Shown: piece after piece, positions 1-64,000 of the stretch | Layout: every line of letters starts with the position of its first letter | How positions within the stretch are numbered: the first letter of the stretch is position 1 | NCBI GenBank assembly: GCA_030684555.1 | Contig: JAUXVN010000020.1 | Coordinates: 1 to 64,000 of the forward strand | Direction of reading: 5' to 3' | From: Ignavibacteria bacterium | Lineage (GTDB): Bacteria > Bacteroidota > Ignavibacteria > Ignavibacteriales > Ignavibacteriaceae | Length of the DNA stretch: 64,000 nucleotides | Notes under the pieces: model-generated | Databases searched by the model: none | Told to the model about the DNA's origin: nothing | Seen by the model: only the letters and a program-made list of their open reading frames with translations | Position numbers and translations under genes: made by a program

Positions 1-236
1 GGGCAAACTCCCGGAAAATAGTAACCTGTCATAACAGGAAAGCGTTAAGCTTATTTTTTCTTTGTATGATTCTGTTAGTATTTTCATGTCCCAAATTTAA
101 CACTTTTTCCCTTTTTGGTTCTGGCTTGTCCAGGTTGGGAACTACAAAGTTAATTTTAGTTGATGGTATCTGTAGAATAAATTATTCTAAGATAGCTGTC
201 ATTAAAAGGTGATTGTAAACAATAATTCCTTAATTA
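1..236. other. non-coding stretch with nested inverted repeats
   Basis: No credible gene is visible. There is a short hairpin at 25-38 (CCTGT, loop CATA, ACAGG). There is also a nested structure in which TCCCAA (89-94) can pair with TTGGGA (135-140), enclosing CTGG (121-124) paired with CCAG (130-133). It lies downstream of the minus-strand gene ending at 237, so it may be 3' UTR or a structured element. No family was recognised. The pairing is seen in the sequence; any role is inference. Confidence 0.3.
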
Positions 237-1715
237 TTAATTATTAAATCCACCAGCTTTAAGTACGTAGTTTAACAGTTCCTTACCAAAATCTGACGCT
301 GTACATATTTCTTTTGAATCTACATCCAGATTGTTCAGATATTGCAATCTTAAAACATCACCGTCATATAATTCAGGAATAACCCCTGCGAAAAAAAATC
401 CAAATTGTTCTGCAATAGCGCAGAAATATGGTGTTTCTTTCATCGAAAGAGGTAAATCAACATAGATACAATCCATTTTACGTTTGAGCATTTCTTTAAG
501 TCTGAACTCAATTAGACCTTCAAAATCATCCCCATAATTTTGAACTTCTAAGAATGCTAAAGCCAGATCAGGCAATACTTTCACGTCTATTACAGCTTTC
601 CCTTCGCATCTAATATTTTCTTTATTTAGAATTGCATAATTCCTGTTAAGAGCCTGCTTTTCATAAATCTTTTTCATTATCGTTGCATGATGATACGGTA
701 AATAGACCTCACGATGCGGTTCTGCATTTATTCGATGATAGAATAAAACTGTGGTTTGTCTCTGTTTCTGTTTATCTTTTATCTGTTTGAAACTCATACT
801 TTCCGGCGCAAAGGCGAGAAGAAATCCTGTTTCGTGTGCACCAAGTGAGATATTTCCTTTTTGAGTATATGGATGAATTGAAACTGCCTCACTATAAAGT
901 CCATACATTCCTCTATTTTTTGCGTGTTCTGATAAAAATATTTTCATCTCTTTAAATAAACTTCTACCTCTATAGCGTGGATCAACAACCGCCTGTCCGG
1001 ATTCACCGACTTTTGCATCCTTCGCATCTTTTACCATAGCAAGATGTCCAATAATTTCATTGCTGCTGTTTAAAACTATACATGCTTCAATTATACCGCT
1101 GTCGAGCAGTTCTTTTCTTCTTTCCGGGAAATATATTGTATCGTTTGGATAGGAATAACCGTATGAACGATATACACATCGTGCAAGGTTGATAGATTGA
1201 TCCGGAGTCATCATCAAAAATTTTAGTGGTTCATCTGAAGGAGCTTGAGGAAGATTTTTTGAGACTTCTCTTTCCTCAGTTGAAATATATTCTTCGACAT
1301 CCTTATATCGAAACGATTTTATTAACTCTAATCTTTTCCCTTTTCTTCCGAGATTAATAAATCTAACTTCATCGGCAAATGACTTAATGAGGAGCATACC
1401 AATTCCGGTATTAGTCGTCTCTCCAACTTTGGCAAAATCGAATGGAAGTCCCATGTCTTCGATACCAATAATAAGTTGACCGGGTTTTCTCTCAACTACA
1501 ACATCAAAGACTCCGGTTTCCCCTTCTTCAAATGCGTGTTCGATTACATTCAACGATGCTTCTTCGACTACGAGTTCTAATTGTAATACTTCTTTTTCTT
1601 CAAATCCAAAATGAACAGCTATTGAACGTATAGCTGAGGTAATTGTTGGAATGAATTCCTTTTTTGCCGCTATCGTTATTCGAACAATCGGATAACTATT
1701 TTCATCTCTATTCAT
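237..1715 (-). CDS. RsbW-like anti-sigma kinase domain fused to a GNAT domain
   Basis: The N-terminal third (about residues 10-135) is a GHKL ATP-binding domain of the RsbW/SpoIIAB type: an N-box around 51-61 (EEASLNVIEHA), a G1-type DMG at 87-89 and a glycine loop GIGMLLIK at 104-111. Residues about 165-300 resemble a GNAT acetyltransferase, with the acetyl-CoA loop RYRGRSLF near 248-255. The last 190 residues are not recognised. The partner gene for a STAS-domain antagonist lies 39 bases upstream on the same strand, so a partner-switching module is likely. RsbW proteins bind a sigma factor and phosphorylate the antagonist. No sigma factor gene is nearby, so the target is unknown. At 492 residues it is about three times a plain RsbW. 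Confidence 0.82.
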   Translation of the reverse strand: MNRDENSYPIVRITIAAKKEFIPTITSAIRSIAVHFGFEEKEVLQLELVVEEASLNVIEHAFEEGETGVFDVVVERKPGQLIIGIEDMGLPFDFAKVGETTNTGIGMLLIKSFADEVRFINLGRKGKRLELIKSFRYKDVEEYISTEEREVSKNLPQAPSDEPLKFLMMTPDQSINLARCVYRSYGYSYPNDTIYFPERRKELLDSGIIEACIVLNSSNEIIGHLAMVKDAKDAKVGESGQAVVDPRYRGRSLFKEMKIFLSEHAKNRGMYGLYSEAVSIHPYTQKGNISLGAHETGFLLAFAPESMSFKQIKDKQKQRQTTVLFYHRINAEPHREVYLPYHHATIMKKIYEKQALNRNYAILNKENIRCEGKAVIDVKVLPDLALAFLEVQNYGDDFEGLIEFRLKEMLKRKMDCIYVDLPLSMKETPYFCAIAEQFGFFFAGVIPELYDGDVLRLQYLNNLDVDSKEICTASDFGKELLNYVLKAGGFNN

Positions 1716-1754
1716 TTTTTACCCAATTATTTATTTAATCTATTCAATTTGAAT

Positions 1755-2090
1755 TCAATTTAAAAAAGTCACTGCTTCATCATGCGAACCAAAAATTTTG
1801 AAAATTGCAGTAAATCCGGAAATTTCAAAGACCTCTCTAATGTGGTCTTGCAAAGCTGAAAGCACAACTTTACCACCGTTTGGAGTAACTTTTTTAGAGG
1901 CTAATAAGAGTACCCTCAATCCTGCACTGCTGATATAATTAAGCTGTTCGCAATCAATTAAAAAATTGATTTCACCATTTTCAATTAAGGCTAGAATTTG
2001 TTTTTCAAATGGGATAGATGTGATAGTATCAAGTCTACCCTTTAGAATTATGTTATTATAGGAGTTATGTTTTTCAATTGTGACATCCAT
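1755..2090 (-). CDS. STAS-domain anti-sigma factor antagonist (RsbV/SpoIIAA-like)
   Basis: A 111-residue single STAS domain, the usual length for the family. The motif YISSAGLRVLL at 52-62 carries the serine pair (S54/S55), the first of which is the phosphorylation site in SpoIIAA-type proteins. In the known mechanism the unphosphorylated antagonist captures the anti-sigma kinase and frees the sigma factor. The next gene downstream encodes an RsbW-like kinase, which fits a two-gene switch. Codons run cleanly from ATG at 2090. The ~180-base gap upstream also contains the terminator of the preceding operon, so this pair probably has its own promoter, which I could not identify. Confidence 0.88.
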   Translation of the reverse strand: MDVTIEKHNSYNNIILKGRLDTITSIPFEKQILALIENGEINFLIDCEQLNYISSAGLRVLLLASKKVTPNGGKVVLSALQDHIREVFEISGFTAIFKIFGSHDEAVTFLN

Positions 2091-2184
2091 TTTAACCTCT
2101 TAAAAAAATAATATTTGTGACCGTTTAAAATATAACGCCATGTAGAATAAGAAACATCTTAAAATTATCAGAAAAGTTTAATAA

Positions 2185-2231
2185 GGAGAGAAAGGAAACA
2201 GGCTGTAACGATTAAATCGTTTGACAGCCTG
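2185..2231 (-). terminator. intrinsic terminator of the hrcA-to-exoprotein run
   Basis: CAGGCTGT (2199-2206) pairs with ACAGCCTG (2224-2231), and AACGAT (2207-2212) with ATCGTT (2216-2221). This gives a 14-bp stem with a 2-nt bulge and a TAA loop. Read on the minus strand, the stem is followed by a pyrimidine-rich TTTCCTTTCTCTCC tract. It sits 38 bases after the stop codon at 2270. Confidence 0.8.
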
Positions 2232-2269
2232 ATTAAAAAGAATCTAAGAGAATATTTATGGTATAAGAT

Positions 2270-3886
2270 TTATTTAAGTAAAATAAGTTTCTTAGTCGAA
2301 ACAAAATCCCCGGAGGAAAGTTTATAAAGATATATTCCCGCAGCAAGTGAATTAGCATTAAATTCAATTTCGTACTCTCCGGCTTCTTTTTTTTCATTTA
2401 GAATTTCGGCGATTTCATTTCCCAAAACATCATAAATCTTTATAACCGTATTTCCTTGGTAAGAGGCATCATTTCCAATTGAAAATTTTATTTTTGTTGT
2501 AGGGTTAAACGGATTAGGATAATTTTGTTCAAGTGAAAATGAGATAAACTTATTGAAATCAACTTCAATCATATTTGAATTTGTTCTTGTTCCATCGAAA
2601 TCAATCTGGACTAACCGGTAAAAAGATTTCCCTTCATTTGGAGTTTTATCTATAAAAGAATATTTTCTATTAGTAGCTGTGGTTCCAAAACCATTGATGA
2701 AATCTAAATAACTCCAGTATTCTCCATCAATAGATTTTTGAACTTCAAACCCTTTATTATTCAATTCGGATCGTGTTTCCCATGTTAATTGAATAAATGG
2801 ATAATTTATCTTATGAGTAAAAGAAACTAACTCTACAGGTACAGTATTATCAAGTGTAAAATCCAAAATGTATAAACCGGTTGATATATCAGAAGCTATC
2901 ACTGTTCCCGATGGGAAATAGGGATAAACTCCCCAGCAGCCTTCATAAGTTCCTGAGGTTGATGGGTAAGTATCATACTGACCAACCATTGTTGGATTCA
3001 GTGGATTTGAAATATCAAGGACGACATAACCTTCTTTATAATAGGCAATATGTGCATAGTTCCCTTTTACAAATACATTATGAACCGGTGTATTTGCAGG
3101 CGCCTGCCATTGTGATACTACAAGGTTCCAACTACTTCTATCTGCAAGATCCCAAACTGTGATATCTCTAATATTGAATTCTTCACAAGCAATAAAATAT
3201 CTTTTATCTTCTGTAAGCCAACCGCTATGGGCATAAATTCCCGGCAGCGCAGCGCTCGAATTAATTTTAACCGGAAGTGATTTATTTCTTACATCAATCA
3301 TATCATATGTATCTTCTGCTGATGCATAAGCAGTATCATTCCAAACATAAACATCATGGATGTAACCGCTTGCTGTATAATAAGCGGTTCTAACAGGATT
3401 CACTGGATTACTTAAATCGAGAATATGCATACCACCACCGTTATCAGTGCCAATAACATAAGCAAAACCATTTTCAATATATATGTTATGAGCACGATTG
3501 AACCATGTTGTAACAGTATTTGCCAGTGATGCAGTAGTCGGGAGTTGTGACAAATCTATTATTTGCAAACCCTTTCCTGTACCTGTTCCTTCTGTAGTGA
3601 CATAAGCATAGTGACTATGAGTTTTTATATCACGCCATATTGAAGATGGTCCGGGAATGAAAGCAACCTGTACCGGTTGAGCGGGATTTGTAATATTGAC
3701 AATAGAGAGTCCATTTTTTACACCAAGCAGTGCATACTCTCTTCCTTGAGAATCCGTATATCCCCAACAATCGTTGTAACCGACCGAGGGGTATGGATTA
3801 AAGTTTGAATGTAGAGTAAAATTTAATGGTTGTTGTGCAAAAGAAATAATAGTAAACACCCAAAGCATAAAAAAAAGCTTTTTCAT
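2270..3886 (-). CDS. choice-of-anchor B / LVIVD-repeat exoprotein with T9SS sorting domain
   Basis: A signal peptide (MKKLFFMLWVFTIISFAQQ) precedes a repeat domain at about 30-355. Its repeating pattern (GLSIVNITNP, GLQIIDLS, MHILDLSNPVNPV, YVVLDISNPLNP) is that of LVIVD beta-propeller repeats in choice-of-anchor B proteins. Residues about 360-455 are a linker of the kind found in FCB exoproteins. The C-terminal ~90 residues carry the T9SS type A sorting signature NYPNPFNPTTKIKF and end in KKLILLK. T9SS cargo is exported by Sec, then secreted across the outer membrane with the C-terminal domain removed. The substrate or ligand is unknown. It lies 22 bases after the FG-GAP gene and is the last gene before a terminator, so it is probably co-transcribed. 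Confidence 0.85.
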   Translation of the reverse strand: MKKLFFMLWVFTIISFAQQPLNFTLHSNFNPYPSVGYNDCWGYTDSQGREYALLGVKNGLSIVNITNPAQPVQVAFIPGPSSIWRDIKTHSHYAYVTTEGTGTGKGLQIIDLSQLPTTASLANTVTTWFNRAHNIYIENGFAYVIGTDNGGGMHILDLSNPVNPVRTAYYTASGYIHDVYVWNDTAYASAEDTYDMIDVRNKSLPVKINSSAALPGIYAHSGWLTEDKRYFIACEEFNIRDITVWDLADRSSWNLVVSQWQAPANTPVHNVFVKGNYAHIAYYKEGYVVLDISNPLNPTMVGQYDTYPSTSGTYEGCWGVYPYFPSGTVIASDISTGLYILDFTLDNTVPVELVSFTHKINYPFIQLTWETRSELNNKGFEVQKSIDGEYWSYLDFINGFGTTATNRKYSFIDKTPNEGKSFYRLVQIDFDGTRTNSNMIEVDFNKFISFSLEQNYPNPFNPTTKIKFSIGNDASYQGNTVIKIYDVLGNEIAEILNEKKEAGEYEIEFNANSLAAGIYLYKLSSGDFVSTKKLILLK

Positions 3887-3908
3887 AAAAATTCCTTATA
3901 GTAAAACA

Positions 3909-6011
3909 CTATTTTAATAAAATGACTTTTATCGTTTTAAATAGCTGCCCTGCTTTAACAACGATAAAATAAATTCCGCTTGAACTTATATTATTTGGGT
4001 TATTTGAATCCCAGGTGAAAGAATGTTGACCATGAGACAAATTTCCATCAAATAGTTTTTCAACTTCTTCTCCCATTAAGCTATAAATATAAATGTTAAA
4101 ATATTGCTCAACAGTTACAAATACTAGAAAAGAAGTTGAGGAGTTAAACGGATTTGGATAACAGTTTGAAATATAAAAATCATCCGGTAAAAAACCATCA
4201 TTATTTTTTATTGAGTTAATAATATTATTCCTGAAGAAGTAAAGTCCACCTTTAATATTTCCTAGAAAAAAATCTAAATCTGTGTCCCCGTCTATATCAA
4301 TAAAACTCGGGGCGGCATCTCCACCAAAAGAAAAATGATTTAGAAAAACTTCATGCTCAATCCAAATTGGTGAGTTCAAACTTCCGGTATTTTTATATTG
4401 TTTAATTAATCCAGTTCTATTCCCTATCCATAATTCGGGAATTGAATCTCCATCTATATCAACTAAAAAAGGAGCTGACATATCCCCAACATCTATATCA
4501 CCAAAATAATTTAGATTTTTAGCAAATAGATAATTAGTGTTGGTCCCAATGTTTTCATACAAGATAAGTCTTCCATTAAAACCACCGACTATTAAATCTA
4601 AATCGCCATCATTGTTAACATCAAATAAAAAAGGTCGTGCAAAAGAACCCGCTGTAATTAGATTATTTTGGTTATCACGAAGTTTAGTATCAAAAACAAA
4701 TTCCGGAGTAGTTTTATTACCGATATTTCTATATAGCGAGACATTACCAAATAAATTTCCGATAACCAGATCATAATCCTCATCACCATCAATATCACCA
4801 AATGCAGGCGCAATTGATAATTCATCTTCGATACCTTCAAACTTATTTGTTCTTAAGATAAATGAAGGTTGAAGTTTCGTCCCAATATTTTCATAAAAAT
4901 AGATTGTCCCATTAGGATTATTTTCTGCACCGATAAATAAATCCTTATCCCCGTCATCATCAATATCTAAAAACACAGGAAGACTTCTTGAACCAACATC
5001 TAAACTATTTAAATAGTTATAACTCTTTCGCTGAAAATTTGGTAAAATTGGATTACCAACATTTTCATAAAAAATAAAAGATTCCTTCACTGTTGGATCA
5101 TACAAGACTGTTACAAACAAATCTGAATCTCCATCACCATCAATATCTACAAAGCGAGGCATATTAAACCCGCTTGTATAGAGGCTGTCGTTGTTATTTG
5201 GATAGATTGAGCTGTGTAATGAATGAGCTGGAGAATTTGCATTCCCGGTGTTTTCAAAATAATATAAACTCTTACTGAAAAAATCCCCCCAAAACATATC
5301 GTAGTCACCATCATTATCAATATCAACAAATTCAATAGAGCTGGCACCATGCTTCGAATTATTTCCACCTGAAATGATTAAAATATTTTGCCATTCATTT
5401 GTAACATATTTAAAATTGAAACTTCCAGTTGTACCAATATTTTCATAAAATGTTAAAGTACCCGCCGAATTTCCACTTACGAAATCAAAATCTCCATCAT
5501 TATCAATATCAACAAAAATGGGATTACTACTAAACTCACTTAATATCGGTTCATCATTAATATCTTTAAGTGTGTCTATACTTAATTGGAATGAAGGATG
5601 AAATGGAGTCCCGACATTGATATAGAGTGAAATGTAATTTCCATTTGAGGAGGTAAATAGATCAAAATCGTCATCGTTATCAATATCAACAAAATAGAAC
5701 CAATTACTAAAGTGAAGCCCTTCAATCTGTTCTAAAGAAAGTTTGAAATCTGGATTTACTGAAGTTCCAACATTCTCATACCAACCGTATGTTCCGTCAC
5801 TATCAAGATAAAACAGATCATAGTCTCCATCTCCATCTATATCAATAAATTGGTGTTCGTAATTATTAATTCCACCTGAAAAAGTGTTTTGATACAAGGT
5901 GGTTGAGTCGCGAAAAGGGATAGTGTTAATTTCTCTGATATAATTCTGTGAATAAGTAGGTATATGAACTAGAAGAAAAAAATAAACTGTGATTAATCGG
6001 TTAACTGCCAT
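3909..6011 (-). CDS. FG-GAP/VCBS-repeat exoprotein with T9SS sorting domain
   Basis: A 700-residue secreted protein: a signal peptide of about 21 residues (ending HIPTYSQ), then about ten FG-GAP/VCBS repeats. Each repeat has a calcium-binding loop such as DIDGDGDYDLF, DIDNDGDFDFV or DVNNDGDLDLI, followed by a YENIGT-type strand. The C-terminus (NCYPNPFNSSTSF ... IKVILLK) is a T9SS type A sorting domain. Such repeats fold into integrin-like beta-propellers on the cell surface; the ligand cannot be read from the sequence. The start codon lies only 2 bases after the rsmD stop, so it appears to be translated from the same message. The DNA repeats here are explained by the protein repeats. Confidence 0.87.
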   Translation of the reverse strand: MAVNRLITVYFFLLVHIPTYSQNYIREINTIPFRDSTTLYQNTFSGGINNYEHQFIDIDGDGDYDLFYLDSDGTYGWYENVGTSVNPDFKLSLEQIEGLHFSNWFYFVDIDNDDDFDLFTSSNGNYISLYINVGTPFHPSFQLSIDTLKDINDEPILSEFSSNPIFVDIDNDGDFDFVSGNSAGTLTFYENIGTTGSFNFKYVTNEWQNILIISGGNNSKHGASSIEFVDIDNDGDYDMFWGDFFSKSLYYFENTGNANSPAHSLHSSIYPNNNDSLYTSGFNMPRFVDIDGDGDSDLFVTVLYDPTVKESFIFYENVGNPILPNFQRKSYNYLNSLDVGSRSLPVFLDIDDDGDKDLFIGAENNPNGTIYFYENIGTKLQPSFILRTNKFEGIEDELSIAPAFGDIDGDEDYDLVIGNLFGNVSLYRNIGNKTTPEFVFDTKLRDNQNNLITAGSFARPFLFDVNNDGDLDLIVGGFNGRLILYENIGTNTNYLFAKNLNYFGDIDVGDMSAPFLVDIDGDSIPELWIGNRTGLIKQYKNTGSLNSPIWIEHEVFLNHFSFGGDAAPSFIDIDGDTDLDFFLGNIKGGLYFFRNNIINSIKNNDGFLPDDFYISNCYPNPFNSSTSFLVFVTVEQYFNIYIYSLMGEEVEKLFDGNLSHGQHSFTWDSNNPNNISSSGIYFIVVKAGQLFKTIKVILLK

Positions 6012-6013
6012 AA

Positions 6014-6565
6014 TTAATCAAGCGTAAACTTATATAGAAGTGTATCCCCAATTTTCTTAAATGGTTCGAAATGAAAATTCTCTATATCTTTTTCCTTTGT
6101 TTGGATTGAGCGTTCGATAAGCATCATTCCTTCCGGGTTTAAAATTTTTACTTCCTTCACAATACTCATAACTTCATAAATATCATATTCAAAAAAAGGC
6201 GGGTCTGCAAGTATAAGATCATATTTGCTCTGACAATTTTTAAGATACCGTGTTGCTTCTGTTCTTAAAATTGTACATTTCTCACTGACATTTAGGTCTG
6301 TTATGTTCTTTTGTAAGTTCTTCACAACGGTTGAATTTTTCTCTATAAAAGAGATATGAGAAGCTCCGCGGCTTAAAGCTTCAAATCCTAATGACCCCGA
6401 GCCTGCATATATATCGAGAACTTTTGCGCCTTCCATTACAAATTCATTATTCAATATGTTGAAAAGAGTTTCTTTAACCCGATCTGTGGTTGGGCGTGTA
6501 GCTTTAAAATCCGGTGCGGATATGAACCTTCCTTTAAATAATCCTGAAATAATTCTTAATCTCAT
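6014..6565 (-). CDS. rsmD: 16S rRNA (guanine-966 N2)-methyltransferase RsmD
   Basis: A 183-residue SAM-dependent methyltransferase of RsmD size. The SAM-binding motif I is LDIYAGSGSLGFEALSRGA, and the catalytic motif IV is ADPPF, typical of N2-guanine methyltransferases. The N-terminal MRLRIISGLFKGR and TRPTTDRVKETLFNIL segments match the family closely. The enzyme methylates G966 of 16S rRNA during 30S assembly. It sits between a PilM-like gene (5 bases upstream) and the FG-GAP exoprotein (2 bases downstream), inside the long hrcA-led run. Nothing is missing from the family core. Confidence 0.93.
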   Translation of the reverse strand: MRLRIISGLFKGRFISAPDFKATRPTTDRVKETLFNILNNEFVMEGAKVLDIYAGSGSLGFEALSRGASHISFIEKNSTVVKNLQKNITDLNVSEKCTILRTEATRYLKNCQSKYDLILADPPFFEYDIYEVMSIVKEVKILNPEGMMLIERSIQTKEKDIENFHFEPFKKIGDTLLYKFTLD

Positions 6566-6570
6566 AATAA

Positions 6571-7497
6571 CTAAGCTAAGCGAAATGAAATGCCTGCGGC
6601 GGAGGAGAATGTAAAAAATTTATCTGAATAATATTTGGAATCAAATAAATTTGAGTCAACCGAAATCTTGCCAAAAGACTGGACTGCGTATGTTCTAATT
6701 CCAAAATTTTCTTCAAAAGATTGAATGAAGTTTAGAGAAATTTCATCTCCTGATAAAAACACCGATTCAATCATTTTTTTGTCGAAAGGTTTTAGTGAAT
6801 CATCTGAAAAAATATTATTGAGGGTTTCAACCAATTGACTTATTGACTCCAGAAATATTACCTTATAAAATACCGGCAAACCGGCTTCCATAAGTTCTAT
6901 TGAAATAGTTTTATCTGATATATATAAACTTAAAACTATTCCGTTCAAAATAAAAATTTGATTCAATAAGATTGCTTTATCAGATGCAAAATGAACATTA
7001 TCCACAAATCGTAAATGCAACTTGTTTGATTTGCAAAAAGAATGTAAAACTTGTAAAATCTTCCTTGGCACTGCTGAAACAATAGATGAATTATATTTTA
7101 CAAATCTATTTTTTTCAATTTCGAAATACTGGAAAATGTAATCATCAATTTTAAGATGTGGATATATTACCGAAAATTCCCACTTAAACTCTTCGATAAT
7201 ATCCTGATGCAATAAACTGGCTTCTAAAGGAAGTTGCAATGAAAGAAAAACATCAAGTGGGAGAGAAAAAGAAACCGCACTTGAATTGAGCGGTTTCTTT
7301 ATTATTAATTCATCGTACGCTGCTTGCAGTATGGAGACTATTTTAGTTTCTTTATCTTCTTTGAGATTTAAAAACTCATTAAGGTAAACTTCATCAATAT
7401 TATCAACTATGAACTCATCACTCTTTAAACTGATCTCAACAAACTGAAGTTTGTTACTCGTAAGATTAAATCCTGCATGATGTTCAAGTCCTGTCAT
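6571..7497 (-). CDS. PilM-like (ASKHA-fold) protein, divergent
   Basis: A 308-residue protein without signal peptide or membrane segment. The order of its segments resembles PilM of type IV pili. An early beta-rich block is followed by SFSLPLDVFLSLQLPLEA. Then comes an EFKWEFSVIYPHLKIDDYIF segment, like the PilM helix before its membrane-partner site. A VSAVPRKILQVLHSFCK segment follows, and the protein ends in SSAAGISFRLA, comparable to the terminal A-x-GLALR of PilM. Similarity is recognised by eye and is weak in the phosphate-binding motifs, so ATP binding is uncertain. Its neighbours encode a pilin-like membrane protein (10 bases upstream) and a ComEA-like protein. This supports a role in an envelope-spanning pilus or DNA-uptake apparatus. 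Confidence 0.5.
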   Translation of the reverse strand: MTGLEHHAGFNLTSNKLQFVEISLKSDEFIVDNIDEVYLNEFLNLKEDKETKIVSILQAAYDELIIKKPLNSSAVSFSLPLDVFLSLQLPLEASLLHQDIIEEFKWEFSVIYPHLKIDDYIFQYFEIEKNRFVKYNSSIVSAVPRKILQVLHSFCKSNKLHLRFVDNVHFASDKAILLNQIFILNGIVLSLYISDKTISIELMEAGLPVFYKVIFLESISQLVETLNNIFSDDSLKPFDKKMIESVFLSGDEISLNFIQSFEENFGIRTYAVQSFGKISVDSNLFDSKYYSDKFFTFSSAAGISFRLA

Positions 7498-7507
7498 CCT
7501 AACTAAA

Positions 7508-8062
7508 TTATTCCCATGAAGCGGTATTTTTTAAAGCATCATTCGTAAGATCCCCAATAGAACCATAACCATCAGGATCTTCGATTCTAAATTTCGTTCC
7601 AATTCTGACGGTTGTATCTATACGAACAAATCTGCCTCTGTTTGTAAAAACAGAATCAAGACTTGTTGTTGTATCGATTTCCAGAAGAAATTTTTGATGC
7701 GTCTTTGGAGCGAAATATAAACTTTCAGGTGAAAAAACTCCTGAAGTCAATACTAAAAATGGATCCATCGGGCGATTGCTTAAACTATCAAATGATTTTC
7801 TAATGCTGTCAACAAAAGGAGTATTGATGAAGGAAATTAAATCATCGAGATTGTTTGTAAATTTTTCATTCTTTTTGAAATATAATAATTGAGCTTCCCT
7901 CAAATTTTTCATTCTAAGTCTGGCTTCAGATTTATTATACTTTTCAACGGCTACAATTTCCCGCGGTTCAACAACTGCAACTTGAATTAAAATAACCACT
8001 AACACCGCAACTACTAAATATAGAGCAGTATGAATATACCACGGGTCCTGATGTTTAATCAT
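7508..8062 (-). CDS. single-pass membrane protein with pilin-like periplasmic region
   Basis: A 184-residue protein with one transmembrane segment (about residues 13-30, LYLVVAVLVVILIQVAVV). A helix with the pattern LRMKNLREAQLLYFKKNEKF follows, then NNLDDLISFI. That arrangement recalls the helix and start of the globular head in type II/IV (pseudo)pilins, but there is no prepilin peptidase site. The rest is beta-rich with no recognised motif. A strong ribosome site (GGAGG on the minus strand, 8067-8071) stands 4 bases before the ATG. The gene lies between the ComEA-like and PilM-like genes and probably works with them. It is otherwise a hypothetical protein. Confidence 0.6.
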   Translation of the reverse strand: MIKHQDPWYIHTALYLVVAVLVVILIQVAVVEPREIVAVEKYNKSEARLRMKNLREAQLLYFKKNEKFTNNLDDLISFINTPFVDSIRKSFDSLSNRPMDPFLVLTSGVFSPESLYFAPKTHQKFLLEIDTTTSLDSVFTNRGRFVRIDTTVRIGTKFRIEDPDGYGSIGDLTNDALKNTASWE

Positions 8063-8077
8063 TGTTCCTCCGAACGA

Positions 8078-8590
8078 TTATTTTTCGTTTTCAATAAAAA
8101 TTAAATCTTTAAACTTCTCATATTTTGCAGCACCAATTCCCTTCACCTGTAAAATCTCTTTTTTAGAAGAAAACTTTCCTCTGCTTGTCCGATATTCAAT
8201 AATTCTTTCAGCTGTTTTTTGACCAATCCCGGGGAGTTCCATAAATTGTTTTATTCCGGCACTATTAATATTAACTCTTCCTGTAATTTTTGTTTTCCCA
8301 ACGGATTTAGAATTAAAATCAGCATTGTTAAAATCTAAAACTTCCTGCTTATAGTCAATATTACTGTCTTTAATTTTGTTTAAAGTTTCATCAACAATTT
8401 TATCTTTGGAGGCAGCATTAAAGAGACTATCTGAATGCGAATAATCAAACTCGAATGAATCGTTTGAATCCTCCAAAAAAAATAAATTGTACGATAGTCC
8501 GGCTAAAAACATAAAAATGATGAATAGAAACACTTTCATTTCTACATCACTAAATCCATATGAATTAGCAATTTTCTTTAGCATAGACAT
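8078..8590 (-). CDS. ComEA-like helix-hairpin-helix membrane protein
   Basis: A 170-residue protein with an N-terminal membrane anchor (about 20-38, VFLFIIFMFLAGLSYNLFFL), an unstructured acidic linker, and a C-terminal tandem helix-hairpin-helix domain (about 105-165). Key motifs are NINSAGIKQFMELPGIGQKTAERIIEYR-type and EILQVKGIGAAKYEKFKDLI, here split across the two hairpins. ComEA uses this fold to bind incoming double-stranded DNA in the periplasm during transformation. Other HhH proteins share the fold, so the competence role is inferred. ATG at 8590 and an in-frame ATG at 8584 are both possible. It is followed by the pilin-like and PilM-like genes. Confidence 0.75.
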   Translation of the reverse strand: MSMLKKIANSYGFSDVEMKVFLFIIFMFLAGLSYNLFFLEDSNDSFEFDYSHSDSLFNAASKDKIVDETLNKIKDSNIDYKQEVLDFNNADFNSKSVGKTKITGRVNINSAGIKQFMELPGIGQKTAERIIEYRTSRGKFSSKKEILQVKGIGAAKYEKFKDLIFIENEK

Positions 8591-8637
8591 TGAGAATTAA
8601 TTTTATTTCAGAATATAATGATAAGATGCTAACAATT

Positions 8638-9789
8638 TCACAAACCAAATTTCTTGAAAAAGTTCTTTCCATCAGTTGAGCCGGAAGCTTTTATGTTCGG
8701 CATTTCTGCAAGTTGTTTTAATAAATCTTTTTCTTTGGAATTTACTTTATTTGGAACAATAATATTCACCCGAACCAATTCATCACCGGCACCGTGAGAA
8801 TTTAAATGTTGAATTCCTTTTTCCCTCATCCGAAGAAGTTTGCCGAGTTGAGTTCCTGCTTCTATTTTTAACCGTGCTTTTCCGGTTAAAGTTGGGACTT
8901 CAACTTCAACTCCTATAACAATATCAGGATAACTAATATAAAGATCATAAAGGATATCATCACCTTCACGAACGAAATATTCATGCGACTGCTCCTGAAA
9001 GATTACAATGATATCGCCCGATTGTCCACCTCGCAAACCCTGGTTTCCTTCACCGCGCAAAGTCATGTAACTCCCTTCCGAAACACCGGCAGGAACATTT
9101 ATTCGAATGGTTGTTTCTTCATTAAGCCTTCCATCTCCTTTACATTTTTTGCATGGCTTTTCGACAACTTGCCCTTCACCATTACAATTAGAACATGGTT
9201 GAATATTAACAAATTGACCAAAGACTGACCTGGAAACTGATCGAACTTCACCGGCACCGTTACAGACATTACAAGTCTTTAATGAACTACCGCTCTCAGC
9301 TCCATTTCCTGAACAATCCGGACATTTAACAAACTTCTTAATTTTAATTTTTTTAGTTGTTCCGGTAGCTATTTCTTCTAAAGTAAGTTTAAGATTAACT
9401 CGAAGATCAGAGCCGGGTGTTCCGCGCTGTCTTCCTCTTCCTCGCGAACGCTGTCCTCCTGCCGATCCAAAGAAATCATCAAAAATGGATGAGCCGCCAA
9501 AGATGTCAGAAAAATGCGAAAAAATATCGTTGATATTTGAAAATCCATGGAAATCTTGTCCGCCTCTTAACCCGCTGTGTCCGTATCGATCATACTTAGC
9601 ACGTTTGTCATCATCACCTAAAACTTCGTATGCTTCTGTAGCTTCTTTAAATTTATCCTCAGCTTCTTTATTATCCGGATTACGATCCGGATGAAACTGC
9701 ATGGCTATCTTTCTATAGTTCTTTTTAATTTCATCTTTGGATGCATTTTTTTCTATACCAAGTATCTCATAATAATCACGTTTTTCCAT
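8638..9789 (-). CDS. dnaJ: chaperone protein DnaJ
   Basis: A complete 383-residue type I Hsp40. The J domain (about 1-70) has the HPD motif in [11 protein letters not shown] Gly/Phe-rich linker (about 75-130) follows. Then come four zinc-binding CxxCxGxG repeats ([32 protein letters not shown]) and the C-terminal substrate-binding domains. It stimulates DnaK ATPase and delivers unfolded clients. The start codon lies 2 bases after the grpE stop. dnaK itself is not in this window. Co-transcription with hrcA and grpE predicts heat-shock control through HrcA. Confidence 0.97.
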
Positions 9790-9791
9790 TT

Positions 9792-10454
9792 CTATTCGTT
9801 TCCTTCAATATTTTTTTCTGACTGCTCTTCATTCTGCACAACACCTGAGTCATCACTAACTATTACTTTTGAATGTCTTATCACTTTATCTTTATAGATA
9901 TAACCGGTTTCGATTTCATCCAATACAGTGTGCGGACTCACTCCCTCGGCAGGTCTCTGTAGCATTGCTTCATGATAATGGACATCAAAAGGAAAACCAA
10001 CAGCATCAATTTTTTTAACGCCTTGATCTTCCAATAATTTCATGAATTTTTCATAAATCATTTTAACACCATTTACCAAAGTATTTACATCTTTAGCATC
10101 GGCGGAGTGTATAATTGATCTTTCAAAATCATCAATTACAGGAAGCATTTTAATGATAAAACTTTCTGCTGCATACTTGAATAAGTTTAACTGATCGTTT
10201 TCAGTTCGTCTTTTGTAATTGTCGAATTCAGCTATTTTCCTTATTAACCTATCCTTATGGTCGGCTAATTCATTTTCCAATTCAGTGATCTTTTTTTTCG
10301 AATTTAACATTTCATCACTTTCGTTCAATATTTCATTGTTAGGATTTTCAGTATTTAATTTTTCTTCATTTATTTCTTGGTTAGAAGCATTTGATTCTTC
10401 TTGATTATTTTCTAAAGTATTTTCCTCATTTAGTTCATTCAATTTTTCTTCCAT
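9792..10454 (-). CDS. grpE: nucleotide exchange factor GrpE
   Basis: A 220-residue GrpE. The first ~65 residues are a low-complexity Glu/Asn-rich tail. A long coiled coil follows (about 50-110, [20 protein letters not shown] onward) and then the beta-wing domain ending near VIVSDDSG. The family core [11 protein letters not shown] and [10 protein letters not shown] is present. GrpE dimers release ADP from DnaK. The gene lies 9 bases after hrcA and 2 bases before dnaJ. The long acidic N-terminal tail exceeds that of E. coli GrpE but is common in the family. Confidence 0.95.
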
Positions 10455-10463
10455 TAATTCCTC

Positions 10464-11507
10464 CTATGTTTTTGTCAAAAAATCCGATAACATTTTTGAA
10501 ATGTAATCTACTATTGCAACAATCTTAGAATATTCCATCCGTTTTGGACCAACAACACCAAGTGTTCCGACCAAATCACCAATTTTATACTCTTTAGTAA
10601 CTAAACTATACTCATCCAATTTATCTAATTGATTTTCACTGCCAATTGTAATAAAGACGTTCTGATTTGAGGACTCATTTTTCTTTTCGAAGAAATGAAT
10701 TATTATATCCTTTTCTTCCATTAGTTCTACAATCCCCTGCATTCTTTCATGACTTTCAAACTCAGGCTGCTTCATTAAGTTTTTTGCACCGGTGATTAAA
10801 ACCTTACTTTCAGATTTAATATCCTTAAATATTTTATCTGCTGAATCAATAAATAGAGTCAACATCGGTTTATCATCAATAGGAATATCTTTTAACCTTT
10901 CCCTAACGGTTGACCTAATCTCGGAGAGCTTTAAGCCTGCTAATCTTTCATTTAAAATCTGTTGTATTTGGAGTAATTGATTTTCAGAAATTGAGTAAGA
11001 AAGTTCAAGAGTAATTGTTTTTACCAATCCAGAACGAATACTTAATACTGCCATCATTCTGTTTGAAGTTAGAATAATAAGTTGAATTTTTTCAAGTATT
11101 CCGCTATCAAAACTTGGATACAAAACGCAGGCTAATTGATTTGTTATACTGCTTAATAGTCTGGCGGTAATATTCAATAAATCGTCTGAGTCATTAAAAT
11201 TTGTTTCAAGCTGTCGATTAATCTGATGTTTTTCCGTTTGCGAAAGCTTTTGAATATCCATAAGTGCATCAACATACATACGATAACCTTTATCAGTCGG
11301 AATTCTTCCCGCTGATGTATGCGGATGGTTGATGAAGCCGGAATCCTCCAAATCAGACATGATATTTCTCACTGTCGCAGGAGAAATTCCCATATCATAC
11401 TTCTTGGTTAAAATTCTTGAACCAACAGGTGAAGCAGTTAAAACAAACTGCTGCACAATATACCTTAAAACGTTTTTTTCTCTTTCGTTTAGCTCTTCGT
11501 TTATCAT
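10464..11507 (-). CDS. hrcA: heat-inducible transcriptional repressor HrcA
   Basis: A 347-residue HrcA, counted from the ATG at 11507 (MINEELNEREKNVLRYIVQQ). The frame stays open 15 codons further to an ATG at 11552, but that extension does not match the family. The N-terminal winged helix includes VGSRILTKKYDMGISPATVRN and LEDSGFINHPHTSAGRIPTDKGYR, the most conserved HrcA segment. The C-terminal region carries the GLVGTLGVVGPKRM-like family signature. HrcA dimers bind CIRCE operators and repress chaperone operons. A CIRCE-like half site lies about 150 bases upstream, which suggests autoregulation. First gene of the long minus-strand run. Confidence 0.95.
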   Translation of the reverse strand: MINEELNEREKNVLRYIVQQFVLTASPVGSRILTKKYDMGISPATVRNIMSDLEDSGFINHPHTSAGRIPTDKGYRMYVDALMDIQKLSQTEKHQINRQLETNFNDSDDLLNITARLLSSITNQLACVLYPSFDSGILEKIQLIILTSNRMMAVLSIRSGLVKTITLELSYSISENQLLQIQQILNERLAGLKLSEIRSTVRERLKDIPIDDKPMLTLFIDSADKIFKDIKSESKVLITGAKNLMKQPEFESHERMQGIVELMEEKDIIIHFFEKKNESSNQNVFITIGSENQLDKLDEYSLVTKEYKIGDLVGTLGVVGPKRMEYSKIVAIVDYISKMLSDFLTKT

Positions 11508-11635
11508 ATAGTTTAGATTAAAATGCTTGCAAATATACAAAATTATATACAAACAGCATGAATTTGAAGAAAATCAAAATCGAGTTAAGTAACTTCAAAT
11601 TAACAAGTTGCAGAATAAATAATTCCTAATCTGAG

Positions 11636-11662
11636 GCATCAATTAGATGATGGGAGTGCTAA
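11636..11662. promoter_or_regulatory. possible degenerate CIRCE operator
   Basis: GAGTGCTAA at 11654-11662 is an exact copy of the right arm of the CIRCE consensus (TTAGCACTC-N9-GAGTGCTAA). The left arm is poorly conserved: at the standard 9-base spacing, 11636-11644 reads GCATCAATT. It lies in the divergent hrcA/purM gap, 147 bases before the hrcA ATG. One intact arm could still be a weak operator, or chance. Confidence 0.35.
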
Positions 11663-11767
11663 AATGGTTCAATCTAACCGAGTTTTAGTTTTGTTTAATT
11701 ATTCCTAAAATGATAACTTTAGTCGGGATATTATTATTTTCTCAAAATCTTGCAATGGACGACGAAA

Positions 11768-12763
11768 TTGACAAATACTTATAAAAACGCTGGTGTAAAT
11801 ATTCAGGCGGGCGATGAAACTGTTCAACGCATAAAGGGTTATGCAAAATCTACTTTCAACAAAAGTGTGCTATCAGAAATCGGTATGTTTGGTGGTTTTT
11901 ATGAAATTGATTTAACTAAATACCGAAAACCGGTTTTAGTTTCCAGTGTAGATGGTGTCGGGACTAAATTGAAAATTGCAATTGAACTTGATAAACATGA
12001 AACAATCGGGCAAGATTTAGTTAATCATTGTGTAAACGATATTGCTGTGTGCGGAGCTGAACCACTTTACTTTCTTGATTATCTCGCATTCGGAAAGCTA
12101 ATCCCAACTAAAGCTGAAAGTATTATTAAAGGATTTTCAATTGCATGTAAAAAAAATGGATGTGCATTAATAGGTGGCGAGACTGCCGAAATGCCAGGCT
12201 TATACGATGAAAATGATTATGACCTCTCCGGAACAATTGTCGGGATAGTTGAAAAGGATGAAATAATTAACGGCAGTAGAATTTGTAGCGGTGATCTGCT
12301 AATAGGTTTTGCCTCAAACGGACTGCATACCAACGGTTATTCACTTGCCCGTCATGTTCTTCAACAAAAATTTTCGTTCAAAGATTATTTACCGATAATT
12401 AATAATGTTTTGGGAGATGAACTACTAAAAGTTCATAAATCATATCTCCCATTAATAAAGCAACTGAAACAAACGAAAAAAATAAAGGGAATCTCTCACA
12501 TTACTGGTGGCGGAATAATTGGGAACACAAAAAGAATTATTCCAACTGGACTTTCTTTAAGTATTGATTGGGATAAGTGGGAACTCCCGACAATTTTCCA
12601 ATTAATTAAAGAAACCGGAAATATTGATGACGAGGAGATGAGGCAAGTTTTTAATTGTGGAATCGGATTGATTGCAGTTGTCGCAAAGACTGATCTCAAT
12701 GTAGTTCTCGAAGCAGCTTCAGTATTGAATGAAAATGGAATTGTGTTAGGTAAAGTCGAATGA
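11768..12763 (+). CDS. purM: phosphoribosylformylglycinamidine cyclo-ligase (AIR synthase)
   Basis: PurM makes aminoimidazole ribonucleotide from FGAM with ATP, the fifth step of purine synthesis. The protein starts TNTYKNAGVNIQAGDETVQRIK and has SSVDGVGTKLKIA, NDIAVCGAEPLYFLDY, GGETAEMPGLY and GLHTNGYSLAR, all PurM signatures. ThrHis-rich GISHITGGGIIGN marks the second half. At about 331 residues it is normal length. There is no in-frame ATG near the N-terminus. The start is TTG at 11768, which gives the family-like MTNTYKNAGV, or TTG at 11750. Divergent from hrcA. No other pur gene is adjacent. Confidence 0.92.
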   Translation: MTNTYKNAGVNIQAGDETVQRIKGYAKSTFNKSVLSEIGMFGGFYEIDLTKYRKPVLVSSVDGVGTKLKIAIELDKHETIGQDLVNHCVNDIAVCGAEPLYFLDYLAFGKLIPTKAESIIKGFSIACKKNGCALIGGETAEMPGLYDENDYDLSGTIVGIVEKDEIINGSRICSGDLLIGFASNGLHTNGYSLARHVLQQKFSFKDYLPIINNVLGDELLKVHKSYLPLIKQLKQTKKIKGISHITGGGIIGNTKRIIPTGLSLSIDWDKWELPTIFQLIKETGNIDDEEMRQVFNCGIGLIAVVAKTDLNVVLEAASVLNENGIVLGKVE

Positions 12764-12881
12764 ATTCAATCTACACAAACCACAATTATTTGAATATATT
12801 TAATAATGACTCAGTGTGGATCCTGTCTTCGACCGATTTAGTTTTATGTGATTCAGTAAACTCTTTTAATTAGAAACTCAT

Positions 12882-14240
12882 ATGTTTATAGATACTCACT
12901 CTCATCTTTTTTATCCCAATTTTAATGGTGAATTGGATGAGGTTATACAAAGTGCAGCGAAGGTTGGAGTAGAAAAAATTATCGTTCCTGCAACGGATTT
13001 GGCAAGTTGTGCACAAGTAATTCAACTTGTCGAAAAATATCCCCAAGTTTACGGAACTGTAGGAATTCATCCACATGATTCGAGAGAGTGGAATGATGCA
13101 ATTATAGGAGAACTCGAAAATCTCACTAAACATCCTAAAATTGTTGCGATTGGAGAAATAGGTTTAGACTATTATTATGACTTTTCTCCTAAAGAAAAAC
13201 AGATGGAAGCGTTACATGCTCAAATTAAATTAGCTTTAAAGTTGGATTTACCGGTAGTTATTCATAATCGTGATGCTGATGAAGATATTCTATCGATAAT
13301 GAATCAATATTCAAAACAAGGCTTGCGTGGACAATTGCACTGTTTTAACTCATCCATTAAACATGCCCTTGAATTTATAAAAATGGGATTTTTTATTTCA
13401 TTCACCGGAAATATAACTTTTAAAAAAGCCGACCATCTTCGTGAAGTTGCCGCATCGGTTTCTTTAGAACATTTATTACTTGAAACTGATTCACCTTTTA
13501 TGACACCCGTCCCCTTCCGCGGTAAACGAAACGATCCTTCTAACATTCCGTTGATAGCTCAAATGCTGAGCGAGCTTCATAATGTATCTGTTGAAGACAT
13601 CGCACGAATCACGAGCTACAATGTTTTTAAATTATTCGGTATCGGAAGTAAACCTAAAACTTCGTTTACTTATCAAATCGGAAATTCATTATACATAAAT
13701 GTAACAAATCGATGTAACGCAGATTGTTTCTTTTGCGATCATAAAGGTGATGCTGTAATTAGTGGTTATAATCTAAAGATGTCTAAGAATGAGGAACCTA
13801 ATGCCGGGCTTTATATAAATGAAATTGGAGATCCCTTAAAGTATAAAGAAATTGTATTTTGCGGTTACGGCGAACCTACAATACGATGGGATGTTGTTAA
13901 AGAAATTGCAGTGTATGTGAAGAATAATGGTGGAAGAACAAGACTTAATACAAATGGACATGGTTCCTTCATTAATAAAAGGAACATCACTCCGGAAATG
14001 AAAGATTTAATTGATACAGTTTCGATAAGTCTTAATGCAGTTAATAAGGAACGATACGCCGAGATTATGAAAGTTCAACCGGAATTATTTAATGAGATGT
14101 TAAACTTTGCAGTCGAATCAAGAAAATATGCAAATAACGTTATTCTATCTATTGTTGATATTGAAGAAGACAAATTAGAAGACGCAAAAAAATTAGTTAC
14201 AGAACTTGGTCTTGAGTTTAGAGCCCGTCATTATTTTTAG
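12882..14240 (+). CDS. fused TatD-family metal-dependent hydrolase and radical SAM domain
   Basis: Residues 1 to about 255 are a TatD nuclease: the metal ligands are in DTHSH (H6, H8), the GEIGLDYYYD glutamate, VIHNRD, LHCFNSS and the aspartate in LLETDSPFM. Residues about 265-452 form a radical SAM domain. Its CxxxCxxC cluster is in NRCNADCFFC, followed by FCGYGEPT and RLNTNGHG (SAM and Gly-rich motifs) and DTVSISLNA. In other bacteria this radical SAM family is encoded as a separate gene beside tatD; here one frame runs through both with no stop. TatD enzymes act as 3'-5' exonucleases or deacylases. The radical SAM substrate is not known. Spacing to dacB is 13 bases. Confidence 0.88.
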   Translation: MFIDTHSHLFYPNFNGELDEVIQSAAKVGVEKIIVPATDLASCAQVIQLVEKYPQVYGTVGIHPHDSREWNDAIIGELENLTKHPKIVAIGEIGLDYYYDFSPKEKQMEALHAQIKLALKLDLPVVIHNRDADEDILSIMNQYSKQGLRGQLHCFNSSIKHALEFIKMGFFISFTGNITFKKADHLREVAASVSLEHLLLETDSPFMTPVPFRGKRNDPSNIPLIAQMLSELHNVSVEDIARITSYNVFKLFGIGSKPKTSFTYQIGNSLYINVTNRCNADCFFCDHKGDAVISGYNLKMSKNEEPNAGLYINEIGDPLKYKEIVFCGYGEPTIRWDVVKEIAVYVKNNGGRTRLNTNGHGSFINKRNITPEMKDLIDTVSISLNAVNKERYAEIMKVQPELFNEMLNFAVESRKYANNVILSIVDIEEDKLEDAKKLVTELGLEFRARHYF

Positions 14241-14253
14241 ATAAAGGGAAAAA

Positions 14254-15672
14254 ATGAAATCTTTACATACTTTATTGCTGATTATCATCTTTACTTTTTC
14301 AACTTTTGCACAAAAAAAGTTAATTAAATCAATTGATTCATTACTAACCGGATCGTTTTTTGACACCACTTTAGTCTCGGTTGATATTTATAATCTTACA
14401 ACGAAAAAATCTCTCTATCAGAAAAATCAAAAACTGTTGATGCACCCTGCTTCAAATATGAAAATATATACTTCAGCAGCCGGACTTTTATATCTTGGTG
14501 AAGACTACGAATTCACAACATCTTTGTACACAAATGGAATGATTTTAAATGGTGAGTTGCTCGGTAATATTTTTATTAAAGGAGGATTCGACCCGGATTT
14601 TGTTTCGGAAAACTTTCAATATATAATAAAAGTTTTGAAAGAAATCGGAATTAATAAAATTAACGGTAATATTTTAGTTGATATCGAACGTAAAGATTCA
14701 CTTTATTGGGGAAATGGCTGGATGTGGGATGATGATCCTTCAACCGATTTTCCATATATGAGTTCACTAAATGTTAATGATAACGCAATAACAGTAATAG
14801 TAAAACCGGGTTCACTTTCAGAAAGTGCAATAGTTGAAACTATTCCTTCCACTTCTTTTGTATCAATAAATAATCAAGCTGTAACCACATCAGGTTCGAC
14901 AAAAGATTTAATTATAACACGCGATTTTATAAATAGAAGTAATGAGATAATTATCAAAGGAGAAATTAGTGCGGGTTCTAACAGAATTATTGAAAGAATT
15001 AATCTCATCCACCCTGAAGAATATTTTTTGGTTTTGTTAAAAGAAGAACTTGCAAGAAATGAGATACCAGTAACCGGTGAACTTGGATTAGCTACTTTTG
15101 ATTATGAGCAATTACAACCATTGATGTCCATTAAAAGACCATTTAAAGATGTTATTATTAATCTGAATAAAATGAGTGATAACCTAAGTGCCGAGATGAC
15201 GATATTAGCATTGTCCGAAAAATATCTCGAACTTCCCGCATCAACTTTTAAAGGGTTGAAATACGTTGACAGCTTAATAATAAATGCCGGATTCAAACCG
15301 GGTAATTATCGTATTGTTGATGCCTCCGGAATATCTCACTATAATCTCGTAAGTGCTGAACTTACGCTCGGAATCTTGAAATTATTTTACTATAAATACC
15401 CATCTTTGAAGCGGACTTTGGAAAATTCTTTTTCATTTGCAGGGATTGACGGAACATTAAGGAATCGCATGAAAAATGGTCCGGCTCAAAATAAAGTTAA
15501 AGCTAAAACCGGGACTGTGAGCGGAGTTAGTGCTTTGAGTGGTTATGCATATGCAGTTAATGGAGATGTTTTTGCATTTTCAATTTTTGTACAAAATCAC
15601 TTTAGAAAAAGTCAAAGAGTTCTTGAAATTCAAAATAAAATTTGTGAGATGTTGGCAGCATATAATGGATAA
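14254..15672 (+). CDS. dacB: D-alanyl-D-alanine carboxypeptidase/endopeptidase (PBP4 type)
   Basis: A 472-residue serine peptidase of family S13. A signal peptide (about 1-19, ending TFSTFAQ) exports it. The active-site motifs are SNMK (S67-K70, SxxK), SDN in NKMSDNLSAEM (about residue 309) and KTG in VKAKTGTVSG (about 417). The large insertion between the first and second motifs is typical of PBP4. It trims stem peptides and cleaves cross-links in periplasmic peptidoglycan. It follows the TatD-radical SAM gene by 13 bases and precedes a lipoprotein peptidase, on the same strand as the menaquinone genes. No functional link to those is apparent. Confidence 0.93.
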   Translation: MKSLHTLLLIIIFTFSTFAQKKLIKSIDSLLTGSFFDTTLVSVDIYNLTTKKSLYQKNQKLLMHPASNMKIYTSAAGLLYLGEDYEFTTSLYTNGMILNGELLGNIFIKGGFDPDFVSENFQYIIKVLKEIGINKINGNILVDIERKDSLYWGNGWMWDDDPSTDFPYMSSLNVNDNAITVIVKPGSLSESAIVETIPSTSFVSINNQAVTTSGSTKDLIITRDFINRSNEIIIKGEISAGSNRIIERINLIHPEEYFLVLLKEELARNEIPVTGELGLATFDYEQLQPLMSIKRPFKDVIINLNKMSDNLSAEMTILALSEKYLELPASTFKGLKYVDSLIINAGFKPGNYRIVDASGISHYNLVSAELTLGILKLFYYKYPSLKRTLENSFSFAGIDGTLRNRMKNGPAQNKVKAKTGTVSGVSALSGYAYAVNGDVFAFSIFVQNHFRKSQRVLEIQNKICEMLAAYNG

Positions 15673-15700
15673 ATTAATGTTAGTAGTTACTATAGAATTT

Positions 15701-15705
15701 GGGAG
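15701..15705 (+). promoter_or_regulatory. ribosome binding site deciding a TTG start
   Basis: GGGAG stands 8 bases before TTG at 15714. This supports that codon over the in-frame TTG at 15699, which would begin 2 bases before the site. Confidence 0.6.
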
Positions 15706-15713
15706 TCATTGAG

Positions 15714-16712
15714 TTGAAAAAAATATTTCTAATTATTACAGCTTCCCTACTTTTTTATTCATGTGAGCAAAAACAGACTATTCAAGAATATCAGCCTCCG
15801 TATAAAGTTGTTGAAGGAAACGTAATCCCTCAATTTGATGGAAATTTTGCTTATGAAATGATTAAAAAACAAGTCGATTTCGGTCCAAGAAATCCGGGAT
15901 CTATTGGTCATTCGCTAGCAAAAAAATTTTTAGTAGATGAGCTAAACAAATATACAGGACAAGTGATTGAACAGTCATTTGAGTATCCGGGTTATAATGA
16001 AAAACTTTCGTTAACAAATATCATTGGTAGAATAAATCCTACTAATAAAAATCGCATTTTCTTTTGTGCACATTGGGATTCACGTCCCAGAGCTGAAAAA
16101 GATAAAAACGAAACGAATCGCACTAAACCCATACCGGGAGCAAATGATGGAGCCAGCGGCGTTGGTATTTTAATAGAACTAGCAAAAATCATTAAAGAAA
16201 ATAAAATTGATTATGGAGTTGATATAATTTTCTTTGACGGTGAAGATTATGGTGAAGAACATGATTTGAATAATTATTGCCTTGGAGCAAAATATTTTGC
16301 TGTTAACAAGATTGAAAACTTCAACCCTCATTTTGGAATACTATTAGACCTTGTTGGCGATATTGAAGCGAAGTTTTATAAAGAAGGAACTTCATTGCAA
16401 TATGCACGTGAGATTGTTGATCTTGTATGGAATTTGGCTGAAAAAAATAATGCCTCCAGATTTTCTGTATTTGAATCAAGCCCTGTGTATGATGACCATA
16501 TACCATTGAATCAAGCCGGAATAAAAACGATAAATATTATTGATTCTGATCTGATTGGTGCAGATACAGGAAATGAACGGAGAAATTATTGGCATACTCA
16601 AAATGATGATATGAGAAATATTGGTGTGGAGACTCTATCAGAAGTTGGTGCTGTTTTAACTAAACTGGTCTACTCGCTACAGTTTCGAAATGATACATCA
16701 AATTCAAAATGA
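15714..16712 (+). CDS. M28 family peptidase / glutaminyl cyclase-like lipoprotein
   Basis: From TTG at 15714 the protein begins MKKIFLIITASLLFYSCEQ, a Bacteroidetes-style lipoprotein signal with Cys at position 17. The catalytic domain shows the M28 zinc ligands in order: FCAHWDSRP (His, Asp nearby), GANDGASGVG (Asp), FFDGEDYGEE (Glu), LVGDIEAK (Asp) and VYDDHIPL (His). The arrangement, especially DFGPRNPGS near the start and DGEDYG, is closest to glutaminyl-peptide cyclotransferase-like members. It could therefore form N-terminal pyroglutamate or act as an aminopeptidase; the sequence alone does not decide. The stop overlaps the menH ATG (ATGA), so it is translationally coupled to the menaquinone genes. 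Confidence 0.85.
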   Translation: MKKIFLIITASLLFYSCEQKQTIQEYQPPYKVVEGNVIPQFDGNFAYEMIKKQVDFGPRNPGSIGHSLAKKFLVDELNKYTGQVIEQSFEYPGYNEKLSLTNIIGRINPTNKNRIFFCAHWDSRPRAEKDKNETNRTKPIPGANDGASGVGILIELAKIIKENKIDYGVDIIFFDGEDYGEEHDLNNYCLGAKYFAVNKIENFNPHFGILLDLVGDIEAKFYKEGTSLQYAREIVDLVWNLAEKNNASRFSVFESSPVYDDHIPLNQAGIKTINIIDSDLIGADTGNERRNYWHTQNDDMRNIGVETLSEVGAVLTKLVYSLQFRNDTSNSK

Positions 16713-17530
16713 TTTTTAATTTTCAAAAATATAATTATTTTTTTGAGACAAGTGGTTATCTAAATAATTCAAAACCGGTCTTAATGTTTCTGCACGGTTT
16801 TGCAAGCGATTCACGCGATTGGAACGAAGTTATTCATCTTCTGCCTGATACTTTTCACTGGATTACAATTGATCTACCGGGTTTTGGAAAAAGCAATATC
16901 CCAGCCGATACCAAATTTTACTCAAGTGAATTTATGGTTGAGTTATTGAATGAATTTACAAACTACTTAAATGTAGAAAAAATAAATCTTGTTGGTTATT
17001 CAATGGGGGGAAGATTAGCACTTTCTTATGTTAAAAAAAACGGACATAAGTTATCTTCTCTGATTTTGGAAAGCACATCGCCGGGATTAAAAACTGAAAA
17101 TGAAAGACGTTTAAGAATTGCTTCAGATGCTGCTCTGGCTGAATATATTAAAAGTCATACTTTACAAGATTTCATAAACTACTGGAAAAGTTTACCACTT
17201 TTTAATTCTCAAAAAAAACTCACCGATGAGGAGAATAAACTAATTTTTAAACGAATGCTCGAACTTAATAAAAATGGGTTGATCGGGTCATTGAGTGGAT
17301 TTGGAGCAGGTACAATGTCGTCATTATGGAATTCTTTAGATGAAATAACTGTTCCGACTTTATTAATCTCCGGTCAACTTGATGAAAAATATTTGGGTAT
17401 TAATTCAGAAATGTCCGAACTTATACCAAATTCTGAATGGGTAATTTTAGAAGATGCAGGTCATAACACACATCTGGAAAAACCGGAAGAATTCGTAAAT
17501 TTACTTTGTTCATTTGTACAAAAACATTAA
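16709..17530 (+). CDS. menH: alpha/beta hydrolase, probable SHCHC synthase MenH
   Basis: A 273-residue alpha/beta hydrolase. The oxyanion region is FLHGFASDSRDWNEV, the nucleophile elbow GYSMGG, an acid follows LISGQLDEKY, and the His is in EDAGHNTHLEKP. MenH removes pyruvate from SEPHCHC to give SHCHC in menaquinone synthesis, and its family carries the HGFLGS-like and GYSMGGR motifs seen here. Family membership alone would not prove this role, but it directly precedes menB-menA-menE. It overlaps the upstream peptidase by 4 bases. Confidence 0.83.
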   Translation: MIFNFQKYNYFFETSGYLNNSKPVLMFLHGFASDSRDWNEVIHLLPDTFHWITIDLPGFGKSNIPADTKFYSSEFMVELLNEFTNYLNVEKINLVGYSMGGRLALSYVKKNGHKLSSLILESTSPGLKTENERRLRIASDAALAEYIKSHTLQDFINYWKSLPLFNSQKKLTDEENKLIFKRMLELNKNGLIGSLSGFGAGTMSSLWNSLDEITVPTLLISGQLDEKYLGINSEMSELIPNSEWVILEDAGHNTHLEKPEEFVNLLCSFVQKH

Positions 17531-17557
17531 ACAAAAACTAAACTTTAAGAGGATAGA

Positions 17558-18391
17558 ATGTCTTTCAATTGGAAAGAAGCAAAAAAATATTCTGACATCA
17601 TATATGAAAAAATGGATGGGATCGCAAAAATTACAATAAATCGTCCTGAAGTTAGAAATGCATTTAGACCCGAAACAGTAATTCAAATGTACGATGCTTT
17701 TATTGATGCCCGGGAAGACCAATCAATTGGAGTTATTTTGCTAACCGGAAAAGGTCCCACTGAAGATGGTAAGTATGCCTTTTGTTCAGGAGGTGACCAA
17801 AGAATCAGAGGAGATCAAGGTTATATTGGTGGAGATGGTATTCCACGTTTAAATGTATTAGACCTTCAAAAATTAATTAGAAGCATTCCGAAACCTGTAA
17901 TAGCTTTAGTTGCAGGTTATGCAATCGGCGGAGGACATGTATTACACGTAGTTTGTGATCTCACAATTTCTGCTGACAATGCCATATATGGACAAACCGG
18001 TCCAAAGGTTGGAAGTTTTGATGGAGGATTTGGAGCAAGTTATCTTGCTCGTCTGGTCGGACAAAAAAGAGCACGGGAAATATGGTTTTTATGCCGTCAA
18101 TACAATGCGCAGGAAGCTTATGAAATGGGTTTAGTAAATAAAGTTGTTCCGATTGAACAACTTGAAGAAGAAGGAGTAATCTGGGCAAAAGAAATACTTG
18201 AAAAATCACCACTCTCAATTCGGTTGCTTAAATCTGCATTTAATGCTGAACTCGACGGACAACAGGGCATTCAGGAACTTGCCGGAAATGCAACACTTCT
18301 TTATTATATGACTGAGGAAGCCCAGGAAGGGAAAAAAGCTTATCTCGAAAAAAGGAAACCTGATTTTAGTAAATTTCCAAAACTCCCATAA
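17558..18391 (+). CDS. menB: 1,4-dihydroxy-2-naphthoyl-CoA synthase
   Basis: A 277-residue crotonase-fold enzyme. It has the MenB-specific N-terminus [26 protein letters not shown], the [15 protein letters not shown] oxyanion segment, [19 protein letters not shown] and [18 protein letters not shown]. The C-terminal [18 protein letters not shown] is also diagnostic. MenB closes the second ring of the naphthoquinone from o-succinylbenzoyl-CoA. An AGGA ribosome site precedes ATG. It is 27 bases after menH and 5 bases before menA, in one operon. Confidence 0.97.
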
Positions 18392-18396
18392 TTATT

Positions 18397-19284
18397 ATGA
18401 AATCAAGTTATTCGCAAACTACTATTTGGATTATGGCAAGCCGCCCGAAAACCTTATTGGCTGCATTCGTTCCCGTTATTGTTGGCTCTTCTCTGGCTTT
18501 TATGCAGGGAAGTTTTCAACCGATTGCGGCTTTTGTTGCCCTTCTCTGTGCATTGTTAATTCAAATAGCTACAAATTTTACGAATGATCTCTATGATTTT
18601 TTAAAGGGAGCCGATAACAAAAAACGGGTTGGTCCGGTTCGAGTCTTAAATGCAGGTTTGGTTACACCAGAGAAGATGAAATTTGCAATATATCTTACTT
18701 TCTTTATGGCATTTGTTTTAGGACTTTATCTCGTCTATTTAACCGGAACAATAATTCTTATTGTCGGAATTGTTTCTATTATTGCGGGGTTGGCTTATAC
18801 TGCAGGTCCTTATCCCCTTGCCTATAATGGATTGGGGGATATTTTTGTCTTCGTATTTTTTGGTGTCGTTGGGACAGTCGGGACATATTATGTTCAGGTG
18901 CAAGAAATTAGTGCACTCTCCTTTCTTGCATCGATTCCTGTAGGTGCACTGATTACAAATATTTTGGTTGTAAACAATTATCGTGATATCGACCAGGATA
19001 GATTTACCGGAAAAAATACACTCGCAGTCAAATTAGGAAAAACTTTCTCCAGATATGAATATTTAATTTTGATGATATCATCGTTCTTTGTTCCATTTAT
19101 CTTTTATATTTTCTACGATATAAGTTTATGGATATTTCTACCATACCTTACATTACCTTTAGCGTATAAACTTGTAATCATGCTGTTCGAACTTCAAGGT
19201 GAACAATTGAATTCAACGCTTGAACTCACTGCTAAATTTTCCGCTTTGTACGGTCTCCTTTTTGCGATTGGGATAGTAATGTGA
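18397..19284 (+). CDS. menA: 1,4-dihydroxy-2-naphthoate polyprenyltransferase
   Basis: A 295-residue UbiA-superfamily membrane enzyme with about eight or nine hydrophobic segments. The two Asp-rich prenyl-diphosphate sites are NDLYDFLKGADNKKRVGP (about residues 66-83) and NNYRDIDQDRFTGKNTLAVK (about 190-209), in the MenA-specific forms. It attaches the isoprenoid tail to DHNA in the cytoplasmic membrane. It sits between menB (5 bases) and menE (10 bases). The methyltransferase that finishes menaquinone (MenG/UbiE) is not in the window. Confidence 0.96.
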   Translation: MKSSYSQTTIWIMASRPKTLLAAFVPVIVGSSLAFMQGSFQPIAAFVALLCALLIQIATNFTNDLYDFLKGADNKKRVGPVRVLNAGLVTPEKMKFAIYLTFFMAFVLGLYLVYLTGTIILIVGIVSIIAGLAYTAGPYPLAYNGLGDIFVFVFFGVVGTVGTYYVQVQEISALSFLASIPVGALITNILVVNNYRDIDQDRFTGKNTLAVKLGKTFSRYEYLILMISSFFVPFIFYIFYDISLWIFLPYLTLPLAYKLVIMLFELQGEQLNSTLELTAKFSALYGLLFAIGIVM

Positions 19285-19294
19285 GGATAAATTC

Positions 19295-20776
19295 ATGATG
19301 GATTCATCTTCCGGTTTTTTGGAAAATCATTGGTCAACTCTCACAGGATTAAAACCTTCAAACTCACTCGCATATATTGTTCAGAATGATATTGGCTTTG
19401 ATAATATTAACTATACTGATTTTTTTTCTACGGTTAAGCAGACTTTGTCTGCAATTCAAAAGCATGGGATAAGAGCTAAGGAGTATATTCCCCTTTATTC
19501 GCTCAACGATATTAATACAATCAAGGCAGTGTTCGCACTTTGGCTCAATGGGTCAATTCCCGTGATGATTAATAGTACTTTAACTTCTACCGAACAATCT
19601 AATATTCTTTCGCAATTCGATTTTGATTTTGTGCTAAGTCACTCACATCTACCCGAATCAATTTCTGACAGACATATAAAAACAATTATTTTAGACAAAT
19701 TGAAGCATACTTCCAAAGACTTCAATTCAATTGGTACAAATGATTTTAATATTGAGGATGATGCTCTTGTTATTTTTACCTCCGGTTCCTCTTCCACCCC
19801 AAAAGGAGTTGTTCACAAATTCAAATCACTTCTTAAAAGTTATGAATTAGGAAATAAATATTTCAATTACTCACAACAAGACAAGTGGTTGCTGACTTTA
19901 CCTATTTTCCACATAGGCGGATTTCAAATATTGCTTCGCTCTTTTTTATCGGGTGCGAGTGTTATAATCCCAAAATCTCAGAATATAAAAGATTTACAAA
20001 TTTCAATTGAATCACAAAATCCAAACTATATTTCACTTGTATCAACCCAATTTAAAAGATTATTAGAAGCAGATACAAAGGCTCCATATAATAATCATGT
20101 TTTATTAGGCGGCGGAAGAATAGAAACTGAGCTTATATATGAAGGTATTAAAAAGGGATGGAATCCATATAAAGTTTATGGTTCATCAGAGACTGCTGCA
20201 TTTATAAGCGTACTGGATATTAAAAATTTCAATAAGTTTAATAATTCAGCAGGCGAATTGTTAGGCGAAGTTAAAGTAGAAATTCTTTATGACGAGAATG
20301 ATAAATCAAGCGGAGAAATTGTAATTAAATCTCCCACATTATTTGATCGATATTTAAATGATGAAATAGAAACTTCTAAGAGATTGAAAAACGGTAAATA
20401 TCATGCCGGTGATTTTGGCTATATGATGGATGATTTATTATTTATAGTTAACAGAAGAACTGATTTAATTATTTCAGGCGGAGAAAATATTAATCCAAAT
20501 GAGATTGAAGAGGTTCTACTTAATCATCCAAAAATTAAAGAGGTTTGTGTTTTAGGTATTAAGGATGAAGAATGGGGCGAAATTGTTTGTGCTGTTATAG
20601 TTCCTATGGATGAAATAGATATAAGTGAAAATGAGATTAAGAACTTTCTAAAATCAAACTTAACGGGATATAAAATTCCAAAAAAAATCTTCTTCTTGGA
20701 TGCACTACCCAAAACAGAGCTTGGGAAAGTTAAACGGTCAGAACTCTTATCATTACTTCAAAATCTTAATCAATAA
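19295..20776 (+). CDS. menE: o-succinylbenzoate-CoA ligase
   Basis: A 493-residue ANL-superfamily adenylating enzyme. The P-loop is FTSGSSSTPKGVVHKF. Further motifs are LPIFHIGGFQILLRS, YGSSETAAF, YHAGDFGYM and the C-terminal lid lysine in LPKTELGKVKRSEL. With menB and menA next to it, the substrate is taken as o-succinylbenzoate. The first two codons are both ATG (19295 and 19298). Its stop codon abuts the stop of the convergent thioesterase gene with no bases between, so no terminator separates them. Confidence 0.93.
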   Translation: MMDSSSGFLENHWSTLTGLKPSNSLAYIVQNDIGFDNINYTDFFSTVKQTLSAIQKHGIRAKEYIPLYSLNDINTIKAVFALWLNGSIPVMINSTLTSTEQSNILSQFDFDFVLSHSHLPESISDRHIKTIILDKLKHTSKDFNSIGTNDFNIEDDALVIFTSGSSSTPKGVVHKFKSLLKSYELGNKYFNYSQQDKWLLTLPIFHIGGFQILLRSFLSGASVIIPKSQNIKDLQISIESQNPNYISLVSTQFKRLLEADTKAPYNNHVLLGGGRIETELIYEGIKKGWNPYKVYGSSETAAFISVLDIKNFNKFNNSAGELLGEVKVEILYDENDKSSGEIVIKSPTLFDRYLNDEIETSKRLKNGKYHAGDFGYMMDDLLFIVNRRTDLIISGGENINPNEIEEVLLNHPKIKEVCVLGIKDEEWGEIVCAVIVPMDEIDISENEIKNFLKSNLTGYKIPKKIFFLDALPKTELGKVKRSELLSLLQNLNQ

Positions 20777-21184
20777 TTACTCGATCATAAATCTTCTAAG
20801 ATTTTCTTCCAATTTCCCGGGCATTGCTTTTTTCTTCCACAATTTTTTATCAACAAAAACATGAACGGTTTTTACTTCAACACAAAGTTCATTCTTTTGA
20901 TTAAAGCATTCGTAACTCAGTTCAAATGAAGAAGATTTTAGTTTAGAAACTTTTATCTCAATTCTTATTTCATCATTATACTTAAATGGGATTCTGTAAC
21001 CGGCTTCACTTTTTATTATTGGAACAACATAATCTTCATTAAGCCAATAATCTTCACTAAGATTAAATGATGAAATCATAGCTTCGTAAGCTGAGTGAGT
21101 GAAAAAAAATATTCTACCATAAAAAAGTATTCCTGCCGGGTCACAATCGTGGAATGATATTATTGATTTAGAATTAAAACTCAT
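20777..21184 (-). CDS. hotdog-fold acyl-CoA thioesterase, candidate DHNA-CoA hydrolase
   Basis: A 135-residue 4-hydroxybenzoyl-CoA thioesterase-family protein. The catalytic Asp is D15 in DCDPAGILFYGRI, the AlaGly-containing active-site loop of this class. The family includes dedicated 1,4-dihydroxy-2-naphthoyl-CoA hydrolases (MenI), which release DHNA between the MenB and MenA steps. Position beside the menHBAE operon supports that role, but it is on the opposite strand and other acyl-CoA substrates are possible. ATG at 21184 is the start. It diverges from the PorV/PorQ-like gene across 185 bases. Confidence 0.8.
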   Translation of the reverse strand: MSFNSKSIISFHDCDPAGILFYGRIFFFTHSAYEAMISSFNLSEDYWLNEDYVVPIIKSEAGYRIPFKYNDEIRIEIKVSKLKSSSFELSYECFNQKNELCVEVKTVHVFVDKKLWKKKAMPGKLEENLRRFMIE

Positions 21185-21369
21185 TTTGGAACCTGACTTT
21201 CTATTTAAAAAGATTTTTTAGAGAGAACTTTGGATATTGCTACGGTCATGCAAATCATTTATTTTTGTTTAGGAATTAAAATTTAATCAATATTATATTT
21301 TTACCAATATTTACCTTGCCTTTAGAATCATCATTAATTATAATCGTTTATGAAATTTAAGGAATTTTT

Positions 21370-22302
21370 ATGCAATTGTTAAGGTTAGTCGGGATTTTAT
21401 TAATTTGTGTAACCACTGAAATCTTTTCGCAAAATACATTCGAATTTTTACGTGTTGATATGAGCCCCAGAGCTGCAGCACTCGGTGGAAGTTTTTCTGC
21501 AAGCGGTGATGATGCAGATGTAATTTTTCATAATCCTGCCGGATTAAAACTCTTACAGGAAATGCCAATTTCTATTTCGTATTTAAATCATTTACTGGAT
21601 ATAAATTTTGCTTCGATTTCAATTTCAAAAAAGTTTGATAATTCTTCGAGTTTCGGTGCAGCAATAAAATATGCTAATTACGGAACCTTCACAAAAGCTG
21701 ATGATTTTGGAAATCGTTCAAGTGAATATGGAGCAAATGATGTAGCATTAATTATTGGTTACGCCGGAGAAATTGATGAGAACTTTTATTACGGTGCAAA
21801 TGCAAAATTTATTTATTCAGGAATCGAAAGTTATTCTTCAACAGCGGCTGCAGTTGATTTAGGTGTTTATTATATAATACCTTCCGAGCAATTGAACATA
21901 TCATTCTCAGTTCTGAATTTAGGAGCTCAACTATCTTCTTACATCTCAACTAAGGAAAGTCTTCCAATTGATGTGAATATTGGTTTCGCAAAAAAATTGA
22001 CTCATCTCCCATTGAGATTGTTCCTTGATTTTAACAGAATTCAGGAGAGTGAAGACGGAATTATAAGTAGACTAAATAATTTTTCAATTGGTGGTGAGTT
22101 TACTCTTAGTAAAGTTTTAAGACTTAGAGCAGGTTATGACAATCAGAAAAGAAAAGAACTGAAAGTCGGAACATTTGCCGGATTAGCAGGATTTAATATC
22201 GGTTTAGGAATTGTTATTAAAGAATATATTTTCAATTACGCCTACTCCTCAATGGGGCAAATCGGAACTTTACATCGAATAGGCGTAAATACAACCTTAT
22301 AA
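21370..22302 (+). CDS. PorV/PorQ-family outer-membrane protein
   Basis: A 310-residue exported beta-barrel protein. A signal peptide (about 1-20, ending TEIFSQ) is followed by FLRVDMSPRAAALGGSFSA and DADVIFHNPAGL, the signature of the PorV/PorQ (UPF0164) family. The alternating beta-strand pattern continues to the C-terminus. Family members take part in T9SS as cargo shuttle or barrel components. No other T9SS core genes are in the window, so its precise role here is inferred. The stop is 1 base from the stop of the convergent TPR gene. Confidence 0.8.
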   Translation: MQLLRLVGILLICVTTEIFSQNTFEFLRVDMSPRAAALGGSFSASGDDADVIFHNPAGLKLLQEMPISISYLNHLLDINFASISISKKFDNSSSFGAAIKYANYGTFTKADDFGNRSSEYGANDVALIIGYAGEIDENFYYGANAKFIYSGIESYSSTAAAVDLGVYYIIPSEQLNISFSVLNLGAQLSSYISTKESLPIDVNIGFAKKLTHLPLRLFLDFNRIQESEDGIISRLNNFSIGGEFTLSKVLRLRAGYDNQKRKELKVGTFAGLAGFNIGLGIVIKEYIFNYAYSSMGQIGTLHRIGVNTTL

Positions 22303-22303
22303 G

Positions 22304-23452
22304 CTATTCAGTATATGGTCTTTCAAGATAGAGTTTAGCATGAAAATGTGATTGGCTAAACTCTTTCATATTTAACACATCTTTATATTTTAATATCGCA
22401 TCTTCTCTTCTACCTTGCAAATCATCAATGTAAGCAAGATAAAGAACTGAATTAACTAAAAAACCGGATGGTGATTTTCCTTCAATTTCACGAGAAAGTT
22501 TTTCAGATTGTTCAAGATAAACTTTTGCGGAATCTGCTGATCTTATATTTTTATAATATATTCCCTTATAATAAGCTGCTTCACGCTCAGTTTTAGTATT
22601 ATATCCCGGAAGTCCGTTTTTACATCTCTCAAATACATCAGAAAAGATTGTGAAATATTCAAGATCACTCCCCTTTCGAACTGCTAATCTCCCGAGCCAT
22701 CTTTGAAAATTGGGATTATCGGGAAACTCCTGACTTAGACTTAACGCATACTCATAAGCTTTGTATGGATCGTTTTCAAACTGATTATATAATGTCATTA
22801 GAAAATATTTAGCTTCAAACTTAGCGTACTTTCCGAAGTTGGCAGTATTATTCAATTGTTGGATTCCTTTAACCTTATCACCTGACGGAAAGAAAAACAT
22901 CAGAGGTTTTATCAACGGATAACGATCAGGAATTACATCTGCGTAATAATTATAAATACCAAATCCGAGTTCAACATCTTTATTCTCCGGATCAAGCTTA
23001 TAAGCGTACTCAACAATAGGTAAAGCCTGACGACCATCATCAGCAGCTTTTAACCAACTTTCTCTCACCGCGCGAAGTCTTCCCCTAAAACCAATTGCTC
23101 CCCCTTTGAAAAAAAGGGCATCAACATTTTTTGGTTCCTTTTCCAAAATATTATCACATTGGAAAATCACATCTTCAAGTTTTTGAAACAGAATATCGTC
23201 ATATTTTTCTTCATCGAGGTCAAGGAGAATTTTCCACCAATCAATCATGGCTAAGAAAAAACGACCGGCAGGATGTTCCGGATAACTTGCAATCACTTGC
23301 CGGAATGTAACTTCTGCATCCTCAAACTTTATATTGTAAATTTCTCTAATCCCTTTATTAACAAGGGAATCGAAAGTAGCATCGTTTGCAAATAATTTTC
23401 CGTTAAATATTAAAAAGATTGTTGATACAATTATTAAATATTTTTTTAACAT
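22304..23452 (-). CDS. exported TPR-type protein of unknown function
   Basis: A 382-residue protein from ATG at 23452 (MLKKYLIIVSTIFLIFNG, a signal peptide). The body is helical with tetratricopeptide-like repeats: KFEDAEVTFRQVIASYPEHPAGRFF, FQRWLGRLAVRK and others, with later units such as DDLQGRREDAILKYKDVL. Such repeats act as protein-protein scaffolds in the periplasm. No catalytic motif is seen. The frame could start 2 codons earlier at GTG (23458), but the ribosome site AAGGTG fits ATG. Downstream it runs tail to tail into the PorV/PorQ-like gene; upstream lies glyS, 46 bases away on the same strand. Confidence 0.75.
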   Translation of the reverse strand: MLKKYLIIVSTIFLIFNGKLFANDATFDSLVNKGIREIYNIKFEDAEVTFRQVIASYPEHPAGRFFLAMIDWWKILLDLDEEKYDDILFQKLEDVIFQCDNILEKEPKNVDALFFKGGAIGFRGRLRAVRESWLKAADDGRQALPIVEYAYKLDPENKDVELGFGIYNYYADVIPDRYPLIKPLMFFFPSGDKVKGIQQLNNTANFGKYAKFEAKYFLMTLYNQFENDPYKAYEYALSLSQEFPDNPNFQRWLGRLAVRKGSDLEYFTIFSDVFERCKNGLPGYNTKTEREAAYYKGIYYKNIRSADSAKVYLEQSEKLSREIEGKSPSGFLVNSVLYLAYIDDLQGRREDAILKYKDVLNMKEFSQSHFHAKLYLERPYTE

Positions 23453-23455
23453 AAT

Positions 23456-23461
23456 CACCTT
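23456..23461 (-). promoter_or_regulatory. ribosome binding site of the TPR gene
   Basis: AAGGTG on the minus strand with its GG 5 bases before ATG at 23452. It overlaps the alternative GTG start at 23458, so that start is unlikely. Confidence 0.55.
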
Positions 23462-23498
23462 CTCGTTTGCAATTTAATTATTCTAAAACTGCTTTTGT

Positions 23499-24980
23499 CT
23501 ATCCAATAATTTTTCGGATTAAATAATTTTTTAATTCATCAATCAAAATACGCTCTTGAAGCATCGAATCTCTCTCACGAACAGTAATAGTATTATCTTC
23601 GAAAGTTTGTGTATCAATAGTAAAACAATATGGTGTACCTGCTTCATCCTGGCGTCTATAGCGTCTACCGATAGCACCTTTATCGTCATAAAACACTTTG
23701 AAATTTTTTCGCAGTTCGGTTTCAATTTTTCTGGCAACTTTAGGCATTCCATCTTTGTTTACTAAAGGTAATATTGCTGCTTTTATTGGAGCTATTTTGG
23801 GATTGAAACGTAATACAACTCGAACTTCACCATTAACTTCTTCTTCATAATAAGCATCAATAAAAAATGCCATAAATGAACGGCTTGCCCCTGCTGATGT
23901 TTCGATTATAAAAGGAATGAATTTCTCTTTTGCTTCTTCATCAAAATACTTTAATGATTTACCCGAAAATTGTTCGTGACGACTTAGATCAAAATCAGTA
24001 CGGTTATGAATTCCTTCAATTTCTCCCCAGCCAAAAGGAAATTCATATTCAATATCTGTAGCCGCATCAGCATAATGTGCAAGTTTTTCATGGTCGTGAT
24101 AGCGTAGTTTGTTTGGTGTCATACCAAGCGATTTGAACCATTCTAATCTCTCAGATTTCCAATAGTCAAACCATTTTTGAGCATCAGATGGTCTTACAAA
24201 AAATTGCATTTCCATCTGCTCAAACTCACGGGTTCTAAAGAGAAAATTTTTTGTGTTTATTTCATTTCTAAATGCTTTGCCAATTTGTGCAATTCCGAAT
24301 GGAAGTTTTTGTCTGGAACTTCCCTGTACATTCAAAAAATTAACAAAAATTCCCTGAGCAGTTTCAGGTCGTAAATAAACAACCGAACTAGTATCTTCCA
24401 AAGGACCGATGAATGTTTTGAACATCAAATTAAATAAACGGGCTTCTGTAAAAGTTCCCTTGTTTCCACACTGAGGACAATTTATTTCCGTCAATAAAAT
24501 TTTGTTACATGAGTCATCATCTAAGATTAAATTAAATATTACGTTGATTTCATTTTCATCATCTCCTAAACCGTTTACTTTTTCTTTATACTCGACTGAA
24601 TCAACTTTGGTTATAAATTCTTGAAGATATTTTTTTTTCTTTTTGGAAGCTAATGTTTCTACAAGAATATCCAATCTAAACCTCGATTTACATTGCTTGC
24701 AATCAATCATTGGATCGCTGAAATTTTCGACATGACCTGAAGCTTCCCATACCTTTGGATGCATAAGAATAGAAGCATCAAGACCTTCGACGTTTTCACG
24801 ATAGGTCATGAACTTCCACCACTCTTCTTTAATATTTTTTAATAATTCAACCCCGAGTGGACCGTAATCCCAGCAACCATTAAGTCCACCATAAATTTCA
24901 CTCGATTGGAAAACGAAGCCTCTCCTTTTAGCTAAGGAAACTATTTTTTCAACCACATCCGATTTTTTCTTCTCTTGCAT
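23499..24980 (-). CDS. glyS: glycine--tRNA ligase, dimeric type
   Basis: A 493-residue class II synthetase of the single-chain alpha2 type rather than the alpha2beta2 type. It starts at ATG 24980 (MQEKKKSDVVEKIVSLAKRR); 14 codons upstream are open but do not match the family. The segments FVFQSSEIYGGLNGCWDYGP, YLRPETAQGIFVNF, FGIAQIGKAFRNEI (motif 2 region) and FIIETSAGASRSFMAF are diagnostic. A zinc-binding pair is present as CKQCK and CPQCG. The C-terminal anticodon domain includes VFYDDKGAIGRRYRRQDEAG. It charges tRNA-Gly. Divergent from the Sel1 gene. Confidence 0.96.
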   Translation of the reverse strand: MQEKKKSDVVEKIVSLAKRRGFVFQSSEIYGGLNGCWDYGPLGVELLKNIKEEWWKFMTYRENVEGLDASILMHPKVWEASGHVENFSDPMIDCKQCKSRFRLDILVETLASKKKKKYLQEFITKVDSVEYKEKVNGLGDDENEINVIFNLILDDDSCNKILLTEINCPQCGNKGTFTEARLFNLMFKTFIGPLEDTSSVVYLRPETAQGIFVNFLNVQGSSRQKLPFGIAQIGKAFRNEINTKNFLFRTREFEQMEMQFFVRPSDAQKWFDYWKSERLEWFKSLGMTPNKLRYHDHEKLAHYADAATDIEYEFPFGWGEIEGIHNRTDFDLSRHEQFSGKSLKYFDEEAKEKFIPFIIETSAGASRSFMAFFIDAYYEEEVNGEVRVVLRFNPKIAPIKAAILPLVNKDGMPKVARKIETELRKNFKVFYDDKGAIGRRYRRQDEAGTPYCFTIDTQTFEDNTITVRERDSMLQERILIDELKNYLIRKIIG

Positions 24981-25150
24981 TTTTATCCGTAAATATTTTA
25001 TAAATAATTTGAAATATAGCAAAAAGGGATTAATCTTTTTGTACGTTTTGATAATCTAAAGTAGTAACAAGTGCAAAAGTTTTTACTGATTTCATTCTTT
25101 ATGATGAGATTAGTAATTTGTAACGTTTGAATATTATCCAAATCTATTTA

Positions 25151-25156
25151 ACGGAG
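25151..25156 (+). promoter_or_regulatory. ribosome binding site implying a CTG start
   Basis: ACGGAG lies 5 bases before the CTG at 25162. That codon opens a textbook signal peptide (Lys-Lys-Arg then a hydrophobic core) which no in-frame ATG, GTG or TTG can supply completely. Confidence 0.5.
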
Positions 25157-25161
25157 TTTAA

Positions 25162-26718
25162 CTGAAGAAGAGAATATTAGTCTCATTTATTTTATTGTTG
25201 ATTGTATTTTTAAATTCTGATTTATTTCCACAGGACTCAACGGGTAGTTTAGCTTTTAAACGAAAGAACTCTGTTGATAGAATTAGATTTTACCCGTCAT
25301 ACAGTTTTTCATATCAGCTTTGGCAAAGGTTTATGTTGACTAAGGATGCTAACGCGGGAGATCCTACAGCACAACACGAGCTGGGAATTCGATATTTACT
25401 TGGGGATGGATTTGAGTGTGATACAGTCGAAGCAGTTGAATGGATCGGGAAAGCAGCAGAAAAGAAATTCACTCCCGCATTATATAATTATGCATTAATA
25501 CTTCTTAATGGAATTGGGGGAAATTGGAATCCATTTAATGCATTTCAACTTATGAAAGAAGCTGCAAATAAAGGGATGCGAGAAGCTCAATATGCATACG
25601 GACTTTTTTATACGGATAATCTTGTTGTTCGTAAAGATATGAATACTGCATATTACTGGCTGAAAAAATCATCTGATAATGATTTCACTCCTGCAGCCGA
25701 AGTTATAAGTGAATTTATGCAATCAGGTTTTAATCCTCCTGCAAGTTTTGAACTTCAGCAAACAAATGATTCAATCACAAAACCAGATACTACTAAAAAT
25801 AATTATCAGCCAATAATCGTACCTTCAAGTTCATTAGTCTATCTTGACTTAACCCAAACTCAAGATTCAATTCGTCAAATCGAAGATGATGATATTCTAA
25901 AACAGTTCATAACTCATACCAAATTGAATGTAGACAGTTCATTAACTGATTACAATTTCGATAATTTCGATTTTGCAAAATACATTGATACAATTAAATT
26001 GAATGCTGAATATGGTAGTCCTGAAGCACATGCTCTTATCGGATTGCTTTATCAAAAAGGAAAATATTATTCCAAAGATCCAATTAAAGCTGCTAAGCAT
26101 TACATGATGGCAATAAGATTAGAAAGCCCTTTCTCTCCGTCACTACTATGGCAGCTTGTTAGCAAATATGATTTGATAAAGGATTTAAAAGAAGCAGTTA
26201 ATCAAAATAACTTCGATGCAAAATATGTCTGGGCAGGAATTCATGCGATGGGTTTCCGTTCTTATATAACAGATGACGATGCCTTAAAACTTCTAACATC
26301 AGCTTCAACTAACTCTCACATTCCCTCCATGATAGAATTGGGGTATTCTTTAATAAATGGTAATCTTAGCAAGCTTGATCGCGATGAAGGCAAACTGTGG
26401 TGGGAAAAAGCATCAGAGCTAAATAGTATTGAAGCTAAAACACGACTTCTCTTTTTAGATGCATTACAGCTCACAAATTTTAATAATATCGGAATATCTA
26501 TTGATTATCTTGTCCATGCTGAAGATAAAGGCTCCTTGTTAGCTCAAATAATACTTGGATACTATTATGAAATGGGTTTTGGTTTTATTCAAAACGAAGG
26601 TAGAGCAGCACAATATTATCGCAAGGCTGCATCTAGGGGATCTAAAATTGCAATGAACGCATTAACACGACTCTATAATAAAAAGAGACCCACCGATAGA
26701 ATATTTAGCATAGATTAA
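25162..26718 (+). CDS. exported Sel1-repeat (TPR-like) protein
   Basis: A protein of about 518 residues with Sel1-like repeats. Units such as AQHELGIRYLLGDGFECD, ALYNYALILLNGIGGNW, AQYAYGLFYTDNLVV, AHALIGLLYQKGKYYSKD and AQIILGYYYEMGFGFIQNEG follow the A-x2-LG-x2-Y-x2-G pattern in two clusters (roughly residues 65-185 and 275-505). A linker between them is rich in Ser/Thr/Asp/Gln. Sel1 proteins are scaffolds for envelope complexes. The start is uncertain: TTG at 25195 leaves a truncated signal peptide, whereas CTG at 25162 gives MKKRILVSFILLLIVFLNS with a suitable ribosome site. It stands alone between glyS and thrA. Confidence 0.8.
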   Translation: MKKRILVSFILLLIVFLNSDLFPQDSTGSLAFKRKNSVDRIRFYPSYSFSYQLWQRFMLTKDANAGDPTAQHELGIRYLLGDGFECDTVEAVEWIGKAAEKKFTPALYNYALILLNGIGGNWNPFNAFQLMKEAANKGMREAQYAYGLFYTDNLVVRKDMNTAYYWLKKSSDNDFTPAAEVISEFMQSGFNPPASFELQQTNDSITKPDTTKNNYQPIIVPSSSLVYLDLTQTQDSIRQIEDDDILKQFITHTKLNVDSSLTDYNFDNFDFAKYIDTIKLNAEYGSPEAHALIGLLYQKGKYYSKDPIKAAKHYMMAIRLESPFSPSLLWQLVSKYDLIKDLKEAVNQNNFDAKYVWAGIHAMGFRSYITDDDALKLLTSASTNSHIPSMIELGYSLINGNLSKLDRDEGKLWWEKASELNSIEAKTRLLFLDALQLTNFNNIGISIDYLVHAEDKGSLLAQIILGYYYEMGFGFIQNEGRAAQYYRKAASRGSKIAMNALTRLYNKKRPTDRIFSID

Positions 26719-26805
26719 TATATCCCTCTTCTTGTTTAAACCAACTCCTATAATTAACTTTGTAAAATCTTCAATAAAATATTTTTATAAATACATTGGG
26801 CATAA

Positions 26806-29265
26806 ATGAAAGTTCTGAAATTTGGTGGTACTTCGGTAGGCAGCGTTGATAATATTAATAAAGTCGTTGATATTATTAAGAAAAAATTGCTCCAAAAAGA
26901 AAGTATTGCAGTCGTAGTTTCTGCTTTTCAAGGTATGACTGACAGTTTAATTCAAACCAGTGAAATGGCAGCAAATCAAAATCAGAAATACAAAATTGTA
27001 TTAGCAGAGATTTGTGATAGACACATTACAACTGCACAATCTTTAATTAGTAAAAAAAGAAAAGCAGACTCAATTAAGTATTTAACTGAAGAATTGCTCA
27101 AACTCGGAGAAGTTCTTTACGGAGTATATCTTACTAAAGAATTAACAAAGAAAACATTGGACTTTATCCTTAGTTTTGGTGAGAGACTCTCTGCTTACAT
27201 TCTAACCGAAACTTTACTTTCCAATAATATTGAAGCCGAGTTTCTTGACAGCAGAAAATTAGTAGTTACAAATTCCAATTTTGGTAATGCAAAAGTTAAC
27301 TTTAAGATTACCAATCAGAATATAAAAGAATATTTTTATGATAAATCTCAACTGCAAATTATAACAGGTTTCATTGGAGAGACAATTGATGCTGAAACTA
27401 CTACTTTGGGAAGAGGCGGTTCAGATTTTACAGCTTCTATTTTTGCTGCTGCCTTAAATGTCGACATACTAGAAATATGGACAGATGTGAATGGCGTGTT
27501 AACAACCGATCCCAGAAAAGTTATAGACGCATTCCCAATAAATTTTCTTACTTATGAAGAGGCAATGGAGCTTTCACATTTTGGTGCTAAAGTTATCTAC
27601 CCACCTACAATGCGTCCTGCAATGATGAAAAATATTCCTATCCTTATAAAAAATACCTTCGAACCTAATTTTAAGGGTTCCTTGATTGACAGAAAGAAAC
27701 GAAAAAATAATAATACTATAAGTGGAATAAGTTCTGTAGATAATGTCTCTCTATTAAGAATTGAAGGGAGTGGAATGGTTGGTGTACCGGGAATCGCAAA
27801 AAAGATTTTTGGAGCACTTGCCCGAAATGAAATAAATATAATTTTGATTACTCAGTCTTCATCAGAACATTCACTTTGTCTTGCAATTCAAAATGTCGAA
27901 TCCGAAAAAGCTGTACTTTCTTTACATGAGGAATTAAGATATGAAATTCGAGACGGGCTAATCGATAAAATAGTTGTAGAACATAACCACTCCATAATTG
28001 CCATTGTAGGTGAAAAAATGAGGCACAAAACAGGAGTAGCCGGGAGAGTATTCAGTAATCTCGGAAAAAATGGAATTAATATTTCCGCAATTGCTCAGGG
28101 AGCATCTGAATTAAATATTTCTGTTGTCATTTCCACCAATGATAATGTAAAGGCACTAAACGTGCTCCACAATGCATTTTTCTTCGAGAAGAGAAAAAAC
28201 ATTGATCTGTTTATCGCGGGAGCAACAGGTCTGGTCGGTAATGAAATAATGAAAATTATAACCAAGTCCAGTTCTTCATTGTATGAAAAAGATCAGATAA
28301 ATCTCTCGATAAAAGGTTTGTTAAATAGTAGGAAAATGCTTGTGTCTAAAGAAAAAATTGAACTCCCAAACTGGGAAAAAAGTTTAATTAATTCGACTCA
28401 ACTTCATGATATTAAAAGGTTTATAGATTTCATTGTAAAATCGGATTCAAGGGCTAAAATTTTCATAGATTCCACCTCAACTGACGTATTTGTAAAGAGT
28501 TATCCTTATTTATTGGAGAATTCAATTTCAATAGTCACCCCTAACAAGATAGCTAACAGTTCAGAATATTCTCTTTATTCAAGAATTAGAAAAGCTGAAT
28601 TACAAGGTTCATCCTATTTTAATTACGAAACAAACGTGGGAGCAAGCCTTCCTATCATCTCAACTCTTAAAGATATTGTAAAAAGTGGTGACAAAGTTAC
28701 CCGATTAGAAGGTGTTTATTCAGGAACTTTAAGCTATCTTTTTAATTCATTTGATGGTGTGCTCCCCTTTTCAGAAATTGTTTCTTTAGCAAAACAAAAG
28801 GGTTACACCGAACCCGACCCTCGAGACGATCTTAGTGGGCTTGATGCGGCAAGAAAACTATTGATTCTTATTAGAGAATTAGGTTTATCTTTTAAACTGA
28901 GCGATATTAAAGTTGAAAACTTAGTACCACATGCAGCAAGAAAAGCCAAATCAATTGAACATTTTTTTGACGAATTCCGCAAAATGGATAAGTACTTCGA
29001 AAAAAAATTGTTGACTGCTCGCAAAAATAATAACGTGCTCCGATATATTGCAAAATTTGATGGTGAAAATGCCCAGCTTAAATTAGAAGAAGTTCCCAAC
29101 ACTCACCCAGCAGCCCAATTAGTTGACTCTGAAAGTCTATTTGTGTTTTATACAGAATATTTTGGTGAAAAACCGTTAATAATTCGGGGACCAGGTGCGG
29201 GTGGTAAATTGACTGCTTCCGGTGTTTATGCTGATATTTTAAAAACTATTTCAAAAATGAATTAA
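26806..29265 (+). CDS. thrA: bifunctional aspartokinase / homoserine dehydrogenase
   Basis: An 819-residue fusion. The aspartokinase (about 1-300) has KFGGTSVGSVDNI and TTLGRGGSDFTAS. Two ACT domains (about 310-460) include VPGIAKKIFGALARNEINI and TGVAGRVFSNLGKNGINISA, expected to bind threonine for feedback inhibition. The homoserine dehydrogenase (about 465-819) begins FIAGATGLVGNEIM and has TPNKIAN, YETNVGASLPII and YTEPDPRDDLSGLDAARK. It carries out the first and third steps from aspartate to threonine. It leads the operon thrA-asd-thrB-thrC. The length matches E. coli ThrA. No attenuator was recognised in the 87 bases upstream. Confidence 0.96.
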   Translation: MKVLKFGGTSVGSVDNINKVVDIIKKKLLQKESIAVVVSAFQGMTDSLIQTSEMAANQNQKYKIVLAEICDRHITTAQSLISKKRKADSIKYLTEELLKLGEVLYGVYLTKELTKKTLDFILSFGERLSAYILTETLLSNNIEAEFLDSRKLVVTNSNFGNAKVNFKITNQNIKEYFYDKSQLQIITGFIGETIDAETTTLGRGGSDFTASIFAAALNVDILEIWTDVNGVLTTDPRKVIDAFPINFLTYEEAMELSHFGAKVIYPPTMRPAMMKNIPILIKNTFEPNFKGSLIDRKKRKNNNTISGISSVDNVSLLRIEGSGMVGVPGIAKKIFGALARNEINIILITQSSSEHSLCLAIQNVESEKAVLSLHEELRYEIRDGLIDKIVVEHNHSIIAIVGEKMRHKTGVAGRVFSNLGKNGINISAIAQGASELNISVVISTNDNVKALNVLHNAFFFEKRKNIDLFIAGATGLVGNEIMKIITKSSSSLYEKDQINLSIKGLLNSRKMLVSKEKIELPNWEKSLINSTQLHDIKRFIDFIVKSDSRAKIFIDSTSTDVFVKSYPYLLENSISIVTPNKIANSSEYSLYSRIRKAELQGSSYFNYETNVGASLPIISTLKDIVKSGDKVTRLEGVYSGTLSYLFNSFDGVLPFSEIVSLAKQKGYTEPDPRDDLSGLDAARKLLILIRELGLSFKLSDIKVENLVPHAARKAKSIEHFFDEFRKMDKYFEKKLLTARKNNNVLRYIAKFDGENAQLKLEEVPNTHPAAQLVDSESLFVFYTEYFGEKPLIIRGPGAGGKLTASGVYADILKTISKMN

Positions 29266-29277
29266 TATGAGATGTAG

Positions 29278-30318
29278 ATGAAAAAAATTCCCGTTTCAAT
29301 TTTGGGAGCGACTGGCAGCGTTGGTCAGAAGTTTATCCAATTACTCGAAAACCATCCATATTTTTATATAACTTCTTTAGCTGCCTCTGATAGATCAGCA
29401 GGAAAGAAATATGGTGAAGTTGTAAATTGGATTCTTCCAACTCCAATTCCAGATAATTTGTCCGAAATGATAATAGACAAATGTGAACCAAACCTTAATT
29501 GCAAAATTGTTTTTTCTGGACTCGATTCAAGTGTTGCCGGAGAAATTGAAGAAAATTTTGCTAAAAATAATTATCTGGTAATTTCTAATTCAAAAATCCA
29601 TCGATTTGATAGTGATGTACCTTTGTTGATTCCCGAAGTCAACGCCGACCATATAGAATTACTTTCAACTCAAAAATTTGGTGGAGGTGGAATTATCACT
29701 AATCCAAATTGTTCAACTATCGGATTAGCAATTGCACTGAAACCGTTGTTCGATAATTTTGAGATTGAGGCGGTTAATGTAGTTACTTTACAGGCGTTAT
29801 CAGGTGCCGGTTATCCGGGAGTTTCCTCTTTAGATATTATTGATAATGTAATTCCTTATATCAGCGGAGAGGAAGAAAAAATTGAACTTGAACCAAAAAA
29901 GATTTTTGGTAAACTCAAAAATGGTCGAATAGAATTTGCTGAAATTAAAATAAGTGCCCAATGTAATCGTGTTGCTGTAATTGATGGTCATTTGGAATCA
30001 GTCCAAATAAAATTTAGAACTAAACCTGAAATTGGAGATATAATTTCTGCATGGGAAAATTTTTCTTCATCACCTCAGAAATTAAATTTACCAAGCGCAC
30101 CAATAAAACCAATTCATTATTTTTACGATGAAAGATTTCCACAACCGCGGTTACATAGAAATCTTGATAAAGGTATGGCTGTTTCAATTGGAAGATTAAG
30201 GGAGTGTTCAATTTTTGATTACAAGTTTTCAATTTTATCTCACAATACAATCAGAGGGGCAGCTGGAGGAGCAATTCTATGCGCCGAACTTCTTGTTGCA
30301 AAGGAATACATAAGATGA
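29278..30318 (+). CDS. asd: aspartate-semialdehyde dehydrogenase
   Basis: A 346-residue Asd. The Rossmann motif is ILGATGSVGQKFIQLL, and the catalytic Cys lies in NPNCSTIGLA. Other marks are LQALSGAGYPG and QCNRVAVIDGHLESV with its active-site His. Features such as SDRSAGKKYGEVVNW place it with the archaeal/fungal-type branch rather than the E. coli type. It converts aspartyl phosphate to the semialdehyde, the step between the two ThrA activities. It lies 12 bases after thrA, and its stop overlaps the thrB ATG. Confidence 0.95.
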   Translation: MKKIPVSILGATGSVGQKFIQLLENHPYFYITSLAASDRSAGKKYGEVVNWILPTPIPDNLSEMIIDKCEPNLNCKIVFSGLDSSVAGEIEENFAKNNYLVISNSKIHRFDSDVPLLIPEVNADHIELLSTQKFGGGGIITNPNCSTIGLAIALKPLFDNFEIEAVNVVTLQALSGAGYPGVSSLDIIDNVIPYISGEEEKIELEPKKIFGKLKNGRIEFAEIKISAQCNRVAVIDGHLESVQIKFRTKPEIGDIISAWENFSSSPQKLNLPSAPIKPIHYFYDERFPQPRLHRNLDKGMAVSIGRLRECSIFDYKFSILSHNTIRGAAGGAILCAELLVAKEYIR

Positions 30319-31271
30319 ATGATCAACTTAACGGAATTAGCGAAATAAGGGTTTTTGCTCCTGCAACTGTTTCAAACATCGGTTGTGGTTTTGATATATT
30401 CGGATTTGCTCTTGATGAGCCTGGTGATGAAGTAATACTTAGAGTTACCAATAGAAAAGGAGTTCGACTTGTTAAGATCACCGGTGATAAGGGAAAACTC
30501 CCTACAGCGGTTTCCAAAAACACTTGTACCGTAGCGCTTACCACAATGATGGAAAAACTCAACTTAGAATTTGGAGTTGAAATTGAATTGCACAAAAAAA
30601 TGCCATTAGGCAGTGGACTTGGTTCAAGTGCTGCAAGTGCAGTTGCAGGAATTTATGCTTTAAATAGTATATTGAAGAAACCTGTAACTACTCATGAGCT
30701 ACTCCCCTTCGCATTGGAGGGGGAAAGAATTTCTTCCGGGAAAATTGTTCATGCTGATAATGTTGCACCGGCACTATTTGGTGGTTTTATTTTAATAAGA
30801 AGTAATGACCCTGTTGATATTATTTCTATCCCAATTCCAAAAGATTTTTATTGTACAATTCTTCACCCTCACATTGAAATAAATACAGCCTATGCAAGAA
30901 GTATATTACCGGATACTATAAAAACTCAAAACGCGATAAAGCAATGGGGAAACACAGCAGGATTGGTTGCCGGACTAATGAAAAGAGATTATGATTTAGT
31001 TAGACGAAGTATCACTGATAATTTCGCAGAACCTGTAAGATCGAAATTAATCCCGGGTTATGATCAGATAAAAGAAGCCGTTAAGATGTATGATGCATTT
31101 GGTTTTGGAATATCAGGTTCCGGTCCATCATTATTCGCATTGAGTAGAACCAAACTGGATGCACTCAAAATCGGAAATATTATGAAAAAAGTTTTATTTC
31201 AATCAGCCAAAATTGAAGGTGATATTTATATAAGCGGAATTAACTTATACGGTCCAAAAATTTTGGGATAA
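30315..31271 (+). CDS. thrB: homoserine kinase
   Basis: A 318-residue GHMP kinase. The N-terminal FAPATVSNIGCGFDIFG and the phosphate loop PLGSGLGSSAASAVAG are diagnostic, as is GFGISGSGPSLFAL in the C-terminal half. It phosphorylates homoserine. The start is ATG at 30315, forming an ATGA overlap with the asd stop. The frame is open 12 codons further upstream, but that stretch lies within asd and does not fit the family. It is 2 bases upstream of thrC. Confidence 0.95.
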   Translation: MNDQLNGISEIRVFAPATVSNIGCGFDIFGFALDEPGDEVILRVTNRKGVRLVKITGDKGKLPTAVSKNTCTVALTTMMEKLNLEFGVEIELHKKMPLGSGLGSSAASAVAGIYALNSILKKPVTTHELLPFALEGERISSGKIVHADNVAPALFGGFILIRSNDPVDIISIPIPKDFYCTILHPHIEINTAYARSILPDTIKTQNAIKQWGNTAGLVAGLMKRDYDLVRRSITDNFAEPVRSKLIPGYDQIKEAVKMYDAFGFGISGSGPSLFALSRTKLDALKIGNIMKKVLFQSAKIEGDIYISGINLYGPKILG

Positions 31272-31273
31272 TA

Positions 31274-32566
31274 ATGAAATTCTACTCTACTAATAACCCA
31301 AAGAAATCATTTTCCTTTCAAGAATCCTTCGAACTTGGTATTGCTCCGGATGGTGGTTTATTTATGCCAGGTTTTTTACCAGTTTATTCTGAAATTGACG
31401 AGAGTTTTTCGCTAAACCAAATTGCGTTTAATATATCGAAACTTTTTATTGAAGAGATTGATGAATCAAATCTTTTGAAACTGACTAAAAATTTGTTTGA
31501 TTTTGACTCACCATTAATTCAACTGGATGAAAATATTTTTGTTCTCGAACTCTTTCACGGTCCAACATTAGCTTTCAAAGATTTCGGAGCACTATTTTTA
31601 TCGAAGTTTCAATCTTATTATTCAAAAAAAAATAACAAAGATATTGCTATTCTAGTTGCAACTTCAGGGGATACCGGAAGTGCAGTTGCAAATGCTTTTC
31701 TTAATGTCGATGGTGTTAAAGTTGTGTTGCTTTATCCATCCGGAAAAGTTAGTAAAATACAGGAACAACAATTAACAACTTTGGGTGGAAATATAATTGC
31801 AATTGAAGTAGATGGTACTTTTGACGATTGTCAATCCCTTGTAAAATCAGCTTTCAACGATATTCAATTAAAAAATAAACTTCGATTGACTTCAGCTAAT
31901 TCAATAAATATTGGTAGACTAATTCCTCAAATTTTTTATTATTTTAGGGCTTATTCACAATTAGATGAAAAAGGTTTACCACTCTATTTTTCTGTCCCGA
32001 GTGGAAATCTTGGAAATTTAACAGCGGGCTTGTTTGCGAAAAAAATAGGTTTACCCGTAACAAAATTTATCTCAAGTCTAAATGTAAACAAAACATTTAA
32101 TTCATATTTAGAGACAGGAATATTTACTCCCAAGGATGCTGTCGCAACCTTGTCAAACGCAATGGATGTGGGAAATCCGAGTAATATTGCACGAATTAAA
32201 AACCTCTATCAAAACAATTTTAAAAGTATTACTAAAGATATTTCAGCTCATTCATTTAGTGATGATGAAACTACTAAATGCATTAAAGATGTATATCAAA
32301 TGTATAACTATCAAATCTGCCCGCATACAGCAATAGGATTCCTCGGTATAAGAAAATTTGAAAGTCTAAATCAAAGAGTAAAGGCGAATAAAATAATTCT
32401 TTCAACTGCTCATCCAGGAAAATTTCAAACTACTGTTCAAGATAGTTTAGGAGTAAAAGTTAAACTCCCTGAGCGGTTAGAACAAAGTTTGAGAAAAGTA
32501 AAAACTTCAATAAAATTGGATTCACAATTCCAAAATTTTAAATCCCTACTCAACGAATTATTATAA
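31274..32566 (+). CDS. thrC: threonine synthase
   Basis: A 430-residue PLP enzyme that turns O-phosphohomoserine into threonine. The N-terminus MKFYSTNNPKKSFSFQES and LAPDGGLFMP-type segment are typical of the longer ThrC class. The PLP lysine is in GPTLAFKDFGA, followed by VATSGDTGSAVANAF and the phosphate-binding SVPSGNLGNLTAG. C-terminal LSTAHPGKFQ is also conserved. It completes the four-gene threonine operon, 2 bases after thrB. No terminator hairpin was found in the 75 bases that follow. Confidence 0.95.
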   Translation: MKFYSTNNPKKSFSFQESFELGIAPDGGLFMPGFLPVYSEIDESFSLNQIAFNISKLFIEEIDESNLLKLTKNLFDFDSPLIQLDENIFVLELFHGPTLAFKDFGALFLSKFQSYYSKKNNKDIAILVATSGDTGSAVANAFLNVDGVKVVLLYPSGKVSKIQEQQLTTLGGNIIAIEVDGTFDDCQSLVKSAFNDIQLKNKLRLTSANSINIGRLIPQIFYYFRAYSQLDEKGLPLYFSVPSGNLGNLTAGLFAKKIGLPVTKFISSLNVNKTFNSYLETGIFTPKDAVATLSNAMDVGNPSNIARIKNLYQNNFKSITKDISAHSFSDDETTKCIKDVYQMYNYQICPHTAIGFLGIRKFESLNQRVKANKIILSTAHPGKFQTTVQDSLGVKVKLPERLEQSLRKVKTSIKLDSQFQNFKSLLNELL

Positions 32567-32641
32567 TTCAGGACATCTTCTCTTCTTTTTTCACTTATAT
32601 GGTATTAAATTGTTGTTTATTATTTAAATATTAAAATACTT

Positions 32642-35623
32642 ATGCAAAAAGATGAGTTTACTAATTTTAGAAGAGTCCGGAGACATCGATTTCTACTTCT
32701 CATATTACTCCAAATATTGTTTTACTCTTATCAATTCAATCACTCACAAATCCTTAATGTTAAGCGCTATTCTACAGACGAAAATCTGACCAATTCGATA
32801 GTCACATCTGTTACACAGGACAAAGATGGTTATTTATGGGTAAGTACTCTTAACGGTGTAAACAGATATGATGGTGTAAACTTTAAAAACTTTTATGTAA
32901 AAGACGGTTTAGTCGATCGAGTCGTAATTTCTTCATTTGCAGATTCCAAAGGGAATGTTTGGTTTGGAACTTATGCTGGTCTTTCAAAATACAAAAACGG
33001 TAAGTTCACAAATTTTGATAGTACAAATGGTTTTAGGAGTTATCCGATCTGGGATATTATCGAGGATGATTCAGGAAATATCTGGACGAAAATAAAAGCA
33101 GAGGGACTTGCTGTTATACGACCTGATAATTCAATTAAATACTACAATTCTAAAAATGGACTTCCCGATGAATTTATCATAACTATTGCAAAAGCGAATA
33201 ACAATAAAATTTTATTCCTGACAAAATCCGGTATTTCTTTTTTCGACGGGAAAAATGTATCGAAACTTGAAATGGATTCCAAAATTCAATTTCAACATTT
33301 GAAGTACATGATAGTTGATTCTGAGAACAATATTTGGTTAACAGGTAATTCACATTATAGAGTATTGATTAAATATGACTTCAAAAAAACAACCATATAT
33401 TCGATTAAGGATGGATTAATTGATGCCGGAAGTACAAGTTTGCATATCGATAAACACAACAATATTTGGGTAGGAACCAAAATTGGTTTATGTCGATTTT
33501 CGAATGGTAAGTTTACCAAATACTCGGAAGTAAATGGAATCCCTTCAAGCACAATTTTATCTATTTTTTCTGATTTTGAGGGTAATACTTGGCTTGGGAC
33601 ATACGAAGATGGACTCGTCAAAATACCACCGCCAGCTTTTTCTTTTTACAATAAAAGTAGTGGTTTGAGTTCTGAAATAATAACCAACATTTTGGGTGAT
33701 CATATTGGCAATCTTTATCTTAGTACCCTGAATGGATTAAATATTTTCAATCCTAAATCGAATTCTTTCAAGGAAGTTAAACTAAATGTGAGTCGAAATT
33801 TTATTCAAAGAATTAAAGTTGATAATCAAGGTAATATTTTTATGGCGAGTCCAGCTGAATTATTTAGTTATAAAGATGAAAAATTAAATTTGCTGGGTAA
33901 AGTTGCAGGTACTACTAGAATCAATGCACTCTTTATAGATTCAAAAAACAACATTTGGATCGGAACTAATAATGATTCCAAAACCTATATGATAAATAGT
34001 GATTCTAAAATTAAATTTGATTCAACTACTCAAGTATTGGATATTCAGGCGAATGGTTTTTTTGAAGAAAAGTCAGGAATCCTTTGGATTGGAACTTCGG
34101 AAGGAGTGTTAGTTAAATACCACAACAATATTTTTACCAAAATTACAGACTCAATTTATATTAAAGATCATCCACTTCAATCATTACACGTAGATGACGA
34201 TGGAACTGTTTGGATTGCTACTCAAGGGGCAGGATTAATAAAGTATAAGAATGGTATTTTTAAACAGTATTTAATGAGCGATGGATTATCCAGTAATGAA
34301 TGTTATTTGATGCTTAAGTGTGACAAGGGATTTTACTGGATTGGAACAGACAAAGGATTGAATAAATTTGATGGAAAAAAATTTAGTGTCTACAAAACAT
34401 ATGATGGCTTGCCAACCAATCATTTTATGTTTAACTCTTCTCACAAAGATCCAAGCGGAATATTATGGTTTGGAACAAATAAAGGATTAGTAAGATTCGA
34501 TCCAAATGTTGAAAACCAAAATACAACACCTCCACCTATACACATTACTAAGGTTGCAGTGATTAACTCTGAAATAGATTTCACTTCCTCAATTGAATTA
34601 GATCATTCAGAAAATCATATAACAATTGATTTTAGTGGAATTGCATTCAATAATTCCGATAAAATTTCGTATAGATATCGGTTAAATAATATTCAGGATA
34701 ATTGGACTTCAACTAAATCCCGACAAGTCAATTTCTCATTTATTCCTCCAGGTGAATATCTTTTTGAGGTGTATGCTATTAGTGAAAATGGTCTTAAAAG
34801 TCCAGTTCCGGCTGCTTTAACATTCATTATATATCCCCCTTTTTGGAATACAATTTGGTTTCGAATATTGGTCGTTTTATTACTGATAGCCATCGGCTTA
34901 ATTTATTATAAAAGAAGCATTAAAGTTGTTGAAAATAGAAATATTTATCTTGAAAAGATGGTTAATGAAAGAACTCAAGAATTGAGGTTCGAACAGTCCA
35001 AATCAGAAGAGCTGATTAAAAGTATTATTCCGGAAGTTTTAATACCCGAATTAAAAGAGACCGGACATGTACAGCCAAAAAAATATAAATGTGCCACTAT
35101 TTTATTTAGTGATTTTCAGGACTTTACTACAACTTCAAATCAACTTGAACCGGATATTCTAATCAAAGAGTTAAATGACATTTTTGAGAACTTCGATAGA
35201 ATAACTACTTCTAACAAAATTGAAAAACTCAAAACAATCGGTGATTCATACATGATTGCTGGAGGCATACCAACTGAGTCTACCGATCATGCAGTAAGGG
35301 TTGTTAAAGCAGCAATCGAAATGCAAAATTTCTTAAAAGAACGGAATAAAATATCATCAGTTAAATGGAACATGCGAATCGGAATCAACAGTGGTAAAGT
35401 AATTGCAGGAATAGTAGGTTTGCATAAATTTTCTTACGATGTTTGGGGTGATACCGTAAATGTTGCCAGCTTTATGGAAAGAGAATGCGATCCCGGGAAA
35501 ATCAATATTTCTGAGACAACCTATGAACTAATTAAAGATAGATTTGAATGCTTTCCACATAGAAACTTTAAAACAAAATGGAATCACGATTTTACAATGT
35601 ATTACATCAATAAAGAAGTTTAA
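32642..35623 (+). CDS. beta-propeller sensor with adenylate cyclase output
   Basis: A 993-residue membrane receptor. After an N-terminal membrane/signal segment (about 15-32) come about fourteen two-component-regulator propeller repeats of the form D-x-x-GN-x-W-x-GT (about 45-640). A Y_Y_Y domain (about 655-735, ending PPGEYLFEVYAIS) and one transmembrane helix near 745-765 follow. A short coiled coil leads to a class III cyclase (about 812-993). Metal-site Asp residues are D824 (LFSDFQDFT) and D868 (TIGDSYM). K864 and D933 (YDVWGDTV) are the ATP-selecting pair. The position normally held by the transition-state Arg is F944 (NVASF), so activity may be altered. In Bacteroidetes this sensor architecture is normally joined to a histidine kinase or HTH output. 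Confidence 0.88.
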   Translation: MQKDEFTNFRRVRRHRFLLLILLQILFYSYQFNHSQILNVKRYSTDENLTNSIVTSVTQDKDGYLWVSTLNGVNRYDGVNFKNFYVKDGLVDRVVISSFADSKGNVWFGTYAGLSKYKNGKFTNFDSTNGFRSYPIWDIIEDDSGNIWTKIKAEGLAVIRPDNSIKYYNSKNGLPDEFIITIAKANNNKILFLTKSGISFFDGKNVSKLEMDSKIQFQHLKYMIVDSENNIWLTGNSHYRVLIKYDFKKTTIYSIKDGLIDAGSTSLHIDKHNNIWVGTKIGLCRFSNGKFTKYSEVNGIPSSTILSIFSDFEGNTWLGTYEDGLVKIPPPAFSFYNKSSGLSSEIITNILGDHIGNLYLSTLNGLNIFNPKSNSFKEVKLNVSRNFIQRIKVDNQGNIFMASPAELFSYKDEKLNLLGKVAGTTRINALFIDSKNNIWIGTNNDSKTYMINSDSKIKFDSTTQVLDIQANGFFEEKSGILWIGTSEGVLVKYHNNIFTKITDSIYIKDHPLQSLHVDDDGTVWIATQGAGLIKYKNGIFKQYLMSDGLSSNECYLMLKCDKGFYWIGTDKGLNKFDGKKFSVYKTYDGLPTNHFMFNSSHKDPSGILWFGTNKGLVRFDPNVENQNTTPPPIHITKVAVINSEIDFTSSIELDHSENHITIDFSGIAFNNSDKISYRYRLNNIQDNWTSTKSRQVNFSFIPPGEYLFEVYAISENGLKSPVPAALTFIIYPPFWNTIWFRILVVLLLIAIGLIYYKRSIKVVENRNIYLEKMVNERTQELRFEQSKSEELIKSIIPEVLIPELKETGHVQPKKYKCATILFSDFQDFTTTSNQLEPDILIKELNDIFENFDRITTSNKIEKLKTIGDSYMIAGGIPTESTDHAVRVVKAAIEMQNFLKERNKISSVKWNMRIGINSGKVIAGIVGLHKFSYDVWGDTVNVASFMERECDPGKINISETTYELIKDRFECFPHRNFKTKWNHDFTMYYINKEV

Positions 35624-35714
35624 GAAATCCTCCTAATTTTCTTACATTTTTTCACTTGTTCATTTTTGTTACTTTTATTCTTGCATTTAATTTAAGAGAG
35701 GCAGTTCATTTTTA

Positions 35715-37166
35715 ATGACTAAGTCATCTACAGTTGTTTTTGAAGTCTTCAATATTCTACCCGATTTATATTTTCTTCTGGATGAATTTGGAAAAATTCA
35801 AGAAGTAAATAATCAAGTGACTGAAAAGCTCGGTTATCAAATCGATGAGATTAAGGGAAAGGATTTTTACACTCTTCTATACCCTCCTTCTGTATTAAGG
35901 GTTGAACATGCAGTAATCAGATCATTAGAAAAAGAAGAGACGAAATCCTTAAAATGTATGTTCATAAGGAACGATACCGAAATTATTGAAGCAGATTTAT
36001 TTATTTCTTCTTACAAAATTCCAAATAAAAAAAATCGTTCTATTCTTATTGTTGCAAAAGACATGACAATTGAAAAGAAAAAAGATATTGATTTATTAAG
36101 ATTCTATTATGTTGCAGAAAATACAGTAAACCCGCTTCAAATAACTGATTTACAAGGTAAAATGGTTTATGTAAATCCGGCATTCGAAAAAGCCTGCGGA
36201 TTTCCAAAAGAAGAATTACTCGGTAAATCACCCAAAATTTTCAGTAGTGGTAAGCATTCATCTAAGTATTGGGATAAAATGTGGGAATCAATTCAATCTG
36301 GGAAAGTATGGGTAGGTGAAGTTGAAAATAAAAAACGTGACGGTGAACCATTTTACACACAACTTCTTATTTCCCCTATTTTAGACAATGAAAAAAAAGT
36401 AGTCGGGTATTTTGGAATTCATCGTGACCTTACTGAGAAAAGAAACCTAGAAAAACAATTAATCCACACACAAAAAATGGAAAGTATCGGAACACTTGCT
36501 GCAGGTGTTGCTCATGAAGTTGGCAATCCGCTTGCATCAATTTCAGCACTTGTTCAAATTGTTCTGCGTCAAACTAACGATGAATTTATTAAAGAAAAAC
36601 TTGAACTTGTTAAAAAACAGGTGACCAGAATTTCGAAAATTATTAGAGACCTGGTTGATTTTTCGCGCCCCTCGAATTATGAGTTACAGCTTACCAATAT
36701 TAATGAAACAATAAAAGAAGCAATTGAAATTGTGAGGGTTGGCAAAAAAGCTAAAAATATTGATTTCCTTTTTGATCCGGATAATTCGCTTGCACTTCTT
36801 CCATTAGTTGCTGACCAGGTTCAACAGGTTTTTGTGAATATTCTAATAAATGCTGTTGATGCCATTTTTGAAAAGCAAACCCGGAATTCTGACAACTTTA
36901 GCGGGGAGATTTGCGTATCTTCAAGAAAAAATCAAGAATTTTTAATTTTGATTTTTAAGGATAATGGAGCCGGAATTAAAGAAGATCACATTTCAAAAAT
37001 ATTTGAACCTTTCTTTACTACAAAAAAAGAAGGTAAAGGAACCGGACTTGGCTTATGGGTAAGCTACGGAATAATAAAGAGTTTTCATGGGGATATTACC
37101 GTTGAAAACAATAATAATGCTGGAACAATTTTTAAAATTATGCTTCCGCTAAATCCAATATATTAA
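35715..37166 (+). CDS. soluble PAS-domain sensor histidine kinase
   Basis: A 483-residue kinase with no membrane segment. Two PAS domains (about 8-120 and 128-245, the second with TDLQGKMVYVNPAFEKACGF and a PAC-like HRDLTEKRNLEKQ end) precede HisKA. The phosphoacceptor is in GVAHEVGNPLAS. The HATPase domain has NILINAVDAIFE (N-box), FKDNGAGIKEDH (G1) and KGTGLGLWVSYGII (G2). It probably senses a cytoplasmic cue and phosphorylates the NtrC-type regulator encoded 9 bases downstream. The arrangement and the HExGNP form of the H-box match NtrB/AtoS-like kinases that control sigma-54 activators. Confidence 0.93.
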   Translation: MTKSSTVVFEVFNILPDLYFLLDEFGKIQEVNNQVTEKLGYQIDEIKGKDFYTLLYPPSVLRVEHAVIRSLEKEETKSLKCMFIRNDTEIIEADLFISSYKIPNKKNRSILIVAKDMTIEKKKDIDLLRFYYVAENTVNPLQITDLQGKMVYVNPAFEKACGFPKEELLGKSPKIFSSGKHSSKYWDKMWESIQSGKVWVGEVENKKRDGEPFYTQLLISPILDNEKKVVGYFGIHRDLTEKRNLEKQLIHTQKMESIGTLAAGVAHEVGNPLASISALVQIVLRQTNDEFIKEKLELVKKQVTRISKIIRDLVDFSRPSNYELQLTNINETIKEAIEIVRVGKKAKNIDFLFDPDNSLALLPLVADQVQQVFVNILINAVDAIFEKQTRNSDNFSGEICVSSRKNQEFLILIFKDNGAGIKEDHISKIFEPFFTTKKEGKGTGLGLWVSYGIIKSFHGDITVENNNNAGTIFKIMLPLNPIY

Positions 37167-37175
37167 AGGGAAATA

Positions 37176-38534
37176 ATGCCATACAAAATTTTAGTTGTAG
37201 ATGATGAAGATATAATTAGAGAATCACTCTCTTTTATTTTAAATAAAGAAGGTTACATTGTTGAGGAAGCCCCCAACGGAAAGATCGCTTTCGATAAAAT
37301 AATAGAAAACTATTTCGACATTGTGATTACTGACATTGAAATGCCGGTTATGCGAGGGATTGAACTTCTTGAAAAAGTTAGTTCATTCAATACTCAAACA
37401 GCATTTATTGTTATAACAGCTTATGGTTCACTTGATACAGCAATAAAGGCATTGCGCTCGGGGGCAAGCGATTATTTACTAAAACCAATTGAATTTGATG
37501 AACTTATTTTTAAAGTCAAAAAGATAATTGAAACAAAAAAAATCATCAGTGAAAATTTAATTCTAAAAAAAGAGTTCATGAGGAATTATGATTTTTCCCG
37601 GCTGGTGGGGAAAAGTAATTCGATGATGAAAATATTCGAAATGATTGAAACAGTTGCCGAAACCGACAGCACAGTCTTAATTACGGGAAATAGCGGTACA
37701 GGAAAGGAACTTGTGGCGCGTGCAATTCATCAGAATAGTAAAAGAAAGAATAAATCTTTTGTCGCTGTTAATTGTGGAGCAATTTCAGAGAACTTAATTG
37801 AAAGTGAATTATTCGGACACAAAAGAGGTTCTTTCACCGGTGCAATTTCAGATAAAGAAGGTTTCCTCAAAGCTGCTGATGGCGGAACTTTATTCCTTGA
37901 TGAAATTAGTGAAATGCCCCTTCAGCTTCAAGTAAAATTGTTGAGGGTGCTTCAAGAAAAAGAATTAACTCCTGTCGGCACAACCTACTCAATACCGATA
38001 GATGTCCGATTTCTCGCTTCCACAAATAGAAACCTTATGACAGAAATTGATGACGGAAGATTCAGAGAAGATTTATTCTATCGATTGAATGTTGTTGAAG
38101 TTCATCTTCCTTCCTTAAAAGAACGCAAGGAAGATATCCCATTTCTTGCAGATCATTTCGTTCACAAATACCGAACCGAAATGGGAAAAGGCATTAAAGG
38201 AATAGATGAAAATGCAAGCCGTGCTCTAATGAATTATGAATGGAGAGGCGAAATTAGAGAATTAGAGAATATTATTGAACGCTCTGTTATTTTCTGTAAG
38301 AAAGACTTTATAGGACTTGAAGATCTGCCAACATATATTTATATGAACGCAAACGAAATACAATTACCCGACAAACCCGGAGCCTTAGAAGATTTCGTTA
38401 GAAAAATTGAACGGGAATATATCCTAAAAACTCTTGAAGCTAACGGATTTGATAAAGAGAAAACTGCGAAATTGTTAAATTTAGGACTTTCAACTTTATA
38501 TCGAAAAATTAAAGAACTTGGTATTGAGGTATAA
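37176..38534 (+). CDS. sigma-54-dependent response regulator (NtrC family)
   Basis: A 452-residue regulator. Its receiver domain (1 to about 120) has the acidic pair D10/E11 region VVDDED, phosphoacceptor D53 (ITDIEMP) and K103 (LLKPIE). The AAA+ domain (about 142-375) has Walker A GNSGTGKE (171-178), the sigma-54 contact loop GSFTGA (218-223, Ser in place of the common Ala), Walker B GTLFLDEI (237-244) and the arginine fingers in [11 protein letters not shown] Fis-type HTH ([20 protein letters not shown]) ends the protein. It is the expected partner of the PAS kinase just upstream and should activate sigma-54 promoters, perhaps including the lipoprotein operon nearby. Confidence 0.95.
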
Positions 38535-38554
38535 GGTTTTCATATCTTATAAAA

Positions 38555-38578
38555 AAAATTTCCAATCATGGGAATTTT
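38555..38578 (+). terminator. AU-rich hairpin after the NtrC-type gene
   Basis: AAAATTTCC (38555-38563) can pair with GGGAATTTT (38570-38578) over a 6-base loop, with one T-G wobble. It stands 20 bases after the stop at 38534. The T-tract lies within the stem arm, so termination may be weak. Confidence 0.35.
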
Positions 38579-38723
38579 CTGAAGTTATTTGATAAAGGGA
38601 TTTTAATTTACTTAGTAAAAACTAACAAAATGATTAGTTTTAAGCATTTTTCTCTTTTGGCACATTTTTAGATTTAGATGTTGTTTCCATAAGTTCAGTA
38701 ATCTAAATTAAAATTGGGAATTG

Positions 38724-39086
38724 ATGCGTAATATTCTTTTTTTTAGTCCTGATCTAAATTTCTGTGCCAGTCTATTGATGTTTTTCAATGACAAATACAC
38801 TGTCACTACCACTACAAGTTTAGAGACTTTTGAGAACATTCTTCAGAACTCAAATTTTGATCTTCTCGTAATTGATTCTGAACCTACTTTGAAGGTTAAT
38901 TCACTTTGTAAAAAAATTTCTGCTTCAGAAAAACATACTCCGATTATATTAACTTATGTTTATACAATCAAATACAAAGAAACCGAACATGAATTAAAAA
39001 AAATAGTTAATGCCATCTTTTACAAACCAATTGATATGGCAGAAGTATCACAGAAAATAGATTTTTTCTTAAAAAAACTCTCTTAA
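38724..39086 (+). CDS. stand-alone receiver-like protein
   Basis: A 120-residue single receiver domain without output domain. The start is ATG at 38724; a TTG codon directly precedes it. The phosphoacceptor is D51 (LLVIDSEP), the conserved Thr is in ILTYVY, and the Lys is K101 (FYKPID). The usual acidic pair near the N-terminus is reduced to one Asp (FFSPD), so metal binding may be weakened. Such proteins act as phosphate sinks or relay modules. It lies about 190 bases after the NtrC-type gene on the same strand and may be a further target of the PAS kinase. Confidence 0.72.
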   Translation: MRNILFFSPDLNFCASLLMFFNDKYTVTTTTSLETFENILQNSNFDLLVIDSEPTLKVNSLCKKISASEKHTPIILTYVYTIKYKETEHELKKIVNAIFYKPIDMAEVSQKIDFFLKKLS

Positions 39087-39259
39087 ATTAATTCTTATTT
39101 TTTCACTCCCTTTTCACTTACTAATAAACCTAAAAGTATTTATATTTAAGTCAATTAAATATTCTCCATTCTATGTACTAAATAGGATACATTATTGGTA
39201 GAATTTTGGACACCTTGCAAAAGAAAAATTGAATTTATTCAAATTTTGCAAAGCTAATT

Positions 39260-39275
39260 TTGGAACAATTTTTGA
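39260..39275 (+). promoter_or_regulatory. possible sigma-54 promoter of the lipoprotein operon
   Basis: TTGGAACAATTTTTGA resembles the -24/-12 consensus TTGGCACG-N4-TTGC. GG and the G of the -12 element are in register, but the final C is A. It is 31 bases before the ATG at 39306 and lies downstream of an NtrC-type activator gene. The spacing is seen; its function is inferred. Confidence 0.3.
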
Positions 39276-39305
39276 ATAGTCTCCCTTACAAAAGTGAGGT
39301 TAAAA

Positions 39306-40331
39306 ATGAAAAGTACTAATTCTATGAAATGTATTCTTTTAATTCTTCTCGCCGTGTTTTTTACCGGTTGTTATACACAACTTGCTGTAAAAGATTACCG
39401 CCGTCAAGCCGTTCAAACTGAATCTTACGATGATTCAAAATATGAAGATGAAGATTCATATTCTGAATCTTCGGAGTATGTTGAAGATGAGGGACAAGAT
39501 ATAAACAATTATTATATCGGCAGCTCATATTATTCACCATATAGAAGATTTTTTAGACATCATTACCCTTCCATTTATATCGGATATAATTATGGGTATT
39601 ATGACAACTACTTTTGGGATCCATTTTGGAGCTGGAACTGGTGTTATACACCTTATATCACATATGGTTTTTACGTTCCATTCTATTCCTATTACGATTA
39701 TAATCCATACTGGTGGGGAGGTTCTTATTCATACTCACCAACTACCAAAACCAGAACACGTACTTTGGCAAATTTAAGAAATGGTGAAGGTGTCAGAAAC
39801 CGACCATCCTCTTCTTATGGGACAAGGGATGTTATTAATTCATCAATGAACAGGGAACGTTCTCCAAATTCAATTAGACGCGATGAAGATCGAATTAATG
39901 TTTCAAGAGATCGAAATGGTATAGCAAGAACTCCTTCTGAAAAAAGAACAAATGTTAATATTGAAAAACGTGACCGTGAGAAAAGACAAGTATATGAAGA
40001 GAGAAGGACTTCAACAAATGAAGGAAGAACAAGGGAAGTGGTCCCAAATCGACGAACAAATACAGATGAGAAGAAGTCTCCAACCAGAAAATCACCTGAA
40101 ACAAGAAAGCGTGAAAATGTGAAGGAGAATGAGTCCAATAAACGTAAACCAACTGTGGAGACGCCTAAAAGAGAATCAACGAGAGAATCAAGGCAACCAC
40201 GCGAGGAAAGGCGTTATTCAGCTCCATCACGAAATAGTGGAAGCTCAAGTTCTTCAAGCGCTCCATCAAGATCAAGTGATAGAGGGAGTAGCAACAATGG
40301 CAGCTCAAATTCAGGAAAAAGGACGAGGTAA
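39306..40331 (+). CDS. Tyr-rich lipoprotein with long charged low-complexity tail
   Basis: A 341-residue lipoprotein from ATG at 39306, preceded by GTGAGG. The signal is LLILLAVFFTGCYTQ with the lipobox Cys at 22. Residues about 55-140 are extremely rich in Tyr, Trp and Phe (for example YNYGYYDNYFWDPFWSWNW). From about 145 on, the protein is dominated by Arg, Ser, Glu, Thr, Asn and Pro and should be disordered. No known domain was recognised. The next gene encodes a smaller protein of the same plan (GCYT start, aromatic stretch, polar tail), and a FadL-like barrel follows. A surface or cell-envelope structural role is possible but unproven. Confidence 0.8.
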   Translation: MKSTNSMKCILLILLAVFFTGCYTQLAVKDYRRQAVQTESYDDSKYEDEDSYSESSEYVEDEGQDINNYYIGSSYYSPYRRFFRHHYPSIYIGYNYGYYDNYFWDPFWSWNWCYTPYITYGFYVPFYSYYDYNPYWWGGSYSYSPTTKTRTRTLANLRNGEGVRNRPSSSYGTRDVINSSMNRERSPNSIRRDEDRINVSRDRNGIARTPSEKRTNVNIEKRDREKRQVYEERRTSTNEGRTREVVPNRRTNTDEKKSPTRKSPETRKRENVKENESNKRKPTVETPKRESTRESRQPREERRYSAPSRNSGSSSSSSAPSRSSDRGSSNNGSSNSGKRTR

Positions 40332-40336
40332 TTCTT

Positions 40337-40840
40337 ATGTTTAAATACTTAGTAACATTGATTGTTTCTTCTTTTATACTGCAAGGATGTTATACTGTTA
40401 TTTGGGATCCAATGACGATGGAGTTCCCAAGGGAAGATAATTCAATAACAACTCCTACTTATTATGAAGAAGTTGATTATTACGGACGTTATTCAAGTTA
40501 TTATAATGTCCCCTGGTGGTATTCAATATCTCCTCCATCCGCATTCAAAGTTGAACCTTCGTCTTCAGAACAGAATAAAAGTGTTGAATCACTGCGTGAA
40601 TCAATTGGGGGAAGAAACTCAGCCGGCAGAGAAAATAATTCTGTATCCCCTCCTTCTCGGAATTCATCGGGATCATCTTCTACAACAACAACTTCCGGTT
40701 CAAATTCTGATTCACGCACAAATAGTAAAGATTCGACTACTAACGAGCGAACTTCCACCAAACGTGAATCTACTAAAACTAATGATGCACGCCAAACCAG
40801 AGGTGATGGTGAAAGATCATCAGAACCAAAAAGGAGATAA
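40337..40840 (+). CDS. small lipoprotein, similar in plan to its upstream neighbour
   Basis: A 167-residue lipoprotein. The signal MFKYLVTLIVSSFILQGCYT has its lipobox Cys at 18, followed by YT exactly as in the gene upstream. An aromatic segment (YYEEVDYYGRYSSYYNVPWW, about 38-57) leads into a Ser/Thr/Arg/Asn-rich tail ending in Lys-Arg-Arg. It begins 5 bases after the previous gene and ends 3 bases before the FadL-like gene, so the three are co-transcribed. The shared layout suggests the two lipoproteins are distant paralogues. No function is recognised. Confidence 0.78.
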   Translation: MFKYLVTLIVSSFILQGCYTVIWDPMTMEFPREDNSITTPTYYEEVDYYGRYSSYYNVPWWYSISPPSAFKVEPSSSEQNKSVESLRESIGGRNSAGRENNSVSPPSRNSSGSSSTTTTSGSNSDSRTNSKDSTTNERTSTKRESTKTNDARQTRGDGERSSEPKRR

Positions 40841-40843
40841 ATA

Positions 40844-42304
40844 ATGTTAAAAAATATAGCTGTTAAATTATTCGGAATTTTTATAATTATTTCTACATCC
40901 GTATTCTCGCAAAATACAAATGATGTCCTAAGACTTACTTTTCCCGGATTAGGTGTTGGTGGAAGAGCACTTGGAATGGGAAATAGTTATGTTGGTGTTA
41001 GTGATGATGCTTCAGCATCCTACTTTAATCCGGCTGGTCTTGGATTAGTTAAAAGAATGGAATTCTCAGGAGGTATTGATTATTACAGATTTAATAATTC
41101 AGCTACATTGTTTGATAATACAACTGATTATTCAAATAGTTCTACGCAGATCAATCAATTCGCTTTTGTGTTCCCTTTCCCTACTTTGCAAGGAAGTTTG
41201 GTATTTGGTATTGCCTATAATCAAAATTCAAACTTCACTTCTGCATTAAATTTTGATGGTTACAATCCGGGGAGTAATTCAAGAATTCAATATCTCACAA
41301 ACCGAAATAGTGATTTGATATATGACTTAATGTTAAGTTTCCCTGTATATGACCAATCAAATAATTATTTATACGATTCAACAAATATTAACGGAAAATT
41401 AAAGCAAAATGGATTGCGATTGAATTCAGGTTCTGTTCAAACATGGGCTTTGAGTACAGCCGTTGAAATTTATAAGAATCTTTTTGTTGGTGGAACTCTA
41501 AATATTATTTCGGGTGAATTTTCTTCATCATATGATTATTACGAAGAAGATATTTTGCGTCTTTATCAAAATGTGTTAACAGATCCTACTATTCCCGCAA
41601 CAAAAGGATTCCAAACTTTATATATGAACAGTCTTTTAAATTGGGATATAAGCGGTTGGGATCTGAAAATCGGTCTCCTTTATCAGTTAAATAAAATAGC
41701 AAGAGTAGGGGCCACATTACAATTTCCAAAATCATACACTATAAAAGAGAAATACTCGGTAGATGCTTATAGTCAATTTGCGACTAACACCGTATATCTT
41801 CCAAACCCGGAGGATTATGAAACAATAGTTGAATATGATATTCTCACACCGTTTGTTCTTAGTACAGGTGCATCATTTAATTATATGGGGTTTTTAGCTT
41901 CAGGTGAAATATCGTTAACAGATTATTCACAGTCTGAATTCAGTAATCCACGTAATATCCCGCAAAGAGATATTGTGGAAATGAACAAAGAAATTAAAAA
42001 TTTATTAGGAACAGCAGTAAATTACAATGTTGGATTAGAATATACTTTCCCATTAATCGGACTTCGAGTAAGAGGCGGCTATTTTACACAGCAATCTGCA
42101 TATAAAAATGATCCGTCTGATTTTAATAGAAAATTTGTAACCGGAGGTGCAGGATTTTTAGTTGATGAAACTATATCCGTTGATTTAGCTTATGTACACG
42201 GTTGGTGGCAAGATTATGGTGATAATTACGGCTATAATCTCTCTAGAACTTTTCAAAAAATCAGTATAGACAAATTAATGTTATCCTTCTCTTATCGATT
42301 CTAA
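40844..42304 (+). CDS. FadL/OmpP1-like outer-membrane beta-barrel
   Basis: A 486-residue exported barrel. The signal peptide ends TSVFSQ. The N-terminal LGVGGRALGMGNSYVGVSDDASASYFNPAGLG matches the FadL/OmpP1 and PorV-like plug region, and the remainder alternates as amphipathic strands to a terminal Phe (SFSYRF), as outer-membrane proteins require for BAM insertion. FadL proteins import hydrophobic compounds; the substrate here is unknown. Last gene of the lipoprotein operon, closed by a strong terminator at 42326-42361. A similar but shorter NPAGL protein is encoded at 21370. Confidence 0.82.
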   Translation: MLKNIAVKLFGIFIIISTSVFSQNTNDVLRLTFPGLGVGGRALGMGNSYVGVSDDASASYFNPAGLGLVKRMEFSGGIDYYRFNNSATLFDNTTDYSNSSTQINQFAFVFPFPTLQGSLVFGIAYNQNSNFTSALNFDGYNPGSNSRIQYLTNRNSDLIYDLMLSFPVYDQSNNYLYDSTNINGKLKQNGLRLNSGSVQTWALSTAVEIYKNLFVGGTLNIISGEFSSSYDYYEEDILRLYQNVLTDPTIPATKGFQTLYMNSLLNWDISGWDLKIGLLYQLNKIARVGATLQFPKSYTIKEKYSVDAYSQFATNTVYLPNPEDYETIVEYDILTPFVLSTGASFNYMGFLASGEISLTDYSQSEFSNPRNIPQRDIVEMNKEIKNLLGTAVNYNVGLEYTFPLIGLRVRGGYFTQQSAYKNDPSDFNRKFVTGGAGFLVDETISVDLAYVHGWWQDYGDNYGYNLSRTFQKISIDKLMLSFSYRF

Positions 42305-42325
42305 CAACATTGATTTAAGAATATT

Positions 42326-42361
42326 AGGGAATGAATTTTGATTAAGTTCATTCCCTTTTTA
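42326..42361 (+). terminator. intrinsic terminator after the FadL-like gene
   Basis: AGGGAATGAA (42326-42335) and TTCATTCCCT (42347-42356) form a perfect 10-bp stem with an 11-base loop, directly followed by a run of T. It lies 21 bases past the stop at 42304. Confidence 0.88.
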
Positions 42362-42406
42362 ATTTTAAACCTTGTTATGATTTTTAATTATAAAAAATAA
42401 GTAAAT

Positions 42407-43369
42407 ATGAATAATGACGGAACTATTTGCCGTATAGAGAGCAAAGATGTTTATGTAATCGATGATAAACATCGTAGAGAAATTCGTTGCTCTATGCGTG
42501 GGAAGTTTAAAAAAGAATTTAATCTAAAAAAGGATAAACTCTTTCAAACCGATATAGCTGTTGTGGGGGATAGAGTAATCTTTTCGCACAATGCAGATGG
42601 TACAGGGGTTATTCATACTATTCAAAAAAGAGGTAATTATTTATCAAGAAAAGCTCCCCGCATTAAAGGTGCAAGTTATCGTGGGCAAAGACTTGAGCAA
42701 ATAGTTGCATCCAACATTGATAATTTTTTTATAATAAGTTCTTTCTCTCAGCCCAATTTCAATAATAAAGCAATTGATCGGTTTTTAGTTACAGGTGAAA
42801 GCTCTCATTTGAATACTGTAATAGTAATCAATAAAATTGACCTCGATTTTGATGATGAGTTACCCCCCTGGAGTCAACTATATGAGGAGATAGGATATAC
42901 AGTAGTGAATACTAGTGCAAAAACTAAAATTGGAATTGATAATTTGAGACTTTTGATCAGGGGAAAAACCAATTTATTCTGGGGGCATTCAGGAGTAGGA
43001 AAATCTTCTCTGTTAAATGCTTTATATTCGAATTTGGATTTGGCTATTGGAGAAATTAGTACAGCTACTCAAAAAGGAAAACATACAACAGTAACCGTTT
43101 CGATGTTAGAGCCGGAACCAGGAACTTTTATTATTGACACACCCGGCATAAGAGAAATTGATCCTTACGGAATTCGCAAAGAAGATTTATCTCACTATTT
43201 CCTGGAGTTTAAAGAATTCATTCCTTTATGCAAGTATAATTCATGTACGCATAATCATGAACCGGATTGCGGAGTTATTAATGCAGTCGAATCCGGTAAA
43301 ATCAGTGAAATCCGTTATGATAGTTATCTACGGATATTGGAAACTATCGAAGATGATCTTTACTTTTAA
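42407..43369 (+). CDS. rsgA: ribosome small-subunit-dependent GTPase RsgA
   Basis: A 320-residue circularly permuted GTPase. An OB-fold N-domain (about 1-75) precedes the GTPase, whose motifs run in the permuted order: G4 NKID (about 142-145), then G1 GHSGVGKSSL (about 196-205), then G3 DTPGIRE (about 244-250). The C-terminal zinc site is CKYNSCTHNHEPDC. RsgA checks late 30S maturation near the decoding centre. The gene is monocistronic after a terminator. Its stop lies 6 bases from the stop of the convergent response regulator gene. Confidence 0.95.
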   Translation: MNNDGTICRIESKDVYVIDDKHRREIRCSMRGKFKKEFNLKKDKLFQTDIAVVGDRVIFSHNADGTGVIHTIQKRGNYLSRKAPRIKGASYRGQRLEQIVASNIDNFFIISSFSQPNFNNKAIDRFLVTGESSHLNTVIVINKIDLDFDDELPPWSQLYEEIGYTVVNTSAKTKIGIDNLRLLIRGKTNLFWGHSGVGKSSLLNALYSNLDLAIGEISTATQKGKHTTVTVSMLEPEPGTFIIDTPGIREIDPYGIRKEDLSHYFLEFKEFIPLCKYNSCTHNHEPDCGVINAVESGKISEIRYDSYLRILETIEDDLYF

Positions 43370-43375
43370 TATTGT

Positions 43376-44716
43376 TTAACTCTCGACCTCACGTTTAATC
43401 TCATATCGATTTATTTTATTATATAAAGTTACTCTATCAATTTCAAGAATTCTCGAACATTTAGAAATATTCCAACCATTATCATTTAATACATGAGTTA
43501 TATAATTTTTTTCAAGAGAATTGAGCGAGAGATCTCTTCCACTAATTATTTCGACCGAGCGTGTTACGGAAGTTGGCAAGTGTATTGCGTCAATCAGGTT
43601 ATCCTCACAATGGATAACTGCAAACTCAATTGCATTCTTTAATTCTCTTACATTCCCTTTCCATGAGCAATTCGTTAATAGTTCAAGTGCTTCTTCTGTA
43701 AAACTAAATATATTTTTATTAAGTATTACTGATATTCTTTCAACAAAAAAATTTGATAATAATATCACATCAGAATTTCGCTCTTTTAGTGGGGGGATTT
43801 CAACCATTATTGGGTTCAGTAAAGTATATAGAGTATCGCTAAATTTATTATCCACAACCAGAGCTTCAATATTGAGATTACAAGAAGCAATTATTCGAAG
43901 GTTAAAAGCACTATCTCCATCGGGTTTTAAGAATTTTTGCAGAACCACAAATAATTTATCTTGTTCATCAATAGTGAGCATTTCAATATTATTGAAAAAT
44001 ATACTTCCTCCGTCCAAATCGAATAATAATTCCTCAATCTTCTCAGCATAAAAAAATGTAATGTCTGAAAATAGTAGGGTTGTATCGCTTTCAATTTCCT
44101 TTTTTTTCATGCACTCAATTATTTTCAACTCTGAGTATTTTTGTTTACTATTTGAGTGAATCATTTTAGCCAAACTATTTTTACCTGTACCGTTTTCACC
44201 GCACAGAATAACCGTGGTCTCTGTGGCTGCAATATTTTTTATATTATTCAAGAGCCGGGTCATAACCGCCGAATGTGTTAAAAAAATATTGTCATCATAA
44301 ATTCTGTCAACCATTTTTTTTAGTTTAATATTTTCTCTGTGAACAATTTGCAATTTTAATGCATTCTGCACAATGTGAGATAATTCAACCGGATCAACCG
44401 GTTTTGTGATGTAGTCGTACGCCCCCCATTTCAAAGCTTTTATTGCAGTTGAAACTGAAGCGAAAGCAGTAATGAGAATAACTATTGTCTCATCACTGAT
44501 AGCTTTTATTTTGGATAACAAATCAAGCCCATTCATTCCAGGCATTTTCATATCAACTAATAAAAGCGAGAAATTATTTTTATCAAATTTTTTTAATGCT
44601 TCCTCACCAGTAGAAGCAGTCTCAACCGAATAACCTTCTTCAATAAACCAGTGAAAGAGTGATTCACGGACAATTTCTTCATCGTCTACTATACAGATTG
44701 ATATTTTATCTTTCAT
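43376..44716 (-). CDS. NtrC-like response regulator with degenerate AAA+ domain
   Basis: A 446-residue protein. The receiver is intact (D11/D12, D55 in VDMKMPG, K105 in ITKPVD). The AAA+ domain keeps Walker A (GENGTGKN, 173-180). Three catalytic features are missing. No GAFTGA loop occurs between 190 and 237. The Walker B acid is Asn (SIFFNNIE, 238-245). The arginine-finger segment is FSDTLYTLL (292-300) instead of FREDLxxRL. The C-terminal Fis-type HTH (ISKCSRILEIDRVTLYNKIN) is intact. It probably binds DNA but is unlikely to remodel sigma-54 holoenzyme; it may repress or act with sigma-70. It overlaps the haem-motif kinase gene by 4 bases. Confidence 0.88.
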   Translation of the reverse strand: MKDKISICIVDDEEIVRESLFHWFIEEGYSVETASTGEEALKKFDKNNFSLLLVDMKMPGMNGLDLLSKIKAISDETIVILITAFASVSTAIKALKWGAYDYITKPVDPVELSHIVQNALKLQIVHRENIKLKKMVDRIYDDNIFLTHSAVMTRLLNNIKNIAATETTVILCGENGTGKNSLAKMIHSNSKQKYSELKIIECMKKKEIESDTTLLFSDITFFYAEKIEELLFDLDGGSIFFNNIEMLTIDEQDKLFVVLQKFLKPDGDSAFNLRIIASCNLNIEALVVDNKFSDTLYTLLNPIMVEIPPLKERNSDVILLSNFFVERISVILNKNIFSFTEEALELLTNCSWKGNVRELKNAIEFAVIHCEDNLIDAIHLPTSVTRSVEIISGRDLSLNSLEKNYITHVLNDNGWNISKCSRILEIDRVTLYNKINRYEIKREVES

Positions 44717-46308
44717 AATAATTCGTCCCTATTTATTGGCAGCACAATTTTAAAGGTTGTACCGTTGGTTGATGTCTCTTCAACTTCAACTTTACCATTA
44801 TGTTGATTTATAATTCCATACACTACTGCGAGACCAAGTCCCGTTCCTTTTCCTGCTTCTTTGGTTGAGAAAAAAGGTTCGAAAATAAATGGAATGTCGG
44901 AATTAGAAATTCCTCGACCTTCGTCCTTAATTCTAATTAAAATTTTATCATGACTTAAAGTGGTTGATAAGACTAAGGTTCCACCTTGATTCATTGCTTC
45001 AATGCCATTCAACATTAAAGCAATTAAGGCTTGTTGAATCTTTTGTCCATCACATATTAATTTTGTATTAGAATGATTTAATTCAGTTTTGATAATAATT
45101 TTATTATTCTTTAAGTGAGGGAAAATCAAAGCGATTGTACGTTCAATAATCAAATTTAAATCACACTCGGCCATAACCTCTTCACCCTTATGCGAAAAGA
45201 CAAGTAAATCTTTTACTATTGTTCCACACCTTGCGGATTCATGCGAAATTAAATCTAAAAACTTTATTAGTTCAGTATATTTCTCCGGTGAATCAAAACT
45301 GCTCAATTTTCTTGAAATTAATTTACTGTACGTCAGAATTCCTTCTAATGGATTGTTTAATTCATGTGCAACAATTGCCGAAAGTTTTCCGAGTGATGCT
45401 AATTTTTCGATTTGTAATATCTGTTGATAAACGTATTTCAATTCTTCATTCTTCTGATCTACTTTATCATTCAATGTCTCAGTCCAATTTTGAATTTCCC
45501 AGTAAGCTTTATCTAATTTTTCAGCCATTGTATTAAATTGATTTGCCATTACTCCAAGTTCATCATTCGACGGAATGTGAATTTTATAATTCAATTTTCC
45601 GTCTGAAATTGCCTGAATGCCTTTTGATATTTTTTTTAGAGGACGGTTGATAAGAAATGTTATGAATAGTCCGCTGATACTTCCAATTATTAGAGTCATA
45701 AATAAGGAATTAAACAAAATACTATTCGTATTCGTTTTGACAATCTCCTCCATCGGATGCGTTTTAATCGTTACATCAAGTACACCCAGCACTTTTGTTC
45801 TTTCATCGTGTGCATGACATGGTGCAGAATAACAATCAGGTTCATTATAAATAGGATTGATAAGTCTTAGGTTACTTTCTCCCTTTTCATTGATTAGATC
45901 ATAAATCATATTTGACTTAGGATTAACAAGGGGTTCTGCCCCAGGATAGTGACATGTTACACAAGCTTTCGAAGTCAAATCAATAAATTTTCCGACACTT
46001 CCAACTTCTGACGAATAACTAACCATACCTGATTTATTGTAAATATAAATCTTCTCTATCCCCTTTTCAGTGCTGATAGTATTGATTATCTGTTCAATGT
46101 CTTCCGGTCTGTTCAACTGCATGGAATAGCGGGCAGATTTTTTTATGATATCACTAATATTCGATGCATTTTGTTCAGAAGTTTTTATTAAGTCGGATTT
46201 CAGAGTAGAAATATTGTAGTATGTGAAAAACAATTGGTTTAATAGAAGAACCGAAGTAATTGCGATGATTAGTTTAAGACCAAGCTTATTTATAAAGCCG
46301 GTTTTCAT
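44713..46308 (-). CDS. membrane histidine kinase with periplasmic haem-c-type motifs
   Basis: A 531-residue kinase. TM1 is about 10-32, a periplasmic domain spans about 33-196, TM2 is about 198-220, and a HAMP follows to about 275. HisKA has H315 (AIVAHELNNP), and the HATPase has DEGRGISNSD and GKGTGLGLAVVYGI. The periplasmic domain holds CVTCH (116-120), a classical CXXCH haem-c site, and CYSAPCH (159-165), a CX4CH form. The presumed ligand is haem c, suggesting redox, oxygen or NO sensing. Zinc binding is the alternative. Its partner is the AAA+ regulator encoded just downstream with ATGA overlap. Confidence 0.88.
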   Translation of the reverse strand: MKTGFINKLGLKLIIAITSVLLLNQLFFTYYNISTLKSDLIKTSEQNASNISDIIKKSARYSMQLNRPEDIEQIINTISTEKGIEKIYIYNKSGMVSYSSEVGSVGKFIDLTSKACVTCHYPGAEPLVNPKSNMIYDLINEKGESNLRLINPIYNEPDCYSAPCHAHDERTKVLGVLDVTIKTHPMEEIVKTNTNSILFNSLFMTLIIGSISGLFITFLINRPLKKISKGIQAISDGKLNYKIHIPSNDELGVMANQFNTMAEKLDKAYWEIQNWTETLNDKVDQKNEELKYVYQQILQIEKLASLGKLSAIVAHELNNPLEGILTYSKLISRKLSSFDSPEKYTELIKFLDLISHESARCGTIVKDLLVFSHKGEEVMAECDLNLIIERTIALIFPHLKNNKIIIKTELNHSNTKLICDGQKIQQALIALMLNGIEAMNQGGTLVLSTTLSHDKILIRIKDEGRGISNSDIPFIFEPFFSTKEAGKGTGLGLAVVYGIINQHNGKVEVEETSTNGTTFKIVLPINRDELL

Positions 46309-46495
46309 TTTTTCCCCTAAAAGTAATCTTAAAATTCCCTATGAAACCTAACTATAAATGTCTTATTTTTCAACCCTGTTTTCTTGATTAAAACTCAAGA
46401 TGATTTTGCATGTATAACATTGGTAAATGTTTTACTTCCTTTTGGAAACTTTTCGGCTAAAAATTATATTATTATAGTAAATAATCTAGAACTTG

Positions 46496-47902
46496 ATGGA
46501 AGAATTAATAAATAAAGTATTATCCGGTTATTCGGACTTTTTAACAGCTAAAGTATCAACTTTTAAAAAGAATCAAAGCATCAGCAGCATATTAAGTTAT
46601 GTTTTTGAGTTTCCGATTGATTCAGTTTTTGCAAAAGCAATCTATCTTTTAGATGGTGTTGAAAAATCCTTTTTCTTTAAAAACAATTCCGATAATTATC
46701 AACTCTGTGCGTTCAATTCTATTTTTTCCATTAAAGAGAATGGTAAAGAACGTTTCGCTCGAATCGAAAAGAAACTAAAGAGTAATTTCCCATTCATTTC
46801 TAGTAATATTGAAAATTATTCAAACTACAATTTCCCGCTGTTTGTTGGGGGAATGAAGTTTACAGTAGAACATAGCGATGATGTTTGGAGTCAATTTGAA
46901 GACTCTGTTTGGCATATCCCTGAATTACTTGTATACTTCAATAATCAAAAAGTCTATTTGATTTTTAATGCGCTTTATGATGTTTCATTTTCTCCCTCAA
47001 CCCATCAGAAGAAATTAAGATTTTATTTAAATCAATTAGTAAATATCGAACTACCGACCGAGTATAAATTACCTAAAGTTAGAATAATAAACGGCAATAC
47101 ACCCAAAGAAAAGAAAAAGTGGTCTCAACAAGTAAATGAGATTAAGGATTTGATAAATAACAATGACGCTGTAAAAGTTGTATTATCAAGAAGGATTGAA
47201 ATTGTTCTGGTTGAAAAACCAACAGTCTATCAGTTAATAAATAGTTTAATTGAAAAACATAATGAGAGTTTGATTTATTTATTCAAACAGTCTAATCAAA
47301 TTTTCTTTGGAGCTTCTCCGGAAATGTTGTTTTCAATAAAAGATAAAACAATTTACACCGAGGCATTAGCGGGCAGCGCTCCCCGATCTTCCGATACTTC
47401 TGTCGACTCTAATTTTGAAGTTGAACTTCTAACATCCGAAAAAGAAAAGAACGAACATTCTACAGTCGTAGATTTTATTACAACTGTTTTAAAAGAATTT
47501 TGTACTGAATTAAAATTTGATCCAGAATTAAAAGTTAAGAAATTAACAACCATCCAGCATATTTGGACACCAATAGAAGGTTCGTTAAAAAGTAATACTT
47601 CTGTCTTTTCACTTTTAGAAAAATTCTTCCCTACCCCTGCGGTATGCGGTACACCCAAAGAAGCCGCTCAAACAATAATAAAAAAAATCGAGGAACACCG
47701 AAGAGGCTTATATTCCGGAATTATTGGGTGGTTTAACTTAAATAATTCTTGCGATTTTGCAGTTGCGATTAGATCCGGTGTTATAAACGAAAAAAAACTT
47801 ACTGCTTTTGCCGGTTGTGGAATTGTTGATGCTTCGAAACATGAAACTGAATTTGAAGAGACAAATTTAAAATTTAATACTCTCCTTTCAATTTTTTCAT
47901 AA
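46496..47902 (+). CDS. menF: isochorismate synthase
   Basis: A 468-residue chorismate-utilising enzyme. The C-terminal half has the family motifs KVVLSRRIEI, FFGASPEML, TEALAGSAPR, EKEKNEHSTVVDFI, LTTIQHIWTPIEG, PTPAVCGTPKEAA and GLYSGIIGW. The immediate overlap with menD identifies isochorismate, and thus menaquinone, as the product rather than anthranilate or salicylate. The start is ATG at 46496; a TTG directly before it also keeps frame. It diverges from the haem-motif kinase gene across about 190 bases. The remaining men genes lie 26 kb away; menC is not in the window. Confidence 0.93.
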   Translation: MEELINKVLSGYSDFLTAKVSTFKKNQSISSILSYVFEFPIDSVFAKAIYLLDGVEKSFFFKNNSDNYQLCAFNSIFSIKENGKERFARIEKKLKSNFPFISSNIENYSNYNFPLFVGGMKFTVEHSDDVWSQFEDSVWHIPELLVYFNNQKVYLIFNALYDVSFSPSTHQKKLRFYLNQLVNIELPTEYKLPKVRIINGNTPKEKKKWSQQVNEIKDLINNNDAVKVVLSRRIEIVLVEKPTVYQLINSLIEKHNESLIYLFKQSNQIFFGASPEMLFSIKDKTIYTEALAGSAPRSSDTSVDSNFEVELLTSEKEKNEHSTVVDFITTVLKEFCTELKFDPELKVKKLTTIQHIWTPIEGSLKSNTSVFSLLEKFFPTPAVCGTPKEAAQTIIKKIEEHRRGLYSGIIGWFNLNNSCDFAVAIRSGVINEKKLTAFAGCGIVDASKHETEFEETNLKFNTLLSIFS

Positions 47903-49656
47903 TGAAGGTAAACCGCAATATACTTTGGACTTCAATATTCGTTGATGAATTAGTTAAACTTGGTATTCAACATGTTTGCATTTCACCCGGTTCAAGAAAT
48001 ACTCCGTTGACATATTCCTTTGCGATAAATAAAAATATAAAAACTTACGTACATATTGACGAGCGCGTTTCCGGATTTTTTGCAATTGGTCTTGCGCGTA
48101 CTATTATGAAACCTGTCGTTGTTGTTTGTACTTCCGGAACAGCAACAGCTGAACTCTACCCTGCAATAATAGAGGCTTTTCAACAAAGAATCCCTTTGAT
48201 TATATGTACAGCAGACAGACCCGGTAAATTAAGATTTTTAGGTGCTAACCAAACGATCAATCAACAAAATCTGTATAAGAATCATATCCGTCAATATTTC
48301 GATTTGGATTTGCCGGAATTGTCTTTTGAAAAATTTAGTTTACTTAAAAAGATAACCAATGACGCTGTAAAGATTTCCTCTATAACAGATAAAGGTCCTG
48401 TTCACATTAATTTTCCATTTGAAAAACCATTTGAACCTGATTCAATTACAGATAATATCAATCCTAAATTATTAGTTCAATTAGAAAATGTTGAAACTAC
48501 TTTTGTAAATCATGCAACTGGATTAATGAAAAGAAATAGTCAAATAACCCAAATATTAAAGTTGCTTAGGACTAAGAAAAAAGTTCTATTGATTGTGGGT
48601 CCCGAGAGAAATGATAATCAATTCGCAGCCCAAATTAGCACGTTATCTTCTTTAATGAATTACCCCATATTTGCTGATGTCGCATCAAACTTACGCTTTG
48701 GTTTAGTTGATAAAGAAAACATAATAATTAATTATGATGCTATGTTGAGGTCAAGGGAAATTTCTAAAATTGTAAAACCTGATTTCATCCTTCAATTTGG
48801 TAGAATTCTAACATCTAAAAGTTTGGAGGATTTTCTTGCAAACCAAAATGTGCCAAGATATATGATTAATGAATATGGCGATTGGTTTGATCCCGCAAAC
48901 AAATCAATTGCGTCCATTAAAATAAATCCGGTTGATTTTTGTACCGAAATTTTGAGATCATTTAAAAATAATTCTGATTCAATACCTGAAAATAAATGGA
49001 CAGAAAAACTTCGGCTACTTGATAAAAGTATTGAGGAATTAAAAACAAAAATAATTTCCAACTCAAAATTTCCTAATGAATCCGGGATAATAGAGAAACT
49101 TCTGAGCATCATACCGAATGGTTCAAATATTATGGTTGGAAACAGTATGCCGATTCGTGATTTTGATTATTTTTCAGGTAAAAGTGAAAAAGATATAACT
49201 ATCTTCAATAATCGTGGAGCAAGTGGAATTGACGGAATTATTTCAACAGCTTTCGGAATCGCCGCTGAAAGTAGAAAACCTACTTTTTTAGTAATTGGTG
49301 ATCTATCCTTTTATTATGATCTCAATAGTTTGATTATTGCAAAACAATTAAAAATACCTTTAGTGATAATTCTGATTAATAATATTGGTGGAGGAATTTT
49401 CGAAGTCCTTCCAATTGCAAAATACTCGGACGTATTTGCCAATTTTTTCAAAGTTTCACATCAATTAAATTTTAAGAAGTTGGTTAATGGTTTTGACGGA
49501 TTTTATAAAAAAGTAAATTCATGGGATGATTTTAGTTCGACAGTTCTAAAATCAATTAAATGGAAAAACCTTTCCGTGATAGAAATAAAGACCGATGCAA
49601 AACAATCGCTTGCACTTAGGAAGAAATTTTGGGAAACTGTAAAATCAGTATTGTAG
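47902..49656 (+). CDS. menD: SEPHCHC synthase MenD
   Basis: A 584-residue ThDP-dependent enzyme that joins 2-oxoglutarate to isochorismate. The N-terminal region has CISPGSRNTPLTY and HIDERVSGFFAIGLAR, including the conserved cofactor-activating glutamate. The middle has CTADRPGKLRFLGANQTINQ. The C-terminal ThDP site contains GNSMPIRDFD, NRGASGIDGIISTAFG and GDLSFYYDLNSL. The ATG overlaps the menF stop by one base, giving translational coupling. It runs tail to tail into the sigma-54 activator gene with 7 bases between stops. Confidence 0.96.
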   Translation: MKVNRNILWTSIFVDELVKLGIQHVCISPGSRNTPLTYSFAINKNIKTYVHIDERVSGFFAIGLARTIMKPVVVVCTSGTATAELYPAIIEAFQQRIPLIICTADRPGKLRFLGANQTINQQNLYKNHIRQYFDLDLPELSFEKFSLLKKITNDAVKISSITDKGPVHINFPFEKPFEPDSITDNINPKLLVQLENVETTFVNHATGLMKRNSQITQILKLLRTKKKVLLIVGPERNDNQFAAQISTLSSLMNYPIFADVASNLRFGLVDKENIIINYDAMLRSREISKIVKPDFILQFGRILTSKSLEDFLANQNVPRYMINEYGDWFDPANKSIASIKINPVDFCTEILRSFKNNSDSIPENKWTEKLRLLDKSIEELKTKIISNSKFPNESGIIEKLLSIIPNGSNIMVGNSMPIRDFDYFSGKSEKDITIFNNRGASGIDGIISTAFGIAAESRKPTFLVIGDLSFYYDLNSLIIAKQLKIPLVIILINNIGGGIFEVLPIAKYSDVFANFFKVSHQLNFKKLVNGFDGFYKKVNSWDDFSSTVLKSIKWKNLSVIEIKTDAKQSLALRKKFWETVKSVL

Positions 49657-49663
49657 AATTTTG

Positions 49664-51400
49664 TTAGACATCAATTTCCAATTGTGAAAGCAGTTTATGA
49701 AAATGAGTTCTATTAATTCCCAACAATTTTGCTGCCTCAGTTTTTGATTCAGCCCTTCTCAACACCTTCAAAATAAATCTTTTACGAAACTCGGTTTCTG
49801 CTTCGGAGAGAGTCATTCCATCATTCATTGGAAGTTCTTCTGTAAATTGTTGTACAATCTCGGGAGGTAAGTCGTCAACATCAATTTCGGAACTTTTAGA
49901 AAGAACAATACAGCGCAATAAAACGTGTTCAAGTTCTCTGATGTTGCCGGGCCAATTATAATTTTCTAAAACTTCCAAAGATTTTTCACTTATAGTAAAT
50001 AATTTCTCGACGGTTGAGTTTTTATGAAGATAATAGTTTACTAAATCGGCAATATCTTCTTTCCGTTCGCGCAGTTTAGGCATTGTAATTTCAATTACTT
50101 TCAGTCGGTAGTATAAATCTTCGCGGAATTTATTTGCCTGAATAAGTTCGTTGATATTTTTATTTGTTGCAGCAATAATTCGAACATCAATTTTAATTGG
50201 TTGAATTCCGCCTAACCGTTCAAATTCTTTTGTCTGAATAACTCTTAAAAGTTTAGGTTGAAGATTAATATTCATTTCCCCAACTTCATCAAGAAAAAGT
50301 GTGCCTCCATGAGCAAGTTCTAATTTTCCGACTTTTGTTTTAGTTGCTCCTGTAAATGCGCCACTCTCATAACCAAATAATTCTGATTCAAGCAAATCAG
50401 TTGGAATTGAACTGCAATCAACTGTATAAAAAGGATGATCCTTTCGCCGTGAATTTCGATGGATAGCTTGAGCTAAAAGATTTTTTCCGGAACCGCTTTC
50501 ACCTAAGATTATCAGTGAAGCATCTGTCACCGCAACTTTTGAGGCGACTTTCAAAACATCAAATAGTTTTTTACTTCGACCAATTATTTCAGAACTAATA
50601 AACTCTTTTCGTAAATCATCAAGTTTGATTAGTGGATCGCTAATCATTTTCTTTTCAAGAGAATCAATCTGAGTTGATATCTCTAAACCCTTAACTATCA
50701 AATTTGCGAACGAAATCAAATACATAAGATCATTATTGGAAAATGAATTTTCATTATTTCGTTTATCAAGATAAACTGCTCCAAGAACTTTATTTCCCGA
50801 AATCAACGGGACACATAAAGCAGATGTAATTCCCAATTTCAAAATACTTACTTGTTTCGCATAATCATGCTGGTCATCAAGATTGTCAACCTGAACCGGT
50901 GAATGAGACTTTAGTGTATTTCTGATGACTGTTGTTGAGATTTCCATTGCATCGGGATTGTCGTTCAGCAACATGTTTTTTGAATAAATCGAATCTATTT
51001 CATCACGTTCATTAATAAGTGTAATGAAACCGGCATCGGCTTTTAATTCCTTTACAACAATATCGAGAGCTGATTCTATCAGTGACTTCTTTTCTTGTTT
51101 TGATGAAAATATTATTCCGGATGAATACAAAACTTCAAGTTTCTTTTTTTCTTCGTTTAAGATTGAAACTTGTTTTTCCAAACTTATTTGTGTTTCAAAC
51201 AAAGTATTTATTTGATTGGCAATTTCTCTATTCCAATTCAGAAATGATTTGAATACTTGATCAACTTTTGAGTTTAACTGTGATGAATTACTTGTCTGTC
51301 TAATTTCTGTTGATAACTCGCTGCACAATTGTGATATTTTCGAAGCCGATTCTACCAAAATATTCTGCAACTCTATTTTTTTCTCTAAGGGTGATGACAT
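49664..51400 (-). CDS. GAF-domain sigma-54-dependent activator
   Basis: A 578-residue regulator without a receiver domain. Residues about 1-100 form coiled coil. A GAF domain (about 105-245, with ALCVPLISGNKVLGAVYLDKR) senses an unknown ligand. The AAA+ domain (about 270-505) has GESGSGKN, an intact GAFTGA loop in ESGAFTGATKTK, GTLFLDEVGEM and FREDLYYRL. A Fis-type HTH (KTEAAKLLGINRTHFHKLLS) closes it. All catalytic features of a bacterial enhancer-binding protein are present, in contrast to the regulator at 43376. Targets are unknown. A truncated receiver gene lies about 110 bases upstream on the same strand. Confidence 0.94.
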   Translation of the reverse strand: MSSPLEKKIELQNILVESASKISQLCSELSTEIRQTSNSSQLNSKVDQVFKSFLNWNREIANQINTLFETQISLEKQVSILNEEKKKLEVLYSSGIIFSSKQEKKSLIESALDIVVKELKADAGFITLINERDEIDSIYSKNMLLNDNPDAMEISTTVIRNTLKSHSPVQVDNLDDQHDYAKQVSILKLGITSALCVPLISGNKVLGAVYLDKRNNENSFSNNDLMYLISFANLIVKGLEISTQIDSLEKKMISDPLIKLDDLRKEFISSEIIGRSKKLFDVLKVASKVAVTDASLIILGESGSGKNLLAQAIHRNSRRKDHPFYTVDCSSIPTDLLESELFGYESGAFTGATKTKVGKLELAHGGTLFLDEVGEMNINLQPKLLRVIQTKEFERLGGIQPIKIDVRIIAATNKNINELIQANKFREDLYYRLKVIEITMPKLRERKEDIADLVNYYLHKNSTVEKLFTISEKSLEVLENYNWPGNIRELEHVLLRCIVLSKSSEIDVDDLPPEIVQQFTEELPMNDGMTLSEAETEFRKRFILKVLRRAESKTEAAKLLGINRTHFHKLLSQLEIDV

Positions 51401-51509
51401 TGTTTTATACTAATTAATAATTTTATGAGTAAAGATAAGGTTTTGAGATTAAAAACAATAGGTTCTAAATCACAATGAGGTAAAATGTTTGAGTATTTAG
51501 TTAAAGATT

Positions 51510-51722
51510 TTATTCGATATTTTTAATGTTATTTAGTTCATTCAAATTATACGCAAGAGATTTTTTTACTAAAACAAAGTCAACCGGAATTTTAGAACAA
51601 AGAATTTTTGCAATTTCTTCATCTGTTGCAGTTAAAATTCCATAGCCATTTTGAGATAATATTTCCCGTAATTTTTTTAACTCGCTTGTATTATCATCAA
51701 TAATAAGAATTTGCTTTTTCAT
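51510..51722 (-). pseudogene. truncated receiver-domain remnant or miniature receiver
   Basis: A 70-residue open frame starting MKKQILIIDDNTSELKKLRE, a clear receiver N-terminus with the acidic pair at positions 9-10. The domain stops after beta-3. Where the phosphoacceptor Asp should follow (VDFVLVKKSL) there is Lys, and the second half of the roughly 120-residue fold is absent. The next 109 bases contain no recognisable remainder in any frame. It may be a decaying gene or a short regulatory peptide. It lies upstream of, and in line with, the GAF activator gene, to which it may once have been linked. Confidence 0.55.
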
Positions 51723-52128
51723 TGTTTACTCTTTATAAATAGTATTTAGCAATGTCGCTTTAATACGACAGATATTTTTTCAATTCTTTCTAGGGACTAA
51801 TAAAACCCCGGAGGTTATCTTAAACTAAGATAACCTCCGAATAAATACGAAAATGGGGTTGGTGGTTGTGAGAAATTCTAAATTAAATTTCTCAATTTTC
51901 ATGAGCAGGATTGCCCAATTCTACAATCAATTATTTCCACTCACCAAAGAATAATTTTTGTAGAGCCCGCTGCATGAATCATCATTGAGATTAGGATGAA
52001 ATATAGCCCTGTTATATGATTCACAATAATTGTTCCAACTACTAAGAGTTTGAATGTAGGTAGAAATTGAGGTTCAAAATGAATTTTGTCGTTAAAATAC
52101 AACAGCGTAAAAATTAATTTGTTGTTTT
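51723..52128. other. intergenic region of about 400 bases with two hairpins
   Basis: No gene is credible here. It contains the strong 14-bp hairpin described separately (51809-51839). A second inverted repeat is GAGAAATT (51870-51877) with AATTTCTC (51886-51893) around an 8-base loop, followed on the plus strand by AATTTTC. The rest, roughly 51900-52128, is 3' to the receptor kinase gene and shows nothing recognisable. Confidence 0.45.
51800..51839 (-). terminator. perfect 14-bp hairpin, probable terminator
   Basis: CGGAGGTTATCTTA (51809-51822) and TAAGATAACCTCCG (51826-51839) are exact inverted repeats around AAC. On the minus strand the stem is followed by GGGTTTTATT, a modest T-tract. It would end transcription from the receptor kinase gene 290 bases upstream. 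A protein-binding palindrome is the alternative. Confidence 0.55.
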
Positions 52129-55100
52129 TTAGTTGATGGAGAGTAGTTTGGTATTTACTTCATCAATATTTGCAAATCTTTTAGAGGGATCTTTTTCCAA
52201 ACATTTACAAATAATCTCTTCGAAAAATTCCGTTAATTTTGGATTGCAGTTTTCAGGGAATTTGGGATTGGTATTAAAAATCGAATGTATAATTGCAATT
52301 TCATTTTCCCCTTTAAATGGGATTTCATTTGATAACAGTTCGTAAAAAATTACTCCGAGTGAAAAAATATCTGTTCTTTGATCAACTATGGTATTTGTGA
52401 TTTGCTCGGGTGCGCAGTATCCGAGTGTCCCAATAACAGTGCCGAGTGATGACATGGTTGTTATCAAAGATGATTTTGAAAGTCCAAAATCCATTATTCT
52501 TATATTTCCGTTTTCATCAAGCATTAAATTATTAGTTTTCAAATCTCTATGGATGATAGATTTTGCATGGATTTCTTTTATTCCTTCACAAATTTGAAGA
52601 GCAAAGTGGAATATTTTCTCATGACCAATCGGATGATTTAGTTTAACATATTCTTTCAGCGTCCCACCGGTTAATAGTTCCATTGCGATAAAACCTTTTC
52701 CTTCAGATTCACCTATCTCAAAGACTTTGACTATTGCAGGGTTATTAAAAGTTGATAAAAGTTGACCTTCCGAAGAAAACCTTCTACGATTTTCAATATC
52801 ATCTAACAATTCTTTATTTAACACTTTTAACGCAATTGTTCTTTTAGTTACTTTATCGAACGCCTTATAAACAATCCCCATTCCCCCTCTACCAATTTCC
52901 TCAATTATTTTAAAATGAGAAATATATTTTGCTTCCTTTCTTATTTGATAATTCCTGCTCAATATTATTGATGTTATACAGATTAACGCTACTGGCAATA
53001 TTGAGTACAATAATGCACCGCCAAATCTTTCCATCACTGAAACGTGAACTAACACGAGATATATACTCGTCAGAAAAAAGTAAAAATAGAATTTTTCACC
53101 AAGTGGATTTTTGAAATACTTTTTAGAGATAAAAAATGATAATGAGAAAAAAATCAGAAGGAGGAGTAGTTTAATAACTTCTTGTGTGGTGTTGAATAGT
53201 ATTAGAGTTCTTTTCAAACTTTTAATTGAAATTAAATAAATATGAGTAAAAAAAGATGACTCCCGAATTATCAATGTTAACCCTTTTTTATCAAACTCTT
53301 TAACAATTTCTGAACCGGAGGGAAATTTTGTGGTTAATCTGTATTTGGCTGCACTCGGAAGACCGAATAACAACTCCGAAATATTTTGCTGAATTAATGG
53401 AGAGGAGCCTAATCCCAATATCTTTTGAGTTGAATGAATCAAATTTCCATTGCTGTCAAATGCCTCCAGGAATATTGCAGTTCCAATTCCACTTCGATTA
53501 CTTTCGTCACTTATTAAGTTGACTTTAACAAAATTATCGGATACCAGATTATTTCGATAAAAACGTGCCCGCTCCCCTTGCCCAAATGAATGTCGTGAAC
53601 TCGCAATGAATAAATCTAAATCCCCATCATCATCATAATCAACAAAACTTGGATTACCTGAAAAATTTAACCCTGCAGCTTCACTCACTTCAGTAAAACC
53701 ATTTCCAGCATTATTTATAAAAAGTTTAGAACTTATGAAAATATCCATCCATCCGTCATTATTTACATCGGCACTATTTAAAATTCCGTTTGTTGGCTCA
53801 GGACTAAATGCTACGTTTTGAATAAATTCTTTTGAATCAGCTTTTCTAAATGTTCCATTTTTATTGTTATAAAATAGTGTGGGTTCTTTTTTTTGATGAT
53901 GAATCACAAAATCCATGTAACCATCATTATTGAAATCTTCGGCGATTGATACATGTGTTGAAAAGGAAATACTTGCATCAATACTAAAGGCACTATCATC
54001 ACTTTTATTAAATTTGAAATCACCTTCGTTGAAGTAAAGATCACATATCTTACCGTTATTAGGAAGGTTATATGGTATTAATACATCAATCAAACCATCA
54101 TTATTAAAATCGGAGAATAGATTACCAAATGATTTATTGTCAATAGGTTTAGAAATTGTGGTTGATGAGTTTGGAATCAGTTGAAATCTTCCTGCACCAT
54201 CATTCCGGAAGACCATATCTTGATTGTCTGTTGAAGAAACATAAAGATCGAGTGCCCCATCATTGTTTATATCTATAAAGCGCGCAGAAATTATACCAAA
54301 TTGTTCAGTAACGGGGAAAAATAATTTGGATTCGGTAGTGAAATCATGATAAGCTTCGCCGGTCGCGCCAAGATAAATTCTGTAATTCTTAAAATCATTA
54401 ATTATAAATAGGTCATTATACCCATCATTATTTATATCGCCAACAGCTATTGATTGAACATTTGAAAAATCGTTGTTGAGTCCTGCATTTAATGAGTTTT
54501 CCAGAAAAGTTTTTTGTTCACTCAATTCATACAACAACGACGGTCCCTGTTCCTGTAACAAAAATAAATTGATTGGACTTGTTAAATCCTTTTTGAAAAA
54601 CATTCCTGCTCTACCATCATTTCTTAGTGAAGATTGAGCTGTATAATCAGTAAAAGAAAATTCTAAAGTCTGTGAAGTTGTATAAATTCCCTTTCCACCT
54701 ATCAACCAGATATGATTTTCTCCTTTATTATCAACTATTATACTAATATCTGAAAAGTTATCATCAAAATTTTTTAGAAAAGGATCCGTCATCCAAACGC
54801 CATTCTTCAATTGATAAAAAGCCGAGTTTTCACCAACAATAAAAACTTCATTTTCATTTAATGGAAGAACTCTTAATAATCGATTAGGCGTTTCGAAAGG
54901 AACTGAATGCCACTTTCCTGCTGAGTATTTAAGAATTGTACCTCGATCACCAACAATCCAACCAAGATTTTCATTCACCATTTTGATAGAAAACAGTTGT
55001 TTATTTGTTGGGGAATTAGTCTTTTCCCATTTACCATTTTTATATTGAAGAATTATTCCATCTTTGCCTACAGCCCAACCATTATGGGAATCAATCATAT

Positions 55101-55716
55101 CTATTGAATTAAGATTTCCTGATAAAAGATTAGGTAAGGACTTTTTATCAATAGGACTTTCAGCTTCAAGCCATTTATTCCCATCAAAAAAAAGGATGTT
55201 CCCCTGTTGTCCAATCATCCATCCGGTTCCATCCGGTAAAACTTGAATATCTAAAAACATTGCATAGTCAATTTCATCCCACATAACTTTGGGAAGATTT
55301 ATTTCTTTTCGTATTCCATTTGAAATGCTTGAGAGAACCGGACGATAGGCACCATGATGGGTAAGATGATTAACAGCCCAAACTGTATTTGAATCATATT
55401 TTGTTAAAAGTGGAAAATCGGAGTATGGGAATGAATAAATTGGCGTCCATTTTCCTTTTTTAAGGTCATATAAATTTCCATTAATTTCTCCTCGTCCGGA
55501 TGAAATAGCAATACCATCTTCGGTCGAATACATTTTAATTCTTACACCCAAATCAATTGAGGCTTGCTTGTACCAAATACGTTCGAAGTGTTTAACACTA
55601 CTATCAGCATACTTTAATTTTTCATCATTATCACACGAGAATGAAATAAGAATTATTAAAGTTATAATGAATAGGCGTAGCAAGCTTAAAATCACTTTGG
55701 AAGAATATTTAATCAT
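52129..55716 (-). CDS. receptor Ser/Thr protein kinase with propeller and VCBS/ASPIC sensor domains
   Basis: A 1195-residue protein. A lipoprotein-like signal ends ILISFSCDNDE (Cys28). Residues about 35-330 carry YCF48/propeller-like repeats (GWMIGQQGNILFFDG, GWAVGKDGIILQYKNG, GWIVGDRGTILKYSAG). Residues about 400-720 carry six FG-GAP/VCBS loops (for example DINNDGYNDLF, DYDDDGDLDLF), and about 725-800 an ASPIC/UnbV-like domain. Three membrane helices (about 835-925) lead to a cytoplasmic Hanks-type kinase (about 934-1190). The kinase has G-loop IGRGGMGIVY, K964, HRDLKTNN (D1058), DFGLS (D1076) and APEQ, all catalytic residues intact. It should sense an extracytoplasmic ligand and phosphorylate an unknown substrate. 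It follows the acyltransferase gene by 31 bases. Confidence 0.9.
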   Translation of the reverse strand: MIKYSSKVILSLLRLFIITLIILISFSCDNDEKLKYADSSVKHFERIWYKQASIDLGVRIKMYSTEDGIAISSGRGEINGNLYDLKKGKWTPIYSFPYSDFPLLTKYDSNTVWAVNHLTHHGAYRPVLSSISNGIRKEINLPKVMWDEIDYAMFLDIQVLPDGTGWMIGQQGNILFFDGNKWLEAESPIDKKSLPNLLSGNLNSIDMIDSHNGWAVGKDGIILQYKNGKWEKTNSPTNKQLFSIKMVNENLGWIVGDRGTILKYSAGKWHSVPFETPNRLLRVLPLNENEVFIVGENSAFYQLKNGVWMTDPFLKNFDDNFSDISIIVDNKGENHIWLIGGKGIYTTSQTLEFSFTDYTAQSSLRNDGRAGMFFKKDLTSPINLFLLQEQGPSLLYELSEQKTFLENSLNAGLNNDFSNVQSIAVGDINNDGYNDLFIINDFKNYRIYLGATGEAYHDFTTESKLFFPVTEQFGIISARFIDINNDGALDLYVSSTDNQDMVFRNDGAGRFQLIPNSSTTISKPIDNKSFGNLFSDFNNDGLIDVLIPYNLPNNGKICDLYFNEGDFKFNKSDDSAFSIDASISFSTHVSIAEDFNNDGYMDFVIHHQKKEPTLFYNNKNGTFRKADSKEFIQNVAFSPEPTNGILNSADVNNDGWMDIFISSKLFINNAGNGFTEVSEAAGLNFSGNPSFVDYDDDGDLDLFIASSRHSFGQGERARFYRNNLVSDNFVKVNLISDESNRSGIGTAIFLEAFDSNGNLIHSTQKILGLGSSPLIQQNISELLFGLPSAAKYRLTTKFPSGSEIVKEFDKKGLTLIIRESSFFTHIYLISIKSLKRTLILFNTTQEVIKLLLLLIFFSLSFFISKKYFKNPLGEKFYFYFFLTSIYLVLVHVSVMERFGGALLYSILPVALICITSIILSRNYQIRKEAKYISHFKIIEEIGRGGMGIVYKAFDKVTKRTIALKVLNKELLDDIENRRRFSSEGQLLSTFNNPAIVKVFEIGESEGKGFIAMELLTGGTLKEYVKLNHPIGHEKIFHFALQICEGIKEIHAKSIIHRDLKTNNLMLDENGNIRIMDFGLSKSSLITTMSSLGTVIGTLGYCAPEQITNTIVDQRTDIFSLGVIFYELLSNEIPFKGENEIAIIHSIFNTNPKFPENCNPKLTEFFEEIICKCLEKDPSKRFANIDEVNTKLLSIN

Positions 55717-55747
55717 CTTCTGTTGGTTTTATTGATTATGATAAACA

Positions 55748-56869
55748 TCAAACTTTAATGAATATTTTTTTTGCATAAAGTATCCACATCAACCCCAACC
55801 ATAAAAGAATGAACGATACTGCCCACGCTAACGAAGCATTAATCGGAGAGAAGTAAGGGACAAAAAATGAATCGTACAAATACCCCCTTAATGTAATCTC
55901 TTTTCCAAGTTCATCTGTCCATTTTATTAAAGTTAAAGTTCTAGCAAAAATACCGGACAAGAAAAAAACTGTAATTGCATTTAATCCATATACAATAAAT
56001 GGTTTAGTCCACCATTTCCAACCTTGAACATCAACCAACCAATAACACATCGCAAAAAATATCAATGCTAAACCGGAAGTATAAACAACATAGGAACTTG
56101 TCCATAAACTTTTATTTAACGGAAACCATATATCCCAAATTATTCCGATAAGAAGTGAAAAATTTCCTGCTACAAATATCCAGACAGCTTTTGTAGCATG
56201 ATCTTTCTTAGTTCCTAACCAATGTCCTAACATTATTCCGGAGATTGCTGAGGAGATTGCCGGCATAGTCGACAATATTCCTTCAGGGTCCCATACCTTT
56301 GTAGCTTTCCACAAATGTCCCCCGAGAAGTAAATTATCAAAGTAAGCACCTAGATTAGTCGCTGGTTCGAGATTTGCGTATCCAACTCCTGGAACCGGTA
56401 TAAGAGTCATTAAAATCCAATAAATAATCAATAAAGATATTCCGATTATGGCTTGAGTCTTAACAGAGGTTTTCAAAAAGATAATTGAACTGATAAGATA
56501 TACTACAGCAATTCTTTGAAGTACACCGGGAATTCGAATGGTCTCCATATTGAAATATGGAAATCCAGCGAGTATCATCCCCAACAAAAATAATGTTAAA
56601 CTTCTTCTAAAAATCTGGAGCAGCAATTTTTTTTGATCGTCTCCTCTCTCTTTTCTTTTAGTCATAGAGAGTGTTATTGCCACACCAACAATGAATAGAA
56701 AAAATGGAAAGATAAGATCTGTTGGAGTACAACCATGCCATTTAGCATGTGCCAGAGGTGGATAAATATTTCCCCATGATCCGGGATTGTTTACTAAAAT
56801 CATTCCGGCTATAGTAATTCCTCTAAAAACATCGAGAGAGAGTAACCGTTCTTGTTTTGAATCCGTCAT
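55748..56869 (-). CDS. HGSNAT-like / DUF5009 membrane acyltransferase
   Basis: A 373-residue multi-pass membrane protein with about ten hydrophobic segments. It starts at ATG 56869 (MTDSKQERLLSLDVFRGITIAGMILVNNP); 22 further codons upstream are open but unlike the family. RLLSLDVFRGITI, a His in LAHAKWHGCTPTDLIFPFFLF and YGLNAITVFFLSG are typical of bacterial relatives of heparan-alpha-glucosaminide N-acetyltransferase. The human enzyme moves acetyl groups across a membrane onto glucosamine. The bacterial substrate is probably an envelope sugar, but this is not proven. It precedes the receptor kinase gene on the same strand. Confidence 0.85.
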   Translation of the reverse strand: MTDSKQERLLSLDVFRGITIAGMILVNNPGSWGNIYPPLAHAKWHGCTPTDLIFPFFLFIVGVAITLSMTKRKERGDDQKKLLLQIFRRSLTLFLLGMILAGFPYFNMETIRIPGVLQRIAVVYLISSIIFLKTSVKTQAIIGISLLIIYWILMTLIPVPGVGYANLEPATNLGAYFDNLLLGGHLWKATKVWDPEGILSTMPAISSAISGIMLGHWLGTKKDHATKAVWIFVAGNFSLLIGIIWDIWFPLNKSLWTSSYVVYTSGLALIFFAMCYWLVDVQGWKWWTKPFIVYGLNAITVFFLSGIFARTLTLIKWTDELGKEITLRGYLYDSFFVPYFSPINASLAWAVSFILLWLGLMWILYAKKIFIKV

Positions 56870-57317
56870 AATATCACCATGTAATAATAATAAAAGGTTT
56901 TCCCCGTAGGAAATTACAATTAAACAAAACTTCATTCAAGCAAAGAAATAGATATGATTACCCAAATCTGGTGAGGAGATGAAGATAAAGAAGTTTTGGG
57001 TTAAAATTACTTAATTGTGTTATTGAAAATATGAGAGTACTATTTATGAGTGAAATTTTTATTGGTACTATTTTCTGTCAGTTAATTCAATATCAAAAAA
57101 TACCGGGTTAACTATAATATTAAGTAGTGCTGTGTTCAAGTTGCTAAATTAAGTAAGAAAAAAAGAAGAAAAATTATCATTTAAACCTATGATGAATTCT
57201 TGACATAATCCACTATTAACTCTTAGATAAATAAATTAAAGTGTTTGACTTTGGAAGGGAAAGGTTTAAACTTTAAATAGTCAACAAACGGTAAGTTAAA
57301 GTGAAGGAGAAATAGAT
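56870..57317. other. divergent intergenic region of about 450 bases
   Basis: It separates the leftward acyltransferase gene from the rightward CPXCG gene. No gene was found. The only elements I can propose are a sigma-70-like promoter at 57200-57229 and the AAGGAG ribosome site at 57304-57309, both facing the CPXCG gene. The acyltransferase promoter could not be located. Confidence 0.4.
57200..57229 (+). promoter_or_regulatory. possible promoter of the CPXCG gene
   Basis: TTGACA (57200-57205) is an exact -35 consensus, followed after 18 bases by TAGATA (57224-57229), a fair -10. The start codon is about 90 bases downstream. Bacteroidetes use a different consensus, so the call is weaker if the host follows that pattern. 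Confidence 0.35.
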
Positions 57318-57512
57318 ATGCAAGCAGAAGACGAGATTGTATGGGTCTGTCAGTATTGCGGAATTCATAATACAGTAAATGTAGATTTTACTGTTAGCGG
57401 GAAACAAGACTTTATTGAAGATTGTAGAATTTGCTGCCGCCCAAATCGTGTAATAATTACATTAGACGATGAAGAAAATATATTTGTCGAAGCTCGTTAC
57501 ATTGACGAGTAG
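57318..57512 (+). CDS. CPXCG-motif cysteine-rich small protein
   Basis: A 64-residue protein with two Cys pairs, CQYCG (11-15) and CRICC (about 36-40), arranged as in the CPXCG family of predicted zinc-ribbon proteins. The second pair is in the family-typical EDCRICCRPNRV context. The first pair has Gln where the family name has Pro. An AAGGAG ribosome site (57304-57309) 8 bases before ATG supports expression. The function of the family is unknown. It is tail to tail with ftsZ, 47 bases apart. Confidence 0.88.
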   Translation: MQAEDEIVWVCQYCGIHNTVNVDFTVSGKQDFIEDCRICCRPNRVIITLDDEENIFVEARYIDE

Positions 57513-57559
57513 CTTACAAATATGTTACTATCAAATTGTGTCTATACAGCTATTCTTAA

Positions 57560-58870
57560 TTAGTCCATTATCATTCTTAAAAATGCAGAACTATCATCTT
57601 CCTCACCATTCTTTGGCTGCGGAATTACCTTAGCCTCTTCTTTCCTATTTTGTTCTAAAGCATAATTTTTCATTTTTTCAAATGAAGAAAAACCCGAAAG
57701 CGGAACATCTTGTGGCTTTTCAACATTCTCTACCATTTGAGCCTTTGATGCTGCTGCATTTACTCTGAAAATTGTTGGTTCTTGAAGATCATATGGATCA
57801 ACTTGATGAGTAAAATCAAAATTAAAACCACTGCTGACCTTAGGTAAAGCAGTTCTTTCTTGAGGAGTTTTTTTCTCAAGACTTGGAGAAGAAGAGGATG
57901 AACTTTGTTTATCAAAACCCGTAGCAATTACTGTATAAGAAACGTAATCGTTCATTTCTTCTTTTTTAACATAACCGAAAATAATATCGGCTTCTTCACC
58001 TACAGTTTGATGAATAATGTTATTACCATCGTAGATTTCCATCATGGTTAGGTTATCGGAACCTGTAACATTGACAAGAACTTTTTTTGCCCCCTGAATG
58101 CTAACACCATCAAGCAGCGGACTTGAAATAGCTTTCTGTGCTGCCTCAATTGCACGATTTTCACCACTTGCAATACCGCAACCCATTACAGCAACACCAC
58201 TCTGATTCATTACAGTTCTTACATCGGCAAAGTCGACATTTATTATACCTGGAATCGTAATAATATCTGCAATTCCTCTTGTAGCTTCATATAAAACTTC
58301 ATTTGGTTTGTCAAAAGATGCAGATGCCGGAGTATTTTTATCAAGGATAGCAAGTATTCTCTCATTCGGAATCACTATTAAACTATCGACAAATTGTTTA
58401 AGTTCTTGGATACCGGTTTCAGCATTGAGAGTTCTGGCTCTACCTTCCCATTTGAATGGTTTTGTTACTACACCGACAACTAATGCTCCAAGACTTTTTG
58501 CAATTGAAGCAACTACGGGAGCAGCACCAGTTCCTGTTCCACCACCCATACCGGTAGTAATAAAAACCATATCGCTGCCGCCAAGGACTTCGGCAATTTT
58601 CTCACGATCTTCTTCTGCAGCTTTCTTTCCGATTTTAGGATCTGCACCTGCACCTAATCCTTTGGTGATTTTTACACCTATTTGAATTTTATGTTGTGCA
58701 TTGCTCTTTTCGAGAACCTGTGCGTCAGTATTAACAGCCACGTATTCAACACCGTTTAATCCTCTTTTTATCATAGATTCAACTGCATTGCATCCGCCGC
58801 CGCCAACACCAACTACCTTTAGAATAGCTGTCATCGGTTGTGATCGATCTATTGTGGCAAAACTAGGCAT
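57560..58870 (-). CDS. ftsZ: cell division protein FtsZ
   Basis: A 436-residue tubulin homologue. The GTP-binding signature GMGGGTGTGAAP, the N-terminal GVGGGGCNAVESMI loop, NTDAQVL and the T7 loop (NVDFADVRTVM) are intact. After the polymerisation core (to about 325) comes a variable linker and a C-terminal tail ending SSAFLRMIMD, the usual FtsA-binding type. FtsZ forms the Z-ring. It is the last gene of the division cluster, 21 bases after ftsA. Confidence 0.98.
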   Translation of the reverse strand: MPSFATIDRSQPMTAILKVVGVGGGGCNAVESMIKRGLNGVEYVAVNTDAQVLEKSNAQHKIQIGVKITKGLGAGADPKIGKKAAEEDREKIAEVLGGSDMVFITTGMGGGTGTGAAPVVASIAKSLGALVVGVVTKPFKWEGRARTLNAETGIQELKQFVDSLIVIPNERILAILDKNTPASASFDKPNEVLYEATRGIADIITIPGIINVDFADVRTVMNQSGVAVMGCGIASGENRAIEAAQKAISSPLLDGVSIQGAKKVLVNVTGSDNLTMMEIYDGNNIIHQTVGEEADIIFGYVKKEEMNDYVSYTVIATGFDKQSSSSSSPSLEKKTPQERTALPKVSSGFNFDFTHQVDPYDLQEPTIFRVNAAASKAQMVENVEKPQDVPLSGFSSFEKMKNYALEQNRKEEAKVIPQPKNGEEDDSSAFLRMIMD

Positions 58871-58891
58871 TCTCTACTCTCCTATTTTTAT

Positions 58892-60148
58892 TTATAATTC
58901 ATTAAAAAAATCTCGGAATCTTGTCCACGATTCCTTCACAATATTTTTCTTTTTCTTGCTTTTTTTCTTTTCAGTCTGATTTGCAACATGAAGCACTTTT
59001 TGTCCCGGTATCCCTTTTATTAACCCAACAACGGTTGCAAATTCCGGTTTTTCCATCTCAACAACAGCTCCGGTTGAAAATTCTAATGGTATTCCAATTC
59101 TGCATGGTATACCAAAAACTTCTTCAGCTAATTCGGTACAACCTCTAAGCATTGATCCGCCGCCTGTTAAAACAATTCCGGCTTTAATTTTATTTTTCAG
59201 TCCGACACTCCTAATATCATTGTCAATAAGAGTAAATAGTTCTCTCATTCTCAAACTAATAATTTGAGTTAACAAACTTATCGGGATCATCGCACTGGCT
59301 TTTGCTCCGACACCTCTAATAGAAATTTCTTCATCTCTTATTATTGCAGAATCTGTTGCATATCCATGCTGTTTTTTCAATATTTCAGCTTCTTGAGTTA
59401 CTATTCCTAACGATTCTCTAATATCGTTTGTAACTTGATTTCCTGCGACTCCAAAAACTTTTGAATGCTTAATTGCTTTTTTATGAAGAATAGCGATATC
59501 TGTTGTTCCACCACCTATATCAATAAGTAAAACTCCCAAATCCTTCTCGTTTTCATCAAGAACCGATGAACATGATGCGATTGGTTGAAGAATATATTGA
59601 GCCACTTTGAATCCTGCTCGTTCTACTGATTTTCTTATATTCTGAATTGCAGGGATAGCTGCAAGCACGATATGATTACTTGCTTCAAGCCTTGTTCCAG
59701 TCATTCCAATCGGATTCTCAATTCCACCATTATAATCAATAAAAAATTCTTCGGGAATAATATGCAATATCTGTCTATCTGATGGTATCGGAATTGTCCT
59801 GACATCAGATTCTAATCGAGCTAAATCTTCTTTTGTGATTTCATGTTCTTCATTTGTAATTGTAACATAATTTCTGTGTCGTAAACTAGTAATATGTTCA
59901 CCTGCTACACCTACATTTAACTCCTCAACCTGAATACCGGCACGGTTAGAAGCAATTGCAACTGCACTTTGAATCGCTTCTGCTGTTTTGGTAATATTAG
60001 CAACCAAACCTTTACTTAGACCTTCAGAAGGGGCAATTCCAAAACCGAGTACTTTGTACTGATCGTTTTCCAAATGCTCGGCAATTACAGCACAAACCTT
60101 CGTTGTCCCTAAATCTAATCCCGCTACAATATTATTTTTCATTATCAT
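58892..60148 (-). CDS. ftsA: cell division protein FtsA
   Basis: A 418-residue actin-fold protein. Phosphate-1 is GLDLGTTKVCAVI; VLLIDIGGGTTDIAIL and GIVLTGGGSMLRG form the remaining nucleotide pocket. The 1C subdomain (about 85-165) is present. The C-terminus ends in a basic and then amphipathic stretch (KKKSKKKKNIVKESWTRFRDFF), the expected membrane-targeting helix that tethers FtsZ. The start at ATG 60148 overlaps the ftsQ stop. An in-frame ATG at 60142 is also possible. Confidence 0.97.
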   Translation of the reverse strand: MIMKNNIVAGLDLGTTKVCAVIAEHLENDQYKVLGFGIAPSEGLSKGLVANITKTAEAIQSAVAIASNRAGIQVEELNVGVAGEHITSLRHRNYVTITNEEHEITKEDLARLESDVRTIPIPSDRQILHIIPEEFFIDYNGGIENPIGMTGTRLEASNHIVLAAIPAIQNIRKSVERAGFKVAQYILQPIASCSSVLDENEKDLGVLLIDIGGGTTDIAILHKKAIKHSKVFGVAGNQVTNDIRESLGIVTQEAEILKKQHGYATDSAIIRDEEISIRGVGAKASAMIPISLLTQIISLRMRELFTLIDNDIRSVGLKNKIKAGIVLTGGGSMLRGCTELAEEVFGIPCRIGIPLEFSTGAVVEMEKPEFATVVGLIKGIPGQKVLHVANQTEKKKSKKKKNIVKESWTRFRDFFNEL

Positions 60149-60903
60149 ATTCCCGTGAGTTGCCTCTGTCCTAAAAAAAGATTCTCTGAGTATCTCAAAT
60201 CAATGTATGAGGATGATCTTACCATCGAAACCGTCTTATTATTTTGTTTAAGCAACTCATATAAAACATATATTTTTTTTACTTCTTCATTTTTACCGAT
60301 CAAAACAACAGGGTTTAATCCTGTTAGATAAATAACTGCTTCTTTGCCATTTCTCAGATTAATTTCAGAAATCATTCGGGAGAAATTCGAATCAATCTGT
60401 TTCGTCGCATAAATCATCTTAAATGCCGACTTAATATCAGTACTATCACAAATTTTATTAACTGATAAATTTGTTAAAGAAGAATTTGTAATTACCGGAT
60501 AATCAACAACCTGAGTATTTGGTAAAATATTAATGACTTCATACTTTTTTGAAATCAGAAAATTCTTTGTCTCAATATTCACAACTGCTTGAATTTCTTT
60601 TTCAATCACAGAAACTTCAACAGTTCGATCTGCTTTCAACTCAAGCGTAATTGACTGAATATAAGGATGATTTTCAAATCTTTCTTTAACAGTTCTAAGA
60701 GTTAAACTATCATTTATACTAAGAACATCTAATCCGGTAATTCTCAAATAGTCGTCTTTACTAAGTAATTGATTACCGTCAACAATTACCTTTTGAATGG
60801 AATCGCTACTATTTTTTTTCCCCTGAAAAAAACTTAAAAATACAAGTATGCAAGTTAAAACAGAAAATAGAGTGATACCAATTATTTTATCTTTCTTTTG
60901 CAT
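60145..60903 (-). CDS. ftsQ: cell division protein FtsQ
   Basis: A 252-residue bitopic membrane protein. One N-terminal helix (about 8-27, IIGITLFSVLTCILVFLSFF) is followed by a POTRA domain (about 37-105, with VDGNQLLSKDDYLRITGLD and VEVSVIEKEIQAVV) and a beta domain. FtsQ/DivIB links early and late divisome components. Sequence similarity in this family is low. The call rests on the architecture plus position between murC (5 bases) and ftsA (4-base overlap). Confidence 0.88.
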   Translation of the reverse strand: MQKKDKIIGITLFSVLTCILVFLSFFQGKKNSSDSIQKVIVDGNQLLSKDDYLRITGLDVLSINDSLTLRTVKERFENHPYIQSITLELKADRTVEVSVIEKEIQAVVNIETKNFLISKKYEVINILPNTQVVDYPVITNSSLTNLSVNKICDSTDIKSAFKMIYATKQIDSNFSRMISEINLRNGKEAVIYLTGLNPVVLIGKNEEVKKIYVLYELLKQNNKTVSMVRSSSYIDLRYSENLFLGQRQLTGI

Positions 60904-60908
60904 TATTT

Positions 60909-62279
60909 TTAGTTTTTTATTATGTCTACTAACTTTTCACCGTATTTCCATATATCACCGGCTCCCATAGTTACTATTATATCTCCCGGCTTTTTAATCT
61001 CAGATAAAATTGATGGTAAATCATTTTTGTCTTTAATATAGATAACATTTTTATGTCCGAACTTCTTTGCTGCTTCAGCAATAATTTCACCTGTTACACC
61101 TTCGATTGGTAATTCTCTTGCCGGATAAACATCGGTACAAATGAAAACATCTGAGTTTAGAAATGATCTGCCAAATTCTTGATAAAAATCTCTAGTCCGT
61201 GAATATAAATGAGGTTGAAAAACAGCAATAAGTCTTCTATTCCAACCTGAACGAATTCCTGCAAGTGTAGCTGATGTTTCTGTTGGGTGATGAGCATAAT
61301 CATCTACTACCATAACATCTTCATCATACTTAACTTCAAATCTTCTATAAACACCACTGAAAGCCTCAAGTGCTTTTTTAATTATCGGGAAAGGAACATC
61401 AAGCTCCGTCGCAATACAGACAGCAACTAATGAATTTTTAACATTATGTAGTCCGGGGATTTTGAGAGTAATTTCTCCAAGAACTTCCCCTTTATAATTT
61501 ACCGTGTAATTACTACTAAATTCATTATGAACAATATTATAAGCTCGAACATCTGCCTGCGGAGAAACACCATAAGTAATAACTTTTTTATTGATTTGCG
61601 GAAGAATATCTTGCAATGCAGGCTCATCCAAACAAATCGTTACAAATCCATAAAAAGGAACTTTATTTGCAAATTCAATGAAAGCCGATTTAATATCATC
61701 CAAATCAGAATATGTATCAAGATGTTCTGTTTCAAGAGTTGTTATGGCTGCAATTGTCGGAGTTAACTTTAAAAATGTTCTGTCAAATTCATCAGCTTCG
61801 ACTACAATAAATTCACCGTTCCCGAGTCGTGCATTTGTACCACCTAAGCTGCTTAATTTTCCTCCTACAATAATGGTCGGGTCAATTCCGGCTTCGGTTA
61901 ATACAAGTCCAACCATAGATGTAGTAGTTGTTTTTCCGTGAGTGCCGGCAATTCCAATTCCATATTTCATTCTCATACACTCAGCAAGCATTTCTGCTCG
62001 TTTAATAATCGGAATTTTTCTTTCTATTGCTGCCTGTACTTCAGGATTATCAATACTGACCGCAGATGAGTAAACAAGAACATCAACATCTTTTACATTA
62101 TCCGGAATATGTCCTTCGTAAATTTTGATTCCAAGATCACTCAATCTTTTAGTTATTTCAGATAAGTTCCGATCCGAACCAGAAATTTTAAAACCCTGGT
62201 TGAGAAGTATTTCAGCAATGCCACTCATTCCGATACCACCGATACCGACAAAATGAACTTTTTTAATATTCTTAAACAT
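60909..62279 (-). CDS. murC: UDP-N-acetylmuramate--L-alanine ligase
   Basis: A 456-residue Mur ligase. The N-terminal UDP-binding loop VHFVGIGGIGMSGIAEIL is MurC-specific. The ATP loop is GIAGTHGKTTTTSM, followed by EADEFDRTFL and the C-terminal VVDDYAHHPTE signature. It adds the first amino acid to UDP-MurNAc in the cytoplasm. Position: murG is 9 bases upstream and ftsQ 5 bases downstream. murB and ddl, often found between murC and ftsQ, are absent here. Confidence 0.97.
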   Translation of the reverse strand: MFKNIKKVHFVGIGGIGMSGIAEILLNQGFKISGSDRNLSEITKRLSDLGIKIYEGHIPDNVKDVDVLVYSSAVSIDNPEVQAAIERKIPIIKRAEMLAECMRMKYGIGIAGTHGKTTTTSMVGLVLTEAGIDPTIIVGGKLSSLGGTNARLGNGEFIVVEADEFDRTFLKLTPTIAAITTLETEHLDTYSDLDDIKSAFIEFANKVPFYGFVTICLDEPALQDILPQINKKVITYGVSPQADVRAYNIVHNEFSSNYTVNYKGEVLGEITLKIPGLHNVKNSLVAVCIATELDVPFPIIKKALEAFSGVYRRFEVKYDEDVMVVDDYAHHPTETSATLAGIRSGWNRRLIAVFQPHLYSRTRDFYQEFGRSFLNSDVFICTDVYPARELPIEGVTGEIIAEAAKKFGHKNVIYIKDKNDLPSILSEIKKPGDIIVTMGAGDIWKYGEKLVDIIKN

Positions 62280-62288
62280 TTATAACCC

Positions 62289-63389
62289 TTAATTTACTTC
62301 TGCCAATGAAATTACTCTTTGAGCAATTAATTCCGCAGCATTTGATTTCCCTAATTTTTTCGATTCAATTCTTAGTGAAAATAAAATAACTTCATCGTTT
62401 AATATTCTTATTACTTCAGAACTGAATTTTTCTGACAGATTTTTATCCTCTAAAAGAATTGTTGCATTTTTTTCCGACAATGATTTTGCATTATAATATT
62501 GATGGTTTTCAGCAACATTAGGTGATGGAACTAACATTGAAGCTAAACCTAAATTTGTGATTTCAGCAATCGTTGTTGCACCTGCTCTAGCGATAATAAG
62601 ATCTGCTGCTGAATAGATGCTTCCAATATCATCAATAAATCCAAATACTTTCACATTCTCTGATTCGTATTTCTTGAATTCACCTAAATAATTGTTTCCG
62701 GCTTGCCAAATTATTTGAACATTATTATTCAATAATTCACTAAGAGATGAAACGACTGCTTCATTCAATGACCTTGCTCCGAGACTTCCACCTAAAATTG
62801 CGATTGTTTTTTTTACTTCAGTTAAACTGTATTGATTAAGAGCAATCTTTTTGTCCGTAAGTTTTATGTTTACCCTGATTGGGTTTCCTGTTACAAAACA
62901 TTTCTCTGTATTTCGAAAATATTTTAATGAACTTTCAAAGCTTAAATGAATTTCCTTTGCATACTTTTCGAGCAATTTGGTCGTTTTACCCGGGAAACTA
63001 TTTTGTTCTAATAAAACAATTTGTGAGCCCATCATATGTGCTCCCCACAATGCCGGACCCGAAACATATCCACCTGAACCAACGGATACAATTGGTTTAA
63101 ATTTTAGACTGATTAATAATGACTGCACAATGCTCACAAATAATTTTATAGGGAACAACAAATTTTCAACATTAAACTTTCGTGAAAAACCTTTTATCCA
63201 AATTGAACGAAAATTGAAACCCATTTGAGGAACAACTCTTCCCTCAATTTTAGATTTTGTACCGACAAACAAAATATCAGCTTCCGGTTTCATTTCACGA
63301 ATCTTCTGAGCAACTGCTATTGCCGGAAAAAGATGCCCACCTGTTCCACCTCCAGCAAAAAGGATACGATATTTATTCTGATTACTCAA
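62289..63389 (-). CDS. murG: UDP-GlcNAc:undecaprenyl-PP-MurNAc-pentapeptide transferase
   Basis: A 366-residue GT28 glycosyltransferase. G-loop 1 is FAGGGTGGHLFPAIAVA; SVGSGGYVSGPALWGAH (G-loop 2), LLEQNSFPGKTTK, GGSLGARSLNEAV (G-loop 3) and ADLIIARAGATTIAEI complete the family set. It converts lipid I to lipid II at the inner membrane face. The start overlaps the ftsW stop by 4 bases, and murC follows after 9 bases. Confidence 0.97.
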   Translation of the reverse strand: MSNQNKYRILFAGGGTGGHLFPAIAVAQKIREMKPEADILFVGTKSKIEGRVVPQMGFNFRSIWIKGFSRKFNVENLLFPIKLFVSIVQSLLISLKFKPIVSVGSGGYVSGPALWGAHMMGSQIVLLEQNSFPGKTTKLLEKYAKEIHLSFESSLKYFRNTEKCFVTGNPIRVNIKLTDKKIALNQYSLTEVKKTIAILGGSLGARSLNEAVVSSLSELLNNNVQIIWQAGNNYLGEFKKYESENVKVFGFIDDIGSIYSAADLIIARAGATTIAEITNLGLASMLVPSPNVAENHQYYNAKSLSEKNATILLEDKNLSEKFSSEVIRILNDEVILFSLRIESKKLGKSNAAELIAQRVISLAEVN

Positions 63390-64000
63390 ATTTTAACCGC
63401 TTCTTCAACTGGTGGATTTGTTTCTTTAATGTTACTTAATCCGATATTAATCAAAATGCCAATTGAAATACTAATCAGTATTAATGAGGAACCACCATAA
63501 CTAATGAAAGGCAATGGTAAACCGGTTGTAGGAATCAAACCTGATGCAACCGCACTATTAACAAGTGCATAAGTTATGAAGGATAGCGAGATACCCATTC
63601 CAAGTAATTGACCAAATTTATCTTTAGCATTTTTTGCAATGATTATTCCGCAAATAAAGACTCCGAGATAAATTAATAAAACAAAACTTGCACCAATAAA
63701 TCCACGCTCTTCTCCGAGTATTGCAAAAATAAAATCGCCATATGCTTCAGGTAAAAATAAATTCCGTTGACTACTATGACCAAAACCAACACCCCAAATT
63801 CCACCGCTGCCAAGTCCGAGAAGTGCTTGACGAACTTGATCATTAATTTGTCCACCATGTTGTATACTATTAATAAAAGTTAAAATTCTTCCCCTCGAAT
63901 GTGGAAAAAACATTGCAACTCCACCGGCTGCAATTCCACTCAAGAAAAGAGAAATAAATATATGTGTGAATTTTGCACCACCAACAAATAGGATTGCCAT
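63386..64000 (-). CDS. ftsW: cell division protein FtsW, N-terminal part outside the window
   Basis: The C-terminal ~204 residues of a SEDS-family protein. Conserved marks are SRGRILTFINS, QVRQALLGLGSGGIWGVGFG, FLPEAYGDFIFAILGEERG and the final-loop PTTGLPLPFISYGGSSL. Five to six membrane helices are visible. FtsW proteins are about 380 residues, so roughly the first half is missing at the right edge; the ATG at 64000 is internal. FtsW polymerises septal glycan. RodA is the alternative, but the murG-murC-ftsQAZ context favours FtsW. Confidence 0.93.
   Translation of the reverse strand: MAILFVGGAKFTHIFISLFLSGIAAGGVAMFFPHSRGRILTFINSIQHGGQINDQVRQALLGLGSGGIWGVGFGHSSQRNLFLPEAYGDFIFAILGEERGFIGASFVLLIYLGVFICGIIIAKNAKDKFGQLLGMGISLSFITYALVNSAVASGLIPTTGLPLPFISYGGSSLILISISIGILINIGLSNIKETNPPVEEAVKI

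Follow-up and report, generated by a model that had tools for sequence, protein, structure and literature searches.

A candidate Ser/Thr-kinase counterpart of HTCS sensors in Ignavibacteria, co-conserved with a sigma-54 activator and a half receiver

Described systems related to the receptor kinase

Among bacterial receptor Ser/Thr kinases a clear dedicated output is rare, and a large ligand-binding ectodomain is present in only a few. One of the closest known systems to the receptor Ser/Thr kinase described here (RSTK) is the hybrid two-component system (HTCS) of Bacteroides, exemplified by BT4663 (Lowe et al. 2012, via PMC11253607). RSTK is encoded in the window, that is, the whole analysed stretch of 64,000 nucleotides of contig JAUXVN010000020.1 from an Ignavibacteria bacterium, and it resembles HTCS in its succession of two periplasmic beta-propellers, a beta-sandwich, membrane, kinase and transcriptional output. 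In contrast with HTCS, the propellers of RSTK are of the YCF48 and FG-GAP types instead of Reg_prop, its sandwich is ASPIC-like instead of Y_Y_Y, it has three membrane helices plus a lipid anchor, and its kinase is a Hanks Ser/Thr kinase with output via a separate sigma-54 activator, whereas in HTCS a single chain holds the histidine kinase, receiver and AraC domains. We regard it as reasonably likely, with considerable room for doubt, that RSTK is a Ser/Thr-kinase counterpart of HTCS whose output goes to sigma-54 promoters, with no proof of its ligand, substrate or targets.

Co-conservation of a membrane Hanks kinase with a neighbouring transcription initiation factor is also found in the ECF43 pairs PknS-EcfK and PknT-EcfP, for which activation by Ser/Thr phosphorylation has been shown (PMC13147305). 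Unlike these pairs, RSTK has no ECF43 sigma factor next to it: the regulator encoded nearby is a sigma-54 activator of the GAF-AAA+ type, a half receiver joins the two, and the ectodomain is another one. PknD of Mycobacterium tuberculosis, also a receptor Ser/Thr kinase, has a beta-propeller as its sensor domain (PMC2877116). RSTK shares this joining of propeller and receptor kinase, but PknD has a single six-bladed propeller, with neither a second propeller nor an ASPIC domain. To our knowledge PknD has no lipid anchor, and we know of no activator partner of the RSTK kind for it. The order of an FG-GAP propeller followed by ASPIC/UnbV is shared with CRTAC1 and with bacterial FG-GAP-ASPIC secreted proteins, which, unlike RSTK, are devoid of a kinase; CRTAC1 (9etn) was the best PDB match of the RSTK ectodomain. 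Two related bacterial FG-GAP-ASPIC proteins were observed to end in a T9SS sorting tail. Finally, FHA-type enhancer-binding proteins of Myxococcus are proposed targets of Ser/Thr kinases, and the idea of such a kinase feeding a sigma-54 activator is common to both systems, although the activator found here carries a coiled coil and a GAF domain and no FHA domain detectable with Pfam. Neither literature searches, restricted to open-access papers, nor two old surveys of prokaryotic kinase architectures returned any FG-GAP or Reg_prop receptor kinase; within that literature the architecture is not a common and characterised one; had it been, the first-pass annotation of this locus would have been refuted.

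Gene integrity, membrane anchoring and kinase domain

The RSTK gene (52129..55716; this and all other features are on the minus strand) is an intact frame of 1195 aa with an ATG start. Its architecture is kept in approximately 26 full-length, single-frame orthologues, all belonging to one class, with 60% identity within the same genus and 38-45% in other genera; single-frame orthologues also occur in another family of the order and in two further families of the class. RSTK matches in a phylum-wide search were confined to the window's own class, and a contig scan yielded mostly FG-GAP-only relatives, with the full architecture in no named organism; many of the genomes searched are fragmented. 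Conservation in this number of full-length orthologues, spread over several genera and families, implies that the gene is not an assembly fusion, which disposes of one way in which the first-pass annotation, built on this single 1195-residue frame and its domains, could have failed. The notion that the frame artefactually joins two genes, or that the kinase is dead, finds its only support in an in-frame stop in one orthologue (G144); confronted with the single-frame orthologues and the invariant catalytic residues detailed below, it deserves practically no credence and, on comparative sequence grounds, counts as already refuted.

At the N-terminus, a predicted signal peptide with lipobox (residues 1-28; 55633..55716) ends in Cys28, and three membrane helices (residues 846-916; 52969..53181) were located by hydropathy averaged over 23 members, with hydrophobic segments at about residues 846-861, 880-892, and 905-916. 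Both the lipobox Cys and the three segments are present in 23/23 aligned full-length members, in agreement with the lipoprotein-like signal and three helices originally proposed. The best explanation is that RSTK is an inner-membrane receptor Ser/Thr kinase with an N-terminal lipid anchor and three membrane crossings. Retention in the inner membrane had in addition been argued from an Asp at position +2 after the Cys; this residue is found in only 3 of the 23 members and the +2 position is not conserved, ruling out Asp+2 retention as a shared feature of the family.

The cytoplasmic part contains a Hanks Ser/Thr kinase domain (residues 936-1182; 52171..52911), matched by Pkinase (PF00069) with an E-value of 1.9e-56. 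K964, E983, H1056-R-D1058, N1063, and D1076-F-G are invariant in all 23 members, so that the PF00069 fold comes with the VAIK Lys, alphaC Glu, HRD and DFG expected of a Hanks-type enzyme, phosphotransfer itself being inferred only. An activation-loop Ser/Thr is also conserved in the family, and PknB is the nearest solved structure in the PDB. The claim of a fully conserved kinase thus holds, and the absence of a kinase match, which would have overturned it, did not materialise. PASTA repeats were not detected with Pfam, and RSTK does not qualify as a PASTA receptor kinase of the PknB/StkP/PrkC kind; the NCBIfam model PknB_PASTA_kin reached 280 bits against a cut-off of 450, over the kinase part only.

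Ectodomain fold and exchange

The first propeller, YCF48/BNR-like, spans residues ~48-385 (54562..55575, edges approximate) and is supported by a Pfam PSII_BNR match (E 9.3e-9), a PDB sequence match to Ycf48, and a Foldseek alignment to YCF48 with a TMt of 0.71. The second, of the FG-GAP/VCBS type (residues ~385-720; 53557..54564, edges approximate), contains six Dx[ND]x[DN]G calcium loops whose Asp residues are invariant across the family; FG-GAP_3 matched 6-7 stretches (E 3.2e-35), and CRTAC1 and integrin alphaV were also matched. Both propellers had been anticipated from their repeats and loops, and Pfam and structure matches bear them out. The anticipated ASPIC/UnbV-like domain is a subtler case. 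No Pfam match to PF07593 was obtained for the window protein or four aligned relatives, even at E-values up to 1, and for this reason a profile-profile comparison with controls was used instead, the template profile being made from seven ASPIC-motif proteins (four were scanned, and 4/4 were PF07593-positive). Residues 715-830 aligned to this profile with an hhalign probability of 99.1 (E 7.9e-19), the two control regions giving 0.15. Together with the strands of the AF2 model, this places an ASPIC/UnbV-like beta-sandwich at residues ~719-820 (53257..53562), supported at the profile level but lying below the Pfam cut-off.

The ectodomain was modelled confidently (AF2, pLDDT 90.2), and the best PDB matches retrieved by Foldseek were CRTAC1 and HTCS sensors. 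Its two propellers and juxtamembrane beta-sandwich fulfil the fold definition of HTCS, and the whole ectodomain was aligned to the HTCS structures 4a2m and 4a2l (E 4e-16 for 4a2m). The global superposition is loose (TM ~0.45, rmsd ~17 A) because the relative domain angles differ between the two ectodomains. Sequence matches to Reg_prop or Y_Y_Y were absent from the window protein and four aligned relatives, and HisKA, HATPase, and HTH_AraC were not detected in RSTK with Pfam, so that the one-chain definition of HTCS is not met. The view of the ectodomain as a surface-type ligand module is therefore retained, but not as a one-off, given its resemblance to HTCS sensors in fold and domain order. 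That such a module has been wired to cytoplasmic Ser/Thr phosphorylation is supported by the conserved frame, the lipid anchor, the three-helix topology, the catalytic residues and the confident ectodomain model.

Direct evidence on the relationship with HTCS comes from two genomes, G084 and G456, in which the same kinase clade is carried on Reg_prop + Y_Y_Y, the canonical HTCS ectodomain. Exchange of the ectodomain on the RSTK kinase is hence an observed fact, and each of the two genomes provides a direct case in which a sensor of the Bacteroidetes type has been switched from histidine to Ser/Thr phosphorylation. G456 is the one of the two that keeps both partners, its kinase being followed after 12 bp by the same activator and ~3.7 kb further on by a half receiver; in G084 neither was detectable.

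The three genes could also form one pathway whose ectodomain monitors an envelope complex, such as the state of T9SS or outer-membrane assembly, with no soluble ligand involved. YCF48 acts in assembly and binds a client protein, PorZ of the T9SS shares the layout of two propellers plus a sandwich, and both proteins are among the best structural matches of the RSTK ectodomain. The window's genome itself encodes YCF48 proteins as well as T9SS sorting tails (Por_Secre_tail); by inference only, these tails point to a host within the Bacteroidota-like assemblage. However, BT4663-type glycan sensors match at least equally well, the locus is not constantly linked to T9SS genes, and in G456 a canonical HTCS ectodomain stands in place of the module. 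We consider this alternative unlikely, though it retains some weight, and prefer the reading of RSTK as an HTCS-like sensor.

Co-conserved partner genes and proposed pathway

A GAF-AAA+-HTH sigma-54 activator of 578 aa (49664..51400) accompanies the kinase. Pfam matches to Sigma54_activat (E 4.5e-69) and HTH_8 (E 6e-4), with a GAFTGA motif invariant in 22/22 activators and a C-terminal Fis-type HTH, identify it as a sigma-54 enhancer-binding protein, and rpoN was found in every genome tested. Orthologues of this activator were present in 23/164 genomes of the order and in 17/313 of the class sample, and the kinase was found in every one of them (23/23 and 17/17, respectively). The sole apparent exception in the class sample was G392, whose contig starts inside the kinase gene; these counts are inflated by shared ancestry. 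The activator starts at most 50 bp from the kinase stop in 18/25 loci, and both genes are kept on different contigs (G010, G011) and in loci where they lie 2.6-4.4 kb apart. In the window's genus, the gap is 728 bp and holds a 16-bp stem that resembles a terminator and lies between the genes for kinase and half receiver (51807..51841), from which we infer that kinase and activator do not form one operon there; the terminator scan found 2 such sites in the region against 0.4 expected. Sigma-54 promoters (-24/-12) upstream of the kinase, activator, half-receiver and f2 lipoprotein genes were not found above background, only isolated sites in single genomes. For the first three of these genes this result counts against the pathway favoured below, as does the separation of kinase and activator in the window's genus.

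The second partner is a half-receiver (mini-REC) protein of 70 aa (51510..51722), 60-75 aa long across the family, which covers only positions 1-48 of 111 of the Response_reg profile and lacks the alpha3-beta5 half. The phospho-acceptor Asp at the end of beta3 was absent from 13/13 half receivers, none of which is a full beta-alpha-5 receiver. In Foldseek, the AF2 model fitted the first half of CheY-like domains with deviations of 0.6-0.9 A. The gene was present in 29/30 activator-positive and 0/33 activator-negative genomes, as a single copy that in some cases lies on another contig. The short length, the missing phospho-Asp, a variable C-terminal tail and the only moderate model confidence (pLDDT 78) might suggest a leader ORF without function or a response regulator in decay. 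Against this, the core is under strong purifying selection (pS 0.75 vs pN 0.07, dN far below dS), the gene is retained in nearly all activator-positive genomes, and the truncation point is conserved in 13/13; a non-functional product is accordingly most improbable. Conservation of such a piece of a widespread domain is unusual, and the half receiver may reveal what receivers can do without a phosphorylation site. The suggestion of an undescribed sensory system is strengthened by these two co-conserved partner genes, which had escaped the first-pass annotation.

Co-inheritance does not by itself establish a substrate. The kinase might have substrates of its own, the activator and half receiver being merely co-inherited neighbours that it does not phosphorylate: G084 has the kinase without either, and bacterial Hanks kinases are often pleiotropic (PMC4601284). 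This seems rather improbable, since the pair is kept when unlinked (g5), when separated (g61) and when the ectodomain is replaced (G456), and since presence is patchy but joint, as within one genus of the window's own family, where G054 has all three genes and G055 none. We favour a dedicated pathway, whose direction, activator phosphorylation, half-receiver role and ligand are inferred in the absence of phosphorylation data. The propeller pair would bind either a ligand, periplasmic or on its way in, or a partner in the envelope, and the propeller/sandwich assembly would shift its closure or dimer geometry, a change that the juxtamembrane helix (residues ~822-841) and the three-helix bundle could relay. 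The kinases would then trans-autophosphorylate on the activation loop and phosphorylate the co-inherited activator, probably in its N-terminal coiled-coil/GAF region, a step that would license the AAA+ ring for sigma-54 promoter opening. The half receiver would most likely serve the activator or the kinase as an adaptor that works independently of phosphorylation. More tentatively, and with somewhat more doubt than conviction, kinase, activator and half receiver may define a new class of three-component signalling from the envelope to sigma-54. The output of such a class would stay the same while ectodomains of various origins are swapped onto it, with a non-phosphorylatable half receiver as adaptor. 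Because ectodomain, kinase, dedicated activator and the small half receiver occur as a set, the signal, the substrate and the target genes are open to joint testing.

Two other genes of these loci were considered. Upstream of the kinase lies a gene for a NagX-like membrane acetyltransferase (55748..56935; NCBIfam NagX, below cut-off), which adjoins the kinase in L143, L145, and L146, that is, only in some members of the window's own family; because of this limited linkage it was set aside as probably not part of the system. A lipoprotein of ~255 aa without a Pfam match was rejected as a fourth partner, its gene lying beside the half receiver in only seven f2 loci, and has been kept as a lead.

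A conserved single-frame receptor kinase

The gene at 52129-55716 (minus strand) consists of a single intact frame encoding a receptor Ser/Thr kinase (RSTK) of 1195 residues, in which Pfam detects a protein kinase domain at residues 936-1182 (E 1.9e-56). Pfam also recognises FG-GAP_3 repeats (E 3.2e-35) as well as a propeller of YCF48 type (E 9.3e-9). The existence of full-length, single-frame orthologues in its own family, order and class rules out an artefact. Within the family, such orthologues were found in four other genomes (60, 45, 45 and 40% identity); matches in the order extend to 25 of 164 genomes, 21 of them full length, and the class contributes five further full-length members, all in other families. 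None was found outside the class in the phylum sample. One orthologue locus, L154 (G144:C45:107243-110758), carries an in-frame TGA, so either the sequence is wrong at this point or the gene copy is broken.

Alignment of 23 members shows that the lipobox Cys and the Asp residues in all six calcium loops are invariant, as are Lys964, Glu983, His-Arg-Asp1058, Asn1063 and Asp-Phe-Gly1078 in the kinase, and three hydrophobic helices precede the kinase domain in every case; by sequence, the best solved relative of this domain is PknB. In the window protein, the inner sides of the membrane helices are flanked by positive residues, and this sequence inference is consistent with an ectodomain in the periplasm and a kinase in the cytoplasm. 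An Asp at +2 after the Cys had also been proposed as an inner-membrane retention signal, but the residue at this position varies among the 23 members, so that it is not a retention signal of the family.

Ectodomain architecture

No Pfam match to ASPIC was obtained in the window RSTK. Nevertheless, the initial assignment of an ASPIC-like region was correct, since profile-profile comparison of residues 715-830 of the family alignment with a profile built from seven proteins carrying the ASPIC motif gave a probability of 99.1 (E 7.9e-19), whereas two other RSTK stretches, used as controls, scored 0.15. PF07593 was present in all four profile members scanned with Pfam. By sequence, the best solved relatives of the ectodomain are Ycf48, CRTAC1 and integrin alphaV. 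An AlphaFold2 model of residues 40-842 (input of 22 orthologues; pLDDT 90.2, pTM 0.87) retrieved CRTAC1 as its top Foldseek match in the PDB (533 columns, TM 0.66 by target); next came sensors of Bacteroides hybrid two-component systems (HTCS), the periplasmic parts of BT4663, BT4673 and BT3049, together with PorZ, and then YCF48. The HTCS sensors align across the whole ectodomain, although as rigid bodies they superpose only loosely (TM about 0.45, rmsd about 17 A). The feature in common is the order propeller, propeller, beta-sandwich, the relative pose not being fixed. Judging from this common domain order in the modelled structure, the apparently exotic mix of secreted-protein modules is arranged like an HTCS sensor.

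Sigma-54 activator and half receiver as partners

In most orthologue loci, the gene immediately downstream of the RSTK encodes a GAF-AAA+-HTH sigma-54 activator (49664-51400 in the window), whose start lies <=50 bp from the kinase gene in 18 of 25 loci. The activator profile matches 23 of the 164 order genomes at E <= 1e-200, all 23 belonging to the RSTK-positive set; the two RSTK-positive genomes without it are G084 and G141, the latter with only an RSTK fragment at a contig edge. Of the 313 genomes in the class sample, 17 matched, and in the only one not previously known to be RSTK-positive (G392) the C-terminal part of an RSTK begins the same contig. The pairing survives physical separation of the genes: two genomes (G010, G011) keep both although on different contigs, and in three of genus g61 (G145, G147, G144) they lie 2.6-4.4 kb apart. 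A PII/ammonium-transporter-like gene set occupies the interval in g61 (L148 3278-5891, L151 5234-7643, L154 10817-13408). Co-occurrence in the order gives a naive hypergeometric value of 4e-26, which is too optimistic given shared ancestry; more informative is that the genes occur patchily but jointly within the window's family, where G054 has RSTK, activator and half receiver, while all three are missing from its congener G055.

This half receiver is an ORF of 60-75 residues found near the activator in most loci (51510-51722 in the window, between RSTK and activator), with a partial Response_reg match. All 13 members match only positions 1-48 of the 111-position profile, and K, E, S or R occupies the phospho-acceptor Asp position. 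Comparison of the window with its sister revealed strong purifying selection on the core (pS 0.75, pN 0.07) and a free tail, so the ORF is translated into protein. In its AlphaFold2 model (pLDDT 78), beta-alpha-beta-alpha-beta is followed by a C-terminal helix, and about 50 residues superpose at 0.6-0.9 A on the N-terminal half of CheY-like receivers, the small size of the domain keeping Foldseek E-values near 0.01-0.1. The half receiver was detected in 29 of 30 activator-positive genomes, the exception being G121, whose match is a 458-aa regulator, and at comparable strength in none of 33 activator-negative genomes. In seven f2 loci it adjoins a gene for a conserved lipoprotein of ~255 aa without Pfam match (L147 4126-4896, L148 93-863, L149 735-1538, L152 4549-5307, L155 13549-14319, L158 13096-13869, L160 13825-14592), possibly a ligand, target or accessory protein.

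Sensor exchange and putative signalling route

The weakest RSTK kinase match in the order (G084) and an additional activator-positive genome (G456) each encode, in one frame, Reg_prop repeats, Y_Y_Y, a membrane segment and Pkinase, a textbook HTCS ectodomain on this kinase. In G456 the same activator follows the kinase gene after 12 bp, and some 3.7 kb further along comes the half receiver; neither was detectable in G084. In a kinase tree, both fall with the 23 family members in a single clade (support 99/100), at two different positions within it; judged by these two cases, the kinase-activator output is therefore fixed and the sensor exchangeable.

Receptor Ser/Thr kinases, including the propeller-bearing PknD, are already known, and so are FG-GAP/ASPIC proteins, sensors of the HTCS type and sigma-54 activators. 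No description of this combination, of the exchange with true HTCS ectodomains, of the dedicated sigma-54 activator or of the half receiver was found in the open-access literature searched.

In the route that we propose, a ligand or envelope partner would bind the propeller pair, with BT4663, which closes like scissor blades (Lowe et al. 2012, cited in PMC11253607), as the model for this inferred step. Closure or dimerisation might then be passed on through a juxtamembrane helix, placed by the AlphaFold2 model at residues about 822-841, and the three membrane helices. Trans-autophosphorylation, which the conserved catalytic and activation-loop residues support, would come next, after which the kinase may phosphorylate the activator, for which ECF43 kinase-sigma pairs offer a precedent, with the half receiver as putative adaptor. 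Opening of sigma-54 promoters would follow, in keeping with the GAFTGA motif and AAA+ domain of the activator and the presence of rpoN. No sigma-54 promoter was found at the module itself. In the genus of the window, the RSTK gene is set apart from those of the half receiver and activator by a terminator-like stem, so these are separate transcripts in that genus.

Further genes were noted in the same genome. A second kinase-activator pair (L182 on contig C141, 4475-5983 and 5983-7548) consists of a GAF-sigma54 activator gene overlapping a gene for a Ser/Thr kinase with PEGA domains, and L181 (contig C139, 6480-9185) encodes a PP2C phosphatase and, after it, a Ser/Thr kinase with a C-terminal YCF48-type propeller. 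The window also contains a 700-aa FG-GAP repeat protein (3909-6011, minus strand) and a 993-aa protein (32642-35623, plus strand) that joins Reg_prop propellers and Y_Y_Y to a class III adenylate/guanylate cyclase domain and so provides another HTCS-type ectodomain with an output other than a histidine kinase.
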